Positions 1 to 64,000 of a DNA stretch of 64,000 nucleotides are shown piece by piece; the stretch's first letter is position 1; every line of letters starts with the position of its first letter. Below the pieces are notes generated by a model, which ran no database searches, had not been told where the DNA came from, and worked only from the letters and a program-made list of their open reading frames with translations. This DNA is from Acidobacteriota bacterium (GTDB taxonomy: Bacteria > Acidobacteriota > Terriglobia > Bryobacterales > Bryobacteraceae): the NCBI GenBank assembly GCA_025352795.1, contig JANXSF010000086.1, positions 62,001-126,000 of the forward strand, written 5' to 3'. The position numbers were made by a program, and so were the translations under genes.

Positions 1-255
1 ACCACCGTTCGGGCCATTGAGAGCGCATGCAAATCAGGGTCAAGTTCCGGGTCGACAGGGATTTTTATTTATCCGGGATTTCAATTTCAACGGGTGAATG
101 CGCTATTGACGAATTTCCATTTGCCGCAATCCAGCTTGCTGCTGCTGGTTTGTGCTTTTGGTGGTGAGCAGTTGATGATGGATGCGTATCGTCACGCGGT
201 GCAACAAAAGTACCGATTCTTTTCGTACGGTGACTGCATGCTGATTTTGCCCTAA
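1..255 (+). CDS. queA: QueA C-terminal fragment: tRNA preQ1-34 S-adenosylmethionine ribosyltransferase-isomerase
   Basis: Reading frame 1 is open from the window edge to the TAA at 253-255 and encodes the last 84 residues of QueA. This enzyme transfers and isomerises the ribosyl moiety of S-adenosylmethionine onto preQ1 in tRNA, making epoxyqueuosine in the queuosine pathway. The family's C-terminal signature is plain: a TTVRAIESA start, then [25 protein letters not shown], an AYRHAV helix and the terminal [11 protein letters not shown]. The 5' part lies outside the window. Its stop codon overlaps the stop of the convergent TPR gene by a few bases, so no terminator separates them. Confidence 0.96.
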
Positions 256-1115
256 TCATTCTGAAAGGAATGAGCCAGCGCATCACGGACATCACGCGTC
301 CAGGCATGGTCTGGGCCCAGTTCCTTTTCAAAAACAGCTAACGCTTGTTGATAGAACTTGACGGCTTGCACGTTGACTCCTTGGGCCAGTAGGACGTCGG
401 CAAGGTTGCTGGCAGCGATGGCTGTCCGTACATGACCGCGACCCAAAGTTCCTTCGAAAATCTGAAGCGCACGCCTGGCCAATGGTTCAGATTCGGCACT
501 GCGATTGGTAACCAGCAATAAGCCCGAAAGATTGTTGAGAGTGGCACCCAATTCCGGACTCCCTGCACCAAGCACTTGCTGTTGGATTTTTACGGCACGG
601 CGCAACAGAGGTTCCGCATCCCGCAAATTTCCTTGCTCCTTCAACAGTAGTGCCAATTCATTCAATCGGATGGAAAGTTTTTCGTCGTTGGCTGAACTCG
701 CGATGGCTGCTCGGTACGCTTTTTCGGATTGCGTGAAGGAACGCTGCGCTTCCGACATGGCTCCTAATCGCGACCAGCTAACGGCTGCCAATTCGCCCTT
801 AGCCTTTGTACCCACTTCTTCATGCAAGGCTGCCGCTTGCAGTGGATCAATGGATTCCAAGGCCATGGCCAACGCCTGCTTATCGTCTAAACGGGCGGAA
901 ATAACGATGGCACGGCTCAACCATTGGACTGCGGTGGCAGGGTCTTGAGAACGCGCCAGGAAACGGCCGTAGTCTCCCATTGCGGCGGCGGCTTCGGCTG
1001 ACTTCTCACCATACTTCGTGCTGCGTATGGCGATCGCTTTTTCATACAAGGGGCGAAGTGTTGCCGGGTCTGTGGGTGAAAACATTTGGAGCGCCAGCAG
1101 GAAGTTGAGGATCAC
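252..1115 (-). CDS. Secreted or anchored tetratricopeptide-repeat protein
   Basis: A 287-residue protein made almost entirely of TPR helices of the kinesin-light-chain type (repeated [17 protein letters not shown] and [17 protein letters not shown] patterns at about residues 150-280). Such repeats serve as protein-binding scaffolds, and the partner is unknown. The N-terminus is short and hydrophobic ([12 protein letters not shown]), consistent with a weak signal sequence or anchor. The ATG overlaps the TGA of the upstream di-haem peroxidase gene by 4 bp, so the two are probably co-translated. That suggests a role alongside a periplasmic cytochrome, but this is inference from position only. 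Confidence 0.85.
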
Positions 1116-1978
1116 AGGCCCTCCTGAATCACACCAGTGAGTGCTTTCAGGAAGTCCAGCAGCCCCAGCTTTTCCTGTTGGGTTAAATGAAGCGGATGCA
1201 TCTCGCTATCTATCCCGATCCCTGCATTGCCACCTTTGTCGTAGTAATCGATGACATCTTCCAGTGTGGATAGACTTCCATCGTGCATGTATGGACCTTG
1301 TCGCGCTACTTCGCGCAGCGTTGGCGTCTTGAAACTACCACGGCCAATGCCGGTAATGTGCAGCCGCTCATCGGTAAGGTTAGGGCCCAGATGGCAGGAA
1401 ACACAACCACCCTTCCCCCGAAAGATTTTCAAGCCAAGCTTGGCGGAATCGCTCAGAGCCTGCTTGTCCCCGGCAACATGCCGATCATAAGGCGAATTGC
1501 CGGAAAGGATGGTTCGTACATAGCTAGCTAAGGCATCCCTCATAACTTCTAACGTGATGCCGGGGTACTCTGCGGACATGGCGAGCCTCGTAACCGCATC
1601 GGCAATGGGAAGGTCCATTTCCAGGGGATTACTGATCGGCTGCATCACCTGCTCTTCCAGTGATTTTGCACGCCCATCCCAAAAGAAGCTTTTTCCGTAA
1701 ACGCGATTGATAATGCGCGGGCTACGAAATTCACCTCGACGACTGTTTACGCCAATGGACTTCGGCCAAACATCGGTATAGCTTCTGGAGGGTTCGTGGC
1801 AAGTGGCGCAGGCGATGGTGGAATCGCGAGACAAGTTTTTTTCAAAGAATAACCGTTTGCCCAGAGCTACTTTTTCAATCGTCAATGGATTGCTATCGGG
1901 CACTGGCAAGTAGCGATCCAGTCCCAAAGGCACTTCAATGAGACGAGTCGAAAGCAGCAGTGCAAGATACAGCTTCAT
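1112..1978 (-). CDS. Di-haem cytochrome c peroxidase / MauG family protein
   Basis: A periplasmic di-haem c-type cytochrome of the CcpA/MauG family. Two CXXCH haem sites are visible, CATCH at residues 57-61 and CVSCH at 192-196, in a 288-residue protein, close to the usual family length. Family landmarks include KRLFFEKNLSRDSTIACATCH-like context (split here around residue 41-61), FFWDGRAKSLEEQ and, near residue 240, GPYMHDGSLSTLEDVI, where the Met/His region sits. The N-terminus is a short hydrophobic stretch and may be an export signal. Known members reduce peroxide or oxidise protein or small-molecule substrates, and the substrate here cannot be told. It leads a two-gene unit with the TPR gene. 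Confidence 0.9.
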   Translation of the reverse strand: MKLYLALLLSTRLIEVPLGLDRYLPVPDSNPLTIEKVALGKRLFFEKNLSRDSTIACATCHEPSRSYTDVWPKSIGVNSRRGEFRSPRIINRVYGKSFFWDGRAKSLEEQVMQPISNPLEMDLPIADAVTRLAMSAEYPGITLEVMRDALASYVRTILSGNSPYDRHVAGDKQALSDSAKLGLKIFRGKGGCVSCHLGPNLTDERLHITGIGRGSFKTPTLREVARQGPYMHDGSLSTLEDVIDYYDKGGNAGIGIDSEMHPLHLTQQEKLGLLDFLKALTGVIQEGL

Positions 1979-1990
1979 CAGACTTTGCGC

Positions 1991-3067
1991 CTAGGGCTTG
2001 ATCGGCTGTTCCTTAGTTTGCGATTCGGGGAGTTCTTCAGGAGTATCAAACTTGATGTTCACATCGGCACCAAATCTACGATAGAGCCGGAACTCAATTT
2101 CGTTTTTCGTCAAATATTTTCCTGCCCGACTTTTCAATTCTGCGCGAAGAGGGAGCAAAAAAGTTTGGTCACTCAAAGTTTGAAAGTCGTAGTCAAGGAT
2201 CATACTCGTTCCCTGTATAGGAAACGCTAGAGGAACATCGACAGCTTCAAACGCCAGCCGAAGCACCATTTGAGTGTCCTTATCTACATACACACTTCCG
2301 CGCAACGCCGGTTTATACTGATTTGATTTTTCATAAATCAGCATGTAGCCAGAGTTGGGTTGGGCGACGAAAAACGAGTACACATGCGTTAGTCTGCCTC
2401 GTAATTTCCCCCAGCGCTCCCAATCGAATTTAGCATGAGTTTTATCCTCAAAAATCATTTTCAAAAGTGAACCAAACTCCCCACTGGATTGGCTTCCGCC
2501 CACTTGATCCATAGAGATATCCGTCTTTGGAACTTGCCCGTTGACGCTCATCAATTGATACGATTCTTTCTGCTCAAAAAAGCTCAGCTTAGCGTTCAAC
2601 ACGTCGGCCCTCTGCCAAAACTCCAAGCCTGATGGATCATAAAAACGGCGAGTGACTTGAACACAAATGAAGTGCGGAAGTTCTTTGGTGTAGTTCATCG
2701 CAAATTCACGCGCCTGTCGCAGTACTTTGCGCTGTTCCTCCATGGGAGGGGGAGGAAGCAGCGGAGCTTCTTTTGCGGCAACTACGACCACTGGCTTTTC
2801 AGAAGGAAGAGTCTTGCTGGCATCGCGCATTTCCCGAAGCACTTCAACAGTCTTGGGGCCTGCGCCGGAAGCCAGCAATTCGTCAATGGTTCCGTCGTCA
2901 AGCTTTTCAGCCATCTTGAATTTGCGCAGATAATCAGCGACTTTCTTGTCGTCATGCTTTAGCTGTTTCGATGATGTAACGAAGCTCTTCAATTGAGCCA
3001 CAGTCATTTTCATCTGAGCAAAGACGCTAAACGATAGAACTGTTAAAAGTAAAATAAATCGAAACAC
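1991..3067 (-). CDS. Secreted protein of an uncharacterised acidobacterial-type family (paralogue of 46302-47087)
   Basis: No function recognised. I place the start at GTG 3067: it gives a clean signal peptide (VFRFILLLTVLSFSVFAQ), has an AAGGG ribosome site about 6 nt upstream, and avoids a TTG start that would overlap the upstream gene by 41 bp. After the signal comes a helical segment (about residues 20-80) with a charged K/E/L-rich pattern, then a linker of V/A/P residues, then a beta-rich domain. That domain carries LPHFIC, GEFGSLLKMIF and FDWERWGKLRG, all shared with the protein at 46302-47087, which lacks the helical N-domain. The shared domain has the look of an outer-envelope or lipoprotein-type beta fold. 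The SGNH hydrolase gene lies 10 bp upstream on the same strand. Confidence 0.8.
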   Translation of the reverse strand: MFRFILLLTVLSFSVFAQMKMTVAQLKSFVTSSKQLKHDDKKVADYLRKFKMAEKLDDGTIDELLASGAGPKTVEVLREMRDASKTLPSEKPVVVVAAKEAPLLPPPPMEEQRKVLRQAREFAMNYTKELPHFICVQVTRRFYDPSGLEFWQRADVLNAKLSFFEQKESYQLMSVNGQVPKTDISMDQVGGSQSSGEFGSLLKMIFEDKTHAKFDWERWGKLRGRLTHVYSFFVAQPNSGYMLIYEKSNQYKPALRGSVYVDKDTQMVLRLAFEAVDVPLAFPIQGTSMILDYDFQTLSDQTFLLPLRAELKSRAGKYLTKNEIEFRLYRRFGADVNIKFDTPEELPESQTKEQPIKP

Positions 3068-3077
3068 ACGAATTCCC

Positions 3078-4175
3078 TTACAAAGACGGACGTTTCCTAG
3101 TCGCTTTTTGTTGCACAAAAATTGCCGAGGTTAGGGCTTGTTTCAATGCCCGATCAATGGCCATTTGCGCAATTGGAGCCATGATTTTGTAGCCGTCCGC
3201 GTTAGGGTGCAATCCGTCTGCGGAGAGTTCGGCCTGGATCTGCCCAGTAGGATCTACCAAGGCGTCGTAGTAATCACAGTAAATGAAACCCTTCTGTTTT
3301 GCATAATCAACCATCCAGGCATTGATCTCACGGATCTTATCTGGAGGCCGCACTTTCGTATTTTCATAACGGGGATTCTTATCCTTATGATGATCGCTCA
3401 CGGGCAGGATGCTGGACAAAATTACTTGGATCTTGTGGGCTTCTGCCAGTTCTGCAATCATCTGAATGTTGTTCTTCACCGTGACCACTTGAACGTTTCG
3501 TCCCAGATCATTGGTGCCAGCCAGAATAATCATCGCTTCCGGTTTATTGGCGATCACATCGGCCTGCATGCGTCCTAACATTTCCCCTGTGATCTGACCG
3601 CTAATGCCTCGGTTCACATAATCCTGATCGGGGAAGTATTCGTTTAAGCGCCAGGCGTCAGTTATGGAATCACCGTAAAAAAGTACACGATGCTTTGCCC
3701 CTGAAGGAGCAACTAACTTTGAATTTGCGTCCGTATATCTGCGTAAATTGTCACGATCCACAGGACGAATTTGAGCTTCTGTGCGAACCATCAATACTCG
3801 AAAATAACCTTCCAGCAGGTCGACGTTGGTTCTCAATTCTGAGAACTGTCGACGGGCCTCATCGGAAAAGGGAGTGGGTTTTTGCAAGGCATCAGCCAGA
3901 ACCAGATAGGTGCGAAGCTGTCCCAGGTAGGAGTACACGTCGGACGGCAAGGGACGTCCGTTCGCTTTCAATTTTATCAGCGTCTGTTTTGCATCTTCGG
4001 ACAAAGGGGCTGAGGCGCGGGCAAGCCCAGGAATGGTGCTCTGGGTAGATTCCAGCAGTTGCGCACTACGGTCCATTAGCTGAGCGCTTTGCTGTTGAAG
4101 TAGGGCATCGGCATTTTGAGCGAAGGCGATGGAACACCCGACCGCCATCATCAAAGCCAGGCTATAAAATTTCAT
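3078..4175 (-). CDS. Secreted SGNH/GDSL-family hydrolase
   Basis: A serine esterase or lipase of the SGNH superfamily, exported by an N-terminal signal (MKFYSLALMMAVGCSIAFAQ). All four blocks are present: GDS with nucleophile Ser170, the Gly of NRGISGQ near 190, AGTND with Asn222, and DGLHPN with Asp320 and His323. Residues 21-150 before the catalytic domain are helical and contain a conserved-looking acidic/Leu pattern of unknown use. Members of this family deacylate carbohydrates, lipids or acetylated glycans. In a genome rich in sulfatases, a carbohydrate esterase role is plausible but not shown. The next gene downstream begins 10 bp after its stop. Confidence 0.88.
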   Translation of the reverse strand: MKFYSLALMMAVGCSIAFAQNADALLQQQSAQLMDRSAQLLESTQSTIPGLARASAPLSEDAKQTLIKLKANGRPLPSDVYSYLGQLRTYLVLADALQKPTPFSDEARRQFSELRTNVDLLEGYFRVLMVRTEAQIRPVDRDNLRRYTDANSKLVAPSGAKHRVLFYGDSITDAWRLNEYFPDQDYVNRGISGQITGEMLGRMQADVIANKPEAMIILAGTNDLGRNVQVVTVKNNIQMIAELAEAHKIQVILSSILPVSDHHKDKNPRYENTKVRPPDKIREINAWMVDYAKQKGFIYCDYYDALVDPTGQIQAELSADGLHPNADGYKIMAPIAQMAIDRALKQALTSAIFVQQKATRKRPSL

Positions 4176-4200
4176 GATTCTTATTGTGCCCCTTTTAGGA

Positions 4201-4986
4201 TTACTTATCGAGCATTAACGTTACGGTACCAATGTGGAATCGCATTCTGATTTGTATCATAACGGGAGTGCGCTTTTCGTCGTCGGTCACCCAAATAAGG
4301 CAGCGGGCAGTCCGTTCATACAAGACTCCATTAAACAGGAAGGCTTCCAGGCGGATGGTTTTGTGAGTGGCGGTCGCAGTCTTCACATCTTCTTTTTCCT
4401 GGACGTCCACTCTTACTTCGACAAACTTTTTACCGTCCGTGATGGGGATTTGCGTAGATGTGCCAAGGGTCAATTTCATGGCTCGTATTTTCTGCAGCGC
4501 ACCCAAAACATCTTCCACACAGCTTGGAACGGCGACTGCATTTTGCGCAACGGTATTTTTCACCAAATCTTTTTCGGTGTATTGCGTTTTGCCGTTGGGG
4601 CCATTGAACAGGATATTTGTTTCCCGGCGACGGCTGCCTTCTTCGGCGTTGAGGTGTGAGGATTGAGCGCAAAGATCGGGTCGCCAATTTACATCGTAGA
4701 TATCGTTCACTTTGAATAGCCGGGAAACCAAACCGATAGAAGTCAGTTCCAGCTTGCCCGTTACGTTGGTGGGGGTTTTGTTGATGGTGACTCGCGCGGC
4801 ACCTGCTTGAATCAAACGCCATTCCACGTGATAGTTCAAAATTTCTGTTTGAGCGAAAACAGCAGTTGGGGATAGGCCAAGCAGAAGTGGGCAGAACGTC
4901 AGTCGTAACCAGGCTGCACATGGACGGGAAAATGTCATTAACCCTTTGAGTTTGGCAAACATGCGGTTCTGACGCAACCCACTCAA
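4201..4986 (-). CDS. DUF3108 domain protein, exported
   Basis: A 261-residue protein with a signal peptide (hydrophobic run ending at VFAQ about residue 46) followed by a beta-rich DUF3108 domain. Typical landmarks are LNYHVEWRLIQAG near the start of the mature part, a conserved R-L-F-KVNDIYDV segment, a DVLGALQKIR helix near residue 165 and a C-terminal string of strands. The family is thought to be related to lipoprotein-type envelope proteins, but no function is established. The next genes downstream on the same strand start 26 bp away, so transcription may continue into the SGNH gene. An earlier ATG gives eight extra residues, and the start is not certain. Confidence 0.82.
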   Translation of the reverse strand: MSGLRQNRMFAKLKGLMTFSRPCAAWLRLTFCPLLLGLSPTAVFAQTEILNYHVEWRLIQAGAARVTINKTPTNVTGKLELTSIGLVSRLFKVNDIYDVNWRPDLCAQSSHLNAEEGSRRRETNILFNGPNGKTQYTEKDLVKNTVAQNAVAVPSCVEDVLGALQKIRAMKLTLGTSTQIPITDGKKFVEVRVDVQEKEDVKTATATHKTIRLEAFLFNGVLYERTARCLIWVTDDEKRTPVMIQIRMRFHIGTVTLMLDK

Positions 4987-5048
4987 TTTTCAGTTAATCT
5001 GGTGGTCTAGCGGGATAGACTCGCGAGAGCACTTGGAGAGGAGAGGAA

Positions 5049-5525
5049 ATGTTTAGAGAAGAACTGGCGGCGCTGTTCCACAGAGACTTGAAAAAAGTCA
5101 GTTTGCAGATAAAAGCTTTTAAAAAAGGAGTACAGCTATGTGACGAGGCGCAATTGTGGGCGACTGTGCCGGGCGTTACCAATTCTGCGGGGAATCTGGT
5201 TTTACATTTGGAAGGCAATCTGCGCGAATATGTTGGACGACAATTAGGCGGAATTACTTATGTGCGCGACCGCCCATTGGAATTCAGCAGCCGATCCACG
5301 CCAGCAGAAGAATTACTACAGCGCATGGAAGGTGTGACGGAAATGGTTCCGGCTGTGATCAAGTCTTTGGAGCTAGCGCAACTTGCGGCCACATTTCCGG
5401 AAAATGTTCTGGGTGCGGCAATGTCAACACAATACTTTCTGATCCACCTGCATGGACATTTGAACTACCATTTAGGTCAAATTGACTATTTGCGACGAAT
5501 CCTGAGCAAAGGTCGCGCTCTTTAG
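5049..5525 (+). CDS. DinB-like (DUF1572/DUF664) four-helix protein
   Basis: A 158-residue protein of the DinB/YfiT-type four-helix superfamily, which uses three histidines to bind a metal and often acts in thiol-dependent or stress chemistry. Here a candidate first His is in LVLHLEGNLREYV (about residue 54), and the second and third are in IHLHGHLNYHLGQIDYLRRIL near the C-terminus (about residues 133-142). The start is supported by a strong GAGAGGAG-type ribosome site just upstream of ATG 5049. It faces the convergent sthA gene and their stop codons overlap by 4 bp. The substrate is unknown. Confidence 0.83.
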   Translation: MFREELAALFHRDLKKVSLQIKAFKKGVQLCDEAQLWATVPGVTNSAGNLVLHLEGNLREYVGRQLGGITYVRDRPLEFSSRSTPAEELLQRMEGVTEMVPAVIKSLELAQLAATFPENVLGAAMSTQYFLIHLHGHLNYHLGQIDYLRRILSKGRAL

Positions 5526-6934
5526 ATTCCCAGACGATTGATCCCGTCGAACGCCGCCGTTTTATAGCATTCCGCCAGTGTTGGATAGTTGAACACGGTG
5601 TTGATGAAATAGTCGATTTTTCCTTTGAACGCCAAAACGGCTTGCCCGATATGGACCAATTCGCTGGCACCTTCGCCGATAATATGGACTCCTAGAAGTT
5701 CTCTGGTCTCCTGGTGAAATATCAATTTCAACAGCCCTGTGGAATCGCCGATGATCTGTCCGCGAGCAATTTCTCTATACCTGGCTTTGCCTACTTCATA
5801 CGGAACGTTTTCTTTGGTAAGCTCTTCCTCAGTTTTTCCAACCATAGAGATTTCTGGGATGGTATAGATGCCATAAGGGAAAAGAGCGGGCACACTGGTG
5901 GCCGACACGCCAAAAGCGTGACAGGCCGATAGCCTGCCCTGCTCCATGGACGTAGAAGCTAGGCTGGGGAATCCAATGATGTCGCCGACCGCAAAAATAT
6001 GAGGATCCGATGTCTGGTAGGCTTCATTCACCCGAATTCTGCCGCGATCATCGGGGACAATGTTCGTACACCCCAAATTTAACGAAGAAGTACTGCCCGT
6101 GCGTCCGATGGAGTAAAGAGCTTTGTCGGCGATCACCTGTTTGCCTGATTCGAGATGGATTCTTACCCGATCGCCATGCTCATCGGTAAACTTTTCAATG
6201 CCGCGCACTTCTTCGCCCAAGCGCATTTGAACGCGATTTTCCCGCATATGATAGGTCAGGGCATCGGCCACTTCATCATCAATAAAACTCAGTAGGCGGG
6301 GACGCTTATCCACCAAAGTAATGCGCACACCCAACGTGGCGAACATTGTTGCATACTCGCAGCCAATGACGCCGGCGCCAATTACAGCCATTGTTCTGGG
6401 TAACTTTTCAAGATTAAGAATGTCATCACTGATGAAAATCGACTTTCCGTCAAAAGGTATATGTTCGTCCCGCGTGGCGGTAGTTCCAGCGGCGATAATA
6501 ATCTTTTCACCAGAAACCAATTGATGACTATGCCCGTCCGCTGAATCAATGCGGATCGTGTTGGGATCGGCAAAACTAGCTGCGCCAACGATAAGTTCCA
6601 CCCTGTTTCGAAGGAGTTGGTGCCGTACCACATCAATTTCATGCCGGATTACTTTTTCAGTTCGGAATAGAAGATCTTCCATAGTGATGTTCTGTTTCAC
6701 TGTGTAGGAGGACCCATAAAATTCCCGTGACCGGTATCCAGTGAGTTCAATCACCGCTTCCCGTAAGGTTTTGGAAGGAATGGTACCGGTGTTGATGCAC
6801 ATTCCCCCAAGAACCGTTTTCTTTTCCACCAAAGCCACTTTTTTATCGAGCTTTGCCGCTTGGATGGCTGCTCTTTGGCCGGCGGGACCGGAACCAATCA
6901 CAACAAGATCGTAATCGAAACTAGGACTGGACAT
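5522..6934 (-). CDS. sthA: Soluble pyridine nucleotide transhydrogenase (Si-specific)
   Basis: A 470-residue flavoprotein of the class I disulfide reductase fold that moves hydride between NADPH and NAD in the cytoplasm, balancing the two pools. The FAD motif GSGPAG is at residues 14-19. The active-site segment reads GGMCINTGTIPSKTL: Cys46 is present but the second redox cysteine of reductases is replaced by Thr51, which is what separates SthA from lipoamide dehydrogenase and mercuric reductase. A second Rossmann motif (VIGAGVIGCEYA) is near residue 180 and the C-terminal dimer interface (HIIGEGASELVHIG) near 418. It follows cheB at a 46 bp gap and could be read from the same transcript. Confidence 0.95.
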   Translation of the reverse strand: MSSPSFDYDLVVIGSGPAGQRAAIQAAKLDKKVALVEKKTVLGGMCINTGTIPSKTLREAVIELTGYRSREFYGSSYTVKQNITMEDLLFRTEKVIRHEIDVVRHQLLRNRVELIVGAASFADPNTIRIDSADGHSHQLVSGEKIIIAAGTTATRDEHIPFDGKSIFISDDILNLEKLPRTMAVIGAGVIGCEYATMFATLGVRITLVDKRPRLLSFIDDEVADALTYHMRENRVQMRLGEEVRGIEKFTDEHGDRVRIHLESGKQVIADKALYSIGRTGSTSSLNLGCTNIVPDDRGRIRVNEAYQTSDPHIFAVGDIIGFPSLASTSMEQGRLSACHAFGVSATSVPALFPYGIYTIPEISMVGKTEEELTKENVPYEVGKARYREIARGQIIGDSTGLLKLIFHQETRELLGVHIIGEGASELVHIGQAVLAFKGKIDYFINTVFNYPTLAECYKTAAFDGINRLGI

Positions 6935-6980
6935 GGATTTCTTCTGCCTCTTTTATGTTTAGCTTAGGGGGCGGTACTAC

Positions 6981-8033
6981 TTAATTGGGCAGCTGTAACA
7001 GGGCTGTTGCAATTCTTCCCAAAGGAAGAACGCGTTCCGAAGCTCCTAGTTTAACAGCCTCTCGGGGCATACCATACACAACGCAACTCGCTTCATCCTG
7101 AGTCACCGTTCGCGCACCGGCTTGGCGAAGCTTCAACAGACCTTGAGCCCCGTCACTGCCCATTCCAGTTAAAAGAGCGGCCACGCAATTTCCGCCAAGA
7201 CAATCCGCAATGGACTTGAACAATACATCCACCGATGGTCGTTGGTAACAGACCAAGGGGCCGTCGCGTAGAGCGACTCGCAACCCATCCTGAGAATTGC
7301 GCAGAATCATATGAATATTTCCTGGGGCAACAAGAGCTCGCCCAGGGAGAATTGCATCCCCATCCTCGGCTTCCTTTACATGAATTTTCGACATTTTATC
7401 CAAGCGATTGGCGAACGCCGAAGAAAAGACGGGGGGAATGTGTTGCACAATCACGATCGGGGGGCAGTCTGCAGGCATTTGCGTTACAATTCGTTCAATA
7501 GCCTCAGTTCCTCCAGTCGACGCTCCAATGGCAATGAGGAATTGATGTCCCGCCGATTCCGGAAGAGGTTCTTGCGGAGCGGCATTGATCGAGCTGATTC
7601 TTTTCGATTGCGCAGCAGCACGGATTCGATAGGGTAGAGTGGTGGCCAGTTCTCCAAAGGAGGATGCCCCATCGGGCTTGGCAAACACTTCAACAGCACC
7701 CAGCCGCAGGGCTTCCATCGCATGTGTTGCAGACGCCTGGCCAATGGAACTGATGACAATGACGGGCAGCGGGTGATACTTCATAATCTTTTTTAAGAAG
7801 GTCAACCCATCCATTCTGGGCATTTCGAGGTCTAGCGTAACCACGTCCGGTTTTAATTCCAATATCTTGTCTCGCGCAATAAAAGGGTCTGATGCGGTTC
7901 CGACAACATGCAAATCCTGATGCTGGGAGATTGCCAGTGACAGAATTCGTCTTACGATAGCCGAATCATCCACTACCAGGACGCGGATTGGTTTGCTGTT
8001 CTGTCGATCCGGACCGCTTTCATACGATTGCAT
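6981..8033 (-). CDS. cheB: CheB: chemotaxis response regulator and protein-glutamate methylesterase/deamidase
   Basis: Removes methyl groups from chemoreceptors, and deamidates them, to drive adaptation; phosphorylation by CheA activates it. The N-terminal receiver domain (residues 15-135) has the acidic pair Asp22-Asp23 and phospho-acceptor Asp68 in VVTLDLEMPRMDG. After a linker, the methylesterase domain holds the catalytic triad: Ser172 in GASTGGT, His198 in IVQHIPP and an Asp near 295 in LTGMGSDGAQG. Length (350) is normal. It is the last gene of the che operon and overlaps cheX by 14 bp, indicating translational coupling. Confidence 0.96.
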   Translation of the reverse strand: MQSYESGPDRQNSKPIRVLVVDDSAIVRRILSLAISQHQDLHVVGTASDPFIARDKILELKPDVVTLDLEMPRMDGLTFLKKIMKYHPLPVIVISSIGQASATHAMEALRLGAVEVFAKPDGASSFGELATTLPYRIRAAAQSKRISSINAAPQEPLPESAGHQFLIAIGASTGGTEAIERIVTQMPADCPPIVIVQHIPPVFSSAFANRLDKMSKIHVKEAEDGDAILPGRALVAPGNIHMILRNSQDGLRVALRDGPLVCYQRPSVDVLFKSIADCLGGNCVAALLTGMGSDGAQGLLKLRQAGARTVTQDEASCVVYGMPREAVKLGASERVLPLGRIATALLQLPN

Positions 8034-8529
8034 TTAACTTACTGTTCTCCTCTTGCTGGTCATGCAAAGCAGAATCGAAGTCAATTTGGGAGGTAAAAAC
8101 GCCGTTTTCGATGTCTAAATTGACGATAATGGCGCTAAAAGTGACTGTTTTGACACCGTTTGGGACCATCTTTTGGTGCGTTTGCGGGTGTGTCAGACGA
8201 AACGTTCTATCCGCAGCCGTCCGGCTTAAAACATTTCCGCAGACCATATTGGCGAGTTCGCTGCAAACTTGTTCCAATTGGTTCAACGTTATCTCATCTG
8301 CCTCCAGTCCTAGAAAATTGGCAGCCATGGGACGGACCGTTTCCTCAGATATACCGATGGTCACGGTACCAGAGGGATAGCCCTCGAAACGCAATGTGGA
8401 AAACAGTACGTTCCCGGTTACAGAGCCTTGGCTGATACCGTAAACACTCGTGAAAAACATGGTTTCTAATACTTCTTGCGCCGCTGCAAATAAAAAAGCG
8501 TTCCAATCAAGAACAACTAGACTAGGCAT
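8020..8529 (-). CDS. cheX: CheX/CheC-family CheY-P phosphatase
   Basis: A 169-residue member of the CheC/CheX/FliY family, which dephosphorylates CheY-P. One phosphatase signature of the form E-x-x-N is visible at Glu91-Asn94 (in CSELANMVCGN). A single such helix, together with the SGTVTIGIS strand before it, fits CheX better than CheC, which usually has two. No CheZ or CheC lies in the window, so this is the likely signal-termination enzyme of the system. It overlaps cheY upstream by 8 bp and cheB downstream by 14 bp. Start ATG 8529 is inside the cheY coding end, typical of the packing of this operon. Confidence 0.82.
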   Translation of the reverse strand: MPSLVVLDWNAFLFAAAQEVLETMFFTSVYGISQGSVTGNVLFSTLRFEGYPSGTVTIGISEETVRPMAANFLGLEADEITLNQLEQVCSELANMVCGNVLSRTAADRTFRLTHPQTHQKMVPNGVKTVTFSAIIVNLDIENGVFTSQIDFDSALHDQQEENSKLNAIV

Positions 8530-8908
8530 GTTGCACCTCCAGCACTCGTTCCAATTCCATTTTCAATTGTTCGGGATGGAACGGTTTGGTGACATATCCT
8601 TTTGCGCCCAACTTCAGCAAGGTGCTCATGCGGGACTCGGTAGAATCGGTTGATACCACTACTACTGGAATATGTTTCATCAAATCATCGTGATGCATGC
8701 GGCGAACTAATTCTTCGCCATCCATTCTGGGCATATTGATGTCGGTTAGAACCACGTCAATCCAATTGCGACTAAGGGCAATTAACGCCTCTTCTCCGTC
8801 GCTTGCCTCTACACAATGGCCCACATCAAATCCTGACATGACGAGCACACGCCGGATAAACGCCCTCATCGCCGGGGAATCATCCACAATCAATACGCTG
8901 AATGCCAT
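8522..8908 (-). CDS. cheY: CheY-like single-domain response regulator
   Basis: A stand-alone receiver domain of 128 residues. It has Asp9-Asp10 for Mg binding, phospho-acceptor Asp56 in VVLTDINMPRMDG, a Ser/Thr in VVVVSTDS about residue 85 and the conserved Lys in YVTKPFHPEQL about residue 108. In its position between cheD and cheX it is the natural output protein of the cheA system, carrying the signal to flagellar or pilus motors. The motor genes are not in this window, so the target is unknown. Length and motif spacing are standard. Confidence 0.92.
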   Translation of the reverse strand: MAFSVLIVDDSPAMRAFIRRVLVMSGFDVGHCVEASDGEEALIALSRNWIDVVLTDINMPRMDGEELVRRMHHDDLMKHIPVVVVSTDSTESRMSTLLKLGAKGYVTKPFHPEQLKMELERVLEVQHA

Positions 8909-8925
8909 AACGCTCCTTGCTAGAC

Positions 8926-9432
8926 CTACTTCTTGTACCCGTTGGTTTCCCGCAACTCGAATTCCATCCCAGCGGATTCCCTGACCAAAACTCGTCCGCT
9001 AGACATTTCCAGCCGAACCGTGCGCGACACGTTTCCCCCAACCGCTTCTCCTTGCAGCATCACCCCCGCTTTCCAAAGGAGTTTACGCAACGCCAAATGA
9101 TTTCTCTTGCCGATGTTGAACATTTCCTGATCGGCCATCACCTGCGCTCCTCCCACCGCATACACCATCAGGCGGTTCTTCGATGCCCCTAATTCATACG
9201 CTTTGCGAAATAAAATGGGAATCCCCGAATCGGCAAAAGTGAATGGGTTTTGACCGGCGCGTTCCTGATTCAGGCTAGCTTCTGGAAGCATGTAGTGAAG
9301 CAGTCCACCAACTGCAGCCTGTGGGTCATAAATCGTTATGGCGATACAAGAACCTAAGGCATAGGTAACTATATCGGCGGTTGGCGAGGTGCTCCACTGG
9401 CAGTCCGAAATTCCCACAGTCAAGGCTGCCAT
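8926..9432 (-). CDS. cheD: CheD chemoreceptor glutamine deamidase
   Basis: Deamidates glutamines on chemoreceptors to glutamates that CheR can then methylate, and in other species also partners with CheC. The fold's catalytic Cys29 lies in TYALGSCIAITIYD and His46 in GGLLHYMLP; the third catalytic residue is probably a Thr further on. Length 168 is typical. Its ATG shares one base with the TAA of cheR (sequence TAATG), so the two are translationally coupled. Presence of CheD alongside CheX, without a CheC gene here, is noted as a less common pairing. Confidence 0.93.
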   Translation of the reverse strand: MAALTVGISDCQWSTSPTADIVTYALGSCIAITIYDPQAAVGGLLHYMLPEASLNQERAGQNPFTFADSGIPILFRKAYELGASKNRLMVYAVGGAQVMADQEMFNIGKRNHLALRKLLWKAGVMLQGEAVGGNVSRTVRLEMSSGRVLVRESAGMEFELRETNGYKK

Positions 9433-10346
9433 TAAGTTGCACTCCCAGATTTGTCCAAAGGCACGGTGGATTGTTGTTCCTGATTTTGATAGAGGGCCGG
9501 ATGCAAGTAGGTCAATTCGTTGGACACACCAGTCAGGCTTTCCGCGTGCCCGATCATCAGCAATCCCTTCGGTTCAAGACAGCTTATTAGCGATTTCACG
9601 ACGCGGCGCTTCGTCTCCTGGTCAAAATAAATCATGGCATTGCGGCAAAAAATCGCCGGATAAAGTTGGTGTGATGGGATGGGCTCAATCAAATTCAGCC
9701 TGGAAAAACATGCCATTCTTCTCAACTCCGGTCTAACTCTGAACATACCGCTGGCTGATGCTTTTCCCCGTAGAAAGTACTTTTTCTGCCAATTTAAGGG
9801 GAGTGGATCCAGTTTTTCAGCACAATAAATTCCTGCATCAGCTACTTCCAGCGCTTTGGTCGAAATATCGGTCCCCAACACTTGCAGGCAGCTTTCTATA
9901 TGCGCAGAAGGGAAAGGCAGTTGCAGAGCCTCGATGAGAACCATCAAAAGTGTGTAAACCTCCTCTCCAGTGGCGGCGGCAGCACTCCAAATTCTGAGGC
10001 TTTGCCTTCCCATAAATAGTGACGACGCCCGTTGTGCCAGATAATCGAAATGCTGGCGCTCGCGAAGAAATGCCGTGTGGTTGGTGGTAAGCGCATCCAG
10101 CATTGCGATCAACATTTGCCCACTGTGATCGGATTTGACCGTTCGGTAATAGCATTCAATGGAGTCACACTCAATTTCCTGCGCTTTTTTGGCGAGACGG
10201 GCACTTACCAGTTCCCTTTTTCCGATTCGCAGATCAACACCACACTGTTTGTAAGTCAGTTCAGCGATTTCGGCATAGAGTGTTTCTGAGATTTGCCGCC
10301 TTCGATTTTCAAGATGGAAGGGAGACTCGATTGCATTGGACATCAT
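9432..10346 (-). CDS. cheR: CheR protein-glutamate O-methyltransferase
   Basis: SAM-dependent methyltransferase that methylates glutamates on chemoreceptors. I choose ATG 10346, whose ATGA overlaps the cheA stop; a longer frame reaching back to 10454 lies inside cheA and encodes no family sequence. From this start the protein is 304 residues. The N-terminal helical CheR domain includes LTTNHTAFLRERQHFDYL, where the family has TxxTxFFRE. The SAM-binding part has RIWSAAAATGEEVYTLLM, VLGTDISTKALEVA, the variant catalytic region IFCRNAMIYFD and GLLMIGHAESLTGV near the C-terminus. Note that in LRIWSAAAATGEE the usual CS.G pattern is altered to SAAAATGEE. Confidence 0.94.
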   Translation of the reverse strand: MMSNAIESPFHLENRRRQISETLYAEIAELTYKQCGVDLRIGKRELVSARLAKKAQEIECDSIECYYRTVKSDHSGQMLIAMLDALTTNHTAFLRERQHFDYLAQRASSLFMGRQSLRIWSAAAATGEEVYTLLMVLIEALQLPFPSAHIESCLQVLGTDISTKALEVADAGIYCAEKLDPLPLNWQKKYFLRGKASASGMFRVRPELRRMACFSRLNLIEPIPSHQLYPAIFCRNAMIYFDQETKRRVVKSLISCLEPKGLLMIGHAESLTGVSNELTYLHPALYQNQEQQSTVPLDKSGSAT

Positions 10347-12415
10347 GCGGCAGCCTCCCGTTCCATGGCAAGCCCAGCCATTTCCAAAATAAGACCGACG
10401 CGACCGTCCCCTAAAATTGCCCCACCGGCTATCCCTTGAATATTCTTGAAGCAATCGCCGAGACTCTTAATGACCACCTCTTGTTTGCCTATAAATTCGT
10501 CGACCATCAGGCAAAAACGGATTCCATCACTTTCCGTCACAATAAAGAGCGATTGGCAAGGGTCATCGCTCTTCGCGACAATCCCAAACCGACGATGTAA
10601 CCGAACAATAGGCAAAAGCTGCCCTCGAACAAGGACCATTTCGTACTTGTTCTCCAGGCTGGATAACATTTCCCGAGTGGGGCGGAACATCTCAGTAACA
10701 GCGAAAATCGGAACAACATACCGTTCCGTGCCAACACCAACCACTAAGCCGTCAATAATGGCTAAAGTAAGCGGCAGACGAATGAAAAAAGTAGTTCCGG
10801 AACCGGCCACGGAGTAGATATCGACGCGGCCCCGCATTTTGAGAATGTTTCTTTTTACTACGTCCATACCGACGCCACGCCCCGAGATATCGGTGACTTT
10901 ATCGGCTGTGGAGAATCCTGGTTCAAAAATAAGCTGGTAAATTTCGGTATCCGTCAGATGCGCACTCTCAGCTACGATTCCATTTTGCTTGGCTTTTGCA
11001 AGAATCTTGTCCCGATTTAATCCGCGCCCATCATCAGAAAGTTCAATGACCATTTGACCGCCTTGATGGTAAGCCCTGATTCCGATTTGCGCTGTCCGGG
11101 GCTTGCCTGCGGCTTCTCTTTCTCCAGAATCTTCCACACCGTGATCCAAGGCGTTTCGAACCATGTGCATGAGTGGGTCGGCCAAACCGTCGACCACCGT
11201 TTTATCCAGTTCCGTATCTTCCCCAACCAGTTCCAGTTCCGCTTGCTTGCCAGCTTTACGCGCTACATCTCTTACCAATCGCTTCATTCTTTGAAACAGC
11301 GTTGCCATTGGCACCATACGAAGAGTCATGGTGGTTTTTTGGATTTCTTCAGTTATGGTGTTGAGATGCGCCAAATGGGCTTGCAGGCGAACGCTTCCCG
11401 AAAACGCGAGAGTTGGATCGTGCCGCACCATGGATTGCGCAATTACTAATTCCCCCACCATGTCCAGTAGATGGTCAAGCTTGGCTGTTTCCACACGGAT
11501 TGAAAATTGGGAAACCGCGTTAGATGATTCTGTTTTGGTGTTCGGTAACTGCTCTTTTGATATCCCCTGATTGGCCTTTTGATCGTTTTTTGCAGATTCG
11601 GCGAGAGCGACCTGATTCCCGCCTTTTGACTTGTGTTCACTCAAGGAGCGAACCCTGGCCAATATTGCCGCTGTGGGCTGAGATGCCTTCTTATCTCCCT
11701 TCAACCCTTGCTCAACATCCTTGACCGCTTGCTTCAGGTAATCGGCACTTGCCAGAACAACATCAATCACTGCCGGACTCATGTCGATTTCTAAGTTACG
11801 GGCAAGATCCAGCACTGTCTCAATTTCATGAGCAACTTCTCGGATTGATTCCAGTTCCAGAAATCCGGCTAACCCCTTGATCGTGTGGAATCCTCGAAAC
11901 ACGCAATGGATCGGTTCGGTTAGGCTTGGGTCTTCCTCTAGCTTAAGTAGGCTGCTTTCAATGGTTGATAAATGCTCCATCGACTCCATAATGAAATCCT
12001 GAACAAGTTCGGGATCTTCCATTAGGTTGCCAAACATTGACGATTTGTTGTTGCCCGAATCCGATGATGATTTTTGGGTGGCCGCAATCGCCACCTGCAG
12101 TTCTGAAATACAGTTCGACAATAACAATTGGCGGTTGGCTGACTCCCCCGTAGCAATGATTTGCTGAACCTTCCCCACCGAATCAAACAACTGGGCATTA
12201 TCTAATCCCAATTCACACAATTGCCGCAGGCCGTCAATCACCTGATTCGCGGAATGATCGTCACCGCCTGCTAGGATCAAATCACTGGCCAAGGAGTCTA
12301 CTTGTTGTCGCAACTGATCCAAAGATAAAGCTTTACTTTCGTTCAAAATGTCGTTCAAGTCCGCCCCCCTGCTCGTTTCACTGTCAATTTCAAAAATCGA
12401 CAAAATCCTTGTCAT
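10343..12415 (-). CDS. cheA: CheA sensor histidine kinase
   Basis: Autophosphorylates on an HPt histidine and passes phosphate to CheY and CheB. An N-terminal region of about 120 residues (Leu/Asp-rich helices) precedes the HPt domain, whose phospho-His lies in [13 protein letters not shown], about residue 177 from this start. A linker leads to the dimerisation domain ([19 protein letters not shown]), the ATP-binding domain with [16 protein letters not shown] and GRGVGMDVV, and a C-terminal CheW-like domain. The start is unsure: ATG 12415 has no ribosome site, while TTG 12358 has an AGGGGG seven bases upstream and would clear the mcp stop by about 30 bp. ATG 12445 is also possible. Confidence 0.93.
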
Positions 12416-13553
12416 CCATCGGAAAGGTATCTTTGACCGCTGCATTCATTCTGGGAATGGACAGTATAGAACTCTTTTGGAACTTCGATGGCGCATTCAC
12501 TGTTGATGTGCCCTGCGGTTGCACCAGTCTGGCGATTTGAGAGACACCCGAGATGAGGATATGCAGTCTTTCCACGACGATTTGCATTGACTCGGCTTGT
12601 GCGCTCAATTCCTGGCTAGCCGACGCCCCTTCCTCCGCGCTGGCCGCATTCCTTTGTGTGACTTGTTCCATCTGGTTGATGGCTAAAGAGATTTGTTCGA
12701 TGCCCTCCGCCTCATCCTTGCTCCCGCTGTTCACATCGTCGATGAGCAATTTGGCTTTCGCCGTTGATTCGGTAATGGTTCGGATAGCACCGGTCACTTC
12801 TTCCAGCCGAGTGCTTCCTTCGCTCGATTTTTGGATGGATTCTTCAATCAAATCAGCCGTATCCTTGGCCGCCTGGGCGCTTCGCTGTGCCAGATTCCGA
12901 ACCTCATCCGCCACCACAGCAAAGCCCTTCCCTGCTTCCCCTGCTCTGGCTGCTTCCACTGCGGCATTCAGCGCTAAGATGTTGGTTTGAAATGCAATTT
13001 CATCAATCACCTTAATAATGCGGGCAATCTTTCCGCTCGATGCTGTGATTTGCTGCATGGATAGAACCATCCCGCAAATTGCGTTATTGGCCGTCGACAC
13101 CCGACGATCCACCTCAACCATATGTTCCACTGCTGCTTGCGCGTTGGTCGTATTGCGGAGGGTCAGTGACGAAATTTGTTCGTTAGACGCCGAGGTTTGC
13201 GTAATGGATGCAGCTTGCTCACTGGCCCCTTGCGCTAATGTCTGACTTGCGCTGGCCGCGCGTTCTGCCGCCATGGCGACTCCTGAAGCACCCGATGCCA
13301 TTTCTTTCGTCAAATTATCCAATTGTTGAGCGGTCTGACGAAGTAAAAAGCCCAAATAAGTCAAAATTGTAATCAACCCAACACAGGATGCGACAAAGGC
13401 AGTCCGTCCACAAAAAGGTGAAGTACAAATCATCCGCTGCTGGTCTTGCGCAACATCGAATTGTTCACTCATGGTCCCTATAGCAAACCCTAAAGCAATC
13501 ACTCCCAATCCAATTCCAATTAGGCAATTCCAAACCCGTCTTTGAACATTCAT
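12390..13553 (-). CDS. Methyl-accepting chemotaxis protein with a very small periplasmic loop
   Basis: A 387-residue chemoreceptor. Two membrane helices (about 11-28 and 53-70) flank a loop of roughly 24 residues that carries Cys43 and Cys48 (CTSPFC). The loop is too short for a normal ligand domain and no HAMP domain is evident before the coiled coil. The cytoplasmic signalling part is standard: methylation helices with Q/E pairs about residues 85-130, the hairpin tip [23 protein letters not shown] about 180-205, then the return helix. The C-terminus (DDKDFVDF) has no clear CheB/CheR-docking pentapeptide. It sits between cheW and cheA, so it is the dedicated input of this cluster. It may sense membrane state, redox state via the cysteine pair, or an unknown partner. 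Confidence 0.93.
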
Positions 13554-13585
13554 CGCTTCTACCTTTCCCCTTAAATGCCGTTGAA

Positions 13586-14086
13586 CTACCCAGCAACAGC
13601 GCCGACACCTTGAAATTCCCGCTGACTGAGTACCGTACTAATGTCCAGCAACATCTTCACTCCATCTTTCATTTTTGCCATCCCCAAGATGTATGGAATG
13701 GTGTCGCCAATTCCAAAATCGGGCGTATTTTCAAGATCCTGAGCTGTAATGTTGAGTACTTCGGAAACCCCGTCCACCACCACACCAATCAAAATCGCAC
13801 CATTGAAACCATCTACTTGAACGACAATAATGCAAGTTCTTTTTGTGTAGGCAATCTGTTCCAGACCAAACTTGACCCGCAAATCGATCACCGGGATCAC
13901 TTTGCCACGAAGATTGATCACACCTTTGAGATAACCTGGCGTATTCGGAACTGCCGTAATATCCTGTACGCCGATGATTTCCCGTACCTTAAGAACCTGC
14001 ACTCCAAATTCTTCGTTGCCTAAATTGAAAGCCAAATATTTTCCGGCACGACCGTCCACAGCAATTGCAATATTCCCTTGTTCCAT
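13586..14086 (-). CDS. cheW: CheW chemotaxis coupling protein
   Basis: A 166-residue adaptor linking receptors to CheA. Characteristic lines are [50 protein letters not shown] and, near 80-120, [16 protein letters not shown]. It is the first gene of the operon. The ribosome site GAGGAG lies about 10 nt before ATG 14086. A sigma-28-like promoter is 65-90 nt upstream (see separate entry). Short N- and C-terminal tails ([20 protein letters not shown]) are unremarkable. Confidence 0.96.
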
Positions 14087-14150
14087 TACTTGGCATTTCT
14101 CCTCGGTACAATTCTTGAATTCTCACCGGTTCATCTGCGGACTAAGTACA

Positions 14151-14177
14151 TATCGGTTGGTGTTGTAAAGTTTTTAA
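14151..14177 (-). promoter_or_regulatory. Sigma-28/sigma-D (FliA-type) promoter for the che operon
   Basis: On the minus strand, TAAA (14174-14177), a 15 bp spacer, and ACCGATAT (14151-14158) match the known FliA/SigD consensus TAAA-N15-(G)CCGATAT closely. The predicted transcript start is near 14144, giving a leader of about 58 nt to the cheW ATG. The same pair of elements with a 16 bp spacer occurs upstream of the orphan gene at 42803-43420, at nearly the same distance from its start codon. The match is visual; no transcript data were available. Confidence 0.72.
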
Positions 14178-14265
14178 TAAGAATATTTCGATCCATTTTA
14201 GAGAGGTAGTCCGCTGTTTATTTTCCCGACATCCACAACAGAATGTAGAATGGAACCTGTACTCT

Positions 14266-15288
14266 ATGTCCGCAAAAAAACTGACAGCGCACGTGAAAGC
14301 CGCCGGTTGAGCCAGCAAATTGAGTCCAAAGGTTTTGGACAAAGTGCTGGCCAGTCTTCCTCGGCAAAACGATCCTAACGTCCTGGTCGGATTCGATACA
14401 TCTGACGATGCCGGAGTGTATCTACTCTCAGAAGATTGCGCCCTTGTACAAACTGTTGATTTCTTTACACCTATTGTGGATGACCCTTACCTTTTTGGTG
14501 CCATCGCAGCAGCCAATGCCCTAAGTGATGTCTACGCTATGGGGGGTAGGCCAATCACTTCCTTGACTATCCTTGCGTGGCCTTCCACAGGCGAATTTGA
14601 GGATCTGGCGGGCATTCTGCAAGGAGGTGCCGCAAAAATGCAAGAAGCGCAGTGCACGATTCTTGGCGGACACTCCATTACCGACGATGAACCGAAGTTC
14701 GGTTACGCCGTCACTGGCTTGATCCATCCCGCTAAAGTGAAACCCAACGCCAATGCTAAACCTGGTGACGTCCTACTCCTTACAAAACCCCTTGGCACAG
14801 GGGTCATATCGACCGCGTTGAAAAAAGGATTAGCCTCCATTGCCCACGTCAATGGTTCCATTGATTCCATGACCACTCTCAACCGCTGGGCAGCCGAGGC
14901 TATGGCCCAAGTTGAGGTCAACTCGGTAACCGACGTTACCGGATTCGGGCTGCTCGGCCATGGTCGGGAGATGGCCTTGGCCAGTCACGTTACGCTGGAA
15001 ATTGATTCGACCCTGCTGCAATTCCTTCCTGGGGCCGTTGAATATTCCAAACTGGGAGCCATTCCTAGCGGTTTGAAAAATAACAGGGAATTCTGTGGGT
15101 TATCCGTTGCGGTAGATCCGGCTGTCTCTGCCGAAATTGAGAACCTTCTATTCGACCCGCAAACTTCGGGCGGTCTATTAATTTCGTTGCCCGAAAAAGA
15201 CGCCGCAGTATTGGAACGTCTGCACTCCAAAGCATTCCGCATTGGTCGAGTTCTGCACCAACAGGAAAAAGCGATCCTCGTAAAATGA
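14266..15288 (+). CDS. selD: Selenide, water dikinase (selenophosphate synthetase), a selenoprotein with Sec at codon 15
   Basis: Makes monoselenophosphate from selenide and ATP, the selenium donor for selenocysteine and selenouridine. Conventional ORF calling starts at TTG 14320, which would remove the catalytic loop. In the same frame, ATG 14266 opens a reading frame of MSAKKLTAHVKAAGUASK, where U is the in-frame TGA 14308-14310. The family normally has Cys (E. coli Cys17) or Sec three residues before an essential Lys; here Sec15 and Lys18 have that spacing. Then come DDAGVY (around residue 50), the ATP and Mg motifs FFTPIVDDP and AANALSDVYAMGG, and SVTDVTGFGLLGHG. Length with the new start is 340 aa. 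A SECIS hairpin directly follows the TGA. It is divergent from the che operon. Confidence 0.9.
14308..14351 (+). promoter_or_regulatory. Bacterial SECIS element directing UGA to selenocysteine in selD
   Basis: The Sec codon TGA (14308-14310) is followed at once by GCCAGC (14311-14316), which pairs with GCTGGC (14346-14351). Between them GTCCAAA (14324-14330) and TTTGGAC (14334-14340) form a perfect 7 bp upper stem closed by GGT (14331-14333). The exposed apical G lies about 20 nt after the UGA, inside the window known for SelB recognition of bacterial SECIS hairpins. Two nested, fully paired helices with an apical GGU in exactly this place are unlikely by chance. The sequence also encodes part of SelD (ASKLSPKVLDK), so it satisfies both constraints. 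Confidence 0.85.
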
Positions 15289-15296
15289 ATTTCCCG

Positions 15297-16289
15297 TCAA
15301 TTGACTGGTTTCAAGCCTTCCGATGCGCCTAAACCTTTTTCCAACCATCCGGGATACCAGCGGAAAATATTTCCCGTCAGGCTGCCGATGAAAATGAAAT
15401 TTTCCGGGGTTACGTGCAGCCAATGGCCAGGGCTTTCCATTGCTCCCAAAATCTTTCCTGTGGCCAGTTCAATGTGCATGATTCGCCCCGCCAAAGTATC
15501 GTATGTTAAATTTTCAATGTTGTCGCGATGGGTGATAATCCACATTTCATCTTTCGGGGTGATGAACAGATTTTGCGTTGCTCCCAAGTGTTTCCATTGC
15601 TTCAAGAACTTCCCTTCTCCGCTGAAAATCTGAATGCGGTTGTTCTCCCGATCACTCACATAAACCAGCCCTTTGGAATCCACTGCAACCGAGTGCACGG
15701 TATTGAACTGGTTGATTTCGGTTCCTGGAGTCCCCCAAGTTCGGACGAATTTCCCGTTGATAGTAAATTGCACAACTCGTGAATTTCCGTACCCGTCGGA
15801 TACATAGAAAAACTTTCCATCAGGAGAAAAGGCGATGTCTGTGGGTCGGAAGAACGTCCGCTCATCGTTGCCCTTCTGACCCTTCACGCCCAACCGCATC
15901 AGTTCTTTTCCTGTACGGTCAAACTTGATTACCTGGTGATCGCCGTTGTCTACGGTCCACACGTTGCCATCACGATCTATGCGGATTCCATGAGGATTAC
16001 CGAACACGCCTTTCCCCCAGGAACGTAAATACTTTCCATCCTTATCGAACACAACAACTGGAGGAGCTTTTGTTCCGCGATGGAAAACGTACACCTCTCC
16101 TTGCTTATCCACTGCAACTGAAGAGACGCGTCCAAACTTGAAGCCGTCGGGCATGGTGTCTGGTTCTTCGCCGAAACGGATTTGCACTCTATACTTCATC
16201 AAACCGCCCTCGTGAGGGTACCAACCCTGTTGAGCGGACATCGCAGTAGCTGCGGCAAGTGGGAGAATAAGTTTCGAAATGAGTTTCAT
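15297..16289 (-). CDS. Secreted NHL-repeat six-bladed beta-propeller protein
   Basis: A 330-residue protein with signal peptide MKLISKLILPLAAATAMSAQ; I choose this ATG (16289) because the 81 codons upstream encode no family-like sequence and lie in the opposite gene. Repeated blade patterns of the NHL type are clear (GNPHGIRIDRDGNVWTVDNG, DIAFSPDGKFFYVSDGYGN, HSVAVDSKGLVYVSDREN). Members include the lyase part of peptide alpha-amidating enzymes and various sugar-binding proteins; the function here is unknown. It is convergent with selD (8 bp gap) and its start overlaps that of the divergent beta-propeller gene at 16279. Confidence 0.85.
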   Translation of the reverse strand: MKLISKLILPLAAATAMSAQQGWYPHEGGLMKYRVQIRFGEEPDTMPDGFKFGRVSSVAVDKQGEVYVFHRGTKAPPVVVFDKDGKYLRSWGKGVFGNPHGIRIDRDGNVWTVDNGDHQVIKFDRTGKELMRLGVKGQKGNDERTFFRPTDIAFSPDGKFFYVSDGYGNSRVVQFTINGKFVRTWGTPGTEINQFNTVHSVAVDSKGLVYVSDRENNRIQIFSGEGKFLKQWKHLGATQNLFITPKDEMWIITHRDNIENLTYDTLAGRIMHIELATGKILGAMESPGHWLHVTPENFIFIGSLTGNIFRWYPGWLEKGLGASEGLKPVN

Positions 16290-17964
16290 GGGACCCCGAT
16301 ATAATGTCACCAGTTTGGTATGGAAGGCAATCCTCGTTGTGTTTTTTATATTGAACGCTGGTGCCCAAACGCCTCGACCTTTATGGACAGGGGAAGACGT
16401 TAACTTACTTGGCGCACCCTCTCGTGATGGCAAGTGGTTGTCTTTCGCCGATAGCAAAACAGGCAACCTTGCATTGCGTGACCTGTACACCGGAGCTGTG
16501 AAAGTGCTAACAGCCAATCCTGCAGGGTCCAAAGAATTTGCTTACTTTTCGACAATCTCTCCAGATGCCAAACAAATAGCCTACGCCTGGTTTAATGCGC
16601 AAGGATTTTACGATCTTCGAGTGGCAAGTCTTGACGGAAAGTCTCGAATTCTATTTCAGAACGAAGAGTCTGGTTTCGTCCAACCCTGCGCCTGGTCACC
16701 TGATGGCAAGCAGATTCTCACACTTTTCTTTCGCAAAGATAACATCAGCCAGATCGCGTTAGTGCCGCTTAGTGGTGGCCCACCTGTAATCTTGAAATCA
16801 TTGAATTGGGTCTATCCCAAGAAGATGGATATGTCCCCTGATGGCCAGTTCATTGTCTACGACACGTTTACAAAAGATGGTGGTCCAGAGCGGGCACTGT
16901 TCCTTTTGGCGGCAGACGGCTCGAAGGAGACTCGACTCACGGACGGTGCTGGCAGTCAACTGTTTCCACTGTGGTCTGTTGATGGAAAGTACATCTATTT
17001 TGCCAGCGACATATCCGGCGCAATGAGTGTTTGGCGAATTTCTGTATCGGGTGGTAAGCCACAACACATTGCTTCTGGATTGGGTCGATTCTTACCTTTG
17101 GGAATCACAACAGACGAGCGGCTTATTTTTGGAACACGCTCCGGTGAAGTGGATGTCCTAATTGCCGATCCGAACTTGTTAAACAAAGCCCGACGGGTAT
17201 CCAGTCAATTTCCTGGACTGAACAGTCATCCCGCATTTTCGTCAAATGGTGAAACGCTGGCCTACCTTTCGCGTCGTGGAACAGAGAACTTTGGCCAGGA
17301 ATCCAAGGTGATTGTCCTGCGCGAATCGAATGGTGCTGAAAAAGAATTGCCTGCGCGAATGGCCCACATTGAAGCAGTGAAATGGTCCCCCGATGGGCAC
17401 GATTTGTTGGTCAGCGGGAGTGATCGTCACGGGCGTGCGGGGCTGTTTCGATTGTCGGCAAACTCCACAGAAAATCAAACTCCTGTTCTCATACTTTTGG
17501 ATGACCAGGCAACATTTCGTGGACTGCCTGGCGTGTGGATCAATGGGGCAGTGCTCTATTTGAAAAACGGTCAGGAATTACGCCGACGCCCTTTCGACAG
17601 CGGTCCGGACGTGCTGCTATACAAGGCACCTGCGGAAAATGTTCTGCATGGAATTGCTGCAAGCAGGGATGCAAGTGTGATCGCAGTGGCCTATGGCAAC
17701 GGGTTCATGGGCATTCGCCGCAATGGGGTTATGGCACTGCACAAAACTCCACTCAACCGGATCACGGAGGTTTCTCTCACCATGGATGCAGCATATGCCA
17801 GCGATGGCTCGCAAACATGGAAGGTGCCTTTGGATGATGGTGCACCACAACGAATTGGATCTGTCGGGGGAATCGCACTTTCTATGGATGGGAAGAAGCT
17901 TGCTTTTACGGTTGGGTCAAAGGTGACTGGGGTATATGCATTGCCGCTGCAACCGATACGCTAA
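16279..17964 (+). CDS. Secreted WD40-like/PD40 beta-propeller protein (TolB-like)
   Basis: A 561-residue protein of tandem PD40-type repeats (SPDGKQILTLFF, SPDGQFIVYDTF, SVDGKYIYFASD, SSNGETLAYLS, SPDGHDLLVSGS), giving probably two propellers. A membrane-targeting hydrophobic stretch (about residues 15-30, WKAILVVFFILNAGAQ) indicates export. TolB-like propellers bind partner proteins; some in this style are peptidase accessory domains, but no peptidase domain is seen. The start could be ATG 16279, ATG 16288 or TTG 16315. ATG 16279 is kept although its ribosome site is weak. The divergent gene's ATG at 16289 lies in the same few bases. Confidence 0.82.
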   Translation: MSFMGPRYNVTSLVWKAILVVFFILNAGAQTPRPLWTGEDVNLLGAPSRDGKWLSFADSKTGNLALRDLYTGAVKVLTANPAGSKEFAYFSTISPDAKQIAYAWFNAQGFYDLRVASLDGKSRILFQNEESGFVQPCAWSPDGKQILTLFFRKDNISQIALVPLSGGPPVILKSLNWVYPKKMDMSPDGQFIVYDTFTKDGGPERALFLLAADGSKETRLTDGAGSQLFPLWSVDGKYIYFASDISGAMSVWRISVSGGKPQHIASGLGRFLPLGITTDERLIFGTRSGEVDVLIADPNLLNKARRVSSQFPGLNSHPAFSSNGETLAYLSRRGTENFGQESKVIVLRESNGAEKELPARMAHIEAVKWSPDGHDLLVSGSDRHGRAGLFRLSANSTENQTPVLILLDDQATFRGLPGVWINGAVLYLKNGQELRRRPFDSGPDVLLYKAPAENVLHGIAASRDASVIAVAYGNGFMGIRRNGVMALHKTPLNRITEVSLTMDAAYASDGSQTWKVPLDDGAPQRIGSVGGIALSMDGKKLAFTVGSKVTGVYALPLQPIR

Positions 17965-18124
17965 CATAATTTTCATTTCTAACAGAAGAGCGATGGTTGT
18001 TGGCGAAATAAGATAACCACCAGCGCGATAGATTCTTTTGTCTACCTCTTAAGTTTTTCAAAAATTCAGGACAAGACAGAGTTGGGATGCCATGTAGTTT
18101 TTTGGAAATCGGAATGAAGACTTC

Positions 18125-18138
18125 GCTCGCAAGCGAGC
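18125..18138. repeat. Short perfect palindrome
   Basis: GCTCGC (18125-18130), AA, GCGAGC (18133-18138) is a perfect inverted repeat immediately before the first arm of the repeat pair at 18144-18163. It is probably part of the same repeat unit. Confidence 0.6.
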
Positions 18139-18143
18139 TGGCA

Positions 18144-18231
18144 GGTTGAAAGCCTGCCCCACATTCACATTCACTAAATTCGCTAATTTTCACTCGACCT
18201 GGAGTTGTGTTTGTGGGGCATGCTTTCAGCC
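18144..18231. repeat. Inverted repeat pair of a dispersed element
   Basis: GGTTGAAAGCCTGCCCCACA at 18144-18163 is matched in inverted orientation by TGTGGGGCATGCTTTCAGCC at 18212-18231, separated by about 48 bp. Two positions differ. On one strand the arm reads as CGAGF-like peptide (CGAGFQPA), a hallmark of spurious ORFs, supporting that it is a dispersed DNA repeat and not a gene. No mobility genes accompany it. Confidence 0.7.
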
Positions 18232-18303
18232 CATTACCGCAAAGTTTCCCCTCAATCGGACGGCTTCAAGTGTTGGAGAGAAGCGTATCAGGCTTTTGAA
18301 AAA

Positions 18304-18369
18304 CCGCTCCCTCGCGGTCACGGCTCGGTAACGAAATGATTCTACCGAGCCGTGGCCGCGAGGGAGCGG
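18304..18369. repeat. Long palindromic repeat (66 bp stem-loop), REP-like
   Basis: Arms of 27 bp (18304-18330 and 18343-18369) pair with a single G.T mismatch around a 12 bp loop. The unit's core GAGGGAGCGG ends one arm and CCGCTCCCTC begins the other. Two more copies of the same arm sequence sit in inverted arrangement at 22456-22482 and 22527-22552. The element has no flanking transposase and is intergenic, as expected for REP/MITE-like repeats. It may fold as a terminator or RNase-blocking hairpin, but no U-tract follows. Confidence 0.75.
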
Positions 18370-18456
18370 TCTTTTCACCCTCGAACCTGTCTGATTCCAG
18401 GAAAACTATGCGGCATTAGACATTCAGCCTGCCAAGCCCGGGATGCCAAGTCTCAC

Positions 18457-19722
18457 TCACAGCACCACATTGGTCTTCGCATTCCAAGTCATCCGACGTC
18501 CACTCTTGTACGCCATATTCGCCAAGTGCACTGCACCTGCAGCCAGATGCCCTTCCCTGGCATCCTCGACACTAGGTTTGCTCTCGCGTAGTGAAACCAG
18601 AAACAGATCGGTATGCGAAGGGCCTTGCTCAATCTTCACTTCACGAGGCTTTTCAAAGGCAGCGGTTGGCTTGCGCGTGGCCAGGTATTTCGCTCTTTGC
18701 GCCTTAGGCCAAGACACACTGCCGTATCGCTGCACGTTTTCTGACTTGGCTTCAAAGTGGTGCACCACTTTACCCGCACTCAATTCCAATGTCCCTTCCG
18801 TGCCCAAAACATACATCGTGCGGGGCACGTATCCATTGCACTGGTTCACGGAAAGTTCAGCCAGGAATCCAGGGTATTCATAGATGGAAGACATGTAATC
18901 AGGAACACTCCGCCCATCTTTCCATCGAAACAATCCGCCTTGGCTGACCACGGAATTGGGCGCTTCAACCGACATCACTTCGTGCAGTTGCGAGGTCATG
19001 TGGACGAACAGATCAGTAGCCACGCCGCCGGAATATTCCCACCAACAACGCCAGCGGAAGAACACTTTCGGATCGAAGGATTTCTTCGGTCGATCCCCAA
19101 GGAATCTAGCCCAATCAATTGTCGTCTCGGAAGCATCGGGCGGGATAGGGTAGATCCAAGCGCCCTCTGGATTGTTGCGATTGTTGACCATCTTCACTTG
19201 CATGATCTTCCCCAACACTCCACTCTGTACCAGTTCTTTGGCCTTGGCGGTAACTGCCGCAGTCTTTGCCCCACTGCCCACTTGCAACAACTTTTTAGAA
19301 GCCGCTGCCGCCGCTATGATCTCTGGACCCTCTTCAATAGACCACGTCAGCGGTTTTTCAATGTAGACATGCTTGCCTGCTGCCAATGCGTCCAACGTCA
19401 TCTTTTTGTGCCAGTGGTCGGGAGTGGCAATCACCACGGCATCAATATCCTTGCGATCCAGCACAGCCCGATAGTCTTTGGTGATTTCAATCTCACCATC
19501 GGTTTGTTCCTTCGCCCGCTGTAGACATCCACTATAAACGTCGGCAACCATTACGGGGGTCACTCCAGGCGCTTTGATAAAATCGGTCAACAATTGTGAC
19601 CCGCGAAGTCCTGACCCAATGAATCCCAAACGAATGCGATCATAGGCAGCAGCCGCTTTCACCTGCATGGGCATCCCAACCACCTTGTAAGCAATGGCCC
19701 CCATCATACTGCGGCGATTCAT
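18457..19722 (-). CDS. Gfo/Idh/MocA-family oxidoreductase with Tat-like leader
   Basis: A 421-residue NAD(P)-dependent sugar or polyol dehydrogenase-like protein. The Rossmann start GFIGSGLRGSQLL is at about residues 34-46, after a leader (MNRRSMMGAIAYKVV) that resembles a twin-arginine signal. The family's EKP motif (YIEKPLTWS) follows at about residue 140. The C-terminal half is the usual open beta-sheet with long inserts (WYPIP, DWARFLGDRPKKSFDPKVFFRWRCWW). The ATG overlaps the sulfatase stop by 4 bp. The neighbour sulfatase and DUF1080 gene suggest glycan breakdown outside the cytoplasm. Confidence 0.9.
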   Translation of the reverse strand: MNRRSMMGAIAYKVVGMPMQVKAAAAYDRIRLGFIGSGLRGSQLLTDFIKAPGVTPVMVADVYSGCLQRAKEQTDGEIEITKDYRAVLDRKDIDAVVIATPDHWHKKMTLDALAAGKHVYIEKPLTWSIEEGPEIIAAAAASKKLLQVGSGAKTAAVTAKAKELVQSGVLGKIMQVKMVNNRNNPEGAWIYPIPPDASETTIDWARFLGDRPKKSFDPKVFFRWRCWWEYSGGVATDLFVHMTSQLHEVMSVEAPNSVVSQGGLFRWKDGRSVPDYMSSIYEYPGFLAELSVNQCNGYVPRTMYVLGTEGTLELSAGKVVHHFEAKSENVQRYGSVSWPKAQRAKYLATRKPTAAFEKPREVKIEQGPSHTDLFLVSLRESKPSVEDAREGHLAAGAVHLANMAYKSGRRMTWNAKTNVVL

Positions 19723-21290
19723 GCGCTCCCCTTTTTCTTAGCGGCTGGAATCAGCTTTTCGTAAGAAACCACGCCCGCTCTGGTGGCCCACGCATCGTAA
19801 AGGTCGACCATCTTTTTCACCCGATCCATCTGCTTCGCCGCCAAATTAGTGAGTTCGTTACGATCAGCTTCAATATCGTATAGTTCCCATCCACCACGGA
19901 ACTTTGAAACAATCTTCCACTTGCCTTGCCGCACTGCACGATTGCCTTCGTGCTCCCAAAAAATCGGCTTGCGCTCTGGCCGCTTGCCCGTCTTAAATAT
20001 GGGGAGAAGACTTTCGCCATCCATCGCTTGAATTTGTTTACCGCCAAATGTTGACGGATAGTTAGCTTTACTCACCTCGACGCAAGTAGCCATCACATCT
20101 ACCAAATGTCCTGGGTCGTGATTCAGCTTGCCCTTGGCAGCAATTCCCTTCGGCCAGTGGGCAATGAGAGGTGTGGAAATGCCTCCTTCATGTACCCAAT
20201 GTTTGAATGTCCGAAACGGTGTATTGGATGCATTGGCCCAAGGCAGGCCATAACTATCGTAAGAATTTGCGGTACCCGTTTCCGCACCTTCCTTGCCCCG
20301 ATGCACTTCTTCCGCGCAGCCACCGTTATCAGCCAAAAATAGGATCAAGGTATTGTCCATGATCCCCAATTCTTTCAGTTTGCCTACTACGCGCCCAATG
20401 TTTTGATCCATGCGATCAATCTGTGCGGCATAGACAGACATCGCCAGATCTCGTTGATCTTTGTCTTTCTCATCCTCCCAACTTGGCGCCTTTTCATCGC
20501 GCGGAGAAATTCCCCAACTCTTTTTCACCAGCCCCATTTCCTGCATGTTCCGTAGCCGACGTTCCCGAAGTTTATCCCAGCCTTCTTTGTACTTTCCACG
20601 ATATTTGGCAATGTCCTCAGGCCTTGCGTGTAGCGGCCAATGCGGGGATGTAAAGGCCAAGTAGAGAAAGAACGGCTGGTCTTGTCTGCCGAATGTATCC
20701 ACAAATTCTACAGCCTTGTCCGTGAAGGCATCGGTCATGTAGAAGCCTTTGGCTGGAGGCGTAAACGGTTGGTCATCCATGGCCATGGTTCTGCCTTCGT
20801 CCAATTGGAAATAGCTGCTGGCACCGTTGATCAATCCAAAATATTTCTCAAAGCCGCGGTCCGTCGGCCAATGCGGACGGTCTTCCCCTACATGCCATTT
20901 GCCCGCCATCGCCGTATGATAACCGGCAGGCTTCAAGACCTCGGCTATGGTCACGCATTTGTCATTGAGAAATCCTTGATACGACGGGTATCCATGATCG
21001 AACACCATGTGCCCCACGCCTGCTTCGTGCGGATACAACCCCGTAAGCAGTGCCGCCCTGGTTGGGCAGCAGCGGGCCATGTTGTAAAACTGCGTGAAAC
21101 GCAATCCATTCCGACCCAGTTGATCCAGATTCGGCGTGGCAATTTCCGATCCGTAACATCCGATATCGGAAAAACCCATGTCATCGGCCATCATCAAAAC
21201 AATGTTTGGCCGGGGATCTTTGGCCGCTAAAGTGAAAGGCGCAGCGCCAACGGCACCGGCAATGTGACGGAGAAAGTTTCGACGATCCAT
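19719..21290 (-). CDS. Type I sulfatase (arylsulfatase-like) with twin-arginine leader
   Basis: A 523-residue sulfatase that hydrolyses sulfate esters, probably of polysaccharides, in the periplasm. I set the start at ATG 21290 because a twin-arginine signal follows at once (MDRRNFLRHIAGAVGAAPF); upstream sequence in frame encodes nothing conserved and overlaps the divergent gene. The formylglycine site is Cys74 in MARCCPTRAALLTG (motif C-x-P-x-R). Metal ligands start with Asp36-Asp37 in VLMMADDMGF. Further blocks include GKWHVG, PFFLYLAFTSPHWPLHA and FLADNGG. It forms a two-gene unit with the oxidoreductase. Its Cys needs an FGE or AtsB-type maturase, neither of which is in the window. Confidence 0.93.
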   Translation of the reverse strand: MDRRNFLRHIAGAVGAAPFTLAAKDPRPNIVLMMADDMGFSDIGCYGSEIATPNLDQLGRNGLRFTQFYNMARCCPTRAALLTGLYPHEAGVGHMVFDHGYPSYQGFLNDKCVTIAEVLKPAGYHTAMAGKWHVGEDRPHWPTDRGFEKYFGLINGASSYFQLDEGRTMAMDDQPFTPPAKGFYMTDAFTDKAVEFVDTFGRQDQPFFLYLAFTSPHWPLHARPEDIAKYRGKYKEGWDKLRERRLRNMQEMGLVKKSWGISPRDEKAPSWEDEKDKDQRDLAMSVYAAQIDRMDQNIGRVVGKLKELGIMDNTLILFLADNGGCAEEVHRGKEGAETGTANSYDSYGLPWANASNTPFRTFKHWVHEGGISTPLIAHWPKGIAAKGKLNHDPGHLVDVMATCVEVSKANYPSTFGGKQIQAMDGESLLPIFKTGKRPERKPIFWEHEGNRAVRQGKWKIVSKFRGGWELYDIEADRNELTNLAAKQMDRVKKMVDLYDAWATRAGVVSYEKLIPAAKKKGSA

Positions 21291-21333
21291 AGGACCATTA
21301 TCATAACGTGGCGCAACGCTATGATGGAAAGAA

Positions 21334-22443
21334 ATGCGACGACGCGAATTTCTGGCAACCTGCCTTGTTCCGGTAGCGGCCATGGCCCAACCGACAAGCC
21401 ACGCTATCTTTGACGGCACAACACTGAACGGCTGGAGTGTGGAGCAGGGACCGAAATCGGCCTTTTACGTGTCCGATGGTGCAATTTGTGTCAGCGACGC
21501 GGGCAATTCCCCCACCTGGTTGCGATACAACGAAGAGCTGGAAAATTTCGAATTCAGTTGTGAATTTTACATCAAAGGCTGGATAGATTCCGCCATTTAC
21601 ATTAACGCTCCACGCTACGGGCCACCCCAGGAATCTGGCTTTGCCATTAAACTCTTTCACAAGCAGGAAGAGCCCAAGCCGGAATCCATGGGGTCAATCT
21701 TCCCATTGGTGGCCCCTAAATTGGTCAACGTGAAAAGTAAGGGCGATTGGAATTCAATGCGGATTGTGATGGATTGGCCCACCCTGAAAGTCTGGTCAAA
21801 CGGGGAGCTGGTGCAAGATCTGAATGTGGAGTCCAACCCTGAACTTCGCTATCGCCTGCGTGGCGGATACCTGGGCTTGCAGTCACTTTCCTACCCCATC
21901 CGATTTCGCAATTTGAATTTGAAAACCCTTCCTTCGAAAGTGAAGTGGCAAACGCTGTATGGCGCGCCCTCTCATCTAGATTTATGGAAGGTAGTTGAAG
22001 GCAAACCTCGCTTTCAAACTTTTGGCGAAGTGCTGCGGGGCGACGGGTTGGGCCATTTGGGAACCAAAGAGCGCTTCAAGGATTTCGATTTGGAAATGTA
22101 CATTCGCGCCAGCAAACATTCCAACGGTGGGGTCTTCTTTCGGGCGGAAGGGTCTGGCAGCGAACCACACTATGAAATCCAACTTCACGACGTGGAAGGT
22201 GCCGTTTATCCCACTGGTTCGCTGTACGGATTGCGGCGCGCCAAATATCCACGCATTCAACCCGAAGAATGGTATCTGTTTCAAGTTCATGTGCAGGATC
22301 GGCATTGCCTGATTCGAATCAACGGAGAGACTGTTGTGGATTACAACACTTTGGAAAGAACGGATGCCGGAATGATTTTATTGCAGGCTCACGACGGACC
22401 ACGTTGGGTGGAATATCAGAGAATCCGCATCCGGTCGACCTGA
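21334..22443 (+). CDS. Protein with two tandem DUF1080 (3-keto-disaccharide hydrolase) domains
   Basis: A 369-residue protein of two tandem concanavalin-like DUF1080 domains. The first (about residues 30-190) contains the usual FDGTTLNGWSV start and the blocks LENFEFSCEFYI, SAIYINAPRYG, ESGFAIKLFHK and LRGGYLGLQ; the second (about 210-365) has FKDFDLEMYIRASKHSNGGVFFRAEG, YEIQLHD and GPRWVEYQRIRI. Family members are reported to act on 3-keto-glycosides, and the domain is common next to sulfatases and Gfo/Idh/MocA oxidoreductases, as here. A signal-like start (MRRREFLATCLVPVAAMAQ) suggests Tat export. It diverges from the sulfatase with a gap of only 43 bp. Confidence 0.85.
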   Translation: MRRREFLATCLVPVAAMAQPTSHAIFDGTTLNGWSVEQGPKSAFYVSDGAICVSDAGNSPTWLRYNEELENFEFSCEFYIKGWIDSAIYINAPRYGPPQESGFAIKLFHKQEEPKPESMGSIFPLVAPKLVNVKSKGDWNSMRIVMDWPTLKVWSNGELVQDLNVESNPELRYRLRGGYLGLQSLSYPIRFRNLNLKTLPSKVKWQTLYGAPSHLDLWKVVEGKPRFQTFGEVLRGDGLGHLGTKERFKDFDLEMYIRASKHSNGGVFFRAEGSGSEPHYEIQLHDVEGAVYPTGSLYGLRRAKYPRIQPEEWYLFQVHVQDRHCLIRINGETVVDYNTLERTDAGMILLQAHDGPRWVEYQRIRIRST

Positions 22444-22455
22444 CCGAATATCCGA

Positions 22456-22552
22456 TACCGAGCCGTGACCGCAAGGGAGCGGATGCTGTCGCAAGTCGTA
22501 AGCGAAGGTAATGAAAATCTCAAAATCCGCTCCCTCGCGGTCACGGCTCGGA
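22456..22552. repeat. Inverted pair of the palindromic repeat family
   Basis: Copies at 22456-22482 and 22527-22552 share the arm sequence of the 18304-18369 stem-loop, but here the arms point outwards: the first copy ends in GGGAGCGG and the second begins CCGCTCCC. They are separated by about 44 bp, and one base in the first copy differs from the consensus (GCAAGG for GCGAGG). They sit in the intergenic gap before the DUF6677-type gene. The in-frame extension upstream of that gene's ATG runs straight through them, which argues against the earlier start. Confidence 0.75.
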
Positions 22553-22617
22553 TAGGCTTACCACTGCGTTTTTGGAAGGATACCCCGTTCTACTTGCGAT
22601 ACAATGAAGTGAAAACT

Positions 22618-23034
22618 ATGGCAGAATCGCAAACAAATCCTGAACCTTCCGTGCCGATATCGGCGTGGCTGCCAGCCGTGGCACTTTCCTGGATCATCCC
22701 TGGTGGTGGTCACTTTTTATTAAAGCAATATGGCCGAGGTGCCATTCTGATGGGAAGTGTTCTGCTGACGTTTCTGCTTGGCCTGCTGATGCGTGGGGCT
22801 TTCTTTGAACCGCAATCAGGCGACCTGTTGACCACCCTTATTTATTGGGGTGGGTACTTTGCGGACATGTGTTCCGGCATCTTTTATTTCCTAGCCGTCT
22901 GGATGGGTTATACACAACCAGATGTCGCCGGGCATGTGCACGATTATGGAACCAAGTTTCTGGTTGGCGCAGGGTTGATGAACGTTCTGGCCATGGTGGA
23001 TGCTTTTGAAATTGCCACGAAGAAGAAAAGCTAA
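22618..23034 (+). CDS. Small polytopic membrane protein, DUF6677-like
   Basis: A 138-residue protein with about four membrane spans (around AWLPAVALSWIIPGGGHFLL, ILMGSVLLTFLLGLLM, FADMCSGIFYFLAVWM and FLVGAGLMNVLAMVDA). The pattern of an N-terminal hydrophilic tail, a first helix containing PGGGHFLLK and then a GRGAILMGSVLL helix matches the DUF6677 family as I remember it; no function is known. I start at ATG 22618 because the upstream in-frame codons lie inside dispersed repeats. A 60-residue membrane protein follows with no gap, probably in the same transcript. Confidence 0.7.
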   Translation: MAESQTNPEPSVPISAWLPAVALSWIIPGGGHFLLKQYGRGAILMGSVLLTFLLGLLMRGAFFEPQSGDLLTTLIYWGGYFADMCSGIFYFLAVWMGYTQPDVAGHVHDYGTKFLVGAGLMNVLAMVDAFEIATKKKS

Positions 23035-23217
23035 ATGAAACTTTCTCTCACACACTTTGAGGCGACGATCCTGTTTGCCCTGGTGATCTCTGTAGTGCTG
23101 GGGATTGTCACCAAGAAGACTGACAAAGAACGGCTGTATTACGGCCTGTACTGTTTCGGCTGTTTTATGGGCACCATATTCGGTTTAGCGTGGCTTATGA
23201 AGCTGGGCCACGGCTAG
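23035..23217 (+). CDS. Small two-helix membrane protein
   Basis: A 60-residue protein with two predicted membrane helices (about 9-25 and 36-55) joined by a charged linker (KKTDKERL). Its ATG follows directly on the TAA of the upstream gene (TAAATG), so translational coupling is likely and the pair may form one complex. Function unknown. The codon usage and the clean pair of helices make it a probable real gene despite its size. Confidence 0.6.
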   Translation: MKLSLTHFEATILFALVISVVLGIVTKKTDKERLYYGLYCFGCFMGTIFGLAWLMKLGHG

Positions 23218-23264
23218 GCGCTAGTAGGGATATCGGTTAAAACGTTCCGCTTGATGTGCGTGCC

Positions 23265-23840
23265 TTACGGAATCGCAATGAATGGAGTAATTCCAACAGA
23301 ACCTGTGAATCGGCAACCAGGCAAACCAAGGTATGCGGGCCCTAAGAGAAAGGATGCGAAACCCCCTGTACCCACAATGACTGTGCTTCCAGAATTGGAT
23401 AGCAAACTGAAGCTTTGAGCCTCAGCAATGGCCCGGCCAAGATTCATGGCATCTTCCAACTGCTTCAGTTTCACCTTTTGAACATCGGTCAGCACTGCCA
23501 AGCTGCTCTTACTCAGTGCTGCCGACGCGCCAACCACTTCTCTGCAAATCACTTCCAACTCCAAATACCGAACGCCCAGCGCACTGGCATCGAGTGACGA
23601 TTTCGCTGTCTCCTGATTGATCTCAAAATTAACCTGTCCCACCCGATCGCGCTTGGACTCCACCAAGCGGCCAAAGTCGGTTTGAATCTGGGCCAATTTC
23701 GTGTATTGATCGTTGGTCAAATTTAGAAATTGTCGCAACACGGCGAAGGGCTCTGGGGCGCCTACGGGAGTTGGCGGTTGCCCAAAGCTGAGACCGACGG
23801 CGAACAGAACGAAGAAAACGAAATGTACCTTCATCCCCAT
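23265..23840 (-). CDS. Exported Spy/LTXXQ-like helical protein
   Basis: A 191-residue protein with signal peptide MKVHFVFFVLFAVGLSFGQ (the first ATG gives two extra residues). The mature part has LNLTNDQYTKLAQIQTDF and LTDVQKVKLKQLEDAM, a pattern of the Spy/CpxP periplasmic chaperone and stress-sensor family (LTxxQ motifs twice, about residues 40 and 125). The C-terminal 40 residues, after the helical part, are low in charge and rich in Gly and Phe and may not be part of the domain. It diverges from the PSD1 gene with a 27 bp gap. Role in envelope stress is an inference from family. Confidence 0.65.
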   Translation of the reverse strand: MGMKVHFVFFVLFAVGLSFGQPPTPVGAPEPFAVLRQFLNLTNDQYTKLAQIQTDFGRLVESKRDRVGQVNFEINQETAKSSLDASALGVRYLELEVICREVVGASAALSKSSLAVLTDVQKVKLKQLEDAMNLGRAIAEAQSFSLLSNSGSTVIVGTGGFASFLLGPAYLGLPGCRFTGSVGITPFIAIP

Positions 23841-23867
23841 ATCTTATACAATGCCTATGGGTGAAAT

Positions 23868-26837
23868 ATGAGGGCTTTCTTACTAGTTGCGTGGATGTCA
23901 GTTGCCTTCAGCGCAACTTCCGCCATTGAGTTCAACCGCGACGTTCGGCCCATCCTTTCCGATAAATGCTTCACCTGCCATGGTCCAGACCAAGCTAACC
24001 GCAAATCGAAACTGCGCCTGGATACGGAAGCTGGTGCCACTTATCTGAATAAGAAAATCATTGTGGATCGCATTCGGTCCACCAATCCGGCTTTGCGCAT
24101 GCCTCCGGTTTACGCAACTAAGACTCTGAGCGAAGCCGAACGAACAACCCTGGAAAATTGGGTTGCTGAAGGGACACGCTGGGAAAAACACTGGTCGCTG
24201 GTGCCGCCCAAAGTGAGCGACCGCAGTGCTTCCATCGATCAATTCGTTGCAACTCGTCTTCAAAAAGAAGGCCTCAAACCCAGCCCTAGAGCCGACCCCG
24301 CCAGTCTCATGCGCCGCGTCAGTTTCGATCTGACCGGGCTTCCACCCACCCCTGCAGAAGTGGACACCTTCCTGGCCGATAAAGATCCCCAGGCTTATGC
24401 CAAGCTGGTGGACCGTCTATTAAGTTCCCCCAGATACGGGGAACGCATGGCCATTCGGTGGCTTGACGCCGCACGCTATGCCGATACCAACGGTTACCAG
24501 AGCGATGGCGAACGCAACATGTGGCGTTGGCGTGATTGGGTGATTGACGCTTTCAATACTAACAAGCCTTACAACGATTTTCTAACGGAACAATTGGCTG
24601 GCGACCTGATCCCCAATGCCCGACGCAGCCAGGTGATCGCTACAGGATTTAATCGCAATCATCGTGGCAACTCCGAAGGTGGCATTATCCCGGAAGAGTA
24701 TGCCGTTGAGTACGTGGTGGATCGCATTGATACGGCATCGACCGTGTTTCTGGGACTGACTTTTGGATGTGCACGCTGCCATGATCATAAGTACGATCCG
24801 CTGACCCAAAAAGAGTATTACCAACTTTACGCGTTCTTCAACAATATTGGCGAGTGGGGTCGCTATATTAAATACGGCAACACGCCCCCGTATATCCCCG
24901 CTCCAACTCCAGAACAGGAACGTCAACTGGCGTCCCTCGAAGCGCGGATAATTCCTGCCGAACAGAAACTTCTCCTCGCCTTACCAGCGATCAAAGAGGC
25001 GGAAAGAACTTGGGCGGAAAAGGCTCATCCGCCAATCCCCTGGGCACCTTCCCGAGCCTTGCAGGTGCATCTGCCGCTGCCAGGATTGGAAGGTCACTTT
25101 GACGGGAAACGGCAGCATGACGCGGGATTGCAAACTGCTGCTTTCGGATACCTCGACAAGTTCACTGTCTCTTTGTCAATGAAGGCGGATGCCGCTAGCG
25201 GAGCCATATTTTCCCGGGGCAAAGATGTTTCCGAGGAGATCGGCTATGGCCTTCATATGGTGGACGGAAAGCTACAGTTCCACATGACGCAACGTTGGCT
25301 GGATGACGCGCTCCGTGTGGAAACGGAGCAATCGCTGACGCTGCATCAGTGGCACCAGGTGACAGTTTCATACGACGCTACCAGGTTGGCTGCAGGCGTC
25401 AAAATTTATGTCGATGGGAAACAACAGAAGCTGAAGATTTTACTGGATATGCTGAACCAATCCTTCTTTACGGCATCCCCATTCTATGTTGGCGGAGGGG
25501 CTGGAACGCGCTTTACAGGCGAAATCGGCGATGTGCGCGTGTTCACAACGGCACTCTATGACAACGAGCTGATGGCTCTAACATCTGGTGAAACGGTGAA
25601 CGAAATTGCCCTTCTGACCGAAGGAAATCGAACACCAGCGCAGCAAGCAAAACTTTCTACTTATTTTATGGACAAAGCAGCTTCGCCAGAATTATCCAAA
25701 GTGTGGCAAACCGCTTTCGACCTGCGGGAAGAGGGGATTAAGCTGAAAGAATCGCTGCCTTCTGTGATGGTGATGCAGGAACTGCCAGACCGTCCCGCTA
25801 CCCACGTTTTAGTTCGTGGTGCATATGATCGCCCCGGAACCAAGGTAGAACGTGGCGTGCCGGCATCTTTGCCACCATTGCCTGCGGGCGCCCCAATGAA
25901 TCGTCTGGGATTCGCCCAATGGTTGACCAATCCGCAACATCCGCTTACTTCCCGAGTGGCCGTAAACCGATTCTGGCAAATGATGTTTGGAATCGGCATT
26001 GTGAAAACGGTGGATGACTTTGGTTCGCAGGGCGAGTGGCCATCCCACCCTGAGCTATTGGATTTCCTGGCCACAGAATTCATCCGCAGTGGATGGGACG
26101 TCAAAGGGCTTCTAAAAACAATGGTGATGAGCTCCACTTACCAGCGAAGTTCCCGTTCCACAGATCAACAGATTGCAAATGATCCAGAAAATCGGATGCT
26201 GGCGCGGGGACCCCGGCAACGGCTGTCTGCTGAAATGTTGCGGGACCAGGCGCTTTATATTTCAGGGTTATTGGTTGAAAAGCAAGGTGGGCCATCGGCC
26301 AAACCCTACCAACCTGCCGGACTTTGGAAGGAGCTATCCAATGACGGCGATTACAAACCCGATACAGGGGAAGGACTTTACCGCCGCAGCCTCTATACCT
26401 TCTGGAAGCGGACCATTCCACCGCCCTTTATGATGAACTTTGATTCTGCGGGACGCGAAGCGTGTACGGTTCGGGAAACGCGCACCAATACGCCACTGCA
26501 AGCCTTGAATTTGATGAACGACGTCACGTATCTGGAAGCATCGCGCAAGATTGCCGAAAGAATGATGGTGGAAGGGGGATCAACTGCTGCAAGCCGCATT
26601 GGCTTCGCCTTTCAATTGGCTACGGCACGAACGCCAAGTCTGAAGGAATTGTCCATTCTTGAAGCAAATTTCCAGCGAGCACTGGACCGCTATCAGACAA
26701 AGCCTGCCGACGCCCAGGCGATGCTGAAGCAAGGCGATTCACCAGTTAAGCCGGGCTTGAAAATGGAAGAATTGGCGGCCTATGCTCACGTTGCCAGCTT
26801 GATTCTCAACTTGGACGAAGTAGTGTCGAAGGAATAG
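23868..26837 (+). CDS. PSCyt1 / DUF1549 / LamG / DUF1553 protein (planctomycete-type c-type cytochrome)
   Basis: A 989-residue exported protein of the architecture common in planctomycetes and acidobacteria. After a signal peptide comes a PSCyt1 cytochrome domain with a CFTCH site at residues 34-38, then DUF1549 (about 115-320, including a second CARCHDHK site), a LamG/concanavalin insert (about 395-560) and DUF1553 (about 680-960, RVAVNRFWQMMFG, FGSQGEWPSHPELLDFLA, GPRQRLSAEMLRDQAL). It likely binds haem and a large glycan or other substrate in the periplasm; the actual activity is unknown. The DUF1501 gene follows after 3 bp, the standard partner. Confidence 0.93.
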   Translation: MRAFLLVAWMSVAFSATSAIEFNRDVRPILSDKCFTCHGPDQANRKSKLRLDTEAGATYLNKKIIVDRIRSTNPALRMPPVYATKTLSEAERTTLENWVAEGTRWEKHWSLVPPKVSDRSASIDQFVATRLQKEGLKPSPRADPASLMRRVSFDLTGLPPTPAEVDTFLADKDPQAYAKLVDRLLSSPRYGERMAIRWLDAARYADTNGYQSDGERNMWRWRDWVIDAFNTNKPYNDFLTEQLAGDLIPNARRSQVIATGFNRNHRGNSEGGIIPEEYAVEYVVDRIDTASTVFLGLTFGCARCHDHKYDPLTQKEYYQLYAFFNNIGEWGRYIKYGNTPPYIPAPTPEQERQLASLEARIIPAEQKLLLALPAIKEAERTWAEKAHPPIPWAPSRALQVHLPLPGLEGHFDGKRQHDAGLQTAAFGYLDKFTVSLSMKADAASGAIFSRGKDVSEEIGYGLHMVDGKLQFHMTQRWLDDALRVETEQSLTLHQWHQVTVSYDATRLAAGVKIYVDGKQQKLKILLDMLNQSFFTASPFYVGGGAGTRFTGEIGDVRVFTTALYDNELMALTSGETVNEIALLTEGNRTPAQQAKLSTYFMDKAASPELSKVWQTAFDLREEGIKLKESLPSVMVMQELPDRPATHVLVRGAYDRPGTKVERGVPASLPPLPAGAPMNRLGFAQWLTNPQHPLTSRVAVNRFWQMMFGIGIVKTVDDFGSQGEWPSHPELLDFLATEFIRSGWDVKGLLKTMVMSSTYQRSSRSTDQQIANDPENRMLARGPRQRLSAEMLRDQALYISGLLVEKQGGPSAKPYQPAGLWKELSNDGDYKPDTGEGLYRRSLYTFWKRTIPPPFMMNFDSAGREACTVRETRTNTPLQALNLMNDVTYLEASRKIAERMMVEGGSTAASRIGFAFQLATARTPSLKELSILEANFQRALDRYQTKPADAQAMLKQGDSPVKPGLKMEELAAYAHVASLILNLDEVVSKE

Positions 26838-26840
26838 ACT

Positions 26841-28241
26841 ATGAACGAATCTCGCCGCCATTTTTTAGGAAGCGCTGCCGGGGGAATGGGTGCTACGGCG
26901 CTTGCCACACTGCTTCATGCTGAAAGTGAAGGCATTGCGCCCCATTTTGCACCCAATTCCAAACGGGTTATCTATCTGTTTCAATCCGGGGCCCCATCGC
27001 AATTCGAAACGTTTGACCACAAGCCGTTGCTTAAAAAACTGCATGGGTCTGAACTTCCCGAATCCATTCGACAGGGACAGCGGCTTACCGGTATGACCTC
27101 CACGCAAGCAAGCTTCCCCGTGGCGCAAACAATCTTTCCATTGAGGCAACATGGCCAATCGGGAGCTTGGGTGAGCGATTTAATGCCTCACATCGCCAAA
27201 GTGGCCGATCAGTTGTGCTTCGTGAAGTCGATGTATACCGAAGCGATTAACCACGACCCTGGCGTAACGTTTCTCCAGACAGGATTCCAAATTGCCGGAC
27301 GCCCCAGCATTGGTTCCTGGCTCAGCTACGGATTGGGAAGCCAGAACAAGGATCTGCCAGCATTTGTGGTGATGGTATCCCAAGGCACAGGACGTTCCGC
27401 CGATCAGCCGCTTTATGACCGACTTTGGGGCAGCGGTTTTTTACCCAGCAAATACCAGGGCGTAAAGTTCCGGTCCCAAGGCGATCCAGTTCTTTATCTG
27501 ACCAATCCAGAAGGAGTTAGCCCAGCGGATCGACGCCGCTTCATAGACGACCTTGCACAATTAAATCAACTGAAGCAGGAAGAGTTTCACGACCCTGAAA
27601 TTGCCACTCGTATCGCCCAGTATGAAATGGCATTCAAGATGCAATCCTCTGTGCCGGAATTGACGGACGTTTCTAAGGAATCGGCTCACACCCTGGCATT
27701 ATATGGGCCTGAGGCAAGTAAGCCCGGAACTTTTGCCGCCAACTGCCTGTTAGCGCGTCGCATGTCTGAACGGGGTGTGCGTTTTGTGCAACTTTTCCAC
27801 CGCGGTTGGGATCATCATGTGAATCTTCCACCGGCCATCAAAGGGCAATGTTACGACGTGGATCAGGCTTCGGCGGGCTTGATTCAGGATCTGAAAGAGC
27901 GTGGTCTTTTGGATGAAACGTTGGTGGTCTGGGGAGGCGAATTCGGTCGTACTGTGTACTGCCAGGGGAAACTCACCCCCGACGATTACGGGCGCGATCA
28001 TCACCCCCGGTGCTTTAGTATTTGGATGGCCGGTGGAGGAATCAAACCAGGGCTTAGCTATGGTGAAACCGACGATTACAGTTACAACATTGTCAGCAAC
28101 CCGGTTCATGTTCACGACCTTCATGCGACCATGCTGCACTGTCTGGGGATTGATCACACTCGGCTGACCTATAAGTTTCAGGGTCGACACTTCCGCCTGA
28201 CGGACGTGCATGGCCGTGTGGTGAAAGACCTTCTGGCGTAA
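26841..28241 (+). CDS. DUF1501 protein with Tat leader, partner of the PSD1 cytochrome protein
   Basis: A 466-residue protein of the DUF1501 family. A twin-arginine leader ([12 protein letters not shown]) begins it. Recognised family blocks are [73 protein letters not shown] and [20 protein letters not shown]. Residues His, Asp and Arg in those blocks suggest a metal-binding alkaline-phosphatase-like fold, a recognised relation of this family; the substrate is unknown. It always travels with a PSD1 partner, and here the gap is 3 bp. Confidence 0.93.
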
Positions 28242-28286
28242 AAAAATGCCCGCTGTTCATTCGCTTTTGACGAACAAACAACGGGC
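28240..28286 (-). terminator. Intrinsic terminator for the SPOR-domain gene
   Basis: GCCCGCTGTTCATTCG (28248-28263) and CGAACAAACAACGGGC (28271-28286) form a 16 bp stem with three mismatches around a 7 bp loop. On the minus strand the hairpin is followed by a run of T (complement of the A tract 28240-28246), the pattern of a Rho-independent terminator lying about 60 bp past the stop of the gene at 28346. The A tract overlaps the DUF1501 stop codon. Confidence 0.65.
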
Positions 28287-28345
28287 CTCGCAGGAGGAAA
28301 ATTGAGTAAAGCGGAACAAACTACCTTGAGAGAACTGAAAGTCGG

Positions 28346-28972
28346 TTAGTATCGGCGTTGGAACGATTCAAACCCGGCCATCTTCAACCGTTGTTGCATG
28401 GCAGCGCGGGCAATGGGATCGGCCAGAGGACCGAGCAGTATCCGATTGGAAGTAGGCGTATCGCCAGCAATCGCGAAAGATGTAAAACCTTTCTGTTCTA
28501 AATCCCGCCGGAATGCGCCAGCTTGATCTTTTTCGATATATCCAACCTGGACGTACCATGTACCGGTAACGGGGACACTTGCGGTTTTGGTTTCATTTTT
28601 AGGTAAGTTCGCCGGAACTGCCACTACTGCTTGGGTTGGTAGGGCGATTGGACTGTCCGATTTTGGGGTCATCACTTTGGGTGAATCCACTACAATTGGC
28701 AACTGTGCTGCTCGCTGGATTACTGGTTGACTGCCATTGGAGCGTGCGATGGTCATTGCCCGACCTGCTAGATAGGCAATACAGGCCACTAAACCGATCA
28801 TAATCGTCATTCCCATGACCACAGTGACCAGTTTTTTGTTGGTTTGCGCCAAATCTGCAACGTTCTTTGCAGAAATGTCAGCACTAGAAGCGGGTTTGGG
28901 GCTTGAAGAAATTGGTTGAGCCAGATAAGAATTGATGTCTACGACGTTTTCCGGTGTTGTCTGATTGAGCAT
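28346..28972 (-). CDS. SPOR-domain membrane protein
   Basis: A 208-residue single-pass protein. Cytoplasmic N-terminus (about 1-50), one membrane helix (VTVVMGMTIMIGLVACIAYLAG, about 50-70), a low-complexity proline-rich linker, and a C-terminal SPOR domain (about 135-208; TWYVQVGYIEKDQAGAFRRD, ILLGPLADPIARAAMQQRL). SPOR domains bind denuded septal peptidoglycan, so a role at the division site or cell wall is likely. A terminator follows on its strand. The upstream gene xdhC diverges. Confidence 0.88.
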   Translation of the reverse strand: MLNQTTPENVVDINSYLAQPISSSPKPASSADISAKNVADLAQTNKKLVTVVMGMTIMIGLVACIAYLAGRAMTIARSNGSQPVIQRAAQLPIVVDSPKVMTPKSDSPIALPTQAVVAVPANLPKNETKTASVPVTGTWYVQVGYIEKDQAGAFRRDLEQKGFTSFAIAGDTPTSNRILLGPLADPIARAAMQQRLKMAGFESFQRRY

Positions 28973-29079
28973 TTCTACCTCACTGGGTATTGAATCGTCT
29001 GGCTAAGGCTAGGACTTTAGCCTTCTTAGTAAAAAAGTTATGGAACTTTGGTTTTCCCAGTAAGCTAAAATCGAAAGGA

Positions 29080-29916
29080 ATGGACATTTTTGATGAAATT
29101 GTTCGACTTCGCAAGTTGGGGCAAAAGTGCGCGGTTGCCACCATTGTGCAGGTGAATGGGTCAATTCCCAGCTACGAAAGCGCTAAGATGATTGTCCGCG
29201 AGGATGGTTCCATGGCTGGCACGATTGGCGGCGGATGCGTTGAAGCCGAAGTCTGGAATACGGCTCGCGATGTGATCAAGAACGAACGCTCCAAATTGAT
29301 GAAGTTTTCCTTGGGTCAAGATGCTGCTTACGATAATGGATTGATTTGTGGGGGCCAGTTGGAAGTCTTTGTTGAACCCGTTGTACCGCAGCCCAAAGCG
29401 TTTATTTTTGGCGCAGGGCATATCTCGAAGAGCTTATCCAAGGTGGCTAACCTTGCCGGATTTGCGACGATCATTGTGGACAACCGGGAGTCCTATTCCA
29501 ATTTAGAACGATTCCCTGAAGCCGAGGCGGTGCATGCCAAGGAATACGAGGAAGTATTCCCGCAGTTGGATATTCGCGATACCAGCTACGTGATCATTGT
29601 CACTCGCGGGCATCGTGACGATATGCTGGTGCTGCGCTGGGCGGTGAATACCCAGGCTCGTTATATTGCCATGATCGGCAGCCGTCGCAAGGTGATCAGC
29701 GTGATTAAAGAGTTGGAAAAAGAAGGATTGCCGCACGGGGCGTTTGAACGAATTCATGCTCCCATGGGATTCGATATTGGAGCCATCACTCCTGAAGAAA
29801 TTGCTGTGTCGGTGATTGCGGAAATGATTGCGGTACGTCGTCAACCAGAAGCGCAATGGCGCAAGCTATCGAAGTCGGTCTTTGCGGAAAGGGAAACCCA
29901 GGATATCGCCAAGTGA
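29080..29916 (+). CDS. XdhC-family molybdenum-hydroxylase maturation protein
   Basis: A 278-residue protein related to XdhC, which binds molybdenum cofactor, adds its terminal sulfur ligand with help of a desulfurase, and loads it into xanthine dehydrogenase-type enzymes. I start at ATG 29080, with an AAAGGA ribosome site just before it; a longer frame to 28990 has no family similarity. The N-terminal part has GSIPSYESAKMIV and TIGGGCVEAEVW, and the C-terminal Rossmann domain has FGAGHISKSLSKVANLAGF. The next gene starts on a GTG inside its stop codon. No hydroxylase subunit lies in the window. Confidence 0.9.
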   Translation: MDIFDEIVRLRKLGQKCAVATIVQVNGSIPSYESAKMIVREDGSMAGTIGGGCVEAEVWNTARDVIKNERSKLMKFSLGQDAAYDNGLICGGQLEVFVEPVVPQPKAFIFGAGHISKSLSKVANLAGFATIIVDNRESYSNLERFPEAEAVHAKEYEEVFPQLDIRDTSYVIIVTRGHRDDMLVLRWAVNTQARYIAMIGSRRKVISVIKELEKEGLPHGAFERIHAPMGFDIGAITPEEIAVSVIAEMIAVRRQPEAQWRKLSKSVFAERETQDIAK

Positions 29917-30491
29917 ATTTGGCTGGAGTCATATTAGCGGCCGGCTCCTCCACAAGGATGGGACGTCCCAAGGCCCTGCTGGAATTTAAAGGCGAAACGT
30001 TCCTTCACCGGCTGATTGGCCATTTCACAAGCGTCTGCTCTGAAGTCATCGTGGTCGGTCGACCCGACTTGCAATTCCCTGCCCTTGGGAATGCCAAATT
30101 GATTGTAAATCCAGAACCGGATCGGGGCATGTTGAGTTCGCTTCAATGTGGATTAAGTACAGTTTCCTTGCAATCAGAAGCAGTCATTTTTGCACCTGTG
30201 GATTATGCCCCGGTCCGTAGGCAGACGGTCTTAGAAATTGCGGAATCATTCAATGGGGTACTGACGCTGCCGGTGTTTGAAGGTCGTCGTGGACATCCGT
30301 GTATTGTTTCCAGGCAACTGATGCAGGAACTGCTTGCGCTATCGGTAGATGAGTCGGCCAAGACGGTGATCCATACTCACTTGCACGAGGCACGGCTTGT
30401 CCCAGTGACCGATTCCCGCACCGTAGAAGATGTAGACGATCCAGAAGCGTATCAACAATTGCTGGCCAGCGTAGCTCATGACCAAAATTAA
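29913..30491 (+). CDS. MobA/MocA-like molybdenum cofactor nucleotidyltransferase
   Basis: A 192-residue nucleotidyltransferase with the signature LAGVILAAGSSTRMGRPKALLEFKG at its start, typical of MocA (CTP) or MobA (GTP) enzymes that attach a nucleotide to molybdopterin. I start at GTG 29913, which overlaps the xdhC stop (GTGA); an earlier frame at 29856 adds 19 residues from the other gene. The pairing with XdhC is standard for molybdenum hydroxylases and favours CTP-type MocA. A short C-terminal segment (RTVEDVDDPEAYQQLL) matches the family end. Confidence 0.85.
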   Translation: MNLAGVILAAGSSTRMGRPKALLEFKGETFLHRLIGHFTSVCSEVIVVGRPDLQFPALGNAKLIVNPEPDRGMLSSLQCGLSTVSLQSEAVIFAPVDYAPVRRQTVLEIAESFNGVLTLPVFEGRRGHPCIVSRQLMQELLALSVDESAKTVIHTHLHEARLVPVTDSRTVEDVDDPEAYQQLLASVAHDQN

Positions 30492-32457
30492 AATTGGCAT
30501 CATTTTCCTGGTCACACTGATCGCGCTGGTTGCGTATGTTCCTTCGTATGAAGGGGCCGACCAATTTCGTCCCGCCATACAATCCCGGCTGGAGGCCGCT
30601 TTGCAGCGAAAGGTGGAGGCTGGTTCGGTGCGCTTCAGTTTGTGGACTGGCCCTGCGGTGACTGTAAGCGACGTGGTGATTCATGACGATCCCAAATACG
30701 GCATTGAACCATCCGCTTACGTTACGACGCTGACCGTTCGTCCCAACATTTGGAAACTATTTCTGGGTCGTATAGAAATTCAAAGTTTGCGATTGGATGA
30801 ACCAAGCTTGAACCTGTCTCGCGGAGCACAAGGGGACTGGAATTGGAAGGCGTTTCTACCTACCTCAGACGCCAAGCCGACAGTGGAAGCAATCAAATTT
30901 CCAGAGATTGAAGTTCGTTCCGGCAGGGTGAACTTCAAGTTGGACAATCAAAAATCGGTATTCTACTTCACCGATGTCGACGCCAATATTACCTTGTCCG
31001 CCGATTCGAGTGGGGCCTATTCATTGCAATTCATTGGATCGCCAGCCCGTTCCGATAAACCGGCGCAGGCTTTTGGAAAGTTCCGGGGTCGTGGCCGCTT
31101 CTGGTTGTTGCAAACAGCGGAACCGCAGGTGGATGTCACTTTCGATTTGGAACGCAGTTTTCTGGAAGAAATTCTCAGACTCACCACCGGTCGCGATTTT
31201 GGATTGCACGCCATCCTTACTGCTCGTACGCGTCTGGTTGGTCCATTGTCGAAAATCAATTTAAGCGGTCGCTTGGAAATGGGAGAAATTCCTCGATGGG
31301 CCATTCTGCCGGGTACTAGCAACCAATGGGTGGTGAACTATAAAGGTGAGATCGATTACCGCGCTCAGCAACTAGATTTTTCCACTGATCCACCCGATGC
31401 AAATGTGCATCCAGTTGGGTTGAAGGTGCGCATGGAAAACTTCTTAGGACAGCCGCGGTGGGGATTGCTGACCACTTTTTCTTCTATCCCAATGCAGCCC
31501 GTACCTGGGTTTGCGCGTGCCGTGGGCATAGCTCTACCTGCTGATTGGAAAATGAAAGGCACCGCCACGGGAGTGGTGGGTTTATCGTCGAAACATGGCC
31601 TGAACGGGCTACTGACTGTAAGGGATGCCAGCATCGCCATGGGTGAAGAAAATGAGGCACTACTGGCTACTGCCGACCTGCTTTTCGAGAATGGAAAGCT
31701 TACGTCAAAAGATTCTATGCTGCAATTGGCTCGCAATCAATCGGTGACGGTGGATGCGGTCTACAACTTCAACCGTCCGCAATGGTCCTATCAATGGGAA
31801 ACCACCTCATTGGATATTCCCAATACGGAGAAATTGCGCGGTTTGTGCGCCACCCCTGAAATCCCCTGGCTGTCCACCTGGAAGAATGGCACTTGGAGTG
31901 GAAGCATGACTCTGCCTACCGCAGCCGGGGCAGAGCAACACTGGCAAGGGCGGATGGACGTGCGCAATATGCAGGTGAAAATTCCCGATCTAACTGTTCC
32001 TATCCAACTGAATCAAGCGACTGTCGATTTTGGTCCTGAGCGGATTCGGTTAGTGGCCCGTGACGCTATGGCTGGAACCATCCATTGGAATGGCGAATAC
32101 CGGTCCGATGCAAAGCTGGGAACGTTCGCGTTGCACATCGCCAGCGCAAAATCGGCAGAGTTGGAGACCATGCTGGAACCGCTTCTGCAGCGCAAGCGCA
32201 GTTTTCTTTCGCGCACATTGGCTTTTGGGAAAGCAAAAATCCCGGAATGGGTGGCTGCACGAAGATTGATTGGAAGTTTCACTATCGACTCTTTGAAGAC
32301 TGGGGCTGAGGACTTGGAAGAAGTGAAAGGATCAGTTCTATGGCGCGGAGCAAAGGTGCAGTTCACAGGCTTGCGCTACAAAGCAGGGCAAAACAAGATG
32401 CGCGGTTTGGTGGATCTGGCAGGGCCGAATCCGACATTGAAAATTGAGAAGCCATAG
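30478..32457 (+). CDS. AsmA-family envelope protein
   Basis: A 659-residue protein with an N-terminal membrane anchor (IKIGIIFLVTLIALVAYVP) and a long beta-rich region, the AsmA pattern; the start has RPAIQSRLEAALQRKVEAGSV, VTVSDVVIHDDPKYG and LEIQSLRLDEPSLNL-type blocks (about residues 30-110). Bacterial AsmA-like proteins are now regarded as bridge-type lipid transporters between membranes. The gene begins 14 bp before the end of the MobA-like gene, so the three genes form one operon without an obvious functional link. Confidence 0.82.
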   Translation: MTKIKIGIIFLVTLIALVAYVPSYEGADQFRPAIQSRLEAALQRKVEAGSVRFSLWTGPAVTVSDVVIHDDPKYGIEPSAYVTTLTVRPNIWKLFLGRIEIQSLRLDEPSLNLSRGAQGDWNWKAFLPTSDAKPTVEAIKFPEIEVRSGRVNFKLDNQKSVFYFTDVDANITLSADSSGAYSLQFIGSPARSDKPAQAFGKFRGRGRFWLLQTAEPQVDVTFDLERSFLEEILRLTTGRDFGLHAILTARTRLVGPLSKINLSGRLEMGEIPRWAILPGTSNQWVVNYKGEIDYRAQQLDFSTDPPDANVHPVGLKVRMENFLGQPRWGLLTTFSSIPMQPVPGFARAVGIALPADWKMKGTATGVVGLSSKHGLNGLLTVRDASIAMGEENEALLATADLLFENGKLTSKDSMLQLARNQSVTVDAVYNFNRPQWSYQWETTSLDIPNTEKLRGLCATPEIPWLSTWKNGTWSGSMTLPTAAGAEQHWQGRMDVRNMQVKIPDLTVPIQLNQATVDFGPERIRLVARDAMAGTIHWNGEYRSDAKLGTFALHIASAKSAELETMLEPLLQRKRSFLSRTLAFGKAKIPEWVAARRLIGSFTIDSLKTGAEDLEEVKGSVLWRGAKVQFTGLRYKAGQNKMRGLVDLAGPNPTLKIEKP

Positions 32458-32483
32458 CTTTTCCGCTAACCTAACTAAGAATC

Positions 32484-34085
32484 ATGTCAAAACAAGTATT
32501 TCTGATTGCCAGTGGTGATCTTCGTCCTGCCGCCAACCAAGTCTGTTGGCCTGCCCAGTTAAAAGTGGAAACCCTTGTGATTGAGGCTGTAGAAAAGTTG
32601 GGCTATACAGTGAAGCGGGCACATCCTTTTCTTGCTGAAAAAGGGCATGGTTTTGTTGATTCGCAAAAATACGGCATGGAAATTTTCCGCAATATTCCAC
32701 TTACAGCGCCGCTGCTAGTGGTGGAGGCAGTGTGGCAATTCAGTCATCACATTTTAGCGGGCTTGTTCACACATGGCGGCCCAATTCTGACCGTAGCGAA
32801 TTGGAGTGGGCAATGGCCCGGTTTGGTGGGCTTGCTGAATATTAATGGTTGCCTTACTAAGGCTGGCGTGAAGTATTCCACACTATGGAGTGAAACGTTC
32901 GACGATGCTTTCTTCCTATCAGGATTGAGCAAGTGGCTGACATCCGGAAAAGTAGTTCACAACTTGTCCCATGCGCGAGCTTTGGAGAAATTTACGCTTC
33001 CAAAAGTTGCTCAAGCAATGGGCAGCTCCATGGCAAAAGAATTGCAGCGCGATAAAGCCATCATGGGCGTTTTCGATGAAGGTTGCATGGGCATGTACAA
33101 TGCCATTATTCCTGATGAGCTACTGCACAAAACTGGCGTCTTTAAGGAGCGTTTAAGCCAGTCAACATTGTACGCGGCCATGCGCGAAGTGTCCGATGCT
33201 GAAGCTGGTCAAGTGCGCGTGTGGCTGGAAAAGAAGGGCATGCGCTTTGTCACGGGCAAGAATGAAAAAACAGAGTTGACCGATAAGCAAATTCTGGAAC
33301 AATCGAAAATGTACATAGCGGCGGTGCGCATTGCTAACGATTTTGGATGCGCCACTATCGGCATTCAGTATCAGTTGGGAATGAAAGATTTGACTCCCGC
33401 ATCGGACTTGGTGGAAGGGTTGCTGAACAACATGGATCGTCCCCCTGTTTTCAGCTCAAATGGAAAGCAGGAATTGTATGCCGGTGAGATGTTGCCGCAC
33501 TTTAACGAAGTGGATGAATGCGCCGGACTGGATGGCTACCTGACGTACAAAATCTGGCGCAAGCTGGGTTATGCTCCAGAAAACACGCTGCACGACGTGC
33601 GCTGGGGAGAGGATTACAAAGGCGAATTTGTTTGGGTATTTCAAATATCCGGTGCTGCCCCTCCTGCCCATTACGAAGGTGGTTACCAGGGTACAACCAG
33701 TGAACGCCAACCACCAATGTACTTTGCCAAAGGCGGCGGAACCGTCAAGGGCTGTTCCAAGCCAGGGGAAATTGTTTGGAGCCGTGTTTACGTGGACAAC
33801 GGCAAACTGAAGATGGATCTGGGTCGGGGTAAAGTTGTCAAACTGCCAGCAGAAGAATCTGCTCGTCGATGGCAATTGACCACGCCCCAATGGCCCATTA
33901 TGCATGCGGTTCTTCATGGAGTTTCCCGCAATCAACTAATGGCCAAGCACAAGGCAAATCATATTCAAGTGGTATACGCGCCCAACGCCGCTGGGGCCAA
34001 TCGAGCTTTAGCGGTGAAAGCTGCTCTGTTCCAGGAATTGGGTGTGGAAGTGAACATCTGTGGCTCAGATCACGGGCTGAAATAG
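32484..34085 (+). CDS. L-fucose/L-arabinose-isomerase-like protein
   Basis: A 533-residue cytoplasmic protein. Its sequence (starting SKQVFLIASGDLRPAANQ; PLLVVEAVWQFSHHILAG; PILTVANWSGQWPGLVGLLN; FDEGCMGMYNAIIPDELLH; FGCATIGIQYQLGMKD) resembles the isomerase-fold proteins related to fucose and arabinose isomerases. The C-terminal region (ANHIQVVYAPNAAGANRAL) is consistent with that family. The Gfo/Idh/MocA gene follows 22 bp later, a typical pairing in carbohydrate catabolism. I am not certain of the substrate, and the family name is from general resemblance. Confidence 0.55.
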   Translation: MSKQVFLIASGDLRPAANQVCWPAQLKVETLVIEAVEKLGYTVKRAHPFLAEKGHGFVDSQKYGMEIFRNIPLTAPLLVVEAVWQFSHHILAGLFTHGGPILTVANWSGQWPGLVGLLNINGCLTKAGVKYSTLWSETFDDAFFLSGLSKWLTSGKVVHNLSHARALEKFTLPKVAQAMGSSMAKELQRDKAIMGVFDEGCMGMYNAIIPDELLHKTGVFKERLSQSTLYAAMREVSDAEAGQVRVWLEKKGMRFVTGKNEKTELTDKQILEQSKMYIAAVRIANDFGCATIGIQYQLGMKDLTPASDLVEGLLNNMDRPPVFSSNGKQELYAGEMLPHFNEVDECAGLDGYLTYKIWRKLGYAPENTLHDVRWGEDYKGEFVWVFQISGAAPPAHYEGGYQGTTSERQPPMYFAKGGGTVKGCSKPGEIVWSRVYVDNGKLKMDLGRGKVVKLPAEESARRWQLTTPQWPIMHAVLHGVSRNQLMAKHKANHIQVVYAPNAAGANRALAVKAALFQELGVEVNICGSDHGLK

Positions 34086-34107
34086 TCACCAACGGTATAC
34101 TACAGGG

Positions 34108-35124
34108 ATGCGAGTTGGAATCATTGGCACGGGTGCTATTTCTCATATGCACGCCCGGGCTCTCAAGAATATCGGCTACGAATTAACTGTCTGCACCGAC
34201 ATTTTCCCCGATGCAGGAAAGAAGTTTGCCGACACCCACGGTTGCGAATTTGTGGCCACCTACGAAGAGCTTTGCCGACACCCTAAAGTGGATTACGTCG
34301 ATGTCTGCACCTTTCCTGATTTCCGGTTGCAGCCTGTTGAAATCTGCGCTGAATCGAAGAAGCACGTGCAAGTGCAAAAGCCGATTTCGGTTTCCCTTGA
34401 AACGGCTCATAAAATGGTGGACGTGGCCAAGAAGGCTGGCATCCTGCTGGGCGTAGTCAGCCAGCATCGGTTCGACGATTCCTCTCAGTTCCTGAAAAAA
34501 GCGATCGCCGATGGACGCCTAGGCAAGATTCTGCAAGCTGACGCTTACGTGAAGTGGTATCGGTCTGAACAATATTATTCGCGGCCGATCAAGGGTAGTT
34601 GGGCGACCGAAGGTGGCGGTGCCATGATCAACCAGGCCATCCATCAAGTAGATGTGTTGTTGTGGCTGGTGGGACGGGTAAAAGAGGTTGTCGGCTTTTG
34701 GCAATTAGGTGCGCTGCACAAGATTGAATCTGAAGATGTGATCAATGCCATGCTCCGTTTCGAGCACGGCGCTACGGGCGTTATCACTGCATCTACGGCG
34801 ATGTGGCCGGGCTATAGCGAACGTGTGGAAATCCACGGGACTAAAGGCACGGCGATCCTTACAGGGGACAAGCTAACGGCGTGGGACGTGGAGGACGATT
34901 CCGGCCCTGCGGCGCCTGTCGAACAATCGGTGCTATCAGGGGCCAGTGACCCAATGGCAATTCCGCTGACGCCATTTGAACGCCAGTTCCTGAATTTCGG
35001 GAATGCCTGTAAGACTGGGGGAACGCCGTTGGTTTCGGGCGAAGAAGGTCTGCGTGCTTTGGAGTTGGTATTGGCTACCTATCAATCCTGCAGAGAAGAT
35101 CGCAAGGTGGAGTTGGGGAACTAA
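34108..35124 (+). CDS. Gfo/Idh/MocA-family oxidoreductase (cytoplasmic)
   Basis: A 338-residue NAD(P)-dependent dehydrogenase without a signal peptide. Rossmann motif GIIGTGAISHMHARAL at residues 4-19, the EKP-equivalent HVQVQKPISVS near residue 93 (QKP in place of EKP) and GGGAMINQAIHQVDVLLWLVG at about residues 171-191. The latter carries the His of the catalytic site. Its position between an isomerase-like gene and thrB suggests a small-sugar pathway in the cytoplasm. It contrasts with the Tat-exported relative at 18457. Confidence 0.9.
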   Translation: MRVGIIGTGAISHMHARALKNIGYELTVCTDIFPDAGKKFADTHGCEFVATYEELCRHPKVDYVDVCTFPDFRLQPVEICAESKKHVQVQKPISVSLETAHKMVDVAKKAGILLGVVSQHRFDDSSQFLKKAIADGRLGKILQADAYVKWYRSEQYYSRPIKGSWATEGGGAMINQAIHQVDVLLWLVGRVKEVVGFWQLGALHKIESEDVINAMLRFEHGATGVITASTAMWPGYSERVEIHGTKGTAILTGDKLTAWDVEDDSGPAAPVEQSVLSGASDPMAIPLTPFERQFLNFGNACKTGGTPLVSGEEGLRALELVLATYQSCREDRKVELGN

Positions 35125-35130
35125 AAGCGG

Positions 35131-36036
35131 ATGCATAAAGTTCGTGTACCTGCTTCCAGTGCCAACCTTGGTCCGGGCTTCGATGCGTTAGGATTGGCCC
35201 TGGGCGTCTGGTTAGAATGCCGATTTGCCCCTGCTCAAAAATTAGAAATCCACGCATCTGGTCGCGATGCGGCGATGATTGCACCGGGCGAAAATAATTT
35301 TATTTGGCAAACCGCACTGCAAGTGGCGAAGGAAGCTGGCGGCCAATTGCCCCCTGTTTACATGGAAATTCATAATGAAATTCCCATTGGCAAAGGCATG
35401 GGTTCCAGCGCTGCGGCACTGACCGCAGGCGTCGTAATTGCGGATCAATTGTTAGGGCTGAAATGGAAACCGGCTCGTATTTTGGATGAAGCGGCGCGCA
35501 TTGAAGGGCATCCGGACAACGTGGCTGCTTGTGTACTTGGTTCCATTGTGGCCAGCGCGATTGATGCCGGTGGTGTGGCTCGGGCGGTGCGCTTGGAACT
35601 GCATCCCAGTTATGGGGTGGCCATTGTTGTTCCTGACTTTATTCTTCCCACAATTGAAGCCCGCCAGGTGTTGCCGCAAACCTATTCTAAAGCAGACGCT
35701 ATTTTCAATGTCCAACGGAGCGCTTTGCTGATTGCGGCGCTGACCACCGGAAGAACATCGGCATTTCCTACCGCGCTGGAAGACCGCATGCATCAGCCGT
35801 ATCGTGCCCGTCTGGTTCCGGGGTTAGAACAAATTTTGAAACTGCGTGCTCCAGGGTTATTGGGCTGTGTGTTGAGCGGAGCAGGTCCATCAATTTTAGT
35901 GTTCTATGAACGCGGGCATGAAAGTGTTTGTGAGCATGTAGTGCAAATTTTTCAACACTACGGCCATGGTTCAGAAATTCTTTGGACAGAAATTGCCACC
36001 AACGGATTTGAGTTTTCAACGGGAGAAGGGATATGA
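35131..36036 (+). CDS. thrB: Homoserine kinase
   Basis: GHMP-superfamily kinase that phosphorylates homoserine in threonine synthesis. Blocks: VRVPASSANLGPGFDALGLAL (residues 4-24), the ATP site PIGKGMGSSAAALTAGV (about 89-105) and GCVLSGAGPSILVF near 248-261. It is 301 residues, the family norm. No thrC or hom is adjacent; the gene overlaps the next one by 4 bp (ATGA), which is therefore co-translated. The gap to the oxidoreductase upstream is 6 bp. Confidence 0.95.
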   Translation: MHKVRVPASSANLGPGFDALGLALGVWLECRFAPAQKLEIHASGRDAAMIAPGENNFIWQTALQVAKEAGGQLPPVYMEIHNEIPIGKGMGSSAAALTAGVVIADQLLGLKWKPARILDEAARIEGHPDNVAACVLGSIVASAIDAGGVARAVRLELHPSYGVAIVVPDFILPTIEARQVLPQTYSKADAIFNVQRSALLIAALTTGRTSAFPTALEDRMHQPYRARLVPGLEQILKLRAPGLLGCVLSGAGPSILVFYERGHESVCEHVVQIFQHYGHGSEILWTEIATNGFEFSTGEGI

Positions 36037-36959
36037 AAGAGATTGCAGCCTGGATGGAATCCTTAGGATTAAAAGCCAAAGATCCAAGCGACGTCCCAAG
36101 TTCGGCCAAGCGGTTTGCCGATGGTGCCGAGTATCGCATGGAGATTCCGTCTACCGAAGGTCCTAAATCTCTGGCCGCAGTGGTGCATGAGGCGAAGAAG
36201 CGAAAGGTGCCGGTCCACCGAGTCAGTCAGGGCAGCGGCATTATGCTGCTGACCGATTCCGAGATTCGGGAAATGATGAAAATCGGGCGCAAGCAGAAGA
36301 TGGAAGTGAATCTGTTTCTGGGTCCGCGGGCCAGTTGGGATACTGGAGCGCAGGCCAGTTCGCCAGCGGGGAAATCCATTGCCCTGAGCATGCGCGGAGC
36401 GGATCAATTGGCGCAAGGCGTAATGGAAACAGTCAGAGCTGTGGAACTGGGGTGCCGCAGCATCCTGATCAGCGATATTGGTTCGCTGGCCATCACCGGG
36501 CAACTGCGCAAGTCTGGAAAACTTCCCAAGAACCTGATCATCAAGACGTCAGTCATGATGGCCCCAGCGAATCCGGCCAGCGCCAAAGTTCTGGAAGATC
36601 TGGGTGCGGACACGATCAACGTGCCTTCGGATTTGTCGATCAGCCAGATTGCTTCCATACGAGCAGCCATCAGCAAACCTATCGATTTTTATGTGGAAGC
36701 ACCGGACAACATTGGCGGCTTTATCCGTTATTACGATATTCCAGAACTGATCCGAGTTGCTGCGCCCATCTATCTGAAGTTTGGACTTCGTAATTCTCCG
36801 GACGTTTACCCCAGCGGGACTCATTTGGAAAACACTGTGATTGCCCTGAGCAGGGAGCGTGTACGGCGAGCGGAGATCGCCTGCGAGTTTATTGCCAGAC
36901 TTTGCCCCGAAGCGATTATGTCAAAGTTAGGCGCGGCTGATTTGGGCATTCCTGAGTAG
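36033..36959 (+). CDS. TIM-barrel protein, annotated U32-peptidase-like
   Basis: A 308-residue protein with an alpha/beta barrel look: alternating strands such as KKRKVPVHRVSQGSGIMLLTD, MEVNLFLGPRASW, SKPIDFYVEAPDNIGG and PIYLKFGLRNSPDVY. Resembles proteins I have seen labelled peptidase U32 in other bacteria, but the peptidase label is not proven and the true reaction is unknown. It overlaps thrB by 4 bp. The strong constraint on the pair suggests a role linked to amino-acid or cofactor metabolism. Confidence 0.5.
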   Translation: MKEIAAWMESLGLKAKDPSDVPSSAKRFADGAEYRMEIPSTEGPKSLAAVVHEAKKRKVPVHRVSQGSGIMLLTDSEIREMMKIGRKQKMEVNLFLGPRASWDTGAQASSPAGKSIALSMRGADQLAQGVMETVRAVELGCRSILISDIGSLAITGQLRKSGKLPKNLIIKTSVMMAPANPASAKVLEDLGADTINVPSDLSISQIASIRAAISKPIDFYVEAPDNIGGFIRYYDIPELIRVAAPIYLKFGLRNSPDVYPSGTHLENTVIALSRERVRRAEIACEFIARLCPEAIMSKLGAADLGIPE

Positions 36960-37011
36960 CAATTTAATTTCCCAGGACTTGGCTTGCTCCGTGGCGCTAA
37001 AATAATCACAT

Positions 37012-37500
37012 ATGCGCCAGACGATTTTGTTTCCCCTGCTGCTGTGTCTTCTTCAAACTGCGCTAACCGCTGCAGACTACAAAGGACCCCGTCCAGACAC
37101 CACCGACATGCCGTTTCTGTTGCACGCTTCAAAATTGGTCGCACTGGATGTAGGAGAGGCCAAAGAAGAGACACGTAAAGACGGTATGGGTGGACAGGTT
37201 GCTGGTGCTGCTGCGAAAGCTCGCACGCCCATGGCGGAACCGATTTTCATTATGGAAACGAAAAACATTGACGCTGAAAAAATGGAGTTGTATCGTTTTG
37301 AAGTGAAAAACGGGAATCGTGAAGTGTTTTTTCCGAGCAATGGAAAGAAGAGTAAGCAGGGTGCCCGCCCCATCCGCCTGACCATAACGCGACAAGCTCC
37401 TAATCTTTACCGCATTGAAGCTGCTGAAACATTGGAGCCCGGTGAGTATTCACTTTCTCCCAGCGGATCCAGCAAAGTTTTTTGCTTTCAAGTTTACTGA
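37012..37500 (+). CDS. Small exported protein of unknown function
   Basis: A 162-residue protein with signal peptide MRQTILFPLLLCLLQTALTAAD. The mature part is a beta-rich domain with no recognised motif; it ends in a YSLSPSGSSKVFCFQVY strand. Basic stretches (KKRKQGARP-like) sit around residue 105. It lies between the thrB/U32-like operon and the VOC gene, 52 bp after the former and 32 bp before the latter. A lineage-specific envelope protein is likely. Confidence 0.65.
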   Translation: MRQTILFPLLLCLLQTALTAADYKGPRPDTTDMPFLLHASKLVALDVGEAKEETRKDGMGGQVAGAAAKARTPMAEPIFIMETKNIDAEKMELYRFEVKNGNREVFFPSNGKKSKQGARPIRLTITRQAPNLYRIEAAETLEPGEYSLSPSGSSKVFCFQVY

Positions 37501-37532
37501 GCCTGACCAAGCCTTTTTGCTACAATTTCTGT

Positions 37533-37907
37533 ATGTTTAAGGGACTCGAGCATACCGCCATCGCTTCACCGAATCCGAAGCAGTTGGCTGAATGGTACGC
37601 GGAACATTTGGAATTCCGTATCAACTTTGAATACGACGGAAATTTCTTCGTACGCGCGCAAAACGGCAGCATGTTGGAGATAATACCTTCCATCGGCGAT
37701 GCTGTGGCGAATGAGATGCGCACCCCGGGAATCCGCCATTTCGCCATTGATGTAGACAATTTCGACGACGGCATTGCCCTGCTCAAGGCTAAGAATGTCC
37801 ACTTCCTGGGCGAGCCGTTCAACAACCAGGGTAACCGGCTGGTTTTCTTCGCCGATTGCGATGGAAATATTCTTCACCTGATCCAGCGTGAAAAACCGCT
37901 TCCTTAA
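37533..37907 (+). CDS. VOC-family (glyoxalase/bleomycin-resistance fold) protein
   Basis: A 124-residue single-domain VOC protein. Start at ATG 37533; 17 extra codons upstream overlap the preceding gene and have no family match. Metal-ligand candidates are His6 (GLEHTAIAS), Glu45 (GSMLEIIPS), His69 (IRHFAID) and His117 (NILHLIQ). The fold's second half is NQGNRLVFFADCDGNILHLI. Members are metal-dependent lyases, isomerases or dioxygenases and also binding proteins; the reaction here is unknown. The MFS gene follows after 12 bp. Confidence 0.85.
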   Translation: MFKGLEHTAIASPNPKQLAEWYAEHLEFRINFEYDGNFFVRAQNGSMLEIIPSIGDAVANEMRTPGIRHFAIDVDNFDDGIALLKAKNVHFLGEPFNNQGNRLVFFADCDGNILHLIQREKPLP

Positions 37908-37919
37908 GTTGAGCCTTCC

Positions 37920-39128
37920 TTGTTCGCAAGAGTTTTCAAAGCCTTCACCTACCGCGATTTCCGTCTGCTTTGGTTTGGCGCCTGTTTTTCCTCCATCGGC
38001 ACATGGATGCAAACAGTGGCCCAAAGCTGGCTGGTGTACGACATCTCGAATTCCGCAGTAATGCTCGGTTGGGACGCCTTTCTTGGGCAAATTCCCATCT
38101 TCATGTTCAGCCTTCTGGGGGGAGTGGTGGCGGATCGTTTTGATCGACGCCGTGTGCTGTTGATCGGTCAGCTTGTCCAAATGACCTGCGCCCTGGTGCT
38201 GGCATATTTGCTGTTTACACATCAGGTCCACGTCTATCAAATCCTCTGCCTGTCTTTCATTGTCGGCACTGCGCAAGCTTTCGGCGGTCCGGCGTACCAG
38301 GCACTTATCCCGACACTGGTGAAATCGGAAGACATGCCCAATGCCATTGCTCTCAATTCTATTCAATTCAATTTGGCGCGCATCATTGGACCTGTGCTGG
38401 GTGGAATCACGCTGAGCAAATATGGGCCGGAATGGTGCTTTACTCTGAACGCGCTCAGCTACATTGGACCTGTCTTATCCCTGTTGATGGTTAACCCCGG
38501 ATTCATCCCCACCAAAGCCAAGGAAAGCGTTGTTGAAAGCATGCGGCAGGGTCTTCAATTTATCTGGAACCGGCAAGCTATGGTTCCCTTGATTTGCCTG
38601 GCTTTTATGATGACGTTTCTGGGCATTCCCACAATGACTTTTCTTCCGGTAATGACCAAGGAAGTATTTGGAGCGAATGCCGAAACCTTCACCCGATTGC
38701 TTTCCATATCGGGAGCAGGAGCTGTGACAGGTGCACTGATGGTGGCCGCCTTTGGTCAGAAAAAGCGTAAAGGCATGCTGGCTCTGATCATGCTAGTGGT
38801 GTTGGGTATTTTGACGATTGCCTTTTCCCAAAGCCGAACTTTGTGGGTCAGCCAAGTGCTTTTATTCGTCGCTGGTGCTGCACTAATTGCCGTCTTCGCT
38901 TTTGTCACATCCCTGGTTCAATTGATTGCCAAAGACGAAATGCGCGGTCGAGTGATGAGTGTTTACAATGTTGCCTTCCGAGGTGGTATGCCTTTTGGTG
39001 CTTTGATCAGTGCGTATTTCATTCCCACTTTAGGGGTGTCCACAGTTTTGGCAATCAATGGCGGGTTATTGGCCTGCTTAGGCCTATACTTTTTAATAGG
39101 ACAACGGGAAGTTTCCCGTCTTGAATAA
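37920..39128 (+). CDS. MFS exporter of the EntS/MFS_3 type
   Basis: A 402-residue transporter with 12 expected membrane helices. Start is TTG 37920 since the family N-terminus (FKAFTYRDFRLLWFGACFSSIGTWMQ) begins there and no ATG precedes it. Typical features are the loop between helices 2 and 3 (GVVADRFDRRRVLL), QALIPTLVKSEDMPNAIALNS, and the cytoplasmic ARIIGPVLGG. Related proteins export siderophores or drugs; the cargo here is not known. Its TAA shares one base with the next ATG (TAATG). Confidence 0.9.
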   Translation: MFARVFKAFTYRDFRLLWFGACFSSIGTWMQTVAQSWLVYDISNSAVMLGWDAFLGQIPIFMFSLLGGVVADRFDRRRVLLIGQLVQMTCALVLAYLLFTHQVHVYQILCLSFIVGTAQAFGGPAYQALIPTLVKSEDMPNAIALNSIQFNLARIIGPVLGGITLSKYGPEWCFTLNALSYIGPVLSLLMVNPGFIPTKAKESVVESMRQGLQFIWNRQAMVPLICLAFMMTFLGIPTMTFLPVMTKEVFGANAETFTRLLSISGAGAVTGALMVAAFGQKKRKGMLALIMLVVLGILTIAFSQSRTLWVSQVLLFVAGAALIAVFAFVTSLVQLIAKDEMRGRVMSVYNVAFRGGMPFGALISAYFIPTLGVSTVLAINGGLLACLGLYFLIGQREVSRLE

Positions 39129-39811
39129 TGAAACCCATTCTTATCCTGGTACTCTTCACTACTCTATTCGCCGCCGCCGATACGGAACTGGACAAGGCTC
39201 GGAATCTGCAAGATAAACCGACCCTTGAAAAAATTGCCAAGGCCGCTTCGGCGTCAGCATCTCAGAAACCCAAGGACGCACTCGCTCAGTATCAAAATGC
39301 GCTGGCTCACAGCTACCTTTCGGAAGTTGCCCTTGAAGTAAAAGATCGGAATCAGGCAAGGACCTCGGCAGAAGCGGGTATTGCGGCAGCCAAAGCAGCC
39401 ATTGCGTTGGATGCCAAACGTTCCGAGTTCCATCGTCTGCTGGGGACGCTGTGCGGCCAGGTGATTCCGGCGAATGTGCTTGCTGGATTGAAGTACGGGC
39501 GTTGCGCTCAGGAAGAAGTGAATACGGCACTGAACATGGATCCAAAATCGGCATTGAACTGGGTGGCTAGCGGAGTGGGTAAATACTATCTGCCAGCCAG
39601 CTTTGGCGGCGGCTTTGACCTGGCCATCAAGGATTTTGAAAAGGCGCTGGCTTTGGATCCGAAACTAGCCGAAGCACATTTATGGATCGGCCTGGCCTTC
39701 CGTAAATCGAATCGCATCCCCGATGCTCGCAAAGCCCTCACCAAAGCTCTTGAACTGAATCCGCAACGCGTTTGGATTAAGCAGCAGTTGGAGAAAACTC
39801 CGGCGCAATGA
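39128..39811 (+). CDS. Exported TPR protein
   Basis: A 227-residue helical protein with signal peptide (MKPILILVLFTTLFAAA). Two or more TPR motifs are clear near the C-terminus (LAIKDFEKALALDPKLAEAHLWIGLAFRKS; ARKALTKALELNPQRVWIKQQ). The N-terminal half is helical and alanine-rich. It is coupled to the MFS gene upstream (TAATG) and overlaps the membrane-protein gene downstream by 4 bp, so the three likely work together. Confidence 0.82.
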   Translation: MKPILILVLFTTLFAAADTELDKARNLQDKPTLEKIAKAASASASQKPKDALAQYQNALAHSYLSEVALEVKDRNQARTSAEAGIAAAKAAIALDAKRSEFHRLLGTLCGQVIPANVLAGLKYGRCAQEEVNTALNMDPKSALNWVASGVGKYYLPASFGGGFDLAIKDFEKALALDPKLAEAHLWIGLAFRKSNRIPDARKALTKALELNPQRVWIKQQLEKTPAQ

Positions 39812-41466
39812 GACTTTCCACGCTCGCCGTGGCGGCTGCTCTGATAGGCATTAATTGTGTCAGCTATTTTGTATTTCCAGGTCATTCCTATTTAACCTCG
39901 GACACGCAAATTTACGTGCCCATGCTGGAAAGGCTGTGGGATGCGTCGCTGCTGAATAAAGACCTGATCGCCACCAACCCACACTTATCGTTCACGATTT
40001 ACGACGAACTGGCATTAAGTGCCCGCAAGGTTTCTGGATTAGGCTTTGCTCAAGTGTTGCCTGCCATGCACTTCATTTTCCGACTTGCGGGGATGTACGG
40101 AATCTGGCTGATTTTTCGAGCCTGGACCCTTTCATCGTTAGTCAGTTTATTCGGTGTTGGATGCTTTGCTCTGGGTGCCTTCGTCCACGGACCTGCAGTC
40201 ATGGTTTGGGAATTGGAGCCGGTGCCACGGGCCATGGCGCTGCCGCTACTTTGGTTGGCGATTGGATGGATTGCCAATGATCGACCCAAATTGGGTGCCG
40301 TCGCTGCAGGCTTGGCGCTGCTACTCCATCCGCCAACGGTGTGGCCGGTGTGGTTGATTTTGGCGATTATGATTGTCTGGCCACCTCAAGAAAGCTTTCG
40401 GAAAAATCGTTGGCATGTAGCGGCAATTTTGACCTCAGCGGTACTGCTGCTGGTGGTCCTTTCCCGATTGCAAGCTGGCGAAAGAGAAAAGCAACAGTTG
40501 TTCCTGCTGCTTGATCCCAGCCTGGAAAGTCTTCAGCGAATGAGAGCTTCCTATAACTGGATCGGCATGTGGTTTGCTTCGTTGTGGAAAAAATATTTAT
40601 TGTTATTCGTAGCTGCACTCCTATCGGCCCGAGGCTTGAGGGTGCTTGCACCGCGATCCCTCAACTGGTTCCACGGCTGGTTGACAGTGTTGGGGGCGTT
40701 GGGGCTGGGCATTTCCTACGTCGTCCTGGAATGGGGGAAGTGGGCGTTGGGTCCGCAACTCCAGTTTGGAAGGGCGTTGGTGTTCGTCCTCTCCTGGGCC
40801 ATATTGGGAAGCATTGCAATGGGCATTCGCGCTGCGCAAAAGCGTCGATATTTGTTGAGTTTGTTCTGGTTTTATCTGGCCTATTCCGTCCCCGTGCAAA
40901 CACAAACCTGGGAAATGTTCACACCCTGGGTTCCCAGCGAACCGATGGCTAAGAAGACGGCCCTGGTCTTAGGATTGGCGATTCTGGCGCTGATTGCGAT
41001 GCTTGTGCCACGCAAGAGTCCTGCTGCTATTGTCCTGGTGGTTGTCGCAGTCCTTGTGCCGTTTTGGTCACTTCCCAACGTGCTTGGAATTACCACCCAT
41101 CCAAAGTTATACAGTGCTGATCTTACGGCGCTGTATACCTGGGCACGCATCACCCCGGCGGACAGCGTGTTCCATTTCCCCGATGCCGGCCAAGCGTTAT
41201 TTCCCGGCGTCTTTCGCGGCGAATCGGCTCGCGCAATTTACGTGGATTGGAAGAGCGGTGGGCAAGTAAATTTCCACAAACAACTGGCCGATGAATGGTG
41301 GCGGCGTTGGCAATCTTCCTTGGCAAAACCCTATCACGGGGAAACCACGCTGGCTGAATACCAGTCGTTGCCCTGCGACTATGTAGTTTTGAAGAGCAAT
41401 CACAAACGGATTGGGGTTGTTCCAGTGTACGAAAATTCTACCTATTTGGTTTATTCCACCCGTTGA
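39808..41466 (+). CDS. Large polytopic membrane protein of unknown function
   Basis: A 552-residue protein with about ten membrane segments across residues 1-430 and a C-terminal soluble domain (about 430-552; YTWARITPADSVFHFPDAG, NFHKQLADEWWRRW, CDYVVLKSN). The layout of helices with small conserved patches (YLTSDTQIYVPML, WELEPVPRAMALPLLWLAI) resembles GT-C glycosyltransferase-like integral proteins, but I see no sure family. It is the third gene of a coupled set (MFS, TPR, this). Confidence 0.6.
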   Translation: MRLSTLAVAAALIGINCVSYFVFPGHSYLTSDTQIYVPMLERLWDASLLNKDLIATNPHLSFTIYDELALSARKVSGLGFAQVLPAMHFIFRLAGMYGIWLIFRAWTLSSLVSLFGVGCFALGAFVHGPAVMVWELEPVPRAMALPLLWLAIGWIANDRPKLGAVAAGLALLLHPPTVWPVWLILAIMIVWPPQESFRKNRWHVAAILTSAVLLLVVLSRLQAGEREKQQLFLLLDPSLESLQRMRASYNWIGMWFASLWKKYLLLFVAALLSARGLRVLAPRSLNWFHGWLTVLGALGLGISYVVLEWGKWALGPQLQFGRALVFVLSWAILGSIAMGIRAAQKRRYLLSLFWFYLAYSVPVQTQTWEMFTPWVPSEPMAKKTALVLGLAILALIAMLVPRKSPAAIVLVVVAVLVPFWSLPNVLGITTHPKLYSADLTALYTWARITPADSVFHFPDAGQALFPGVFRGESARAIYVDWKSGGQVNFHKQLADEWWRRWQSSLAKPYHGETTLAEYQSLPCDYVVLKSNHKRIGVVPVYENSTYLVYSTR

Positions 41467-41490
41467 GCAAGTTCTAGTACACTGTGTATT

Positions 41491-42048
41491 ATGAAGCTTT
41501 GTATTCGATCCCTGTTGTTGATGGCCCTCCCCCTGGCTCAATTGTTTGCCGCAGATCAGGGTTTTATTAAGGCACGTGGCAGACCAGGCGATGCCGGTAT
41601 TTTTGTCGATGGCAAGTACATCGGCCCGGCTAGTCGCTTTACTGTGCCGGAAAAATATCCAGTAGAATCAGGTGCGCACGATGTTGCGTTTCGCGACCCC
41701 CGTTATGAGGAGTTCACTGCGAAGATTACCGTCACCCCCGGCAAGACCACCAAGATCAGCTACCACCCCAAGCAATTGCCAGAACCTAAAGGTCCCTTTG
41801 GCCGTTTACGGTTGGGTGGCGGTGAAAAGGAATCGTTCATTTCCGTCACCTCTGGCGATGTCGGCGCCATTTACTTGAATGGGAAATACGTCGGCTATGT
41901 GGACGAATTGAATAATATGGGTACGGGAATATTGATCCCCGCAGGCGACTATGAATTGTACATCTCTTCACCATTGTTCGGCGAGATCCGTCAGATGGTG
42001 AAAATTGAAGCGAACAAGGTTACGGTAATTCCGCTGCCTAAGAAGTAG
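41491..42048 (+). CDS. Exported PEGA-domain protein
   Basis: A 185-residue protein with signal peptide MKLCIRSLLLMALPLAQLFAA. The mature part carries two PEGA-type repeats: GDAGIFVDGKYIGPASRF ... and, near residue 126, GAIYLNGKYVGYVDE, each a short beta module ending in a characteristic sequence (TPGKTTKISYHPKQ). PEGA domains are found on bacterial surface proteins and may bind cell wall. A weak terminator-like hairpin (42070-42094) follows. Confidence 0.8.
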   Translation: MKLCIRSLLLMALPLAQLFAADQGFIKARGRPGDAGIFVDGKYIGPASRFTVPEKYPVESGAHDVAFRDPRYEEFTAKITVTPGKTTKISYHPKQLPEPKGPFGRLRLGGGEKESFISVTSGDVGAIYLNGKYVGYVDELNNMGTGILIPAGDYELYISSPLFGEIRQMVKIEANKVTVIPLPKK

Positions 42049-42069
42049 TTGGCACCACGCTCTAAATGG

Positions 42070-42103
42070 AACCGCTTGCTTAACGTAGGCGGTTTATTTC
42101 TTT
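42070..42103 (+). terminator. Weak terminator-like hairpin
   Basis: AACCGC (42070-42075) and GCGGTT (42089-42094) form a 6 bp stem with a 13 bp loop, followed by TATTTCTTT. It sits between the convergent PEGA and DUF507 genes. The T-tract is broken, so the call is tentative. Confidence 0.35.
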
Positions 42104-42107
42104 GTGG

Positions 42108-42749
42108 CTACGACGAAGCTGAATAGGTAGACTGGCTGCCCACATCGACGCCCAGCTTGCGCATCTCTTCGGAATAGTAGCGCTTCTGAAGAATATCGAA
42201 CTCTTCACTGCCTTCAGGGATGTCCTTTTTCTGCGAGCGCACTTTCAGACGGGAAGCTTTGTCCACCTTGTCTTCAGTCACCAACAGTTCGGTGATTCCC
42301 TTGACAATTTCCAGACGGATCTCATTGGGATCCTTCTTCAACCGGAACTCGCGAGATTTACGAAATCGCTCCAGAAGCTTGTGGGAGATGTCGGTGATCT
42401 TATCGCGAGACAACTTCATGGCGTCGCCAGTATCCCGACCTGCGGCGCGCACAATTTTACGCTCCTTGATCATCTGGTTTTTGATTTTCTTGAACATCTC
42501 CTGATAAGAGACACCTTCCCTGCGCATATACTCGGAGTATTCGCTAAGGATCTCACGCACTTCGTCATTCATCTTGTCCTCGACTTCCAGCTCTTCAAGG
42601 ATCAAAGTGTTCATCACCTCGGCTGCGGCTTCGGGGTTAGAAACCTCGATCAGCCTTGGGGCAAGGCGCGTAACTAATTGACGCGATAAATAGGTAACCA
42701 GTTCTCTAGCAAGTAGCATCCGCTCAGCATTCAGTCTACTGATCAGCAT
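42108..42749 (-). CDS. DUF507 protein with two tandem repeats
   Basis: A 213-residue protein that appears to be two DUF507 units. The first (about 1-95) begins ISRLNAERMLLARELVTYL; the second (about 110-205) begins KLSRDKITDISHKLLERF and ends GSEEFDILQKRYYSEEMRKLGVDVG. Both parts are helical and highly charged. DUF507 is a conserved family of unknown function in several phyla. The neighbouring gene 42803 lies upstream on the same strand, so they may be co-transcribed from the promoter at 43486-43513. Confidence 0.8.
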   Translation of the reverse strand: MLISRLNAERMLLARELVTYLSRQLVTRLAPRLIEVSNPEAAAEVMNTLILEELEVEDKMNDEVREILSEYSEYMRREGVSYQEMFKKIKNQMIKERKIVRAAGRDTGDAMKLSRDKITDISHKLLERFRKSREFRLKKDPNEIRLEIVKGITELLVTEDKVDKASRLKVRSQKKDIPEGSEEFDILQKRYYSEEMRKLGVDVGSQSTYSASS

Positions 42750-42802
42750 GCGTAGAAGTCAAACGCCCGTGCCCTTTTTCCTATGCCGGGTTATCCGTCT
42801 GC

Positions 42803-43420
42803 TTACATGGTAACTACGTCGAAATGGAACCTTTCGGGAGGTAAAGAAGCTGCTTCCGATGGTCCCATTGCACTCCAAGCCTGGTAAGCCGATTGCGATA
42901 TTTTCTCATTCAAGTAGAAAAGAAACTGGTCTGTGCAGCAGGAAAATGGCGGCAATTGCCGGAACGATAGTCGCAATCCTACAGCAGTTTCCAGGGCCAC
43001 GCCGCTGGTGGAAATGGCTTTGTCTTCCAGTAATCGTACAAAACTGGAACGTCCGGCATGGGGCCACAGGTCAGGCCGCAACAATGGACGCAATTGGGGA
43101 TTGGTCTCAAAGGTGGTCTCGCATTGCCTGATCCATTCCAGAACGTCGTCCCCCCATTGCCACTTGTATCTGAGGTTCAGGTAATGTTCGGAAAGTTGAA
43201 TGGCAAGGTCCATTCTATGACGATCCATTTCTAATTCCATCGCCGCATCGGGAGGCAAGGCAGGAAACACCAGAAGGTCGTTTTCCACCATCTTTTCGGC
43301 CATTCCCACCACGCGATCCATACGCTTCATGGACGTGTGTGCATGAACCAGCAAAGGCGGAAGTTCCAGCATCCGTTCCCCACTGATCTCAACAAATGTT
43401 CTGGTCCCCAGGATATCCAT
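42803..43420 (-). CDS. Orphan protein preceded by a sigma-28-like promoter
   Basis: Not recognised. I choose ATG 43420 because GGAGG lies 5 nt before it; a TTG four codons earlier has no better site. The 205-residue protein is largely helical with acidic patches (about 50-130: PDAAMELEMDRHRMDLAIQ) and a second half containing GRSSFVRLLEDKAISTSGVALETAVG and CCTDQFLFYLNEKI. No signal peptide, membrane helix or known domain is visible. Its promoter matches the che promoter in sequence and in distance to the start codon, which links it tentatively to motility or chemotaxis. Confidence 0.6.
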   Translation of the reverse strand: MDILGTRTFVEISGERMLELPPLLVHAHTSMKRMDRVVGMAEKMVENDLLVFPALPPDAAMELEMDRHRMDLAIQLSEHYLNLRYKWQWGDDVLEWIRQCETTFETNPQLRPLLRPDLWPHAGRSSFVRLLEDKAISTSGVALETAVGLRLSFRQLPPFSCCTDQFLFYLNEKISQSAYQAWSAMGPSEAASLPPERFHFDVVTM

Positions 43421-43485
43421 AGCAACCTCCAATTCTTAAATCGAACCTCTGCCTGACAACACGGTCGTCCCTATTTATGGACTAC

Positions 43486-43513
43486 ATATCGGTCAATTGC
43501 AATAGAGTTTGTA
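43486..43513 (-). promoter_or_regulatory. Sigma-28/sigma-D-like promoter upstream of the orphan gene
   Basis: On the minus strand, TACA (43510-43513), a 16 bp spacer, and ACCGATAT (43486-43493), the same -10 as at 14151-14158. The leader from the predicted transcript start to ATG 43420 would be about 59 nt, virtually the same as for cheW (about 58). The -35 extends as TACAAACT versus TAAAAACT at cheW. Two independent promoters with matched -10, -35 and leader length strengthen the assignment. Confidence 0.62.
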
Positions 43514-43576
43514 ATCCATCCTGCCTATTAAACGTGGCCAGAAGTTTATTGGGTACCATTGTGAGGTACTAGCATT

Positions 43577-45052
43577 GTGTTAAACATGACTCGACGACAA
43601 TTCCTATCAGCCACTTTGGCAACGCTCTCCAACCCCACAATCCATGCCGCTGCTGCACGTCCCAACGTGTTGTTGATTTCAGTGGATGACATGAACGATT
43701 GGGTGGGCTGCCTGGGCGGTTACCCCGGAGTCTCGACTCCTAATATCGACCGTCTAGCCAAACAGGGCGCACTGTTTGCCGATGCCCATTGCGCTTCTCC
43801 GCTGTGCAATCCTTCGCGCACAGCACTGTTGACCGGGCAAGGTCCTGCCACCACTGGCATCTATAACAACGATCAATTTTGGCGAGCTTCCCTGCCCCAG
43901 GCGGTCACTCTGCCACAGTATTTCAAGAAGAATGGATACTTTGTGGCCGGTGCCGGAAAGGTGTTTCATCACACTGCAGGCAACAACCCACCGGACCAAT
44001 GGGACGAATTCCAATTGCAGATTTTCGACGACCCCTGGTACCGTCGTGCCGATTGGTACCCCTGGAACAAACGTGAACCGGTTCCTGCGGCCTACCCATA
44101 CAATGGAATCCCCAACTTTGCCGGTGAGTTCGATTGGGGAACTTTGCCCAAAGAGGAACAGCTTTACGGAGATCAAAGGGCCATTGATTTCGGTATCAAC
44201 GTACTGAGCCGCAAGTTAGACAAACCGTTCTTTCTGGCCGTTGGCTTGTGGCACCCACACATTCCAATGTTTTCTCCAAAACAATATTGGGACTTGTATC
44301 CTCCGGAAAAAGTTCATCTGCCGCTGCTTCTTGAAAACGATTTGGATGACCTTCCCAAAGTCGGTAAAGAGTTCGCTGCCTTTCGTCGCGATGAACATGA
44401 AGCCATTGTACGGGCCGGTAAATGGAAGGAAGGGGTCCACGCCTACCTTGCTGCAATTTCGTTTGCCGACGCGATGATTGGTCGTCTGTTGGATGCCCTG
44501 GACAACAGCCCGCATGCTGGCAACACCAACATTGTGTTTTTCTCAGACAACGGCTGGCATCTTGGTGAAAAAGAGCATTGGCATAAATCCACGTTGTGGC
44601 AACGGGCCACGCACGTCCCCATGATCATTGCTGGGCCGCAAGTAAAATCGCGAGGAGTGACCCGTCGCCAGCCGGTAAGCCTGCTGGATCTTTACCCTAC
44701 CTTGGTCGATCTTTGCGGTTTGCCGAAGAAGTCGGAACTGGAAGGCAAGAGTCTCATTCCCTTGCTCAAAAATCCGCGCGAAAAGCGGCAACCTGCTGTA
44801 TCCACGTACCTGCCAGGTAACCATGCTGTGATCACAGAGAAATGGCGCTACATCCTCTACAATGACGGCGGCGAGGAGCTTTATGATAGAAAAGCTGACC
44901 CCAATGAGTTCCACAATTTGGCCCTGAAGGGTGAGTATACGGAACTGAAACGAGAGATGGCCCAATGGATGCCGAAACAATCCGCTGAACCCAAGCCCGA
45001 CCGTAAAGAGTTCGATTTCGATTTCGCCACATACACTTTCAAACGCAAATGA
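43577..45052 (+). CDS. Type I sulfatase (iduronate-2-sulfatase-like) with Tat leader
   Basis: A 491-residue sulfatase exported by a twin-arginine signal (MTRRQFLSATLATLS). The formylglycine site is Cys77 in ASPLCNPSRTALLTG (C-x-P-x-R). Metal ligands begin at Asp37-Asp38 in VLLISVDDMND; further on are GKVFHH (about 135), AVGLWHPHIPMFSP, FFSDNGWHLGEKEHWHKSTLWQRATHVPMI. The last block closely resembles human iduronate-2-sulfatase type enzymes. GTG 43577 has GAGG 10 nt upstream, and ATG 43586 is an alternative. The next gene overlaps by 4 bp. Confidence 0.93.
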   Translation: MLNMTRRQFLSATLATLSNPTIHAAAARPNVLLISVDDMNDWVGCLGGYPGVSTPNIDRLAKQGALFADAHCASPLCNPSRTALLTGQGPATTGIYNNDQFWRASLPQAVTLPQYFKKNGYFVAGAGKVFHHTAGNNPPDQWDEFQLQIFDDPWYRRADWYPWNKREPVPAAYPYNGIPNFAGEFDWGTLPKEEQLYGDQRAIDFGINVLSRKLDKPFFLAVGLWHPHIPMFSPKQYWDLYPPEKVHLPLLLENDLDDLPKVGKEFAAFRRDEHEAIVRAGKWKEGVHAYLAAISFADAMIGRLLDALDNSPHAGNTNIVFFSDNGWHLGEKEHWHKSTLWQRATHVPMIIAGPQVKSRGVTRRQPVSLLDLYPTLVDLCGLPKKSELEGKSLIPLLKNPREKRQPAVSTYLPGNHAVITEKWRYILYNDGGEELYDRKADPNEFHNLALKGEYTELKREMAQWMPKQSAEPKPDRKEFDFDFATYTFKRK

Positions 45053-46305
45053 AAACTATTTTTGCCTGCCTCGTATCTGTTCTTCCCATGATTGCTGCCG
45101 TGGATGATTGGCCGCGCTGGCGTGGTCCGCTGGACAACGGCATGGCCCGTGGCACTGCTCCCCTGCAATGGACCGACACGAAGAATGTTGCCTGGAAAAT
45201 TGATGTTCCGGGTCGAGGATTTTCATCCCCAGTTTTGTGGGGCGACAAACTGTTTTTCACCAACGCGGTTGCTGTTGGCAGGCCCAAGAGCGAAGTTGGG
45301 GTGGAACATAAATTCACCGTCACTGCGCTGGATCGTCGCACTGGCAAATTGATCTGGGAACAAGTTGCCGCAGTTTCAACTCCCCACGAAGGTTACCACG
45401 CACGCTACGGCAGTTATGCATCGAACAGCCCTGTAACCGATGGCAAATTGTTGTGGACTTCGTTCGGATCCCGAGGGGTGTATTGTTATGACCTGAACGG
45501 CAAACTGATCTGGAAGCGCGATGACTTTAAGGAAGCCAAGACCCGCATGCAATTCGGGGAAGGGACTGCAACCGTACTCTCTGGCGACACGCTACTACTG
45601 AACTTTGATCAGGAAGCGGGGAAGAGCAATTTGTTGGCGTTAGACAAGTCCACCGGAAAACAGCTCTGGCGGGTAGATCGGGAGGAAGTCAGTGGTTGGG
45701 CTGCCCCGTTGGTGGTGGAAGATGAAGGTAAAAAACAAGTCGTTGTATCCGCGTCAAACAGAGTTCGCTCCTACGATTTAATCACGGGTAAGGTAATTTG
45801 GGAGTGCAAAGGATTGGGCTTGAATGTGATCCCCGCTCCCGTTTTTAGCGATGGCATTGTTTATGTGATGAGTGGGTTTCGCGATCCTAATCTGATGGCC
45901 ATTAAGCTGGGTCGTACTGGCGATCTGACTGGAACCGATGCCATCTTGTGGACCCAAAATCGAGGGATATCTTACACAGCCTCACCAGTTTTGTACGATG
46001 GAAAATTATACTTCGTCACCGATAGCGGAATGATCAGTTGTCTGGACGCCAAGACCGGCGTGCCGTACTATCATCAACAACGATTTTCCAAACCGTACAG
46101 CTTAAAATCCTCTCCCATCGGTGTGAATGGCAAGCTTTACATCGCTACGGAAAATGAAGATGTGGTGGTGGTGAAAATGGGCGAGAAGTTTGAGGTGCTG
46201 GCCACGAATACTATGCCCGACCAATCGTTTATAGCCACCCCAGCGGTGTCTGATGGAGTGATGTACCTGCGCAGTGAAACGGCTATTTACGCCATCAAAG
46301 AATGA
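45049..46305 (+). CDS. Exported PQQ-type beta-propeller protein
   Basis: A 418-residue protein with signal peptide (MKTIFACLVSVLPMIAA) and multiple PQQ-type repeats (LDRRTGKLIWEQV, LDKSTGKQLWRV, YDLITGKVIWECK, LDAKTGVPYYHQ). Such propellers are often scaffolds (like BamB) and do not by themselves prove PQQ binding. No catalytic domain is seen. The ATG overlaps the sulfatase TGA by 4 bp and the next gene overlaps this one in the same way, so a sulfated-glycan operon is likely. Confidence 0.85.
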   Translation: MKTIFACLVSVLPMIAAVDDWPRWRGPLDNGMARGTAPLQWTDTKNVAWKIDVPGRGFSSPVLWGDKLFFTNAVAVGRPKSEVGVEHKFTVTALDRRTGKLIWEQVAAVSTPHEGYHARYGSYASNSPVTDGKLLWTSFGSRGVYCYDLNGKLIWKRDDFKEAKTRMQFGEGTATVLSGDTLLLNFDQEAGKSNLLALDKSTGKQLWRVDREEVSGWAAPLVVEDEGKKQVVVSASNRVRSYDLITGKVIWECKGLGLNVIPAPVFSDGIVYVMSGFRDPNLMAIKLGRTGDLTGTDAILWTQNRGISYTASPVLYDGKLYFVTDSGMISCLDAKTGVPYYHQQRFSKPYSLKSSPIGVNGKLYIATENEDVVVVKMGEKFEVLATNTMPDQSFIATPAVSDGVMYLRSETAIYAIKE

Positions 46306-47087
46306 CGATCATGCGAACCTTTTTTCTTTGTGTACTTCTAGTAATCCCTTTGTCCGCCCAGGATGCGGCAGTACTGGAAAAGGCTACTGAGCTGGCGTTG
46401 CAGTACACGGCAAAGCTACCCAATTTCATTTGCACGGAAACAATCAATCGCTTTATGAAAAGGAAACAGGCAGATCCTTGGAAGGCTCAAGACAAGCTAA
46501 CGCTGTCTGTAGCTTTTTCTGAAAAGGGTGAGCAGTATAAGTTACAGGCAATCAACGATACTCCCACCACCAAAGCGTTTCAGAAGGTAGGCGGCTACAA
46601 ATCCAAAGGTGAATTTGGAAGCCTGTTGCGCAGAATCTTTCAAAAGGAATCGGCAACGCATTTTAAGTGGGAGCGGTTGGAAACGCTGAACGGAAATCCT
46701 GTTCAGGTGTACTCTTACAAAATTGCCAAGGATCGTTCCAAGTACACAGTGACCATGTCCTCTCTTGTGAAAACTTATCGTGATACCTTCGCCATGCAGG
46801 GATTCATTTACATTGATCCGCGTTCTTTTCAAGTGATGCGCTTCACGGTGGAAGCAGTTGGGATTCCAGCAGATTGGCCCATTTCGGCAACGTCTTCCAT
46901 TGTGGAATATGCCTTTGCCGACATTGGCGGGCAACAATTCCTGATGCCCGTTACGGTTGAAGGAAAAGTAGTAATGAAAGACAAGCAAACTAGAAATCTG
47001 ATTCAATTCAGTGACTATCGCAAGTTTTCAAGCGAAGCTACGATTGACTTTGAATCGAGTACGCTTGAGGATTCAAAACCCGATTAA
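46302..47087 (+). CDS. Exported paralogue of the 1991-3067 protein
   Basis: A 261-residue protein with a signal peptide (MTIMRTFFLCVLLVIPLSAQ). The mature domain, about residues 25-260, has the blocks LPNFICTETINRF, GEFGSLLRRIF, FKWERLETLNGNPVQVYSY and a C-terminal beta-rich part, found also in the protein at 1991-3067. No helical extra domain is present here. Function unknown. It overlaps the upstream gene by 4 bp, and its 3' end overlaps the convergent UvrC-like gene by 50 bp. Confidence 0.78.
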   Translation: MTIMRTFFLCVLLVIPLSAQDAAVLEKATELALQYTAKLPNFICTETINRFMKRKQADPWKAQDKLTLSVAFSEKGEQYKLQAINDTPTTKAFQKVGGYKSKGEFGSLLRRIFQKESATHFKWERLETLNGNPVQVYSYKIAKDRSKYTVTMSSLVKTYRDTFAMQGFIYIDPRSFQVMRFTVEAVGIPADWPISATSSIVEYAFADIGGQQFLMPVTVEGKVVMKDKQTRNLIQFSDYRKFSSEATIDFESSTLEDSKPD

Positions 47088-48183
47088 TGGCATTCACCAG
47101 CTTGCGGTATGGCACAGTGTTTGGCTGATCAAACGACAGCCATTCGCCATCGCGAAAGCTGGAATAAAACCAGCGCCATAGCAAAGACAAGTGTTCCTGT
47201 TTTTCAACCAAAGGACATAGATCTTTGGAAAGCCCTTCCACGACCTCTCTCAATCTTCGATCCATGGACACTGGACGCCCCTCAATTAGCTCCAAGCGAA
47301 ATTCCACGCGATCCCGCCAACAACCTTCCCATAGAAATCGAAGCTGTACCACGTTGGGTTCAAGAGATCGATTAATAGCAACACCGAACTGATGCTCCAG
47401 GCTGAACGCTAGTGGGTCGCGCTGGCGCACCACTTCCTTAACTTTCTCCAGACGCTTGTGAATCCGGGCGGCCTGTTCAAAATCCATATCCTGACTCAGA
47501 CGGTCCCGTTGGGCTTCTAAACTCTCCAACATACTTGCCCCGTCCGTTCGAAGGAAGTCCTCAATTCGGGCTGCCTCCGTTGCATATTCGGCCACACCGA
47601 CCACTGTTTGACAGGGTCGAAGGCAAAGATTCATCTCTCCATAAATGCAACCCGGATGTTCCTGGCTGGGGTGAAGATCTTCCTGACAGCGCCGCAACTG
47701 GAACAGGTCCAGCACAGCGCGTTCAAACTCCTCTGCGGAAACTCGATTTCGAAATGGACCATAAAGCACCCCGCCCGTTGCTCGCAATTGTGTGGTTACT
47801 TGGGTCCGCGGAAAGTCGTTATTGAGGATCAATCGGACGTAGCTGGGGAACCGCAGATTGACCACTTTCTTGTAAGTCGCCGGATGAAAGTGGCGGGCCA
47901 CTGCATAGAAAATCAGTGCCGATTCGAGACGTGAAGGCGTGGGCCAATAGCTTACCTGATTGGCCAGACCTCGCAACGAAAGTACCCTGGATTGGGCCTT
48001 TGAAACCCGCTCCCCCAGCAAGCGGACCATTCGACGTTTTAGAACGGCGGTCCGGCCAATCAACGGTTGTCCGTTGGCGACTTCAATACAATAAACCGCC
48101 GCAAGGTTTTCGAGCACTACGAGGCTGGCATCCAGTTCCTCTTCGTTTTGCCACTCGAAACGTAGCGGTTCGGCGAGTTTCAT
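47038..48183 (-). CDS. UvrC-like protein lacking the C-terminal nuclease half
   Basis: A 381-residue relative of excinuclease subunit C. The N-terminus holds a degenerate GIY-YIG segment (AVYCIEVANGQPLIGRT, where AVY and LIG replace GIY and YIG). Then come LYGPFRNRVSAEEFERAVLDLF, a cysteine cluster (LRRCQED, PGCIYGEMNLCLRPC) like the UvrC insert, and a UVR (UvrB-binding) helix (LEAQRDRLSQDMDFEQAARIHKRLEKV). RNase H-like and HhH domains are absent. It is thus an accessory or a Cho-like homologue of uncertain activity. ATGA overlap with the upstream aldo/keto reductase gene makes them a unit. Confidence 0.75.
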   Translation of the reverse strand: MKLAEPLRFEWQNEEELDASLVVLENLAAVYCIEVANGQPLIGRTAVLKRRMVRLLGERVSKAQSRVLSLRGLANQVSYWPTPSRLESALIFYAVARHFHPATYKKVVNLRFPSYVRLILNNDFPRTQVTTQLRATGGVLYGPFRNRVSAEEFERAVLDLFQLRRCQEDLHPSQEHPGCIYGEMNLCLRPCQTVVGVAEYATEAARIEDFLRTDGASMLESLEAQRDRLSQDMDFEQAARIHKRLEKVKEVVRQRDPLAFSLEHQFGVAINRSLEPNVVQLRFLWEGCWRDRVEFRLELIEGRPVSMDRRLREVVEGLSKDLCPLVEKQEHLSLLWRWFYSSFRDGEWLSFDQPNTVPYRKLVNAINRVLNPQAYSIQSQS

Positions 48184-49232
48184 GATGCCTGAAACAGTTT
48201 GAAATAGGTTGCCGGTTCAGTGATAGGCACAGTGGCCAACAGCAAATTTTCGGCGACGTGTGCCGGGTTACTCATACCGGCCAAAGAAATAGTTAAACCG
48301 GGAGTGCTGCGGCTGAATTGAATGGCGCGTTGGGCGTCGGTCTGTAAACCCAATTTCTGACGAACATGTTCTGGCAATCCGGATGCCAGCCTGCTCTGCA
48401 AAATGCTCGCGGAACCAACGGTGGTGATGCCCATGCGTCCGGCGCAGCTAAGAACATTGGCAGGAACGCCAGAGAGGCTTTGGGTGGGCAAGCTAAACGC
48501 TTCGGTCATGCCCAGGTTCAGCGGCATTTGCGCAAAGCGAAAGCGGTGTAAGGGTCCGCCAGCATCAAGGGCGATTTGGACAAACCGTTCCAGCGAAAGT
48601 TGTTTTTCCTTGCGCAAACCATCCCAGGTTGCAATGCCGTAATAAGCAATCTTGCCCTGGTCGCAGAACTTTTCCAGTTGGACAAAGGCGGCTTCCACAT
48701 TCTGATAAAACTGGTCTTCAGAAATATGCCCCAACTGAGTTTCAGGGTTGTGAAGATAGAAGACGTCAATTGTTTCCAATCCCAAATTCTGGCGGCTGCG
48801 TTCCAGTTGATCCGCCAAAAACGCAGGTGCCAGGGAATGGTTTTTGCCCACGATATCGTCACTATTTAGAGGAACGGCAGGCATCGCGTTGGGAACAAGA
48901 TAACCAGCCTTGGTGCAAACCATCACTTCATCTCGCTGCAATTCGCCGGAACCGATTAACCGACCCAGCGCAGCCCCGATATTCTTTTCTGAATGCTGAT
49001 TGCGATAGTTCAGTGAGGTGTCAATCAAATTGATGCCACCCTTCACGGCTGCTTCCATAGAAGCTTCATAGCCGCGGTCTGCGGCAGCATCAGCGTTGCC
49101 CAGATAGGAACCAATGCCTACGGAAGAAACAGTGCGCTGCACCGCCTCACGAAAAAATCCATTTTGTTTATGTTCTGGGAAACGGGACGCAAATCGAGCC
49201 GTGCCTTCGGACGTAGAAAAGCCATTTATCAT
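48180..49232 (-). CDS. Aldo/keto reductase
   Basis: A 350-residue NADPH-dependent aldo/keto reductase. Catalytic tetrad candidates are Asp and Tyr in LIDTSLNYRNQHSE, Lys in VMVCTKAGYL and His in DVFYLHNPETQLG. The nucleotide-binding end has a signature near residue 270 (ITTVGSASILQSRLASGLP). The substrate is unknown. It is followed by a 4 bp overlap with the UvrC-like gene and preceded by a short gap after the MauE-like gene, so a three-gene unit is possible. Confidence 0.9.
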   Translation of the reverse strand: MINGFSTSEGTARFASRFPEHKQNGFFREAVQRTVSSVGIGSYLGNADAAADRGYEASMEAAVKGGINLIDTSLNYRNQHSEKNIGAALGRLIGSGELQRDEVMVCTKAGYLVPNAMPAVPLNSDDIVGKNHSLAPAFLADQLERSRQNLGLETIDVFYLHNPETQLGHISEDQFYQNVEAAFVQLEKFCDQGKIAYYGIATWDGLRKEKQLSLERFVQIALDAGGPLHRFRFAQMPLNLGMTEAFSLPTQSLSGVPANVLSCAGRMGITTVGSASILQSRLASGLPEHVRQKLGLQTDAQRAIQFSRSTPGLTISLAGMSNPAHVAENLLLATVPITEPATYFKLFQAS

Positions 49233-49268
49233 TCGTGTGAAAACCTTGTTAAAACTTTTTTAGTTGGA

Positions 49269-50171
49269 CTACTCAATGAAACCGAACTTACGTAGCGTAG
49301 CTTCCGGTTCGGCTTCGTCAAACTGAGATAGCGATGCCTTTTGGCGACCGTTGATTAAGGGGACGGCATAAGGTGGATCGCCAAAGGGGAATATTTTCTT
49401 TAGCGCATCGTGATCGGGCGATAGCGGCGCTTTCAGATTCGTAGATGTCATGAAGTAAGCACCGAATTGTGGGACGCGGGAAGGCAGACCGATGATCTTC
49501 ACGTCTACCCATGTATGCTTAGCCATGCGTCGCGCTGCGGCATCGCAATGGGAGCATTCCGGATCAAAAAAGTAGAGCAGCACTTTTCCTTCGTGCAGGG
49601 AAATGGGCTTGCCATCCACTATGATGGATTCGGGGGCCATGGCTCCGGATTGACGCCCGTTATCCAGGGCGAATCCAATCGCGGAGCAGATAGCGATTCC
49701 GCCCAAAAGTATGCCCGCCGTTTTGAAACCATGCACTGGTCGTGACCACCATCCGGCAATGATCGCCATGAGTAGCATAGCGGCATCGCCCACAAAGAAG
49801 CCCGGTCCAATGCTGCGTTTTAGCCAGGGGAAGCAGGAACAATCCGCGCCGCGCAGAGTGTTGTAATTGATCCCAACAAAAATCATAAAGGCGACTAACA
49901 TCAATCCAGTAAGAATGGCTCCCCAACGACGGAATCGCGGGATAACCAATAGGGTGGCGGCGAATGTTTCTGCCAGGCCGAAGCTGACAGCCGTGAAAAG
50001 ACTGAGTGAGCCGGGGATGAGTGCCTGACGCATTTTGGCCGCCCAATCATAGGGGCCAACCATTTTCCAAATGCCGGCGCTGAAGAATAGAAGTGCCAGC
50101 AGAATTGCGCAAACCGTCGCAATGCCAGTTTTCCAAGCCGGTGCTCGAGTCGCCAAAGTGGGGTATGCCAT
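49269..50171 (-). CDS. MauE/DoxX-like membrane protein fused to a thioredoxin-like domain
   Basis: An approximately 300-residue protein. Four to five membrane helices (about residues 10-160) match the MauE/DoxX fold (TVCAILLALLFFSAGIWKMVG, ETFAATLLVIPRFRRWGAIL). Then the C-terminal domain, about residues 180-300, has a thioredoxin-like CxxC (YFFDPECSHCDAAAR) where the pair is CSHC. Such fusions pass electrons across the membrane for disulfide handling. Start ATG 50171 has GGAAG upstream; ATG 50192 is alternative. It faces the amidohydrolase gene, with a gap of only about 10 bp. Confidence 0.8.
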   Translation of the reverse strand: MAYPTLATRAPAWKTGIATVCAILLALLFFSAGIWKMVGPYDWAAKMRQALIPGSLSLFTAVSFGLAETFAATLLVIPRFRRWGAILTGLMLVAFMIFVGINYNTLRGADCSCFPWLKRSIGPGFFVGDAAMLLMAIIAGWWSRPVHGFKTAGILLGGIAICSAIGFALDNGRQSGAMAPESIIVDGKPISLHEGKVLLYFFDPECSHCDAAARRMAKHTWVDVKIIGLPSRVPQFGAYFMTSTNLKAPLSPDHDALKKIFPFGDPPYAVPLINGRQKASLSQFDEAEPEATLRKFGFIE

Positions 50172-50181
50172 ACTATCTTCC

Positions 50182-51801
50182 ATGTTCTTCATTTTAGCGT
50201 TGTTTCAAGCATTCGCAGCGGCACAAGTGGCCGATTTGGTACTAGTGAATGCCAACATTTACACAATGAACCCTCAACAACCGAATGCTAAAGCACTAGC
50301 TGTTAAAGACGGACGCATCGTTTCTATTGGCGAAACAGTGCAAAAGTATGTGGGACCCAAAACAACTGTGATTGATGCTCATGGTGCGGCAATGATTCCC
50401 GGATTGATTGATTCCCACGGTCATATGTTAGGGCTGGGCAGCCAAATGGAGACATTCGATTTCCGCGCTACCCGTACCGTGGCAGAGGTTGCCAATGCCA
50501 TCCACGAGAAGTCGAAAACGGTGAAGCCAGAGACTTGGATTTTAGGTCGCAGTTGGGACCAGACCAATTGGGGTGGGCAATTTCCGACACATTTTCTGTT
50601 GACTAAAGCAGCACCAGATCATCCAGTTTTTTTAACGAGGGTGGATGGACACGCGGCTTGGGTGAATCGTAAAGCATTGGAACTGGCAAAGATCACATCG
50701 AAAACACCGGACCCACCCGGTGGCAAAATCCTGCATGATCAATCCGGGGAACCTACTGGTATTTTGATTGACAGGGCACAGGGGCTGGTGGGGAAAGTAA
50801 TTCCAGAGCCGTCTTTTGAAACGGTAAAACGCCGATTGCTACTGGCATCCCAGGAATGCGCCCGGCTTGGTTTAACAACCGTGCACGACGCTGGAATATC
50901 AGCCGAAACCATCAAGGCTTATAAGGAACTGATTGCGGAAAACAAGTTACCACTGCGTATTTACGGAATGATTGGAGGCGATGGAACACTGTGGCAATCC
51001 TATTTGAAATCGGGCCCAGAGGTGAGCGATTTCCTGACCACCCGCAGTATTAAGTTGATGGCCGATGGGGCTATGGGTTCCGGCGGTGCAGCGTTTTGGC
51101 AACCGTATTCCGACGACAAAGAAAATACTGGGCTGTTGCTAATCAAGCAATCCGATATAGAACGAGTTGCTGCAGAGGCTGTAAAAGCAGGCTTTCAAGT
51201 GAACACGCATGCCATTGGGGATCGGGCGAATCGATTAGTTTTGGATGCCTATGGCAAGGTGCTGGGCGGAGTCAACGACAAACGATTTCGCATTGAGCAT
51301 GCCCAGGCATTAGCCTTGCCCGACTTTGAATTATTCAAAAAGTTCAGCGTGATCGCATCTATGCAATCCACTCATGCGACGAGTGACATGCGTTGGGCCG
51401 AAAAGCGTTTGGGACCTGATCGCATTGCCGGTGCTTATGCGGCGCAACGTTTTTTGAAACTAGGAGTACCAGTGGCCAACGGATCAGATTTCCCGGTAGA
51501 AGAGCCCAATCCGATACTAGGACTGTATGCTGCTATCACCAGACAGGATTTGACCGGATACCCCGCCAAAGGTTGGATGCCAGATCAGAAGTTGACTCGT
51601 GAACAGGCGCTAAAGAGCTGGACTGTTTCCGGTGCCTACGCCGCTTTTGAAGAGAAGCTGAAAGGGTCGCTGGAAGTTGGCAAAATGGCTGATTTCCTAC
51701 TGTTGAGCGGGGATCTAATGACAATTCCAGAACGGGAGATAGCCAAATTAAAAGTCACGCTGACGGTTGTGGGCGGCAAGGTGAATCAGCAGAAGCGATG
51801 A
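50182..51801 (+). CDS. Amidohydrolase of the YtcJ-like (Amidohydro_3) group
   Basis: A 539-residue metal-dependent amidohydrolase with a signal-like N-terminus (MFFILALFQAFAAAQ), so likely periplasmic. Family features include ADLVLVNANIYTMNP, the AMIPGLIDSHGHM metal block (about 60-75), DQTNWGGQ, LTTVHDAGIS, TGILIDRAQG, VNTHAIGDRANRLVLDAY, FRIEHAQALALPDFELF and PVANGSDFPVEEPNP near the C-terminus. Start ATG 50182 gives the cleanest leader; the longer frame from 50071 lies in the divergent gene. Substrates of this group vary. It overlaps the next gene by 4 bp. Confidence 0.88.
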   Translation: MFFILALFQAFAAAQVADLVLVNANIYTMNPQQPNAKALAVKDGRIVSIGETVQKYVGPKTTVIDAHGAAMIPGLIDSHGHMLGLGSQMETFDFRATRTVAEVANAIHEKSKTVKPETWILGRSWDQTNWGGQFPTHFLLTKAAPDHPVFLTRVDGHAAWVNRKALELAKITSKTPDPPGGKILHDQSGEPTGILIDRAQGLVGKVIPEPSFETVKRRLLLASQECARLGLTTVHDAGISAETIKAYKELIAENKLPLRIYGMIGGDGTLWQSYLKSGPEVSDFLTTRSIKLMADGAMGSGGAAFWQPYSDDKENTGLLLIKQSDIERVAAEAVKAGFQVNTHAIGDRANRLVLDAYGKVLGGVNDKRFRIEHAQALALPDFELFKKFSVIASMQSTHATSDMRWAEKRLGPDRIAGAYAAQRFLKLGVPVANGSDFPVEEPNPILGLYAAITRQDLTGYPAKGWMPDQKLTREQALKSWTVSGAYAAFEEKLKGSLEVGKMADFLLLSGDLMTIPEREIAKLKVTLTVVGGKVNQQKR

Positions 51802-52283
51802 CCTTTCTATTGGCACTTCTGTTGATGAGTCAAATTCAGAAGGCGACAATTTTTGACAAGATCGTGCCCGTGGAAGCAACCAAGATTGTGCGAATGCCGT
51901 TTGACGTTCCCAATCCCCAGACGACGTTGAATCTCACTTTTGCTGTGGCCGAAAAGAATGGCACAGTGAAGGTGGTTGTTCGGAAGGCACAAGATGGAAC
52001 CTTGCTTGGGGAAACCAGTTATCAGGCGGAAGGGGAGTTGAAAGTTCTGATAGCGGATGAGGGCAAGATCTGGATCGACGTGGACAATCGGGCTCGTCGA
52101 CTTTCTGATGCTAAAGTAGACCTGACCATCAAGACCAGTTGGAAGATTGAGTTGCCGGTGAATGCCAGGGAATTGCCTGAATCGGTGAAGAGTCGGGTGG
52201 TGGTTGGAAGTCTGGGATTCTTGATTTTGATCGTTGGATTTTCAGGATGGAAGTTGATTCCAATTTGGAATTCGCGCCGCTGA
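51798..52283 (+). CDS. Exported protein with a C-terminal membrane anchor
   Basis: A 161-residue protein with a short hydrophobic start (MTFLLALLLMSQ) and a C-terminal helix (VVVGSLGFLILIVGFSGWKLI). Between them is a beta-rich extracellular part without recognised motif (LNLTFAVAEKNGTVKVVV; SYQAEGELKVLIADEGKIWIDVD). The function is unknown, but its ATGA overlap with the amidohydrolase gene suggests it anchors or assists that enzyme. A strong hairpin follows immediately. Confidence 0.6.
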   Translation: MTFLLALLLMSQIQKATIFDKIVPVEATKIVRMPFDVPNPQTTLNLTFAVAEKNGTVKVVVRKAQDGTLLGETSYQAEGELKVLIADEGKIWIDVDNRARRLSDAKVDLTIKTSWKIELPVNARELPESVKSRVVVGSLGFLILIVGFSGWKLIPIWNSRR

Positions 52284-52293
52284 TTCAAACAAG

Positions 52294-52327
52294 CCGCAAG
52301 GCCCGGCAAACTTCGCTGGGCCTTGCG
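52294..52327. terminator. Bidirectional terminator-like hairpin
   Basis: CCGCAAGGCCCGGC (52294-52307) and GCTGGGCCTTGCGG (52314-52327) pair over 14 bp with one mismatch around a 6 bp loop. It lies between the convergent genes at 51798-52283 and 52352-52786 and could end transcription from both sides, though no U-tract is present on either strand. Confidence 0.5.
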
Positions 52328-52351
52328 GGGGTCAACATCAATGTGGTTCAA

Positions 52352-52786
52352 TTACCGACGATAGCCGTTTCCAACTTGGCCGTTGAACTGCCTGTCTTTA
52401 TCGTGATAACGGTAGTCGCGATTGTCAATTGAGCGATAGTCGCGATACTGTGCGTTACGATCCCGTTCAATGTGCGCCATCAGCTCATTGAGCATTCTCT
52501 GATCGCGAGCCAAGTCCCGGGCATCATCTGCGGCCTGATACTCACGGCCTTCGCGGATGTGGCAATCCAGGCGAGCGCGGTCCCGGCTGATGTCGGCTCT
52601 TAATTCCTCGACTCGTCGGTAGTCACGTCGCAGGTCGGAATTTTCATAGCGGCCCTGATCGCGGCTATCGTATCTGATTTCAATGTGGCCTCCGCGACCG
52701 AAGAATCCGTCAGCGGCGAGGAGACTTTGCCCTCCACCCAGAACCACCGTCAAGGCACTGATCGCAAATAAGTTGGTGTAGCGCAT
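52352..52786 (-). CDS. Small exported highly charged protein
   Basis: A 144-residue protein with signal peptide (MRYTNLFAISALTVVLGGG). The mature part is nearly all charged and polar residues (DSRDQGRYEN, RRDYRRVEELRADISRDRARLDCHIREG) predicted as helix and coil, with one Cys and a tail of D/R/Y/Q repeats (RNAQYRDYRSIDNRDYRYHDKDRQ). It resembles coiled, possibly polyampholytic stress or surface proteins of environmental bacteria. Function unknown. Confidence 0.6.
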   Translation of the reverse strand: MRYTNLFAISALTVVLGGGQSLLAADGFFGRGGHIEIRYDSRDQGRYENSDLRRDYRRVEELRADISRDRARLDCHIREGREYQAADDARDLARDQRMLNELMAHIERDRNAQYRDYRSIDNRDYRYHDKDRQFNGQVGNGYRR

Positions 52787-52987
52787 TTTCTTTCTCCTTT
52801 AGGTCTTTCTGTTCCCTTCTGACAAGATAGACTCCTCCCACAAGCGAATCGGTGCAGCGAACAGCGTAAGGATTTTGTTATGGCCGGATTGAGCCAAGTG
52901 GTGGTGCAAGTGGGATAGTCTCAGCTTTAACCACGGCCGGCGGAATCGTTGGCCTCAAAAGGTAAGTCTCAGCGCTTGCCAGTGTAC

Positions 52988-54256
52988 TTATCCCAGTTCA
53001 AAAAACTCAGCAGCGGCGGCACGAGTCTTGTCGATTTGCGCCTCACTATGAGTGGTTGAAATAAAGCCTGCCTCAAATTGCGAAGGGGCCATGTAGATGC
53101 CACGCTCCAACATATGGTGAAAATACTTCGCGAAGCGTTGCGTATCGGAACTCTTCGCAGTATCCCAATTGGTCACCGGGCCATCGGCGAAAAAGAACGT
53201 GAACATGGACGCTACGCGATTCACCGTCATCCCCGCAGGGGGATTGGCAGTTAAACGAGCTCCCAGCATTTCCAACCGACTGTAAACTTCTGTGGAATGC
53301 GCACGCAAATAGCGCAGCATAGCCAGCCCTGCGCTCACTGCCACCGGATTTCCAGACAGCGTTCCAGCTTGATACACCTTACCTATAGGAGCGACGGCGG
53401 ACATTACTTCCACGCTGCCGCCATACGCGCCGATGGGCAATCCGCCGCCGATGATTTTGCCGAACGTGCTGAGGTCGGGCTTTATGTTGAACAACTGCTG
53501 CGCACCGCCATGGGCTACGCGGAAGCCGGTCATCACCTCATCGAAAATCAACAGCGCCCCATGCCTGGTTGTGATTTCGCGAAGCATTTCTAACCAGCCA
53601 GGAGTGGGCACAACGCATCCCATGTTTCCTACTACCGGTTCCAGAATAATAGATGCGATTTTGCTACCGTGATCGGCAAAGGCCTTTTCCACGGCATCGA
53701 ATGAATTGTAGGGAAGCGAAATTGTGGTGTCGGCGAAGGCTTTGGGAACACCAGCGGAATCGGGTGTTCCTAACGTGGCCAGGCCGCTACCGGCTTTGAC
53801 CAACAGGGAATCCACGTGACCGTGATAGCAGCCTTCGAACTTAATGGTGAGGTCGCGGCCAGTGAATCCGCGCGCCACGCGAACGGCGGACATGGTGGCT
53901 TCTGTTCCGGAACTAACCAGACGCATCATTTCCATGGATGGGACGGCGGCTTGCAGCTCTTCGGCCAACAGGATTTCTTTTTCTGTGGGAGCTCCAAAAC
54001 TAGTACCGGATTCAAGAGCTTCAATCACAGCGGCAATCACTTCTGGTGGACGATGTCCAAGGAGCATGGGCCCCCAGGAACCGACAAAATCAATATACTC
54101 GTTGCCATCCACATCGTAGAGCATGGAACCGTTGGCTTTGGCGATAAAGGGTGGAGTTCCACCCACGCTGCGAAAGGCACGGACCGGTGAATTTACGCCG
54201 CCTGGGATCAATTTGCTGGCGCGAGCAAGGAGGGCTTTCGATTTTTCTAGATTCAT
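52988..54256 (-). CDS. hemL: Glutamate-1-semialdehyde 2,1-aminomutase
   Basis: PLP enzyme that makes 5-aminolevulinate for haem and other tetrapyrroles in the C5 pathway. Length 422. The catalytic Lys267 sits in STFGKIIGGGLPIGAYGG; other landmarks are GGVNSPVRAFRSVGG at 19-33, MRLVSSGTEATMSAVRVARG (111-130), ALLIFDEVMTGFRVAHGG (234-251) and AGTLSGNPVAVSAGLAML (about 297-314). Its start overlaps the stop of the geranylgeranyl-reductase-family gene by 4 bp (ATGA). That suggests coordinated production of a tetrapyrrole and a prenyl side chain, although no further pathway genes are here. Confidence 0.95.
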   Translation of the reverse strand: MNLEKSKALLARASKLIPGGVNSPVRAFRSVGGTPPFIAKANGSMLYDVDGNEYIDFVGSWGPMLLGHRPPEVIAAVIEALESGTSFGAPTEKEILLAEELQAAVPSMEMMRLVSSGTEATMSAVRVARGFTGRDLTIKFEGCYHGHVDSLLVKAGSGLATLGTPDSAGVPKAFADTTISLPYNSFDAVEKAFADHGSKIASIILEPVVGNMGCVVPTPGWLEMLREITTRHGALLIFDEVMTGFRVAHGGAQQLFNIKPDLSTFGKIIGGGLPIGAYGGSVEVMSAVAPIGKVYQAGTLSGNPVAVSAGLAMLRYLRAHSTEVYSRLEMLGARLTANPPAGMTVNRVASMFTFFFADGPVTNWDTAKSSDTQRFAKYFHHMLERGIYMAPSQFEAGFISTTHSEAQIDKTRAAAAEFFELG

Positions 54257-55434
54257 GTTCCAACTGATGGGGCCGACGGGCGTCCCAATATAAAATTGAG
54301 TCCGATTTCGGCAAGTGAGCCGTTTATATTATCAAGCAGCTTTTTGCGGAAATCGAAATACGAAATGGTGCCGGCGAATACTTCCTGCATGGTGGCTGAA
54401 AAGGTGGGACTGCGGCGTAAAAATTGCACCATGCGCGAATGGTTTGGACCGAACAAAAAATTGCCAAGGTAAACGCGCTTGGCAATGGTGGAGCCAAAGG
54501 CCAGATCCTCTGTGAATTCTTTGGCAATTGTTTCGCGATAAATAGCCGGATGCAATTCCGCAGAATGCAGATTCTGACTGATGATTTCACCAGCCAGATC
54601 GCCTGAACGGATGGCGTAATAAATACCTTCGCCGGTGATGGGGTCAACGAAGCCTGCGGCGTCACCTACGGCCATCCAACGGTCACCAGCCACGCGATTG
54701 TTCTTCCAGGAATTATGTTCCAGGGCAGGAAGCATGTGACCGTAGAAGGCAGCGTCCTTCAATGGGATATCGTGACGACGCATGTAATCTTCAAGGATTG
54801 CGCGCAGAGCTTGAGCGGGTTGCCCTTTGCCGCAGATGCCCACAGAAAGATGACCAGGTCGCGGGAAGACCCAAATGTAGCCTTCAAAATCCTTCAGAAA
54901 TTGAATGTCAATTGCTTCGCGATCGGTGGGGACATAGTAGCCTAAGGCCGTCATTGTATCGGCAGGGGCAAAGGCAGTGCCCACTCCCTGCAAGTTATTT
55001 CTGGCTCCGGTTGCCACTACAACATAATCAGCATCCAGCTTTCCCCGACGGGTGCGAATGCTCCAACCCGCATCCTGCTTGTCGATGCCCACAATGCGGT
55101 CCTGTTCAATTTGGGCACCAGCAGATGCGGCTCTGTCTAGCAGCAATCCGTTGAGCGCCTTTCTGGAATAGATCAAGATGGGCTGATTCAGATCGACCCG
55201 CACTCCGCCGACTTTTGGAGAGTGCAGCCAAGTGGAGGAAATAGATCGTTTGGGAATATCGTTGTTCTTCAGAAATGGATATTGCGAATAGGCTTTGTAG
55301 GTGATGCCACCGCCGCAAGGTTTTTCCCAGGCCAGCTTTTCATCGAACAAAGTAACCGCCACACCGGAGGCGGCAAGACGCGCAGCGGCCATGGATCCTG
55401 CTGGTCCACCGCCTAAAACTACAACGCGCTTCAT
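54253..55434 (-). CDS. Geranylgeranyl-reductase-family FAD-dependent oxidoreductase
   Basis: A 393-residue flavoprotein. The N-terminal FAD motif GGGPAGSMAAARLAASGV is at residues 8-25 and the family's KPCGGGITYKAYSQYP follows at about 38-53. Further on are GDRWMAVGDAAGFVDPITGEGIYYAI, typical of the group, and a C-terminal helical part. Members reduce double bonds in prenyl chains of chlorophyll, archaeal lipids, menaquinone or other polyprenyl compounds; which one applies here is unknown. A good ribosome site (AAGGAG) precedes ATG 55434. Its ATGA overlap with hemL is the main context clue. Confidence 0.88.
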   Translation of the reverse strand: MKRVVVLGGGPAGSMAAARLAASGVAVTLFDEKLAWEKPCGGGITYKAYSQYPFLKNNDIPKRSISSTWLHSPKVGGVRVDLNQPILIYSRKALNGLLLDRAASAGAQIEQDRIVGIDKQDAGWSIRTRRGKLDADYVVVATGARNNLQGVGTAFAPADTMTALGYYVPTDREAIDIQFLKDFEGYIWVFPRPGHLSVGICGKGQPAQALRAILEDYMRRHDIPLKDAAFYGHMLPALEHNSWKNNRVAGDRWMAVGDAAGFVDPITGEGIYYAIRSGDLAGEIISQNLHSAELHPAIYRETIAKEFTEDLAFGSTIAKRVYLGNFLFGPNHSRMVQFLRRSPTFSATMQEVFAGTISYFDFRKKLLDNINGSLAEIGLNFILGRPSAPSVGT

Positions 55435-55449
55435 ACTTGTCTCCTTGAC

Positions 55450-55851
55450 CTAGTTCTGTTGAGGGTGAACGGAAGAACCGGGCATGGCCGGATGTCCCGG
55501 AGGCATTGTTCCGGATCCAGGGGCGGGGCTAACGCCAGTGTGCGGAGCGCCGGGAACGGCTGGCTTGGGTTTTACCACCCATTTGCCATCCTTCATTTCC
55601 AATTCGTAGTTCATATCCATGCCACCTTCGGTTGCACCTTTGGGCCGGAAACTGACAATGGCATCAGCCCCGTCTGTACGGAAGCTGACGGACTTCACGT
55701 CAACGTCCATGGCAGAGAGCATGTTATCGGCTCGTTTGGATAAATGTTCGATAACAGCTTGTTTGACGGCTTCAGGATTCTGTGGCGATTTCTTGCAGGA
55801 GAAACACAAAGTCATCATGACAAGGGAGAGAACTGGAATATAGCGGGACAC
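55450..55851 (-). CDS. Putative lipoprotein
   Basis: A 133-residue protein with a signal sequence (MSRYIPVLSLVMMTLCFSC) ending in a cysteine that may be lipidated, although the lipobox (LCFSC) is only partial. The mature N-terminal half is helical (PEAVKQAVIEHLSKRADNMLSAMDV) and followed by beta strands (SVSFRTDGADAIVSF; YELEMKDGKWVVKPK). The C-terminal 40 residues are Pro/Gly/Ser-rich and probably disordered. Function unknown. It lies between two minus-strand genes but is separated from the GGR-like gene by 15 bp, so they might share a transcript. Confidence 0.6.
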   Translation of the reverse strand: MSRYIPVLSLVMMTLCFSCKKSPQNPEAVKQAVIEHLSKRADNMLSAMDVDVKSVSFRTDGADAIVSFRPKGATEGGMDMNYELEMKDGKWVVKPKPAVPGAPHTGVSPAPGSGTMPPGHPAMPGSSVHPQQN

Positions 55852-55879
55852 AATTGAATTTTAACAGAGCGGCGCTGGG

Positions 55880-55920
55880 AAATAAATAAAATGTGGGACA
55901 AGCCGTTATGCCCATCCCAC
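55880..55920 (-). terminator. Intrinsic terminator for the Gfo/Idh/MocA gene at 55936
   Basis: GTGGGA (55893-55898) and TCCCAC (55915-55920) form a 6 bp stem with a 16 bp loop. On the minus strand a T-rich run (complement of AAATAAATAAAAT, about 55880-55892) follows, the pattern of a Rho-independent terminator beginning about 16 bp past the stop codon. Confidence 0.55.
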
Positions 55921-55935
55921 CAATAAGGCAAGACG

Positions 55936-57078
55936 TTAGACGTTTACCCAGCCTCGCTTCTTGGCGCTTTGCAGCACCTTTTCCAAGAGCACCATCCCGC
56001 GTAAGCCGTCTTCAAAAGTCGGGTAGTCGATAGGAGCTTTCGGGTCGGCTACGCGGGCATAAAAGCGGCGGTAGAGTTGTTTGTGGGAATCGTCATACCC
56101 TTCGCTATGGCCACCGGGCAGGTCGGCAAAACTGGCAGCGGGACCCTTGAGTAACGAAGGATCTTTGATCAGCACCATGTTCGGTTCGTTACGACGGCCA
56201 AGCCATAGTTCATCGGGTCGTTCCTGATTCCAGGACACTCCCATTTTCGTCCCATAAATTTCGAACACGAATTTATTTTTGTTCCCGGCGGCTACCTGAC
56301 TCACCGTGAAAGCTCCCCGAGCGGAATCCCCCAGTTGCAAAAGAACTGCACCGTAGTCATCGGTGGTGATGGGCACCTCTTCATAGTCCGATGGCTTCAA
56401 CTTCTTGCCGGCGAAGGTTTGAATGGCTATCTTGGGGCGCTTGCGAGTTTTGTGGAAAGTGGCAAGGTCGGCACAGACCGCAGTAATGGGAAGGGCCGTC
56501 AGGTGCTGCACTATGTCCATCCAATGGGAACCGATATCGCCCATCGCCCGTAAAGCCCCATTCGATTTGGCTTCAATGCGCCAGTTGAAATCGGTGTCGT
56601 ACAGCAGCCAATCTTGCGAATAGGTTCCCTGGACGTGCAGAATAGAGCCCAGTTCACCACTCAAAATCAATTGACGAACATGTTGCACCACCGGGTAATA
56701 GCGTAGGTTATGGCAAACAGCATGAGCCAGATTTTTCTTTTCAGCCAGCTTCAACATCTCTTTGGCTTCGGCTGAACTCATCGTCAATGGTTTTTCACAA
56801 AGTACGGCCTTCCCTGCTCTCAGCGCAGCCATGGACATGGGATGGTGCAAGGCGTTAGGAGTTAGGACGTGCACTGCGTCCAGCGTTGGATCGTCCAAAA
56901 GCGTTCGGTAGTCTCCAGTGGATTTTGGGATACCCATGGATTCGGCGAACTTTTTGGCGGAGGCGTCGGAACTTCCAGCCACGGCCACAACCTCCACGTT
57001 TCCCAATCGACGGACTCCTTCAGTGTGAACTCGGCCCATGAATCCAGCGCCTATAATGGCGGTGTTGAGTTTGCGCAT
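55936..57078 (-). CDS. Gfo/Idh/MocA-family oxidoreductase
   Basis: A 380-residue dehydrogenase without a signal. The Rossmann start AIIGAGFMGRVHTEGVRRLG is at residues 8-27, the EKP motif (VLCEKPLTMSSAE) at about 92-104 and the NLRYYPVVQHV and WRIEAKSNGALRAMGDIGSHWMDIVQ blocks follow. Substrates of such enzymes are sugars and inositols; the reading here is uncertain. The promoter region is likely in 57079-57180. A terminator follows on the minus strand. Confidence 0.9.
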   Translation of the reverse strand: MRKLNTAIIGAGFMGRVHTEGVRRLGNVEVVAVAGSSDASAKKFAESMGIPKSTGDYRTLLDDPTLDAVHVLTPNALHHPMSMAALRAGKAVLCEKPLTMSSAEAKEMLKLAEKKNLAHAVCHNLRYYPVVQHVRQLILSGELGSILHVQGTYSQDWLLYDTDFNWRIEAKSNGALRAMGDIGSHWMDIVQHLTALPITAVCADLATFHKTRKRPKIAIQTFAGKKLKPSDYEEVPITTDDYGAVLLQLGDSARGAFTVSQVAAGNKNKFVFEIYGTKMGVSWNQERPDELWLGRRNEPNMVLIKDPSLLKGPAASFADLPGGHSEGYDDSHKQLYRRFYARVADPKAPIDYPTFEDGLRGMVLLEKVLQSAKKRGWVNV

Positions 57079-57182
57079 AATGATGGCTGCCTCTCCCTTT
57101 ACTATGTCTGTTTGGTAGTGAAATCTACCTCAAGACAATGTAACTCAATTGCTGGTAGACTGTAAGCTCTTTACAAAAAAAT

Positions 57183-57464
57183 ATGAGGGTACGCCTGTTC
57201 CTCGGCAGAGGTTCTCAGATCCGGAAAGTGAAGGGCAAGAACAAAAAGCTAGCCCTCATCGCGGCAGCTTTTCTTACCCCGGCAGCTCTGTTAGCGTTCG
57301 CTTTGGCTTGCTGGCGACTTGCTGCTGACCTGAGTTTGGCCCAAGGATTCGCCATTGCATCGGGCGTATTTTCTCACTGGCAAGTTTGGCTGTTTATGGC
57401 GATTGCCCTAGAAGCAGCCTCTTTGGCCCTCAACCGCTACGGCGGGTCTACAGCTAACGAATAA
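57183..57464 (+). CDS. Small membrane protein, twin of the next gene
   Basis: A 93-residue protein with a basic N-terminus and two membrane helices (about 24-48, 66-83). It shares with the next protein the pattern WRLAADL ... G ... HWQVW ... EAAS (here WRLAADLSLAQGFAIASG, VFSHWQVWLFMAIALEAAS). Function unknown. The two genes may be a duplication. The Gfo/Idh/MocA gene diverges to the left. Confidence 0.55.
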   Translation: MRVRLFLGRGSQIRKVKGKNKKLALIAAAFLTPAALLAFALACWRLAADLSLAQGFAIASGVFSHWQVWLFMAIALEAASLALNRYGGSTANE

Positions 57465-57534
57465 TAATTCCTGTCACTTTGAAACGCCCGCCGGTCGAAC
57501 TGCATCTTTATTCTTAAAGGAGTACTAAGTTCAG

Positions 57535-57789
57535 GTGGCACTACCGTTCGAGGATCCAAAAGTCAGGCAACAAGAAATGGAATGGGTGGGGAGTTTTCTA
57601 CTCACGTCTTTTGCCGTAGTCGCTGGTTCATTTTCAATTTGGCGACTTGGTGCAGATTTAGGATGGGCCGGTGAATTTCCTGTCCCCAACGGACCGCTGG
57701 CGCATTGGCAATCCTGGGGAATTCTGGCCACAGTTTCAGAGATTGGTGCCTACCATTTGCGGCATCGTTCTTCACCAGGCAGGCATTAA
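57535..57789 (+). CDS. Small membrane protein, twin of the previous gene
   Basis: An 84-residue protein from GTG 57535, preceded by an AGGAG-type site about 12 nt upstream. Two membrane helices (about 19-33 and 55-71) and the shared pattern SIWRLGADLGWAGEFPVPNG, HWQSWGILATVSEIGAYHL link it to the neighbour at 57183. The 5' half differs. A tandem gene duplication with divergence is likely. It is followed by the rhomboid gene after 44 bp. Confidence 0.5.
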   Translation: MALPFEDPKVRQQEMEWVGSFLLTSFAVVAGSFSIWRLGADLGWAGEFPVPNGPLAHWQSWGILATVSEIGAYHLRHRSSPGRH

Positions 57790-57833
57790 AATAAACGTCG
57801 CATACAGATTTTCCGCTATGCTGGAATTGGCTT

Positions 57834-58589
57834 ATGGCACTGTCTGAACGACCGTACGCACCACGCGGGCAATCGCAAATGTTCTTTCCCGTCGCGGTGA
57901 AGTGGCTGATTATTTCTAATACTGTACTGTTCGTGCTGTTCTATCTGGCGCAAGCCTATCACTTCGACCAGATATTTGCCCCCTTTCTTTTAGTACCGGC
58001 GATGGTTGTTCAATTCCTGATGGTTTGGCAACTGGTCACCTACATGTTTTTGCATTTGACCTTTCAGCACATCATCTTCAACATGCTGATGCTGTGGTCT
58101 TTTGGCTCTGACCTGGAGTTTGCCTGGGGCACCAAAAAGTTTCTGAAATATTATTTCTTCTGTGGAATTGGCGCAGGCATAACCGTGGTGATTGCCAATG
58201 CCTTGTTCGGTTCCATGAACTCCCGCACACTGGGTGCAAGCGGGGCAATTTATGGTTTGATTCTGGCGTTTGTTCTGATGGACCCGGAACGCATTGTGAA
58301 CTTCAATTTCATTTTTCCCATCAAGGCCAAGTACATGGGCCTGATTTTGGGAGGGATGGCGTTCCTGCTTACAATTACCGACTCCGGCGGCGGAGTCAGT
58401 CATTTTGCGCATCTCGGCGGCATGTTGTGGGGTTATATTTTCTTGAAGACGCAGATGGGGAAACAACCTGCACGGTACAGGAAAGCACCTGGACTCTTTG
58501 AAAAAGCGCAGCAAGGCTATCAGGATTGGAAAATTGAACGAGCCAAGCGCAAGTTCCAGGTTTACATGAACAAGAATCGGGAAAAATAG
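57834..58589 (+). CDS. Rhomboid-family intramembrane serine protease
   Basis: A 251-residue protein with six membrane helices expected. The catalytic Ser136 is in GASGAIYG and the catalytic His193 in HFAHLGGMLWGY, while the oxyanion-site helix has His74-His79-Asn83 (HLTFQHIIFN). N- and C-terminal ends are cytoplasmic and basic (QGYQDWKIERAKRKFQ). Rhomboids cleave transmembrane substrates; the substrate here is unknown. It is near the small twin membrane genes. Confidence 0.93.
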   Translation: MALSERPYAPRGQSQMFFPVAVKWLIISNTVLFVLFYLAQAYHFDQIFAPFLLVPAMVVQFLMVWQLVTYMFLHLTFQHIIFNMLMLWSFGSDLEFAWGTKKFLKYYFFCGIGAGITVVIANALFGSMNSRTLGASGAIYGLILAFVLMDPERIVNFNFIFPIKAKYMGLILGGMAFLLTITDSGGGVSHFAHLGGMLWGYIFLKTQMGKQPARYRKAPGLFEKAQQGYQDWKIERAKRKFQVYMNKNREK

Positions 58590-58660
58590 AGTTTGCCAGT
58601 TAACATTCCTAACGTTCAGCCATAGATTCAAACTGCTATAGTTTTAGCCAAGGAAACAAC

Positions 58661-59800
58661 ATGAAGCCGTTTATCCGTCTGCTACTTGCTTTGTCACTCA
58701 CTGCTGTTGGATTTGGATTATTATCAGGCCAGCAAGGACCGAAAACCGAATCGTCCACTACCGTATCGCGACCCAAAAAGAAGACCGGAAGCGGTGACGC
58801 CACAGAAGCGGAGACGGAAAAGATTCCGTCCAAGTACAAAAAGCAGGGCGGCGGCGCACTTCCCGAAGGCGTGCCCACTTTCCGTAGTGACGTAAATACG
58901 GTAACAGTAGACGTATCCGTACTGGACAAGAACGGTCGATTTATTCCCAATATCCCTCGCGGCAACTTCCGCATTATTGAAGACGGCGTGCCCCAACAGG
59001 TTTCTAACTTTGGCATGGGCGAAGCACCCATGACTGTGGCCATGGTGATTGAGTTCAGCAACTTGTTCCAATCCTATTGGAGCCAGGGCTGGTATGAAAC
59101 GCTAACTTATACGTACGCGTTTCTTTCCACATTGAAGCCTGAAGATTTTGTTGCCGTAGTGGCCTACGATCTTCGTCCTGAAATTCTGAGTGACTTTTCT
59201 ACTGACAAACGCAAGGCACAAGAGGCCATGCAGCGTTTAAGAATTGCCGCATTCTCCGAATCCAACATGTATGACGCACTGACCGACACAGCCGACCGTA
59301 TGGCTGAAATTGAAGGTCGCAAAGCAATTGTGCTGTTTGCCAGTGGAAGGGACACTTTTAGTAAGCTGACCTTTGATCAAACACGGAAGAAACTGCAACT
59401 GGCCAGCGTTCCCATTTACGCCATCAGCATTCTGCAAATGGCTCGGGACATGGCCGACGCCCGCGGTGGAATGGGTCCTATTGCCCGGCTGGACTTTTTG
59501 CAGGCGGACAATCAATTAAAAACTTTTTCAAAGGAAACTGGCGGCCAAGCTTTCTTCCCACGCTTCATGGGGGAGATGGGAAATGTGTTCCGCGGCATCC
59601 ACGAATCTTTGCGCAATCAATATTCTTTGGGCTATCAATCCACCAATCAGGCGAAGGACGGAAAATTTCGTAAGTTGAAGGTAGAGTTAGTGAATCCGGC
59701 AACCAATGAACCATTGAAGATCACCGATGAAAAGAACAAACCAATGAAATATTCGGTTATCGCCAAGCAAGGTTATACGGCACCGCGCGAAGTGGAATAA
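58661..59800 (+). CDS. VWA-domain protein of the acidobacterial type
   Basis: A 379-residue exported protein with signal MKPFIRLLLALSLTAVGFGLLSG. A linker of T/S/K-rich residues is followed by the VWFA-related domain (about 75-350). Typical blocks are NTVTVDVSVLDKNGRFIPNI, RIIEDGVPQQVSNFGMGEAP, TVAMVIEFSNL (degenerate metal site, where DxSxS is changed to EFSNL), ALTDTADRMAEIEGRKAIVLFASG and YSLGYQSTNQAKDGKFRKLKVEL. This family is known as expanded in Acidobacteria. A clear terminator follows (59799-59835). Ribosome site AAGGA is 7 nt before ATG 58661. Confidence 0.92.
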   Translation: MKPFIRLLLALSLTAVGFGLLSGQQGPKTESSTTVSRPKKKTGSGDATEAETEKIPSKYKKQGGGALPEGVPTFRSDVNTVTVDVSVLDKNGRFIPNIPRGNFRIIEDGVPQQVSNFGMGEAPMTVAMVIEFSNLFQSYWSQGWYETLTYTYAFLSTLKPEDFVAVVAYDLRPEILSDFSTDKRKAQEAMQRLRIAAFSESNMYDALTDTADRMAEIEGRKAIVLFASGRDTFSKLTFDQTRKKLQLASVPIYAISILQMARDMADARGGMGPIARLDFLQADNQLKTFSKETGGQAFFPRFMGEMGNVFRGIHESLRNQYSLGYQSTNQAKDGKFRKLKVELVNPATNEPLKITDEKNKPMKYSVIAKQGYTAPREVE

Positions 59801-59835
59801 GGCTTTCCATAGCCCGTAAAGTCAAGCCTTTTTTT
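59799..59835 (+). terminator. Rho-independent terminator for the VWA gene
   Basis: AAGGCTT (59799-59805) and AAGCCTT (59824-59830) pair perfectly over 7 bp with an 18 bp loop and are followed at once by five more T residues. It starts within the stop codon of the VWA gene, as expected for an intrinsic terminator. Confidence 0.7.
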
Positions 59836-59906
59836 CCATGCGTTTTGTGTCGTATAGAAGCTGATTGACTTTACTATTACAGCTCTGTTACCTTCGACTG
59901 TTCCCG

Positions 59907-60359
59907 ATGCGATCCTTGCCAACAACTGCCGCTAAAAAACAACACATCCTGATGGTGGATGATAACAAGAGTGGATTGGCCGCTCGCCGTAGCGTCCTCA
60001 CCGAATTAGGCTTTGAAGTGACTACAGCCACGTCCACAGCAATAGCTTTGGATAGGTACCCGGAACTCAATTTCGACTTGGTAATTACCGATCATCGATT
60101 GCCGAAAACAGATGGTCTGGCTTTTATTGAAGCAATTCGTCAGGCAAAAGCCACCATGCAAGTTATTCTTCTGTCGGGGCATGTTGAAGCTTTGGGACTT
60201 ACTGAAAACAACACCGGTGCTGATGTGGTGATTCAAAAGAACACCAACGAAGTGCCGCATTTGACCCGTTCTGTAACGCGACTTTTGAGGCGTACAATAA
60301 AGAAGCCGCCCGCTGTGCAAGCAAAAGCACGGGCCAAAGCAGCCAGTTCCAGTTCTTAA
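59907..60359 (+). CDS. Single-domain response regulator
   Basis: A 150-residue protein. I use ATG 59907, since the upstream residues in frame from 59865 are not conserved-looking. The receiver domain has the paired acid residues of ILMVDDNKSG, phospho-Asp in DLVITDHRLPKTDG and a Ser/Lys pair in VILLSG and VIQKNT. The C-terminus is a basic and Ala-rich tail (AKARAKAASSSS). No output domain. The partner kinase is not in the window. Its stop is followed at once by the GH3 gene start (TAAGTG). Confidence 0.85.
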   Translation: MRSLPTTAAKKQHILMVDDNKSGLAARRSVLTELGFEVTTATSTAIALDRYPELNFDLVITDHRLPKTDGLAFIEAIRQAKATMQVILLSGHVEALGLTENNTGADVVIQKNTNEVPHLTRSVTRLLRRTIKKPPAVQAKARAKAASSSS

Positions 60360-62084
60360 GTGTCAGCCAGATTCTTACTTCTTTTCGTCTTTGCCTGCAC
60401 AACGGTTCAAGCTGCTCCGGTAGCACCAGTGAGCGCGAAGACAGCAGCGAAAGCAGCCATCCGTAATCTGACTCTACGACAAAAAATTGCACAATTAATT
60501 ATTGCGACGTCCTATGGCGAAGTTCCCCGCAGAAGGTCAGCCGAATTTGTACGATTGCATCATGCAGTAGTGGAATTGGGTGTGGGCGGTTTGATTGTGA
60601 TCAACAACGTGGATCGAACCGGGGTGCGCAATGCTCAGCCTTACGAAATGATTACGTTTCTGAACAGCATGCAGAAGTTGTCCCGGCTACCGTTGATCGT
60701 CGGAGCGGACTTTGAACGCGGTGCATCCATGCGCGTCTCAAACACCACCAAATACCCACACAACATGGCATTCAATGCGGCAGATGATCTGGGTGCCACC
60801 TGGCAACTGGGGGCCGCGACAGCTAGAGAAGCGAGAGCGCTGGGAGTCCACTGGATTTTTGCACCAGTTGCCGACGTGAACAATAATCCCGACAACCCCA
60901 TCATCAATATCCGCTCCTTTGGCCAGCAGCCTAATGAAGTGGCGGCGCACGTGACCGCATTCATTGAAGGCGCCCATTCCGACCCGTCAAATCCCATTCT
61001 TCTCTGTGCCAAACACTTTCCCGGCCATGGCGACACTGCCGTGGATAGCCATATGGGCATGGCCAGAATCGACGCATCACGGGAACGAATGGACTTGGTG
61101 GAATTGGTTCCCTTTCGCGCCGCCATTGCCAGCAAAGTTGATTCCATCATGACCGCGCACATGGCCGTTCCTGCCATTGAACCAGAAGAAATTCCCGCCA
61201 CAGTTTCAAGCAACGTGATGACCAAGTTGCTGAAAGACGAACTGAAATTCCAAGGCTTAGTCACTACCGATGCCATGGACATGCAGGGCTTGTCCAAATT
61301 ATTTTCGCCTGGCGAAGCAGCAGTCAGAGCGCTGGAGGCTGGCGTCGATATTTTGTTGATGCCGAAGAATCCCGATGCGGTGATTCTTGCCGTGGAAAAT
61401 GCCATCCAGTCAAAACGATTAAGCTTGGCTCGCATTGAAGCCAGTGTCGAAAAGCTGCTCACAGCCAAGGTGCAGTTGGGGCTGTTCAAGAATCGCTACG
61501 TAAGCACCGAGGTGGCCGCCGGAGTGCTGGATCAGCCTGAAGATGCCGCCAAGGCCCAGATAGTGGCGAACCACGCGGTTGCCTTGTTCAAGAACACCTC
61601 GCTCAACAATAATGAAAAGTTGGTGCCCCTGCGCAATGCTGGCAATGCCTGTTTCTATATCCTGGCCGAACGACGATTCACTCAACAGGGCTTTCAATTC
61701 ATGGATGAGATGGGCAAGCTTGCTCCTACCGCCTATCAGGTGTTGCTCGATCCCACAATGTTGCAAGGCGCGCTCGATGAAGCACTGGAAAAATCGAAAA
61801 CCTGCGAAGTGATCGTCACTGCGGCGTTTGTCACCGTAGCCGCCTATCGTGGCGACACAGTGTTACCCGGAAATTTCACCGCGTTGCTGCAAGGCTTTAT
61901 CAAGACAGGTAACCCGGTGGTTTTGATCTCGCTGGGCAACCCTTATCTATTGCGAAGTTTTCCTGACGTGGCCGCCTACCTGACAACTTATTCCCCAACT
62001 GTGATGAGTGAATCCGCCGCTGCCCGTGCCGTAGTTGGTGAAATTCCCATTACCGGCCGAATGGTCGTTTCCATTCCAAAGTAA
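60360..62084 (+). CDS. GH3 beta-N-acetylhexosaminidase-like enzyme (NagZ type), exported
   Basis: A 574-residue exported glycoside hydrolase starting at GTG 60360, with signal peptide (MSARFLLLFVFACTTVQA). The NagZ-type catalytic loop KHFPGHGDTAVDSH is at residues 218-231, giving the general acid/base His-Asp pair. The nucleophile Asp is about residue 304 in LVTTDAMDMQG. Substrates are probably N-acetylglucosaminyl linkages in peptidoglycan or glycans. A C-terminal second domain (about 390-574) makes the protein longer than the E. coli cytoplasmic NagZ. The convergent gene begins one base later (stops abut). Confidence 0.92.
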   Translation: MSARFLLLFVFACTTVQAAPVAPVSAKTAAKAAIRNLTLRQKIAQLIIATSYGEVPRRRSAEFVRLHHAVVELGVGGLIVINNVDRTGVRNAQPYEMITFLNSMQKLSRLPLIVGADFERGASMRVSNTTKYPHNMAFNAADDLGATWQLGAATAREARALGVHWIFAPVADVNNNPDNPIINIRSFGQQPNEVAAHVTAFIEGAHSDPSNPILLCAKHFPGHGDTAVDSHMGMARIDASRERMDLVELVPFRAAIASKVDSIMTAHMAVPAIEPEEIPATVSSNVMTKLLKDELKFQGLVTTDAMDMQGLSKLFSPGEAAVRALEAGVDILLMPKNPDAVILAVENAIQSKRLSLARIEASVEKLLTAKVQLGLFKNRYVSTEVAAGVLDQPEDAAKAQIVANHAVALFKNTSLNNNEKLVPLRNAGNACFYILAERRFTQQGFQFMDEMGKLAPTAYQVLLDPTMLQGALDEALEKSKTCEVIVTAAFVTVAAYRGDTVLPGNFTALLQGFIKTGNPVVLISLGNPYLLRSFPDVAAYLTTYSPTVMSESAAARAVVGEIPITGRMVVSIPK

Positions 62085-63485
62085 CTAACGACTGCCCACC
62101 TCAATCGCCTTGGCAATTTTGTTTACCGCAGCATTTTCTTCAGCGCTCCGCGAAACTTTGCGAAGATCCTCTAAAGCTTTCTTCGCCAGCGGCCAATCAT
62201 TCAACTGAATTGCACAATATGCGATCCCCAAGTATTGCCGCCCCGCCAACTCCGGTGGTGGAACTTTCACCTTCTGTAGCTCCACCAGCGCCTGAGCGTA
62301 ATCGGTCATTTGATACAGCACCGCCGCTATCCGTTGGCGTTGTTCCACATCGTCTGGTTCCAGTTCTAACTGCCGACGGGCTGCAGTAACGTACTTCGCC
62401 AAATTCCCCGACGCCAATTGCAGTGCCGCAAAATCTTTGAACAGCCTGGGGTTTCGATACCCCATATCGATTGCCTGAGACATAGCTTCCATCGCTTTTT
62501 TAGGATCGGTTACAGCGTTCAGGTAGCCGAGGCTAGCGATGGGTTCGGGTCTGGATGGATTTTCTTTGCTCAGTTGTTCCAATTGACGCATGGCCAGCGC
62601 CGGATCAGTGCGACGCGCCAAGTTGGCTAATGTCAGGCGAACCGTATAATCTACATCGGCCAGTTTGGTTGGCAATGCCGTTGCCTTCTTCAGCTTGATG
62701 GGCACCAGTACAAGCCTTAAACGACCCTTCACGAGATAGGTGTGCAGATCAAGCTCTACCTGGCTCAAACTGCGTCCGTAGGCACCTTGGAGGGCTTCTT
62801 CAGTGTTGTGACCGCTCAACATTAAATTAAAGAAGGACTCAAAGCCATTGCGAAAGGTATCACTAAGGCGAAGCATGTGCGTCAAAGCCCAGGATTCGTT
62901 GTAAAACATGCCGATTCGGTTATTTTCCGTATACAGCGGCGAGTTTCTATCGGCGGAGATCAGCACACGTAGAGACAACATTTCCTGCCGCAGCAGATCT
63001 GGGTTCCGTCCCGATGGGATGCCGCCAATTTGCGTTCGATTCCCAACTGCTTTCAACGTGGAAAATAGATCGGCAAATCCTTCTTCCAGCCATAGTGGCA
63101 GTACTTTATGGGATCGACGAATAAGCAAGTGGACATATTCGTGGAGGGCCGTGCTGTAAAGGTTCTTGCTGGTTCCCGATAAGACGATGTAATCGGCATC
63201 AGGTGCCGTATCGAAAAATGCCGAGGCCCCTTGATGCGCACGAAACGGGGCGAATTCCTGTTCGTTCGAAAAGGCGACGATGCGTAAAGGAATGGAACTG
63301 GTAGAAGGAGTTTGGTTCAACTCCTGAAAGAAGTTGGCTACCTGTTCAAACTGCTGCAGCAACTGCTGACCTTGGACTTGGTCTGCTGTTGTTAGAAGTT
63401 CGAAGTTCTCTGAACGAAGACGAATCCACTCAGCCGCACTGAGTGGACTCGCAAAGATGAAAAGGAACAGGATTACGAGAGGCAC
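62085..63485 (-). CDS. Exported TPR protein with a zinc-metallopeptidase-like domain
   Basis: A 466-residue protein with signal peptide (MPLVILFLFIFASPLSAA). The N-terminal domain (20-250) has HEYVH at residues 115-119 and LEEGFADLF at 133-141, matching the HExxH plus downstream Glu of gluzincin-type peptidases (MA clan). The C-terminal half holds tetratricopeptide repeats (ASLGYLNAVTDPKKAMEAM, QLELEPDDVEQRQRIAAVLY). A role in protein turnover or protein binding in the periplasm is likely, not shown. Its stop abuts the convergent GH3 stop. Confidence 0.85.
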   Translation of the reverse strand: MPLVILFLFIFASPLSAAEWIRLRSENFELLTTADQVQGQQLLQQFEQVANFFQELNQTPSTSSIPLRIVAFSNEQEFAPFRAHQGASAFFDTAPDADYIVLSGTSKNLYSTALHEYVHLLIRRSHKVLPLWLEEGFADLFSTLKAVGNRTQIGGIPSGRNPDLLRQEMLSLRVLISADRNSPLYTENNRIGMFYNESWALTHMLRLSDTFRNGFESFFNLMLSGHNTEEALQGAYGRSLSQVELDLHTYLVKGRLRLVLVPIKLKKATALPTKLADVDYTVRLTLANLARRTDPALAMRQLEQLSKENPSRPEPIASLGYLNAVTDPKKAMEAMSQAIDMGYRNPRLFKDFAALQLASGNLAKYVTAARRQLELEPDDVEQRQRIAAVLYQMTDYAQALVELQKVKVPPPELAGRQYLGIAYCAIQLNDWPLAKKALEDLRKVSRSAEENAAVNKIAKAIEVGSR

Positions 63486-63496
63486 AGGCCCTTAAT

Positions 63497-63898
63497 TTAA
63501 TGATGTTCCGCCGCTGGTGCGTGATGGTCGGCAGCCGGAGACATTTTCGCTTTCTTCTTGGCTTCTTCGCGATCCTGTTCTTCAACCCAGGTCAGATGCC
63601 CGGTGACGACTTTGTCTCTTGAATCGGCATCGAGTAAACAGAACCCGAGAAAGATCCCCAGGAATATCAAAGAACTGGTGAAAATCACTGCATTCACTGG
63701 CTTGTCATCTTTCAGATGCATGAAAATCATGGCTACCAGCGATGCTTTTATTGTGGCAATGAACATTGCCACAACAATATTGGCGGAACCGAAATTGACA
63801 TAAGAAGCCGCTACCGTGATAGCGGTCAACACCAAAAGTCCGCCCAATGTTGTGGCGTAGAGCTTGGTGTGGTCGTGATGGCTGGAGTGGGAACTCAT
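63497..63898 (-). CDS. Cytochrome c oxidase subunit IV family protein (caa3 type)
   Basis: A 133-residue subunit of the respiratory oxidase. Three membrane helices are visible (TTLGGLLVLTAITVAASYV, NIVVAMFIATIKASLVAMIFMHL, VNAVIFTSSLIFLGIFLGFCLL). The N- and C-termini are His-rich (SSHSSHHDH and DHHAPAAEHH), unusual for the family and possibly metal-binding or a product of low-complexity drift. It follows subunit III (next entry) in the usual order with a short gap. Confidence 0.85.
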   Translation of the reverse strand: MSSHSSHHDHTKLYATTLGGLLVLTAITVAASYVNFGSANIVVAMFIATIKASLVAMIFMHLKDDKPVNAVIFTSSLIFLGIFLGFCLLDADSRDKVVTGHLTWVEEQDREEAKKKAKMSPAADHHAPAAEHH

Positions 63899-63909
63899 AA
63901 TGGAATCTC

Positions 63910-64000
63910 TTAGCTAATCAGGTACAACAACGGAAACAGATAGATCCAGATCAGATCGACCAGATGCCAGTAAAGGCCAATGAGATCCACTGGCGTATAG
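63910..64000 (-). CDS. Cytochrome c oxidase subunit III, C-terminal fragment
   Basis: Only the last 29 codons are in the window. Their reading (YTPVDLIGLYWHLVDLIW, then IYLFPLLYLIS and the stop TAA at 63910-63912) matches the final helix of subunit III, which has the conserved GLYWHFVD-type block. The rest of the gene extends beyond base 64000. With the subunit IV gene it forms the start of a caa3-type oxidase operon that continues to the left past the window edge in the antisense sense. Confidence 0.88.
   Translation of the reverse strand, partial: YTPVDLIGLYWHLVDLIWIYLFPLLYLIS

Follow-up and report, generated by a model that had tools for sequence, protein, structure and literature searches.

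The Locus and the Encoded Protein

A 205-codon open reading frame is found on the minus strand of the window (the whole stretch of 64,000 nucleotides that was analysed), with its ATG at 43420 and a stop codon that ends at 42803. The gene was taken from the list of open reading frames (42803..43420, minus strand), and its product had been described in the initial annotation as a 205-residue protein without a known domain. This description was borne out by the Pfam, NCBIfam and PHROG models, which gave zero matches at E values up to 1; in none of these three collections was a chemotaxis or flagellar domain recognised for the protein. A match to H-kinase_dim (E = 0.0014), found by domain search in one of the 35 members of the family alignment, was taken as chance. 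Inspection of the N-terminus by eye gave no obvious signal peptide, and on this ground the protein is probably cytoplasmic. AlphaFold2 was run on two family sequences and gave no usable model (mean pLDDT 39.4). Similarly, the profile search of solved structures returned two matches up to an E value of 10 (E = 0.1 and 3.5), both of them designed proteins by name, and no solved relative.

Downstream, 53 nt past the gene and on the same strand, lies a gene for a DUF507 protein (Pfam PF04368; 42108..42749, minus strand), which is possibly co-transcribed with it. The DUF507 gene was rejected as an operon partner because the nearest relative (hereafter the sister, genome G001, whose protein is 75% identical) has another downstream gene. 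The divergent neighbour encodes a sulfatase (Pfam PF00884; 43577..45052, plus strand), and the sister has a similar divergent gene that appears, by eye, to be split across two open reading frames. In the sister this sulfatase-like gene (L031:1366-2970, minus strand) is spread over frames in different phases on a draft contig, where a frameshift and a sequencing error are not distinguished. Among the 20 neighbour clusters printed, no family-wide conserved neighbourhood was observed, and no che or flagellar gene was recognised by eye. One genus does show recurrent neighbours, a lyase-like gene upstream and a GFO/IDH-type gene downstream (names assigned by eye).

Promoter-Like Elements in the Window

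The initial annotation had placed a promoter-like element upstream of the gene (42803-43420) and had described its parts as mirroring those at cheW. The element was verified, with a -35-like box TACAAACT at 43513-43506 (43506..43513, minus strand), 12 nt upstream of a sigma28-type -10-like box ACCGATAT at 43493-43486 (43486..43493, minus strand), which has analogous GYCGAT or NCCGATA boxes in orthologues. The cheW gene (13586..14086, minus strand; Pfam PF01584, E = 3.8e-36) lies 29 kb away and heads a che cluster with genes for MCP, CheA, CheR, CheD, CheY, CheX and CheB. It is preceded by the -35 box TAAAAACT (14169..14176, minus strand) and, after N11, by the -10 box ACCGATAT (14150..14157, minus strand). 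The likeness holds for the boxes, as the -10 octamers are identical and TACAAACT agrees with the cheW octamer at 7/8 positions, compared with 4/8 (counted by hand) for the E. coli octamer TAAAGTTT, a value below the 5/8 screen used against TAAAGTTT at N12. It does not extend to the spacer, which is 12 nt at the 205-codon gene (TACAAACT-N12-ACCGATAT) and 11 nt at cheW (TAAAAACT-N11-ACCGATAT), so that the two promoters are similar and not copies in spacing. The leader length given earlier, about 59 nt and close to that of cheW, was reproduced: if transcription is presumed to start about 7 nt downstream of the -10 box, the predicted leader (43421..43479, minus strand) was counted at about 59 nt, against about 57 nt at cheW.

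A screen for such elements, chosen after the site had been seen, was applied to the 60 mechanically called genes of the window; it called for NCCGATAW and a -35 octamer that matches TAAAAACT, TAAAGTTT or TCAGACTT at 6/8 positions or more, separated by N10-12, at most 150 bp upstream. Only two of the 60 genes passed, the 205-codon gene and cheW. Dinucleotide-shuffled upstream regions gave a mean of 0.035 passes, with one pass reached in 7 of 200 shuffles and two in 0 of 200. The heptamer CCGATAT itself occurs 17 times in the window, 3.5-fold over the dinucleotide expectation of 4.86; since 14 of the 17 copies fall inside mechanically called open reading frames, the heptamer alone means little. 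Genome-wide, 830 copies were found against 321 for the reversed pattern, a poor control because it does not preserve dinucleotides. The longer pattern TAAA-N14-16-NCCGATAW was not enriched genome-wide (17 matches, with 22 for the reversed control). Four of the 17 window copies of CCGATAT belong to two copies of the palindrome CCGATATCGG.

Elements Upstream of Orthologues

The 200 nt upstream of 105 orthologues were compared, 45 of them belonging to the first sample and 60 added by manual selection. These regions span 54 genera (genus numbers typed by hand), within which congeneric orthologues are not independent. The control set comprised 377 other genes with mechanically called starts, from loci mostly of the same taxonomic family. 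The box GYCGAT was found at -52..-12 in 57 of the 105 orthologues (mean 3.0 and maximum 7 in shuffled regions) and 30 of the 54 genera, compared with 11 of the 377 control genes. When the octamer TAAAGTTT was fitted upstream of GYCGAT, leaving out the window copy and the loci whose ECF -10 is formed by GTCGAT, the best fit was obtained at N12 (mean 3.87/8), with a shoulder at N11 (3.04) and values of 1.25-2.69 at other offsets; the octamer reached at least 5/8 in 21 of 55 regions at N12 and in 12 at N11. An early reading, in which GYCGAT in the orthologues spoke against sigma28, was withdrawn in view of this peak. The combined pattern, TAAAGTTT (at least 5/8)-N11/12-YCGAT, was present in 32 of the 105 orthologues and 15 of the 377 controls; among these 15 are one copy of the gene itself (in L071), which had escaped the filter, and the cheW of the window.

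In these elements both octamers of sigma28 (FliA/WhiG) promoters are recognisable, for example at L212, with TGAAGTTT-N11-GCCGATAA (7/8 and 8/8, by eye). The E. coli sigma28 consensus is given as TAAAGTTT-N11-GCCGATAA in the excerpt of PMC2859248, from which the orthologue elements differ in their usual N12 spacer and in a box that often reads GTCGAT. The N12 spacer of the window element agrees with that of the orthologues. The window box lies at -73 and the orthologue boxes near -26, so that homology between them is uncertain. The sister has no element at the place occupied in the window and carries a degenerate GCCGAAAAG near -25. Retention of the upstream CCGATAT in orthologues had been proposed as a check in the initial annotation; the exact element was found not to be conserved and is missing from this nearest relative. 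The taxonomic family f3 showed no box in 14 upstream regions, 11 of them from genus g50, a contrast that is confounded by relatedness. Two f3 genomes (G056 and G061) have FlhA and sigma28-family factors and still no box, so the loss of the sigma factor is not a full explanation of its absence.

A second element, of ECF type, was found in the same regions. Pairs of AAC and CGTC at gaps of 16, 17 and 18 nt occurred in 11, 44 and 18 of the 105 orthologues, respectively; no other gap between 5 and 45 nt was seen in more than 5. The first -35 base was G in 69 of these 73 pairs. The resulting pattern, GNAAC-N16-18-CGTC, was thus present in 69 of the 105 orthologues (shuffle mean 0.92, maximum 4, 100 shuffles) against 5 of the 377 controls, and in 43 of the 54 genera it was carried by at least half of the members. 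These elements resemble Streptomyces sigmaE promoters in their GNAAC -35, CGTC -10 and gap of 16-18 nt after AAC; in the excerpt of PMC6767563, sigmaE targets are shown with AAC and (C)GTC at a similar distance. The broad ECF pattern AACTTGN{13,14}CGTC stayed below its reversed control in six of six genomes (closest in G018, 27 against 30), which gave no sign of a large regulon.

Upstream of the window copy no ECF promoter is recognisable, whether sought with the strict pattern or with a relaxed -10. The sister has GAAAC-N17-CGTACAAT, which is ECF-like and falls outside the strict-pattern count. GYCGAT and the ECF element occur together in 43 of the 105 orthologues, and 22 have neither. With the ECF -10 relaxed to CGTC, CATC, CGTA, TGTC or CGTG, 28 of 51 non-coincident boxes lie 35-45 nt below the ECF element (range 20-84). 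At 10 loci (L010, L011, L025, L088, L240, L244 and four more) the ECF -10 reads CGTCGATA or similar and coincides with the GYCGAT box.

Sigma28 Targets and Sigma28-Family Factors in Related Genomes

In the own genome, TCAGACTT-N10-NCCGATAAG precedes the two long flagellin genes. Boxes of the type NCCGATAA/T were found upstream of flagellin in 10 of the 14 loci with a located start (14 of 31 loci), and NCCGATAW within 110 nt in 8 of 23 cheW upstream regions, that of the window included. The cheW gene of the sister has TAAA-N15-GACGATAT. In the TAAAGTTT test, the flagellin and cheW boxes peaked at N10-N11, although from 20 sequences, of which three reach 5/8 at N11 and three at N10. Set against the N11 consensus of E. 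coli, as excerpted in PMC2859248, the own flagellins have N10 and cheW has N11. Taken together, CCGATA is probably a real sigma28 signal at the known targets in these bacteria. The two flagellins (L089 and L090, G000:C121) lie near each other, have unusually long frames (803 and 808 codons) and share TCAGACTTCCC as well as NCCGATAAG upstream.

Two sigma factors of the own genome (G000) exceed the TIGR02479 (FliA/WhiG) cut-off, one on C26 beside FlhA and the other on C62. The latter is a second sigma28 (FliA/WhiG-family) factor, encoded at G000:C62:50623-51282 (L282 and L093). In a tree with 18 lower-scoring sigma28-family matches fetched by hand, 17 fell outside the flagellar clade on a long branch (support 1.0), and one (G021 C186) fell within it. 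No neighbour was shared by more than six of the 17 non-flagellar sigma28 genes, antisense shadow frames aside.

Distribution of the Gene

Orthologues scoring at least 179 bits were found in 46 of the 81 genomes searched, the own genome included, and matches at an E value of 1e-20 in 146 of 220 sampled genomes of the taxonomic family. A phylum-wide profile search matched 3 of 297 sampled genomes, all from the same taxonomic family. Within the sampled genomes, the gene family is confined to one order. FlhA was used as a marker of the flagellum in the 81 genomes: 29 have both FlhA and the gene, 17 the gene only, 20 FlhA only and 15 neither. The gene is present in 29 of 49 FlhA-positive and 17 of 32 FlhA-negative genomes (p = 0.65), so that no phyletic link with the flagellum was detected by this marker. 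Among the 17 gene-only genomes, 11 belong to genus g50 and have neither FlhA nor a FliA/WhiG match at an E value of 1e-40, and the box is absent there; others are incomplete drafts or carry flagellin, as G023 does. The survival of the gene in relatives without flagella indicates that it is probably not itself a motility part.

Proposed Regulation and Alternatives

The explanation that we favour, with modest confidence, is that the gene is co-controlled by an ECF sigma factor and a sigma28-family factor and encodes an uncharacterised, probably cytoplasmic protein. Alternative sigma factors would probably drive the gene as a separate transcription unit, presumably transcribed alone. Many species have a tandem arrangement of two promoter-like elements, with the ECF type upstream and the sigma28 type below. 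From these elements and their excess over the controls, we infer that they act as promoters and which sigma factor would read each. The upstream promoter (GNAAC-N16-18-CGTC) should respond to an ECF sigma factor, and hence to an envelope or other stress signal, and the sigma28-type promoter (TAAAGTTT-like, N12, GYCGATAA) would most often follow 35-45 nt further down. The window copy carries only the sigma28-type element, set further upstream at -73. On these grounds a sigma28-family factor plausibly takes part in the control, and the window promoter, read as a lineage-specific form of the family-wide sigma28-type input, is probably real. The protein may be an accessory of a stress response or of the transition to motility instead of belonging to the flagellum or the chemotaxis pathway. 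The assignment of the gene to the motility or chemotaxis regulon, made in the initial annotation, is therefore retained in part: the sigma28-type element recurs in the family (57 of 105), but the presence of the gene is independent of FlhA (p = 0.65) and an ECF promoter precedes 69 of the 105 orthologues. The comparison across 105 genomes has turned a guess from one site into a testable architecture of regulation, in which an orphan family has conserved ECF-type and sigma28-type elements and a second conserved sigma28 paralogue is also present.

The most serious alternative, doubtful but with an appreciable chance of being right, is that the window element is a chance match or the decayed remnant of an ancestral ECF promoter, with real transcription from another promoter. 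An alternative TTGCAA-N17-CATAAA, found by eye, overlaps the same stretch, and the sister has GAAAC-N17-CGTACAAT instead of the element. The position at -73 is not the usual place in the orthologues, one such promoter arose by chance in 7 of the 200 shuffles, and TAAA-N14-16-NCCGATAW is not enriched across the genome. A chance origin is harder to reconcile with the N12 spacer, which is the same as in the sigma28-type elements of the orthologues, and with a -35 octamer 7/8 identical to that of cheW.

An unlikely reading takes GYCGAT as half of an inverted repeat, CGRC-N6/7-GYCG, that lies immediately before the ribosome-binding site and would work as an RNA hairpin in the leader, with GYCGAT as its 3' arm, or as a palindromic operator. 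The pattern CGNC-N4-9-GNCG with a paired middle base was found in 28 of the 105 regions (shuffle mean 4.2, maximum 10, 200 shuffles). Over all matches the middle bases were G-C in 16, A-T in 11, C-G in 2, and T-A, A-C and G-T in 1 each, with 11 other unpaired, and Fisher's test on the A/G by T/C table gave p = 4e-6. The window has GACGACCGTGTTGTC, and its leader contains a weak inverted repeat, GACGAC-cgt-GTTGTC (43455..43469, minus strand), which resembles the CGRC-N6/7-GYCG of a minority of orthologues. When anchored on the right arm, however, the left arm was recovered in only 18 of 62 cases (mean 8.8 and maximum 16 in 2000 permutations), the repeat is shared by related genomes, and no Rfam match was obtained at E values up to 1 in 20 loci. 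The hairpin lost its place as the primary reading to the stronger -35-like signal at N12; as the weaker pattern it is kept as a rival account of part of the GYCGAT signal.

Control by the second, non-flagellar sigma28 paralogue (the C62 type of the own genome), which would read TAAAGTTT-N12-GYCGATAA, is similarly improbable. It would fit the contrast between N12 at the orthologues and N10-N11 at flagellin and cheW, a contrast drawn from few sequences (20). Genomes G007 and G065 count against it, as only the second sigma28 type was found there among matches at an E value of 1e-40 and the box is absent. If it were true, together with the tandem ECF promoter, an envelope-stress input would be tied to a WhiG-like programme through a family without a characterised relative.

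The full claim of the initial annotation, that the gene supplies a hitherto undescribed functional component of the flagellar or chemotaxis apparatus, is very unlikely: a sigma28-type box is held in common with flagellin and cheW, yet the gene occurs independently of FlhA (29 of 49 and 17 of 32, p = 0.65), persists in the 11 genomes that lack both FlhA and a FliA/WhiG match at an E value of 1e-40, and in the 20 printed clusters had no neighbour that looked, by eye, like a che or flagellar gene. A promoter held in common does not by itself qualify a gene as a motility component.

A Paralogous Family

A distant homologue of the gene was noted in the same order, a paralogous family marked by LPPLILHPF (L065:3878-4498 and L066:3875-4495). 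Its alignment with the main family by hhalign reached a probability of 97.5 (E = 5e-12, 169 columns), with only two sequences on that side. The two families differ at about 24% identity, and weak matches of this kind are also found in genomes without the main gene.
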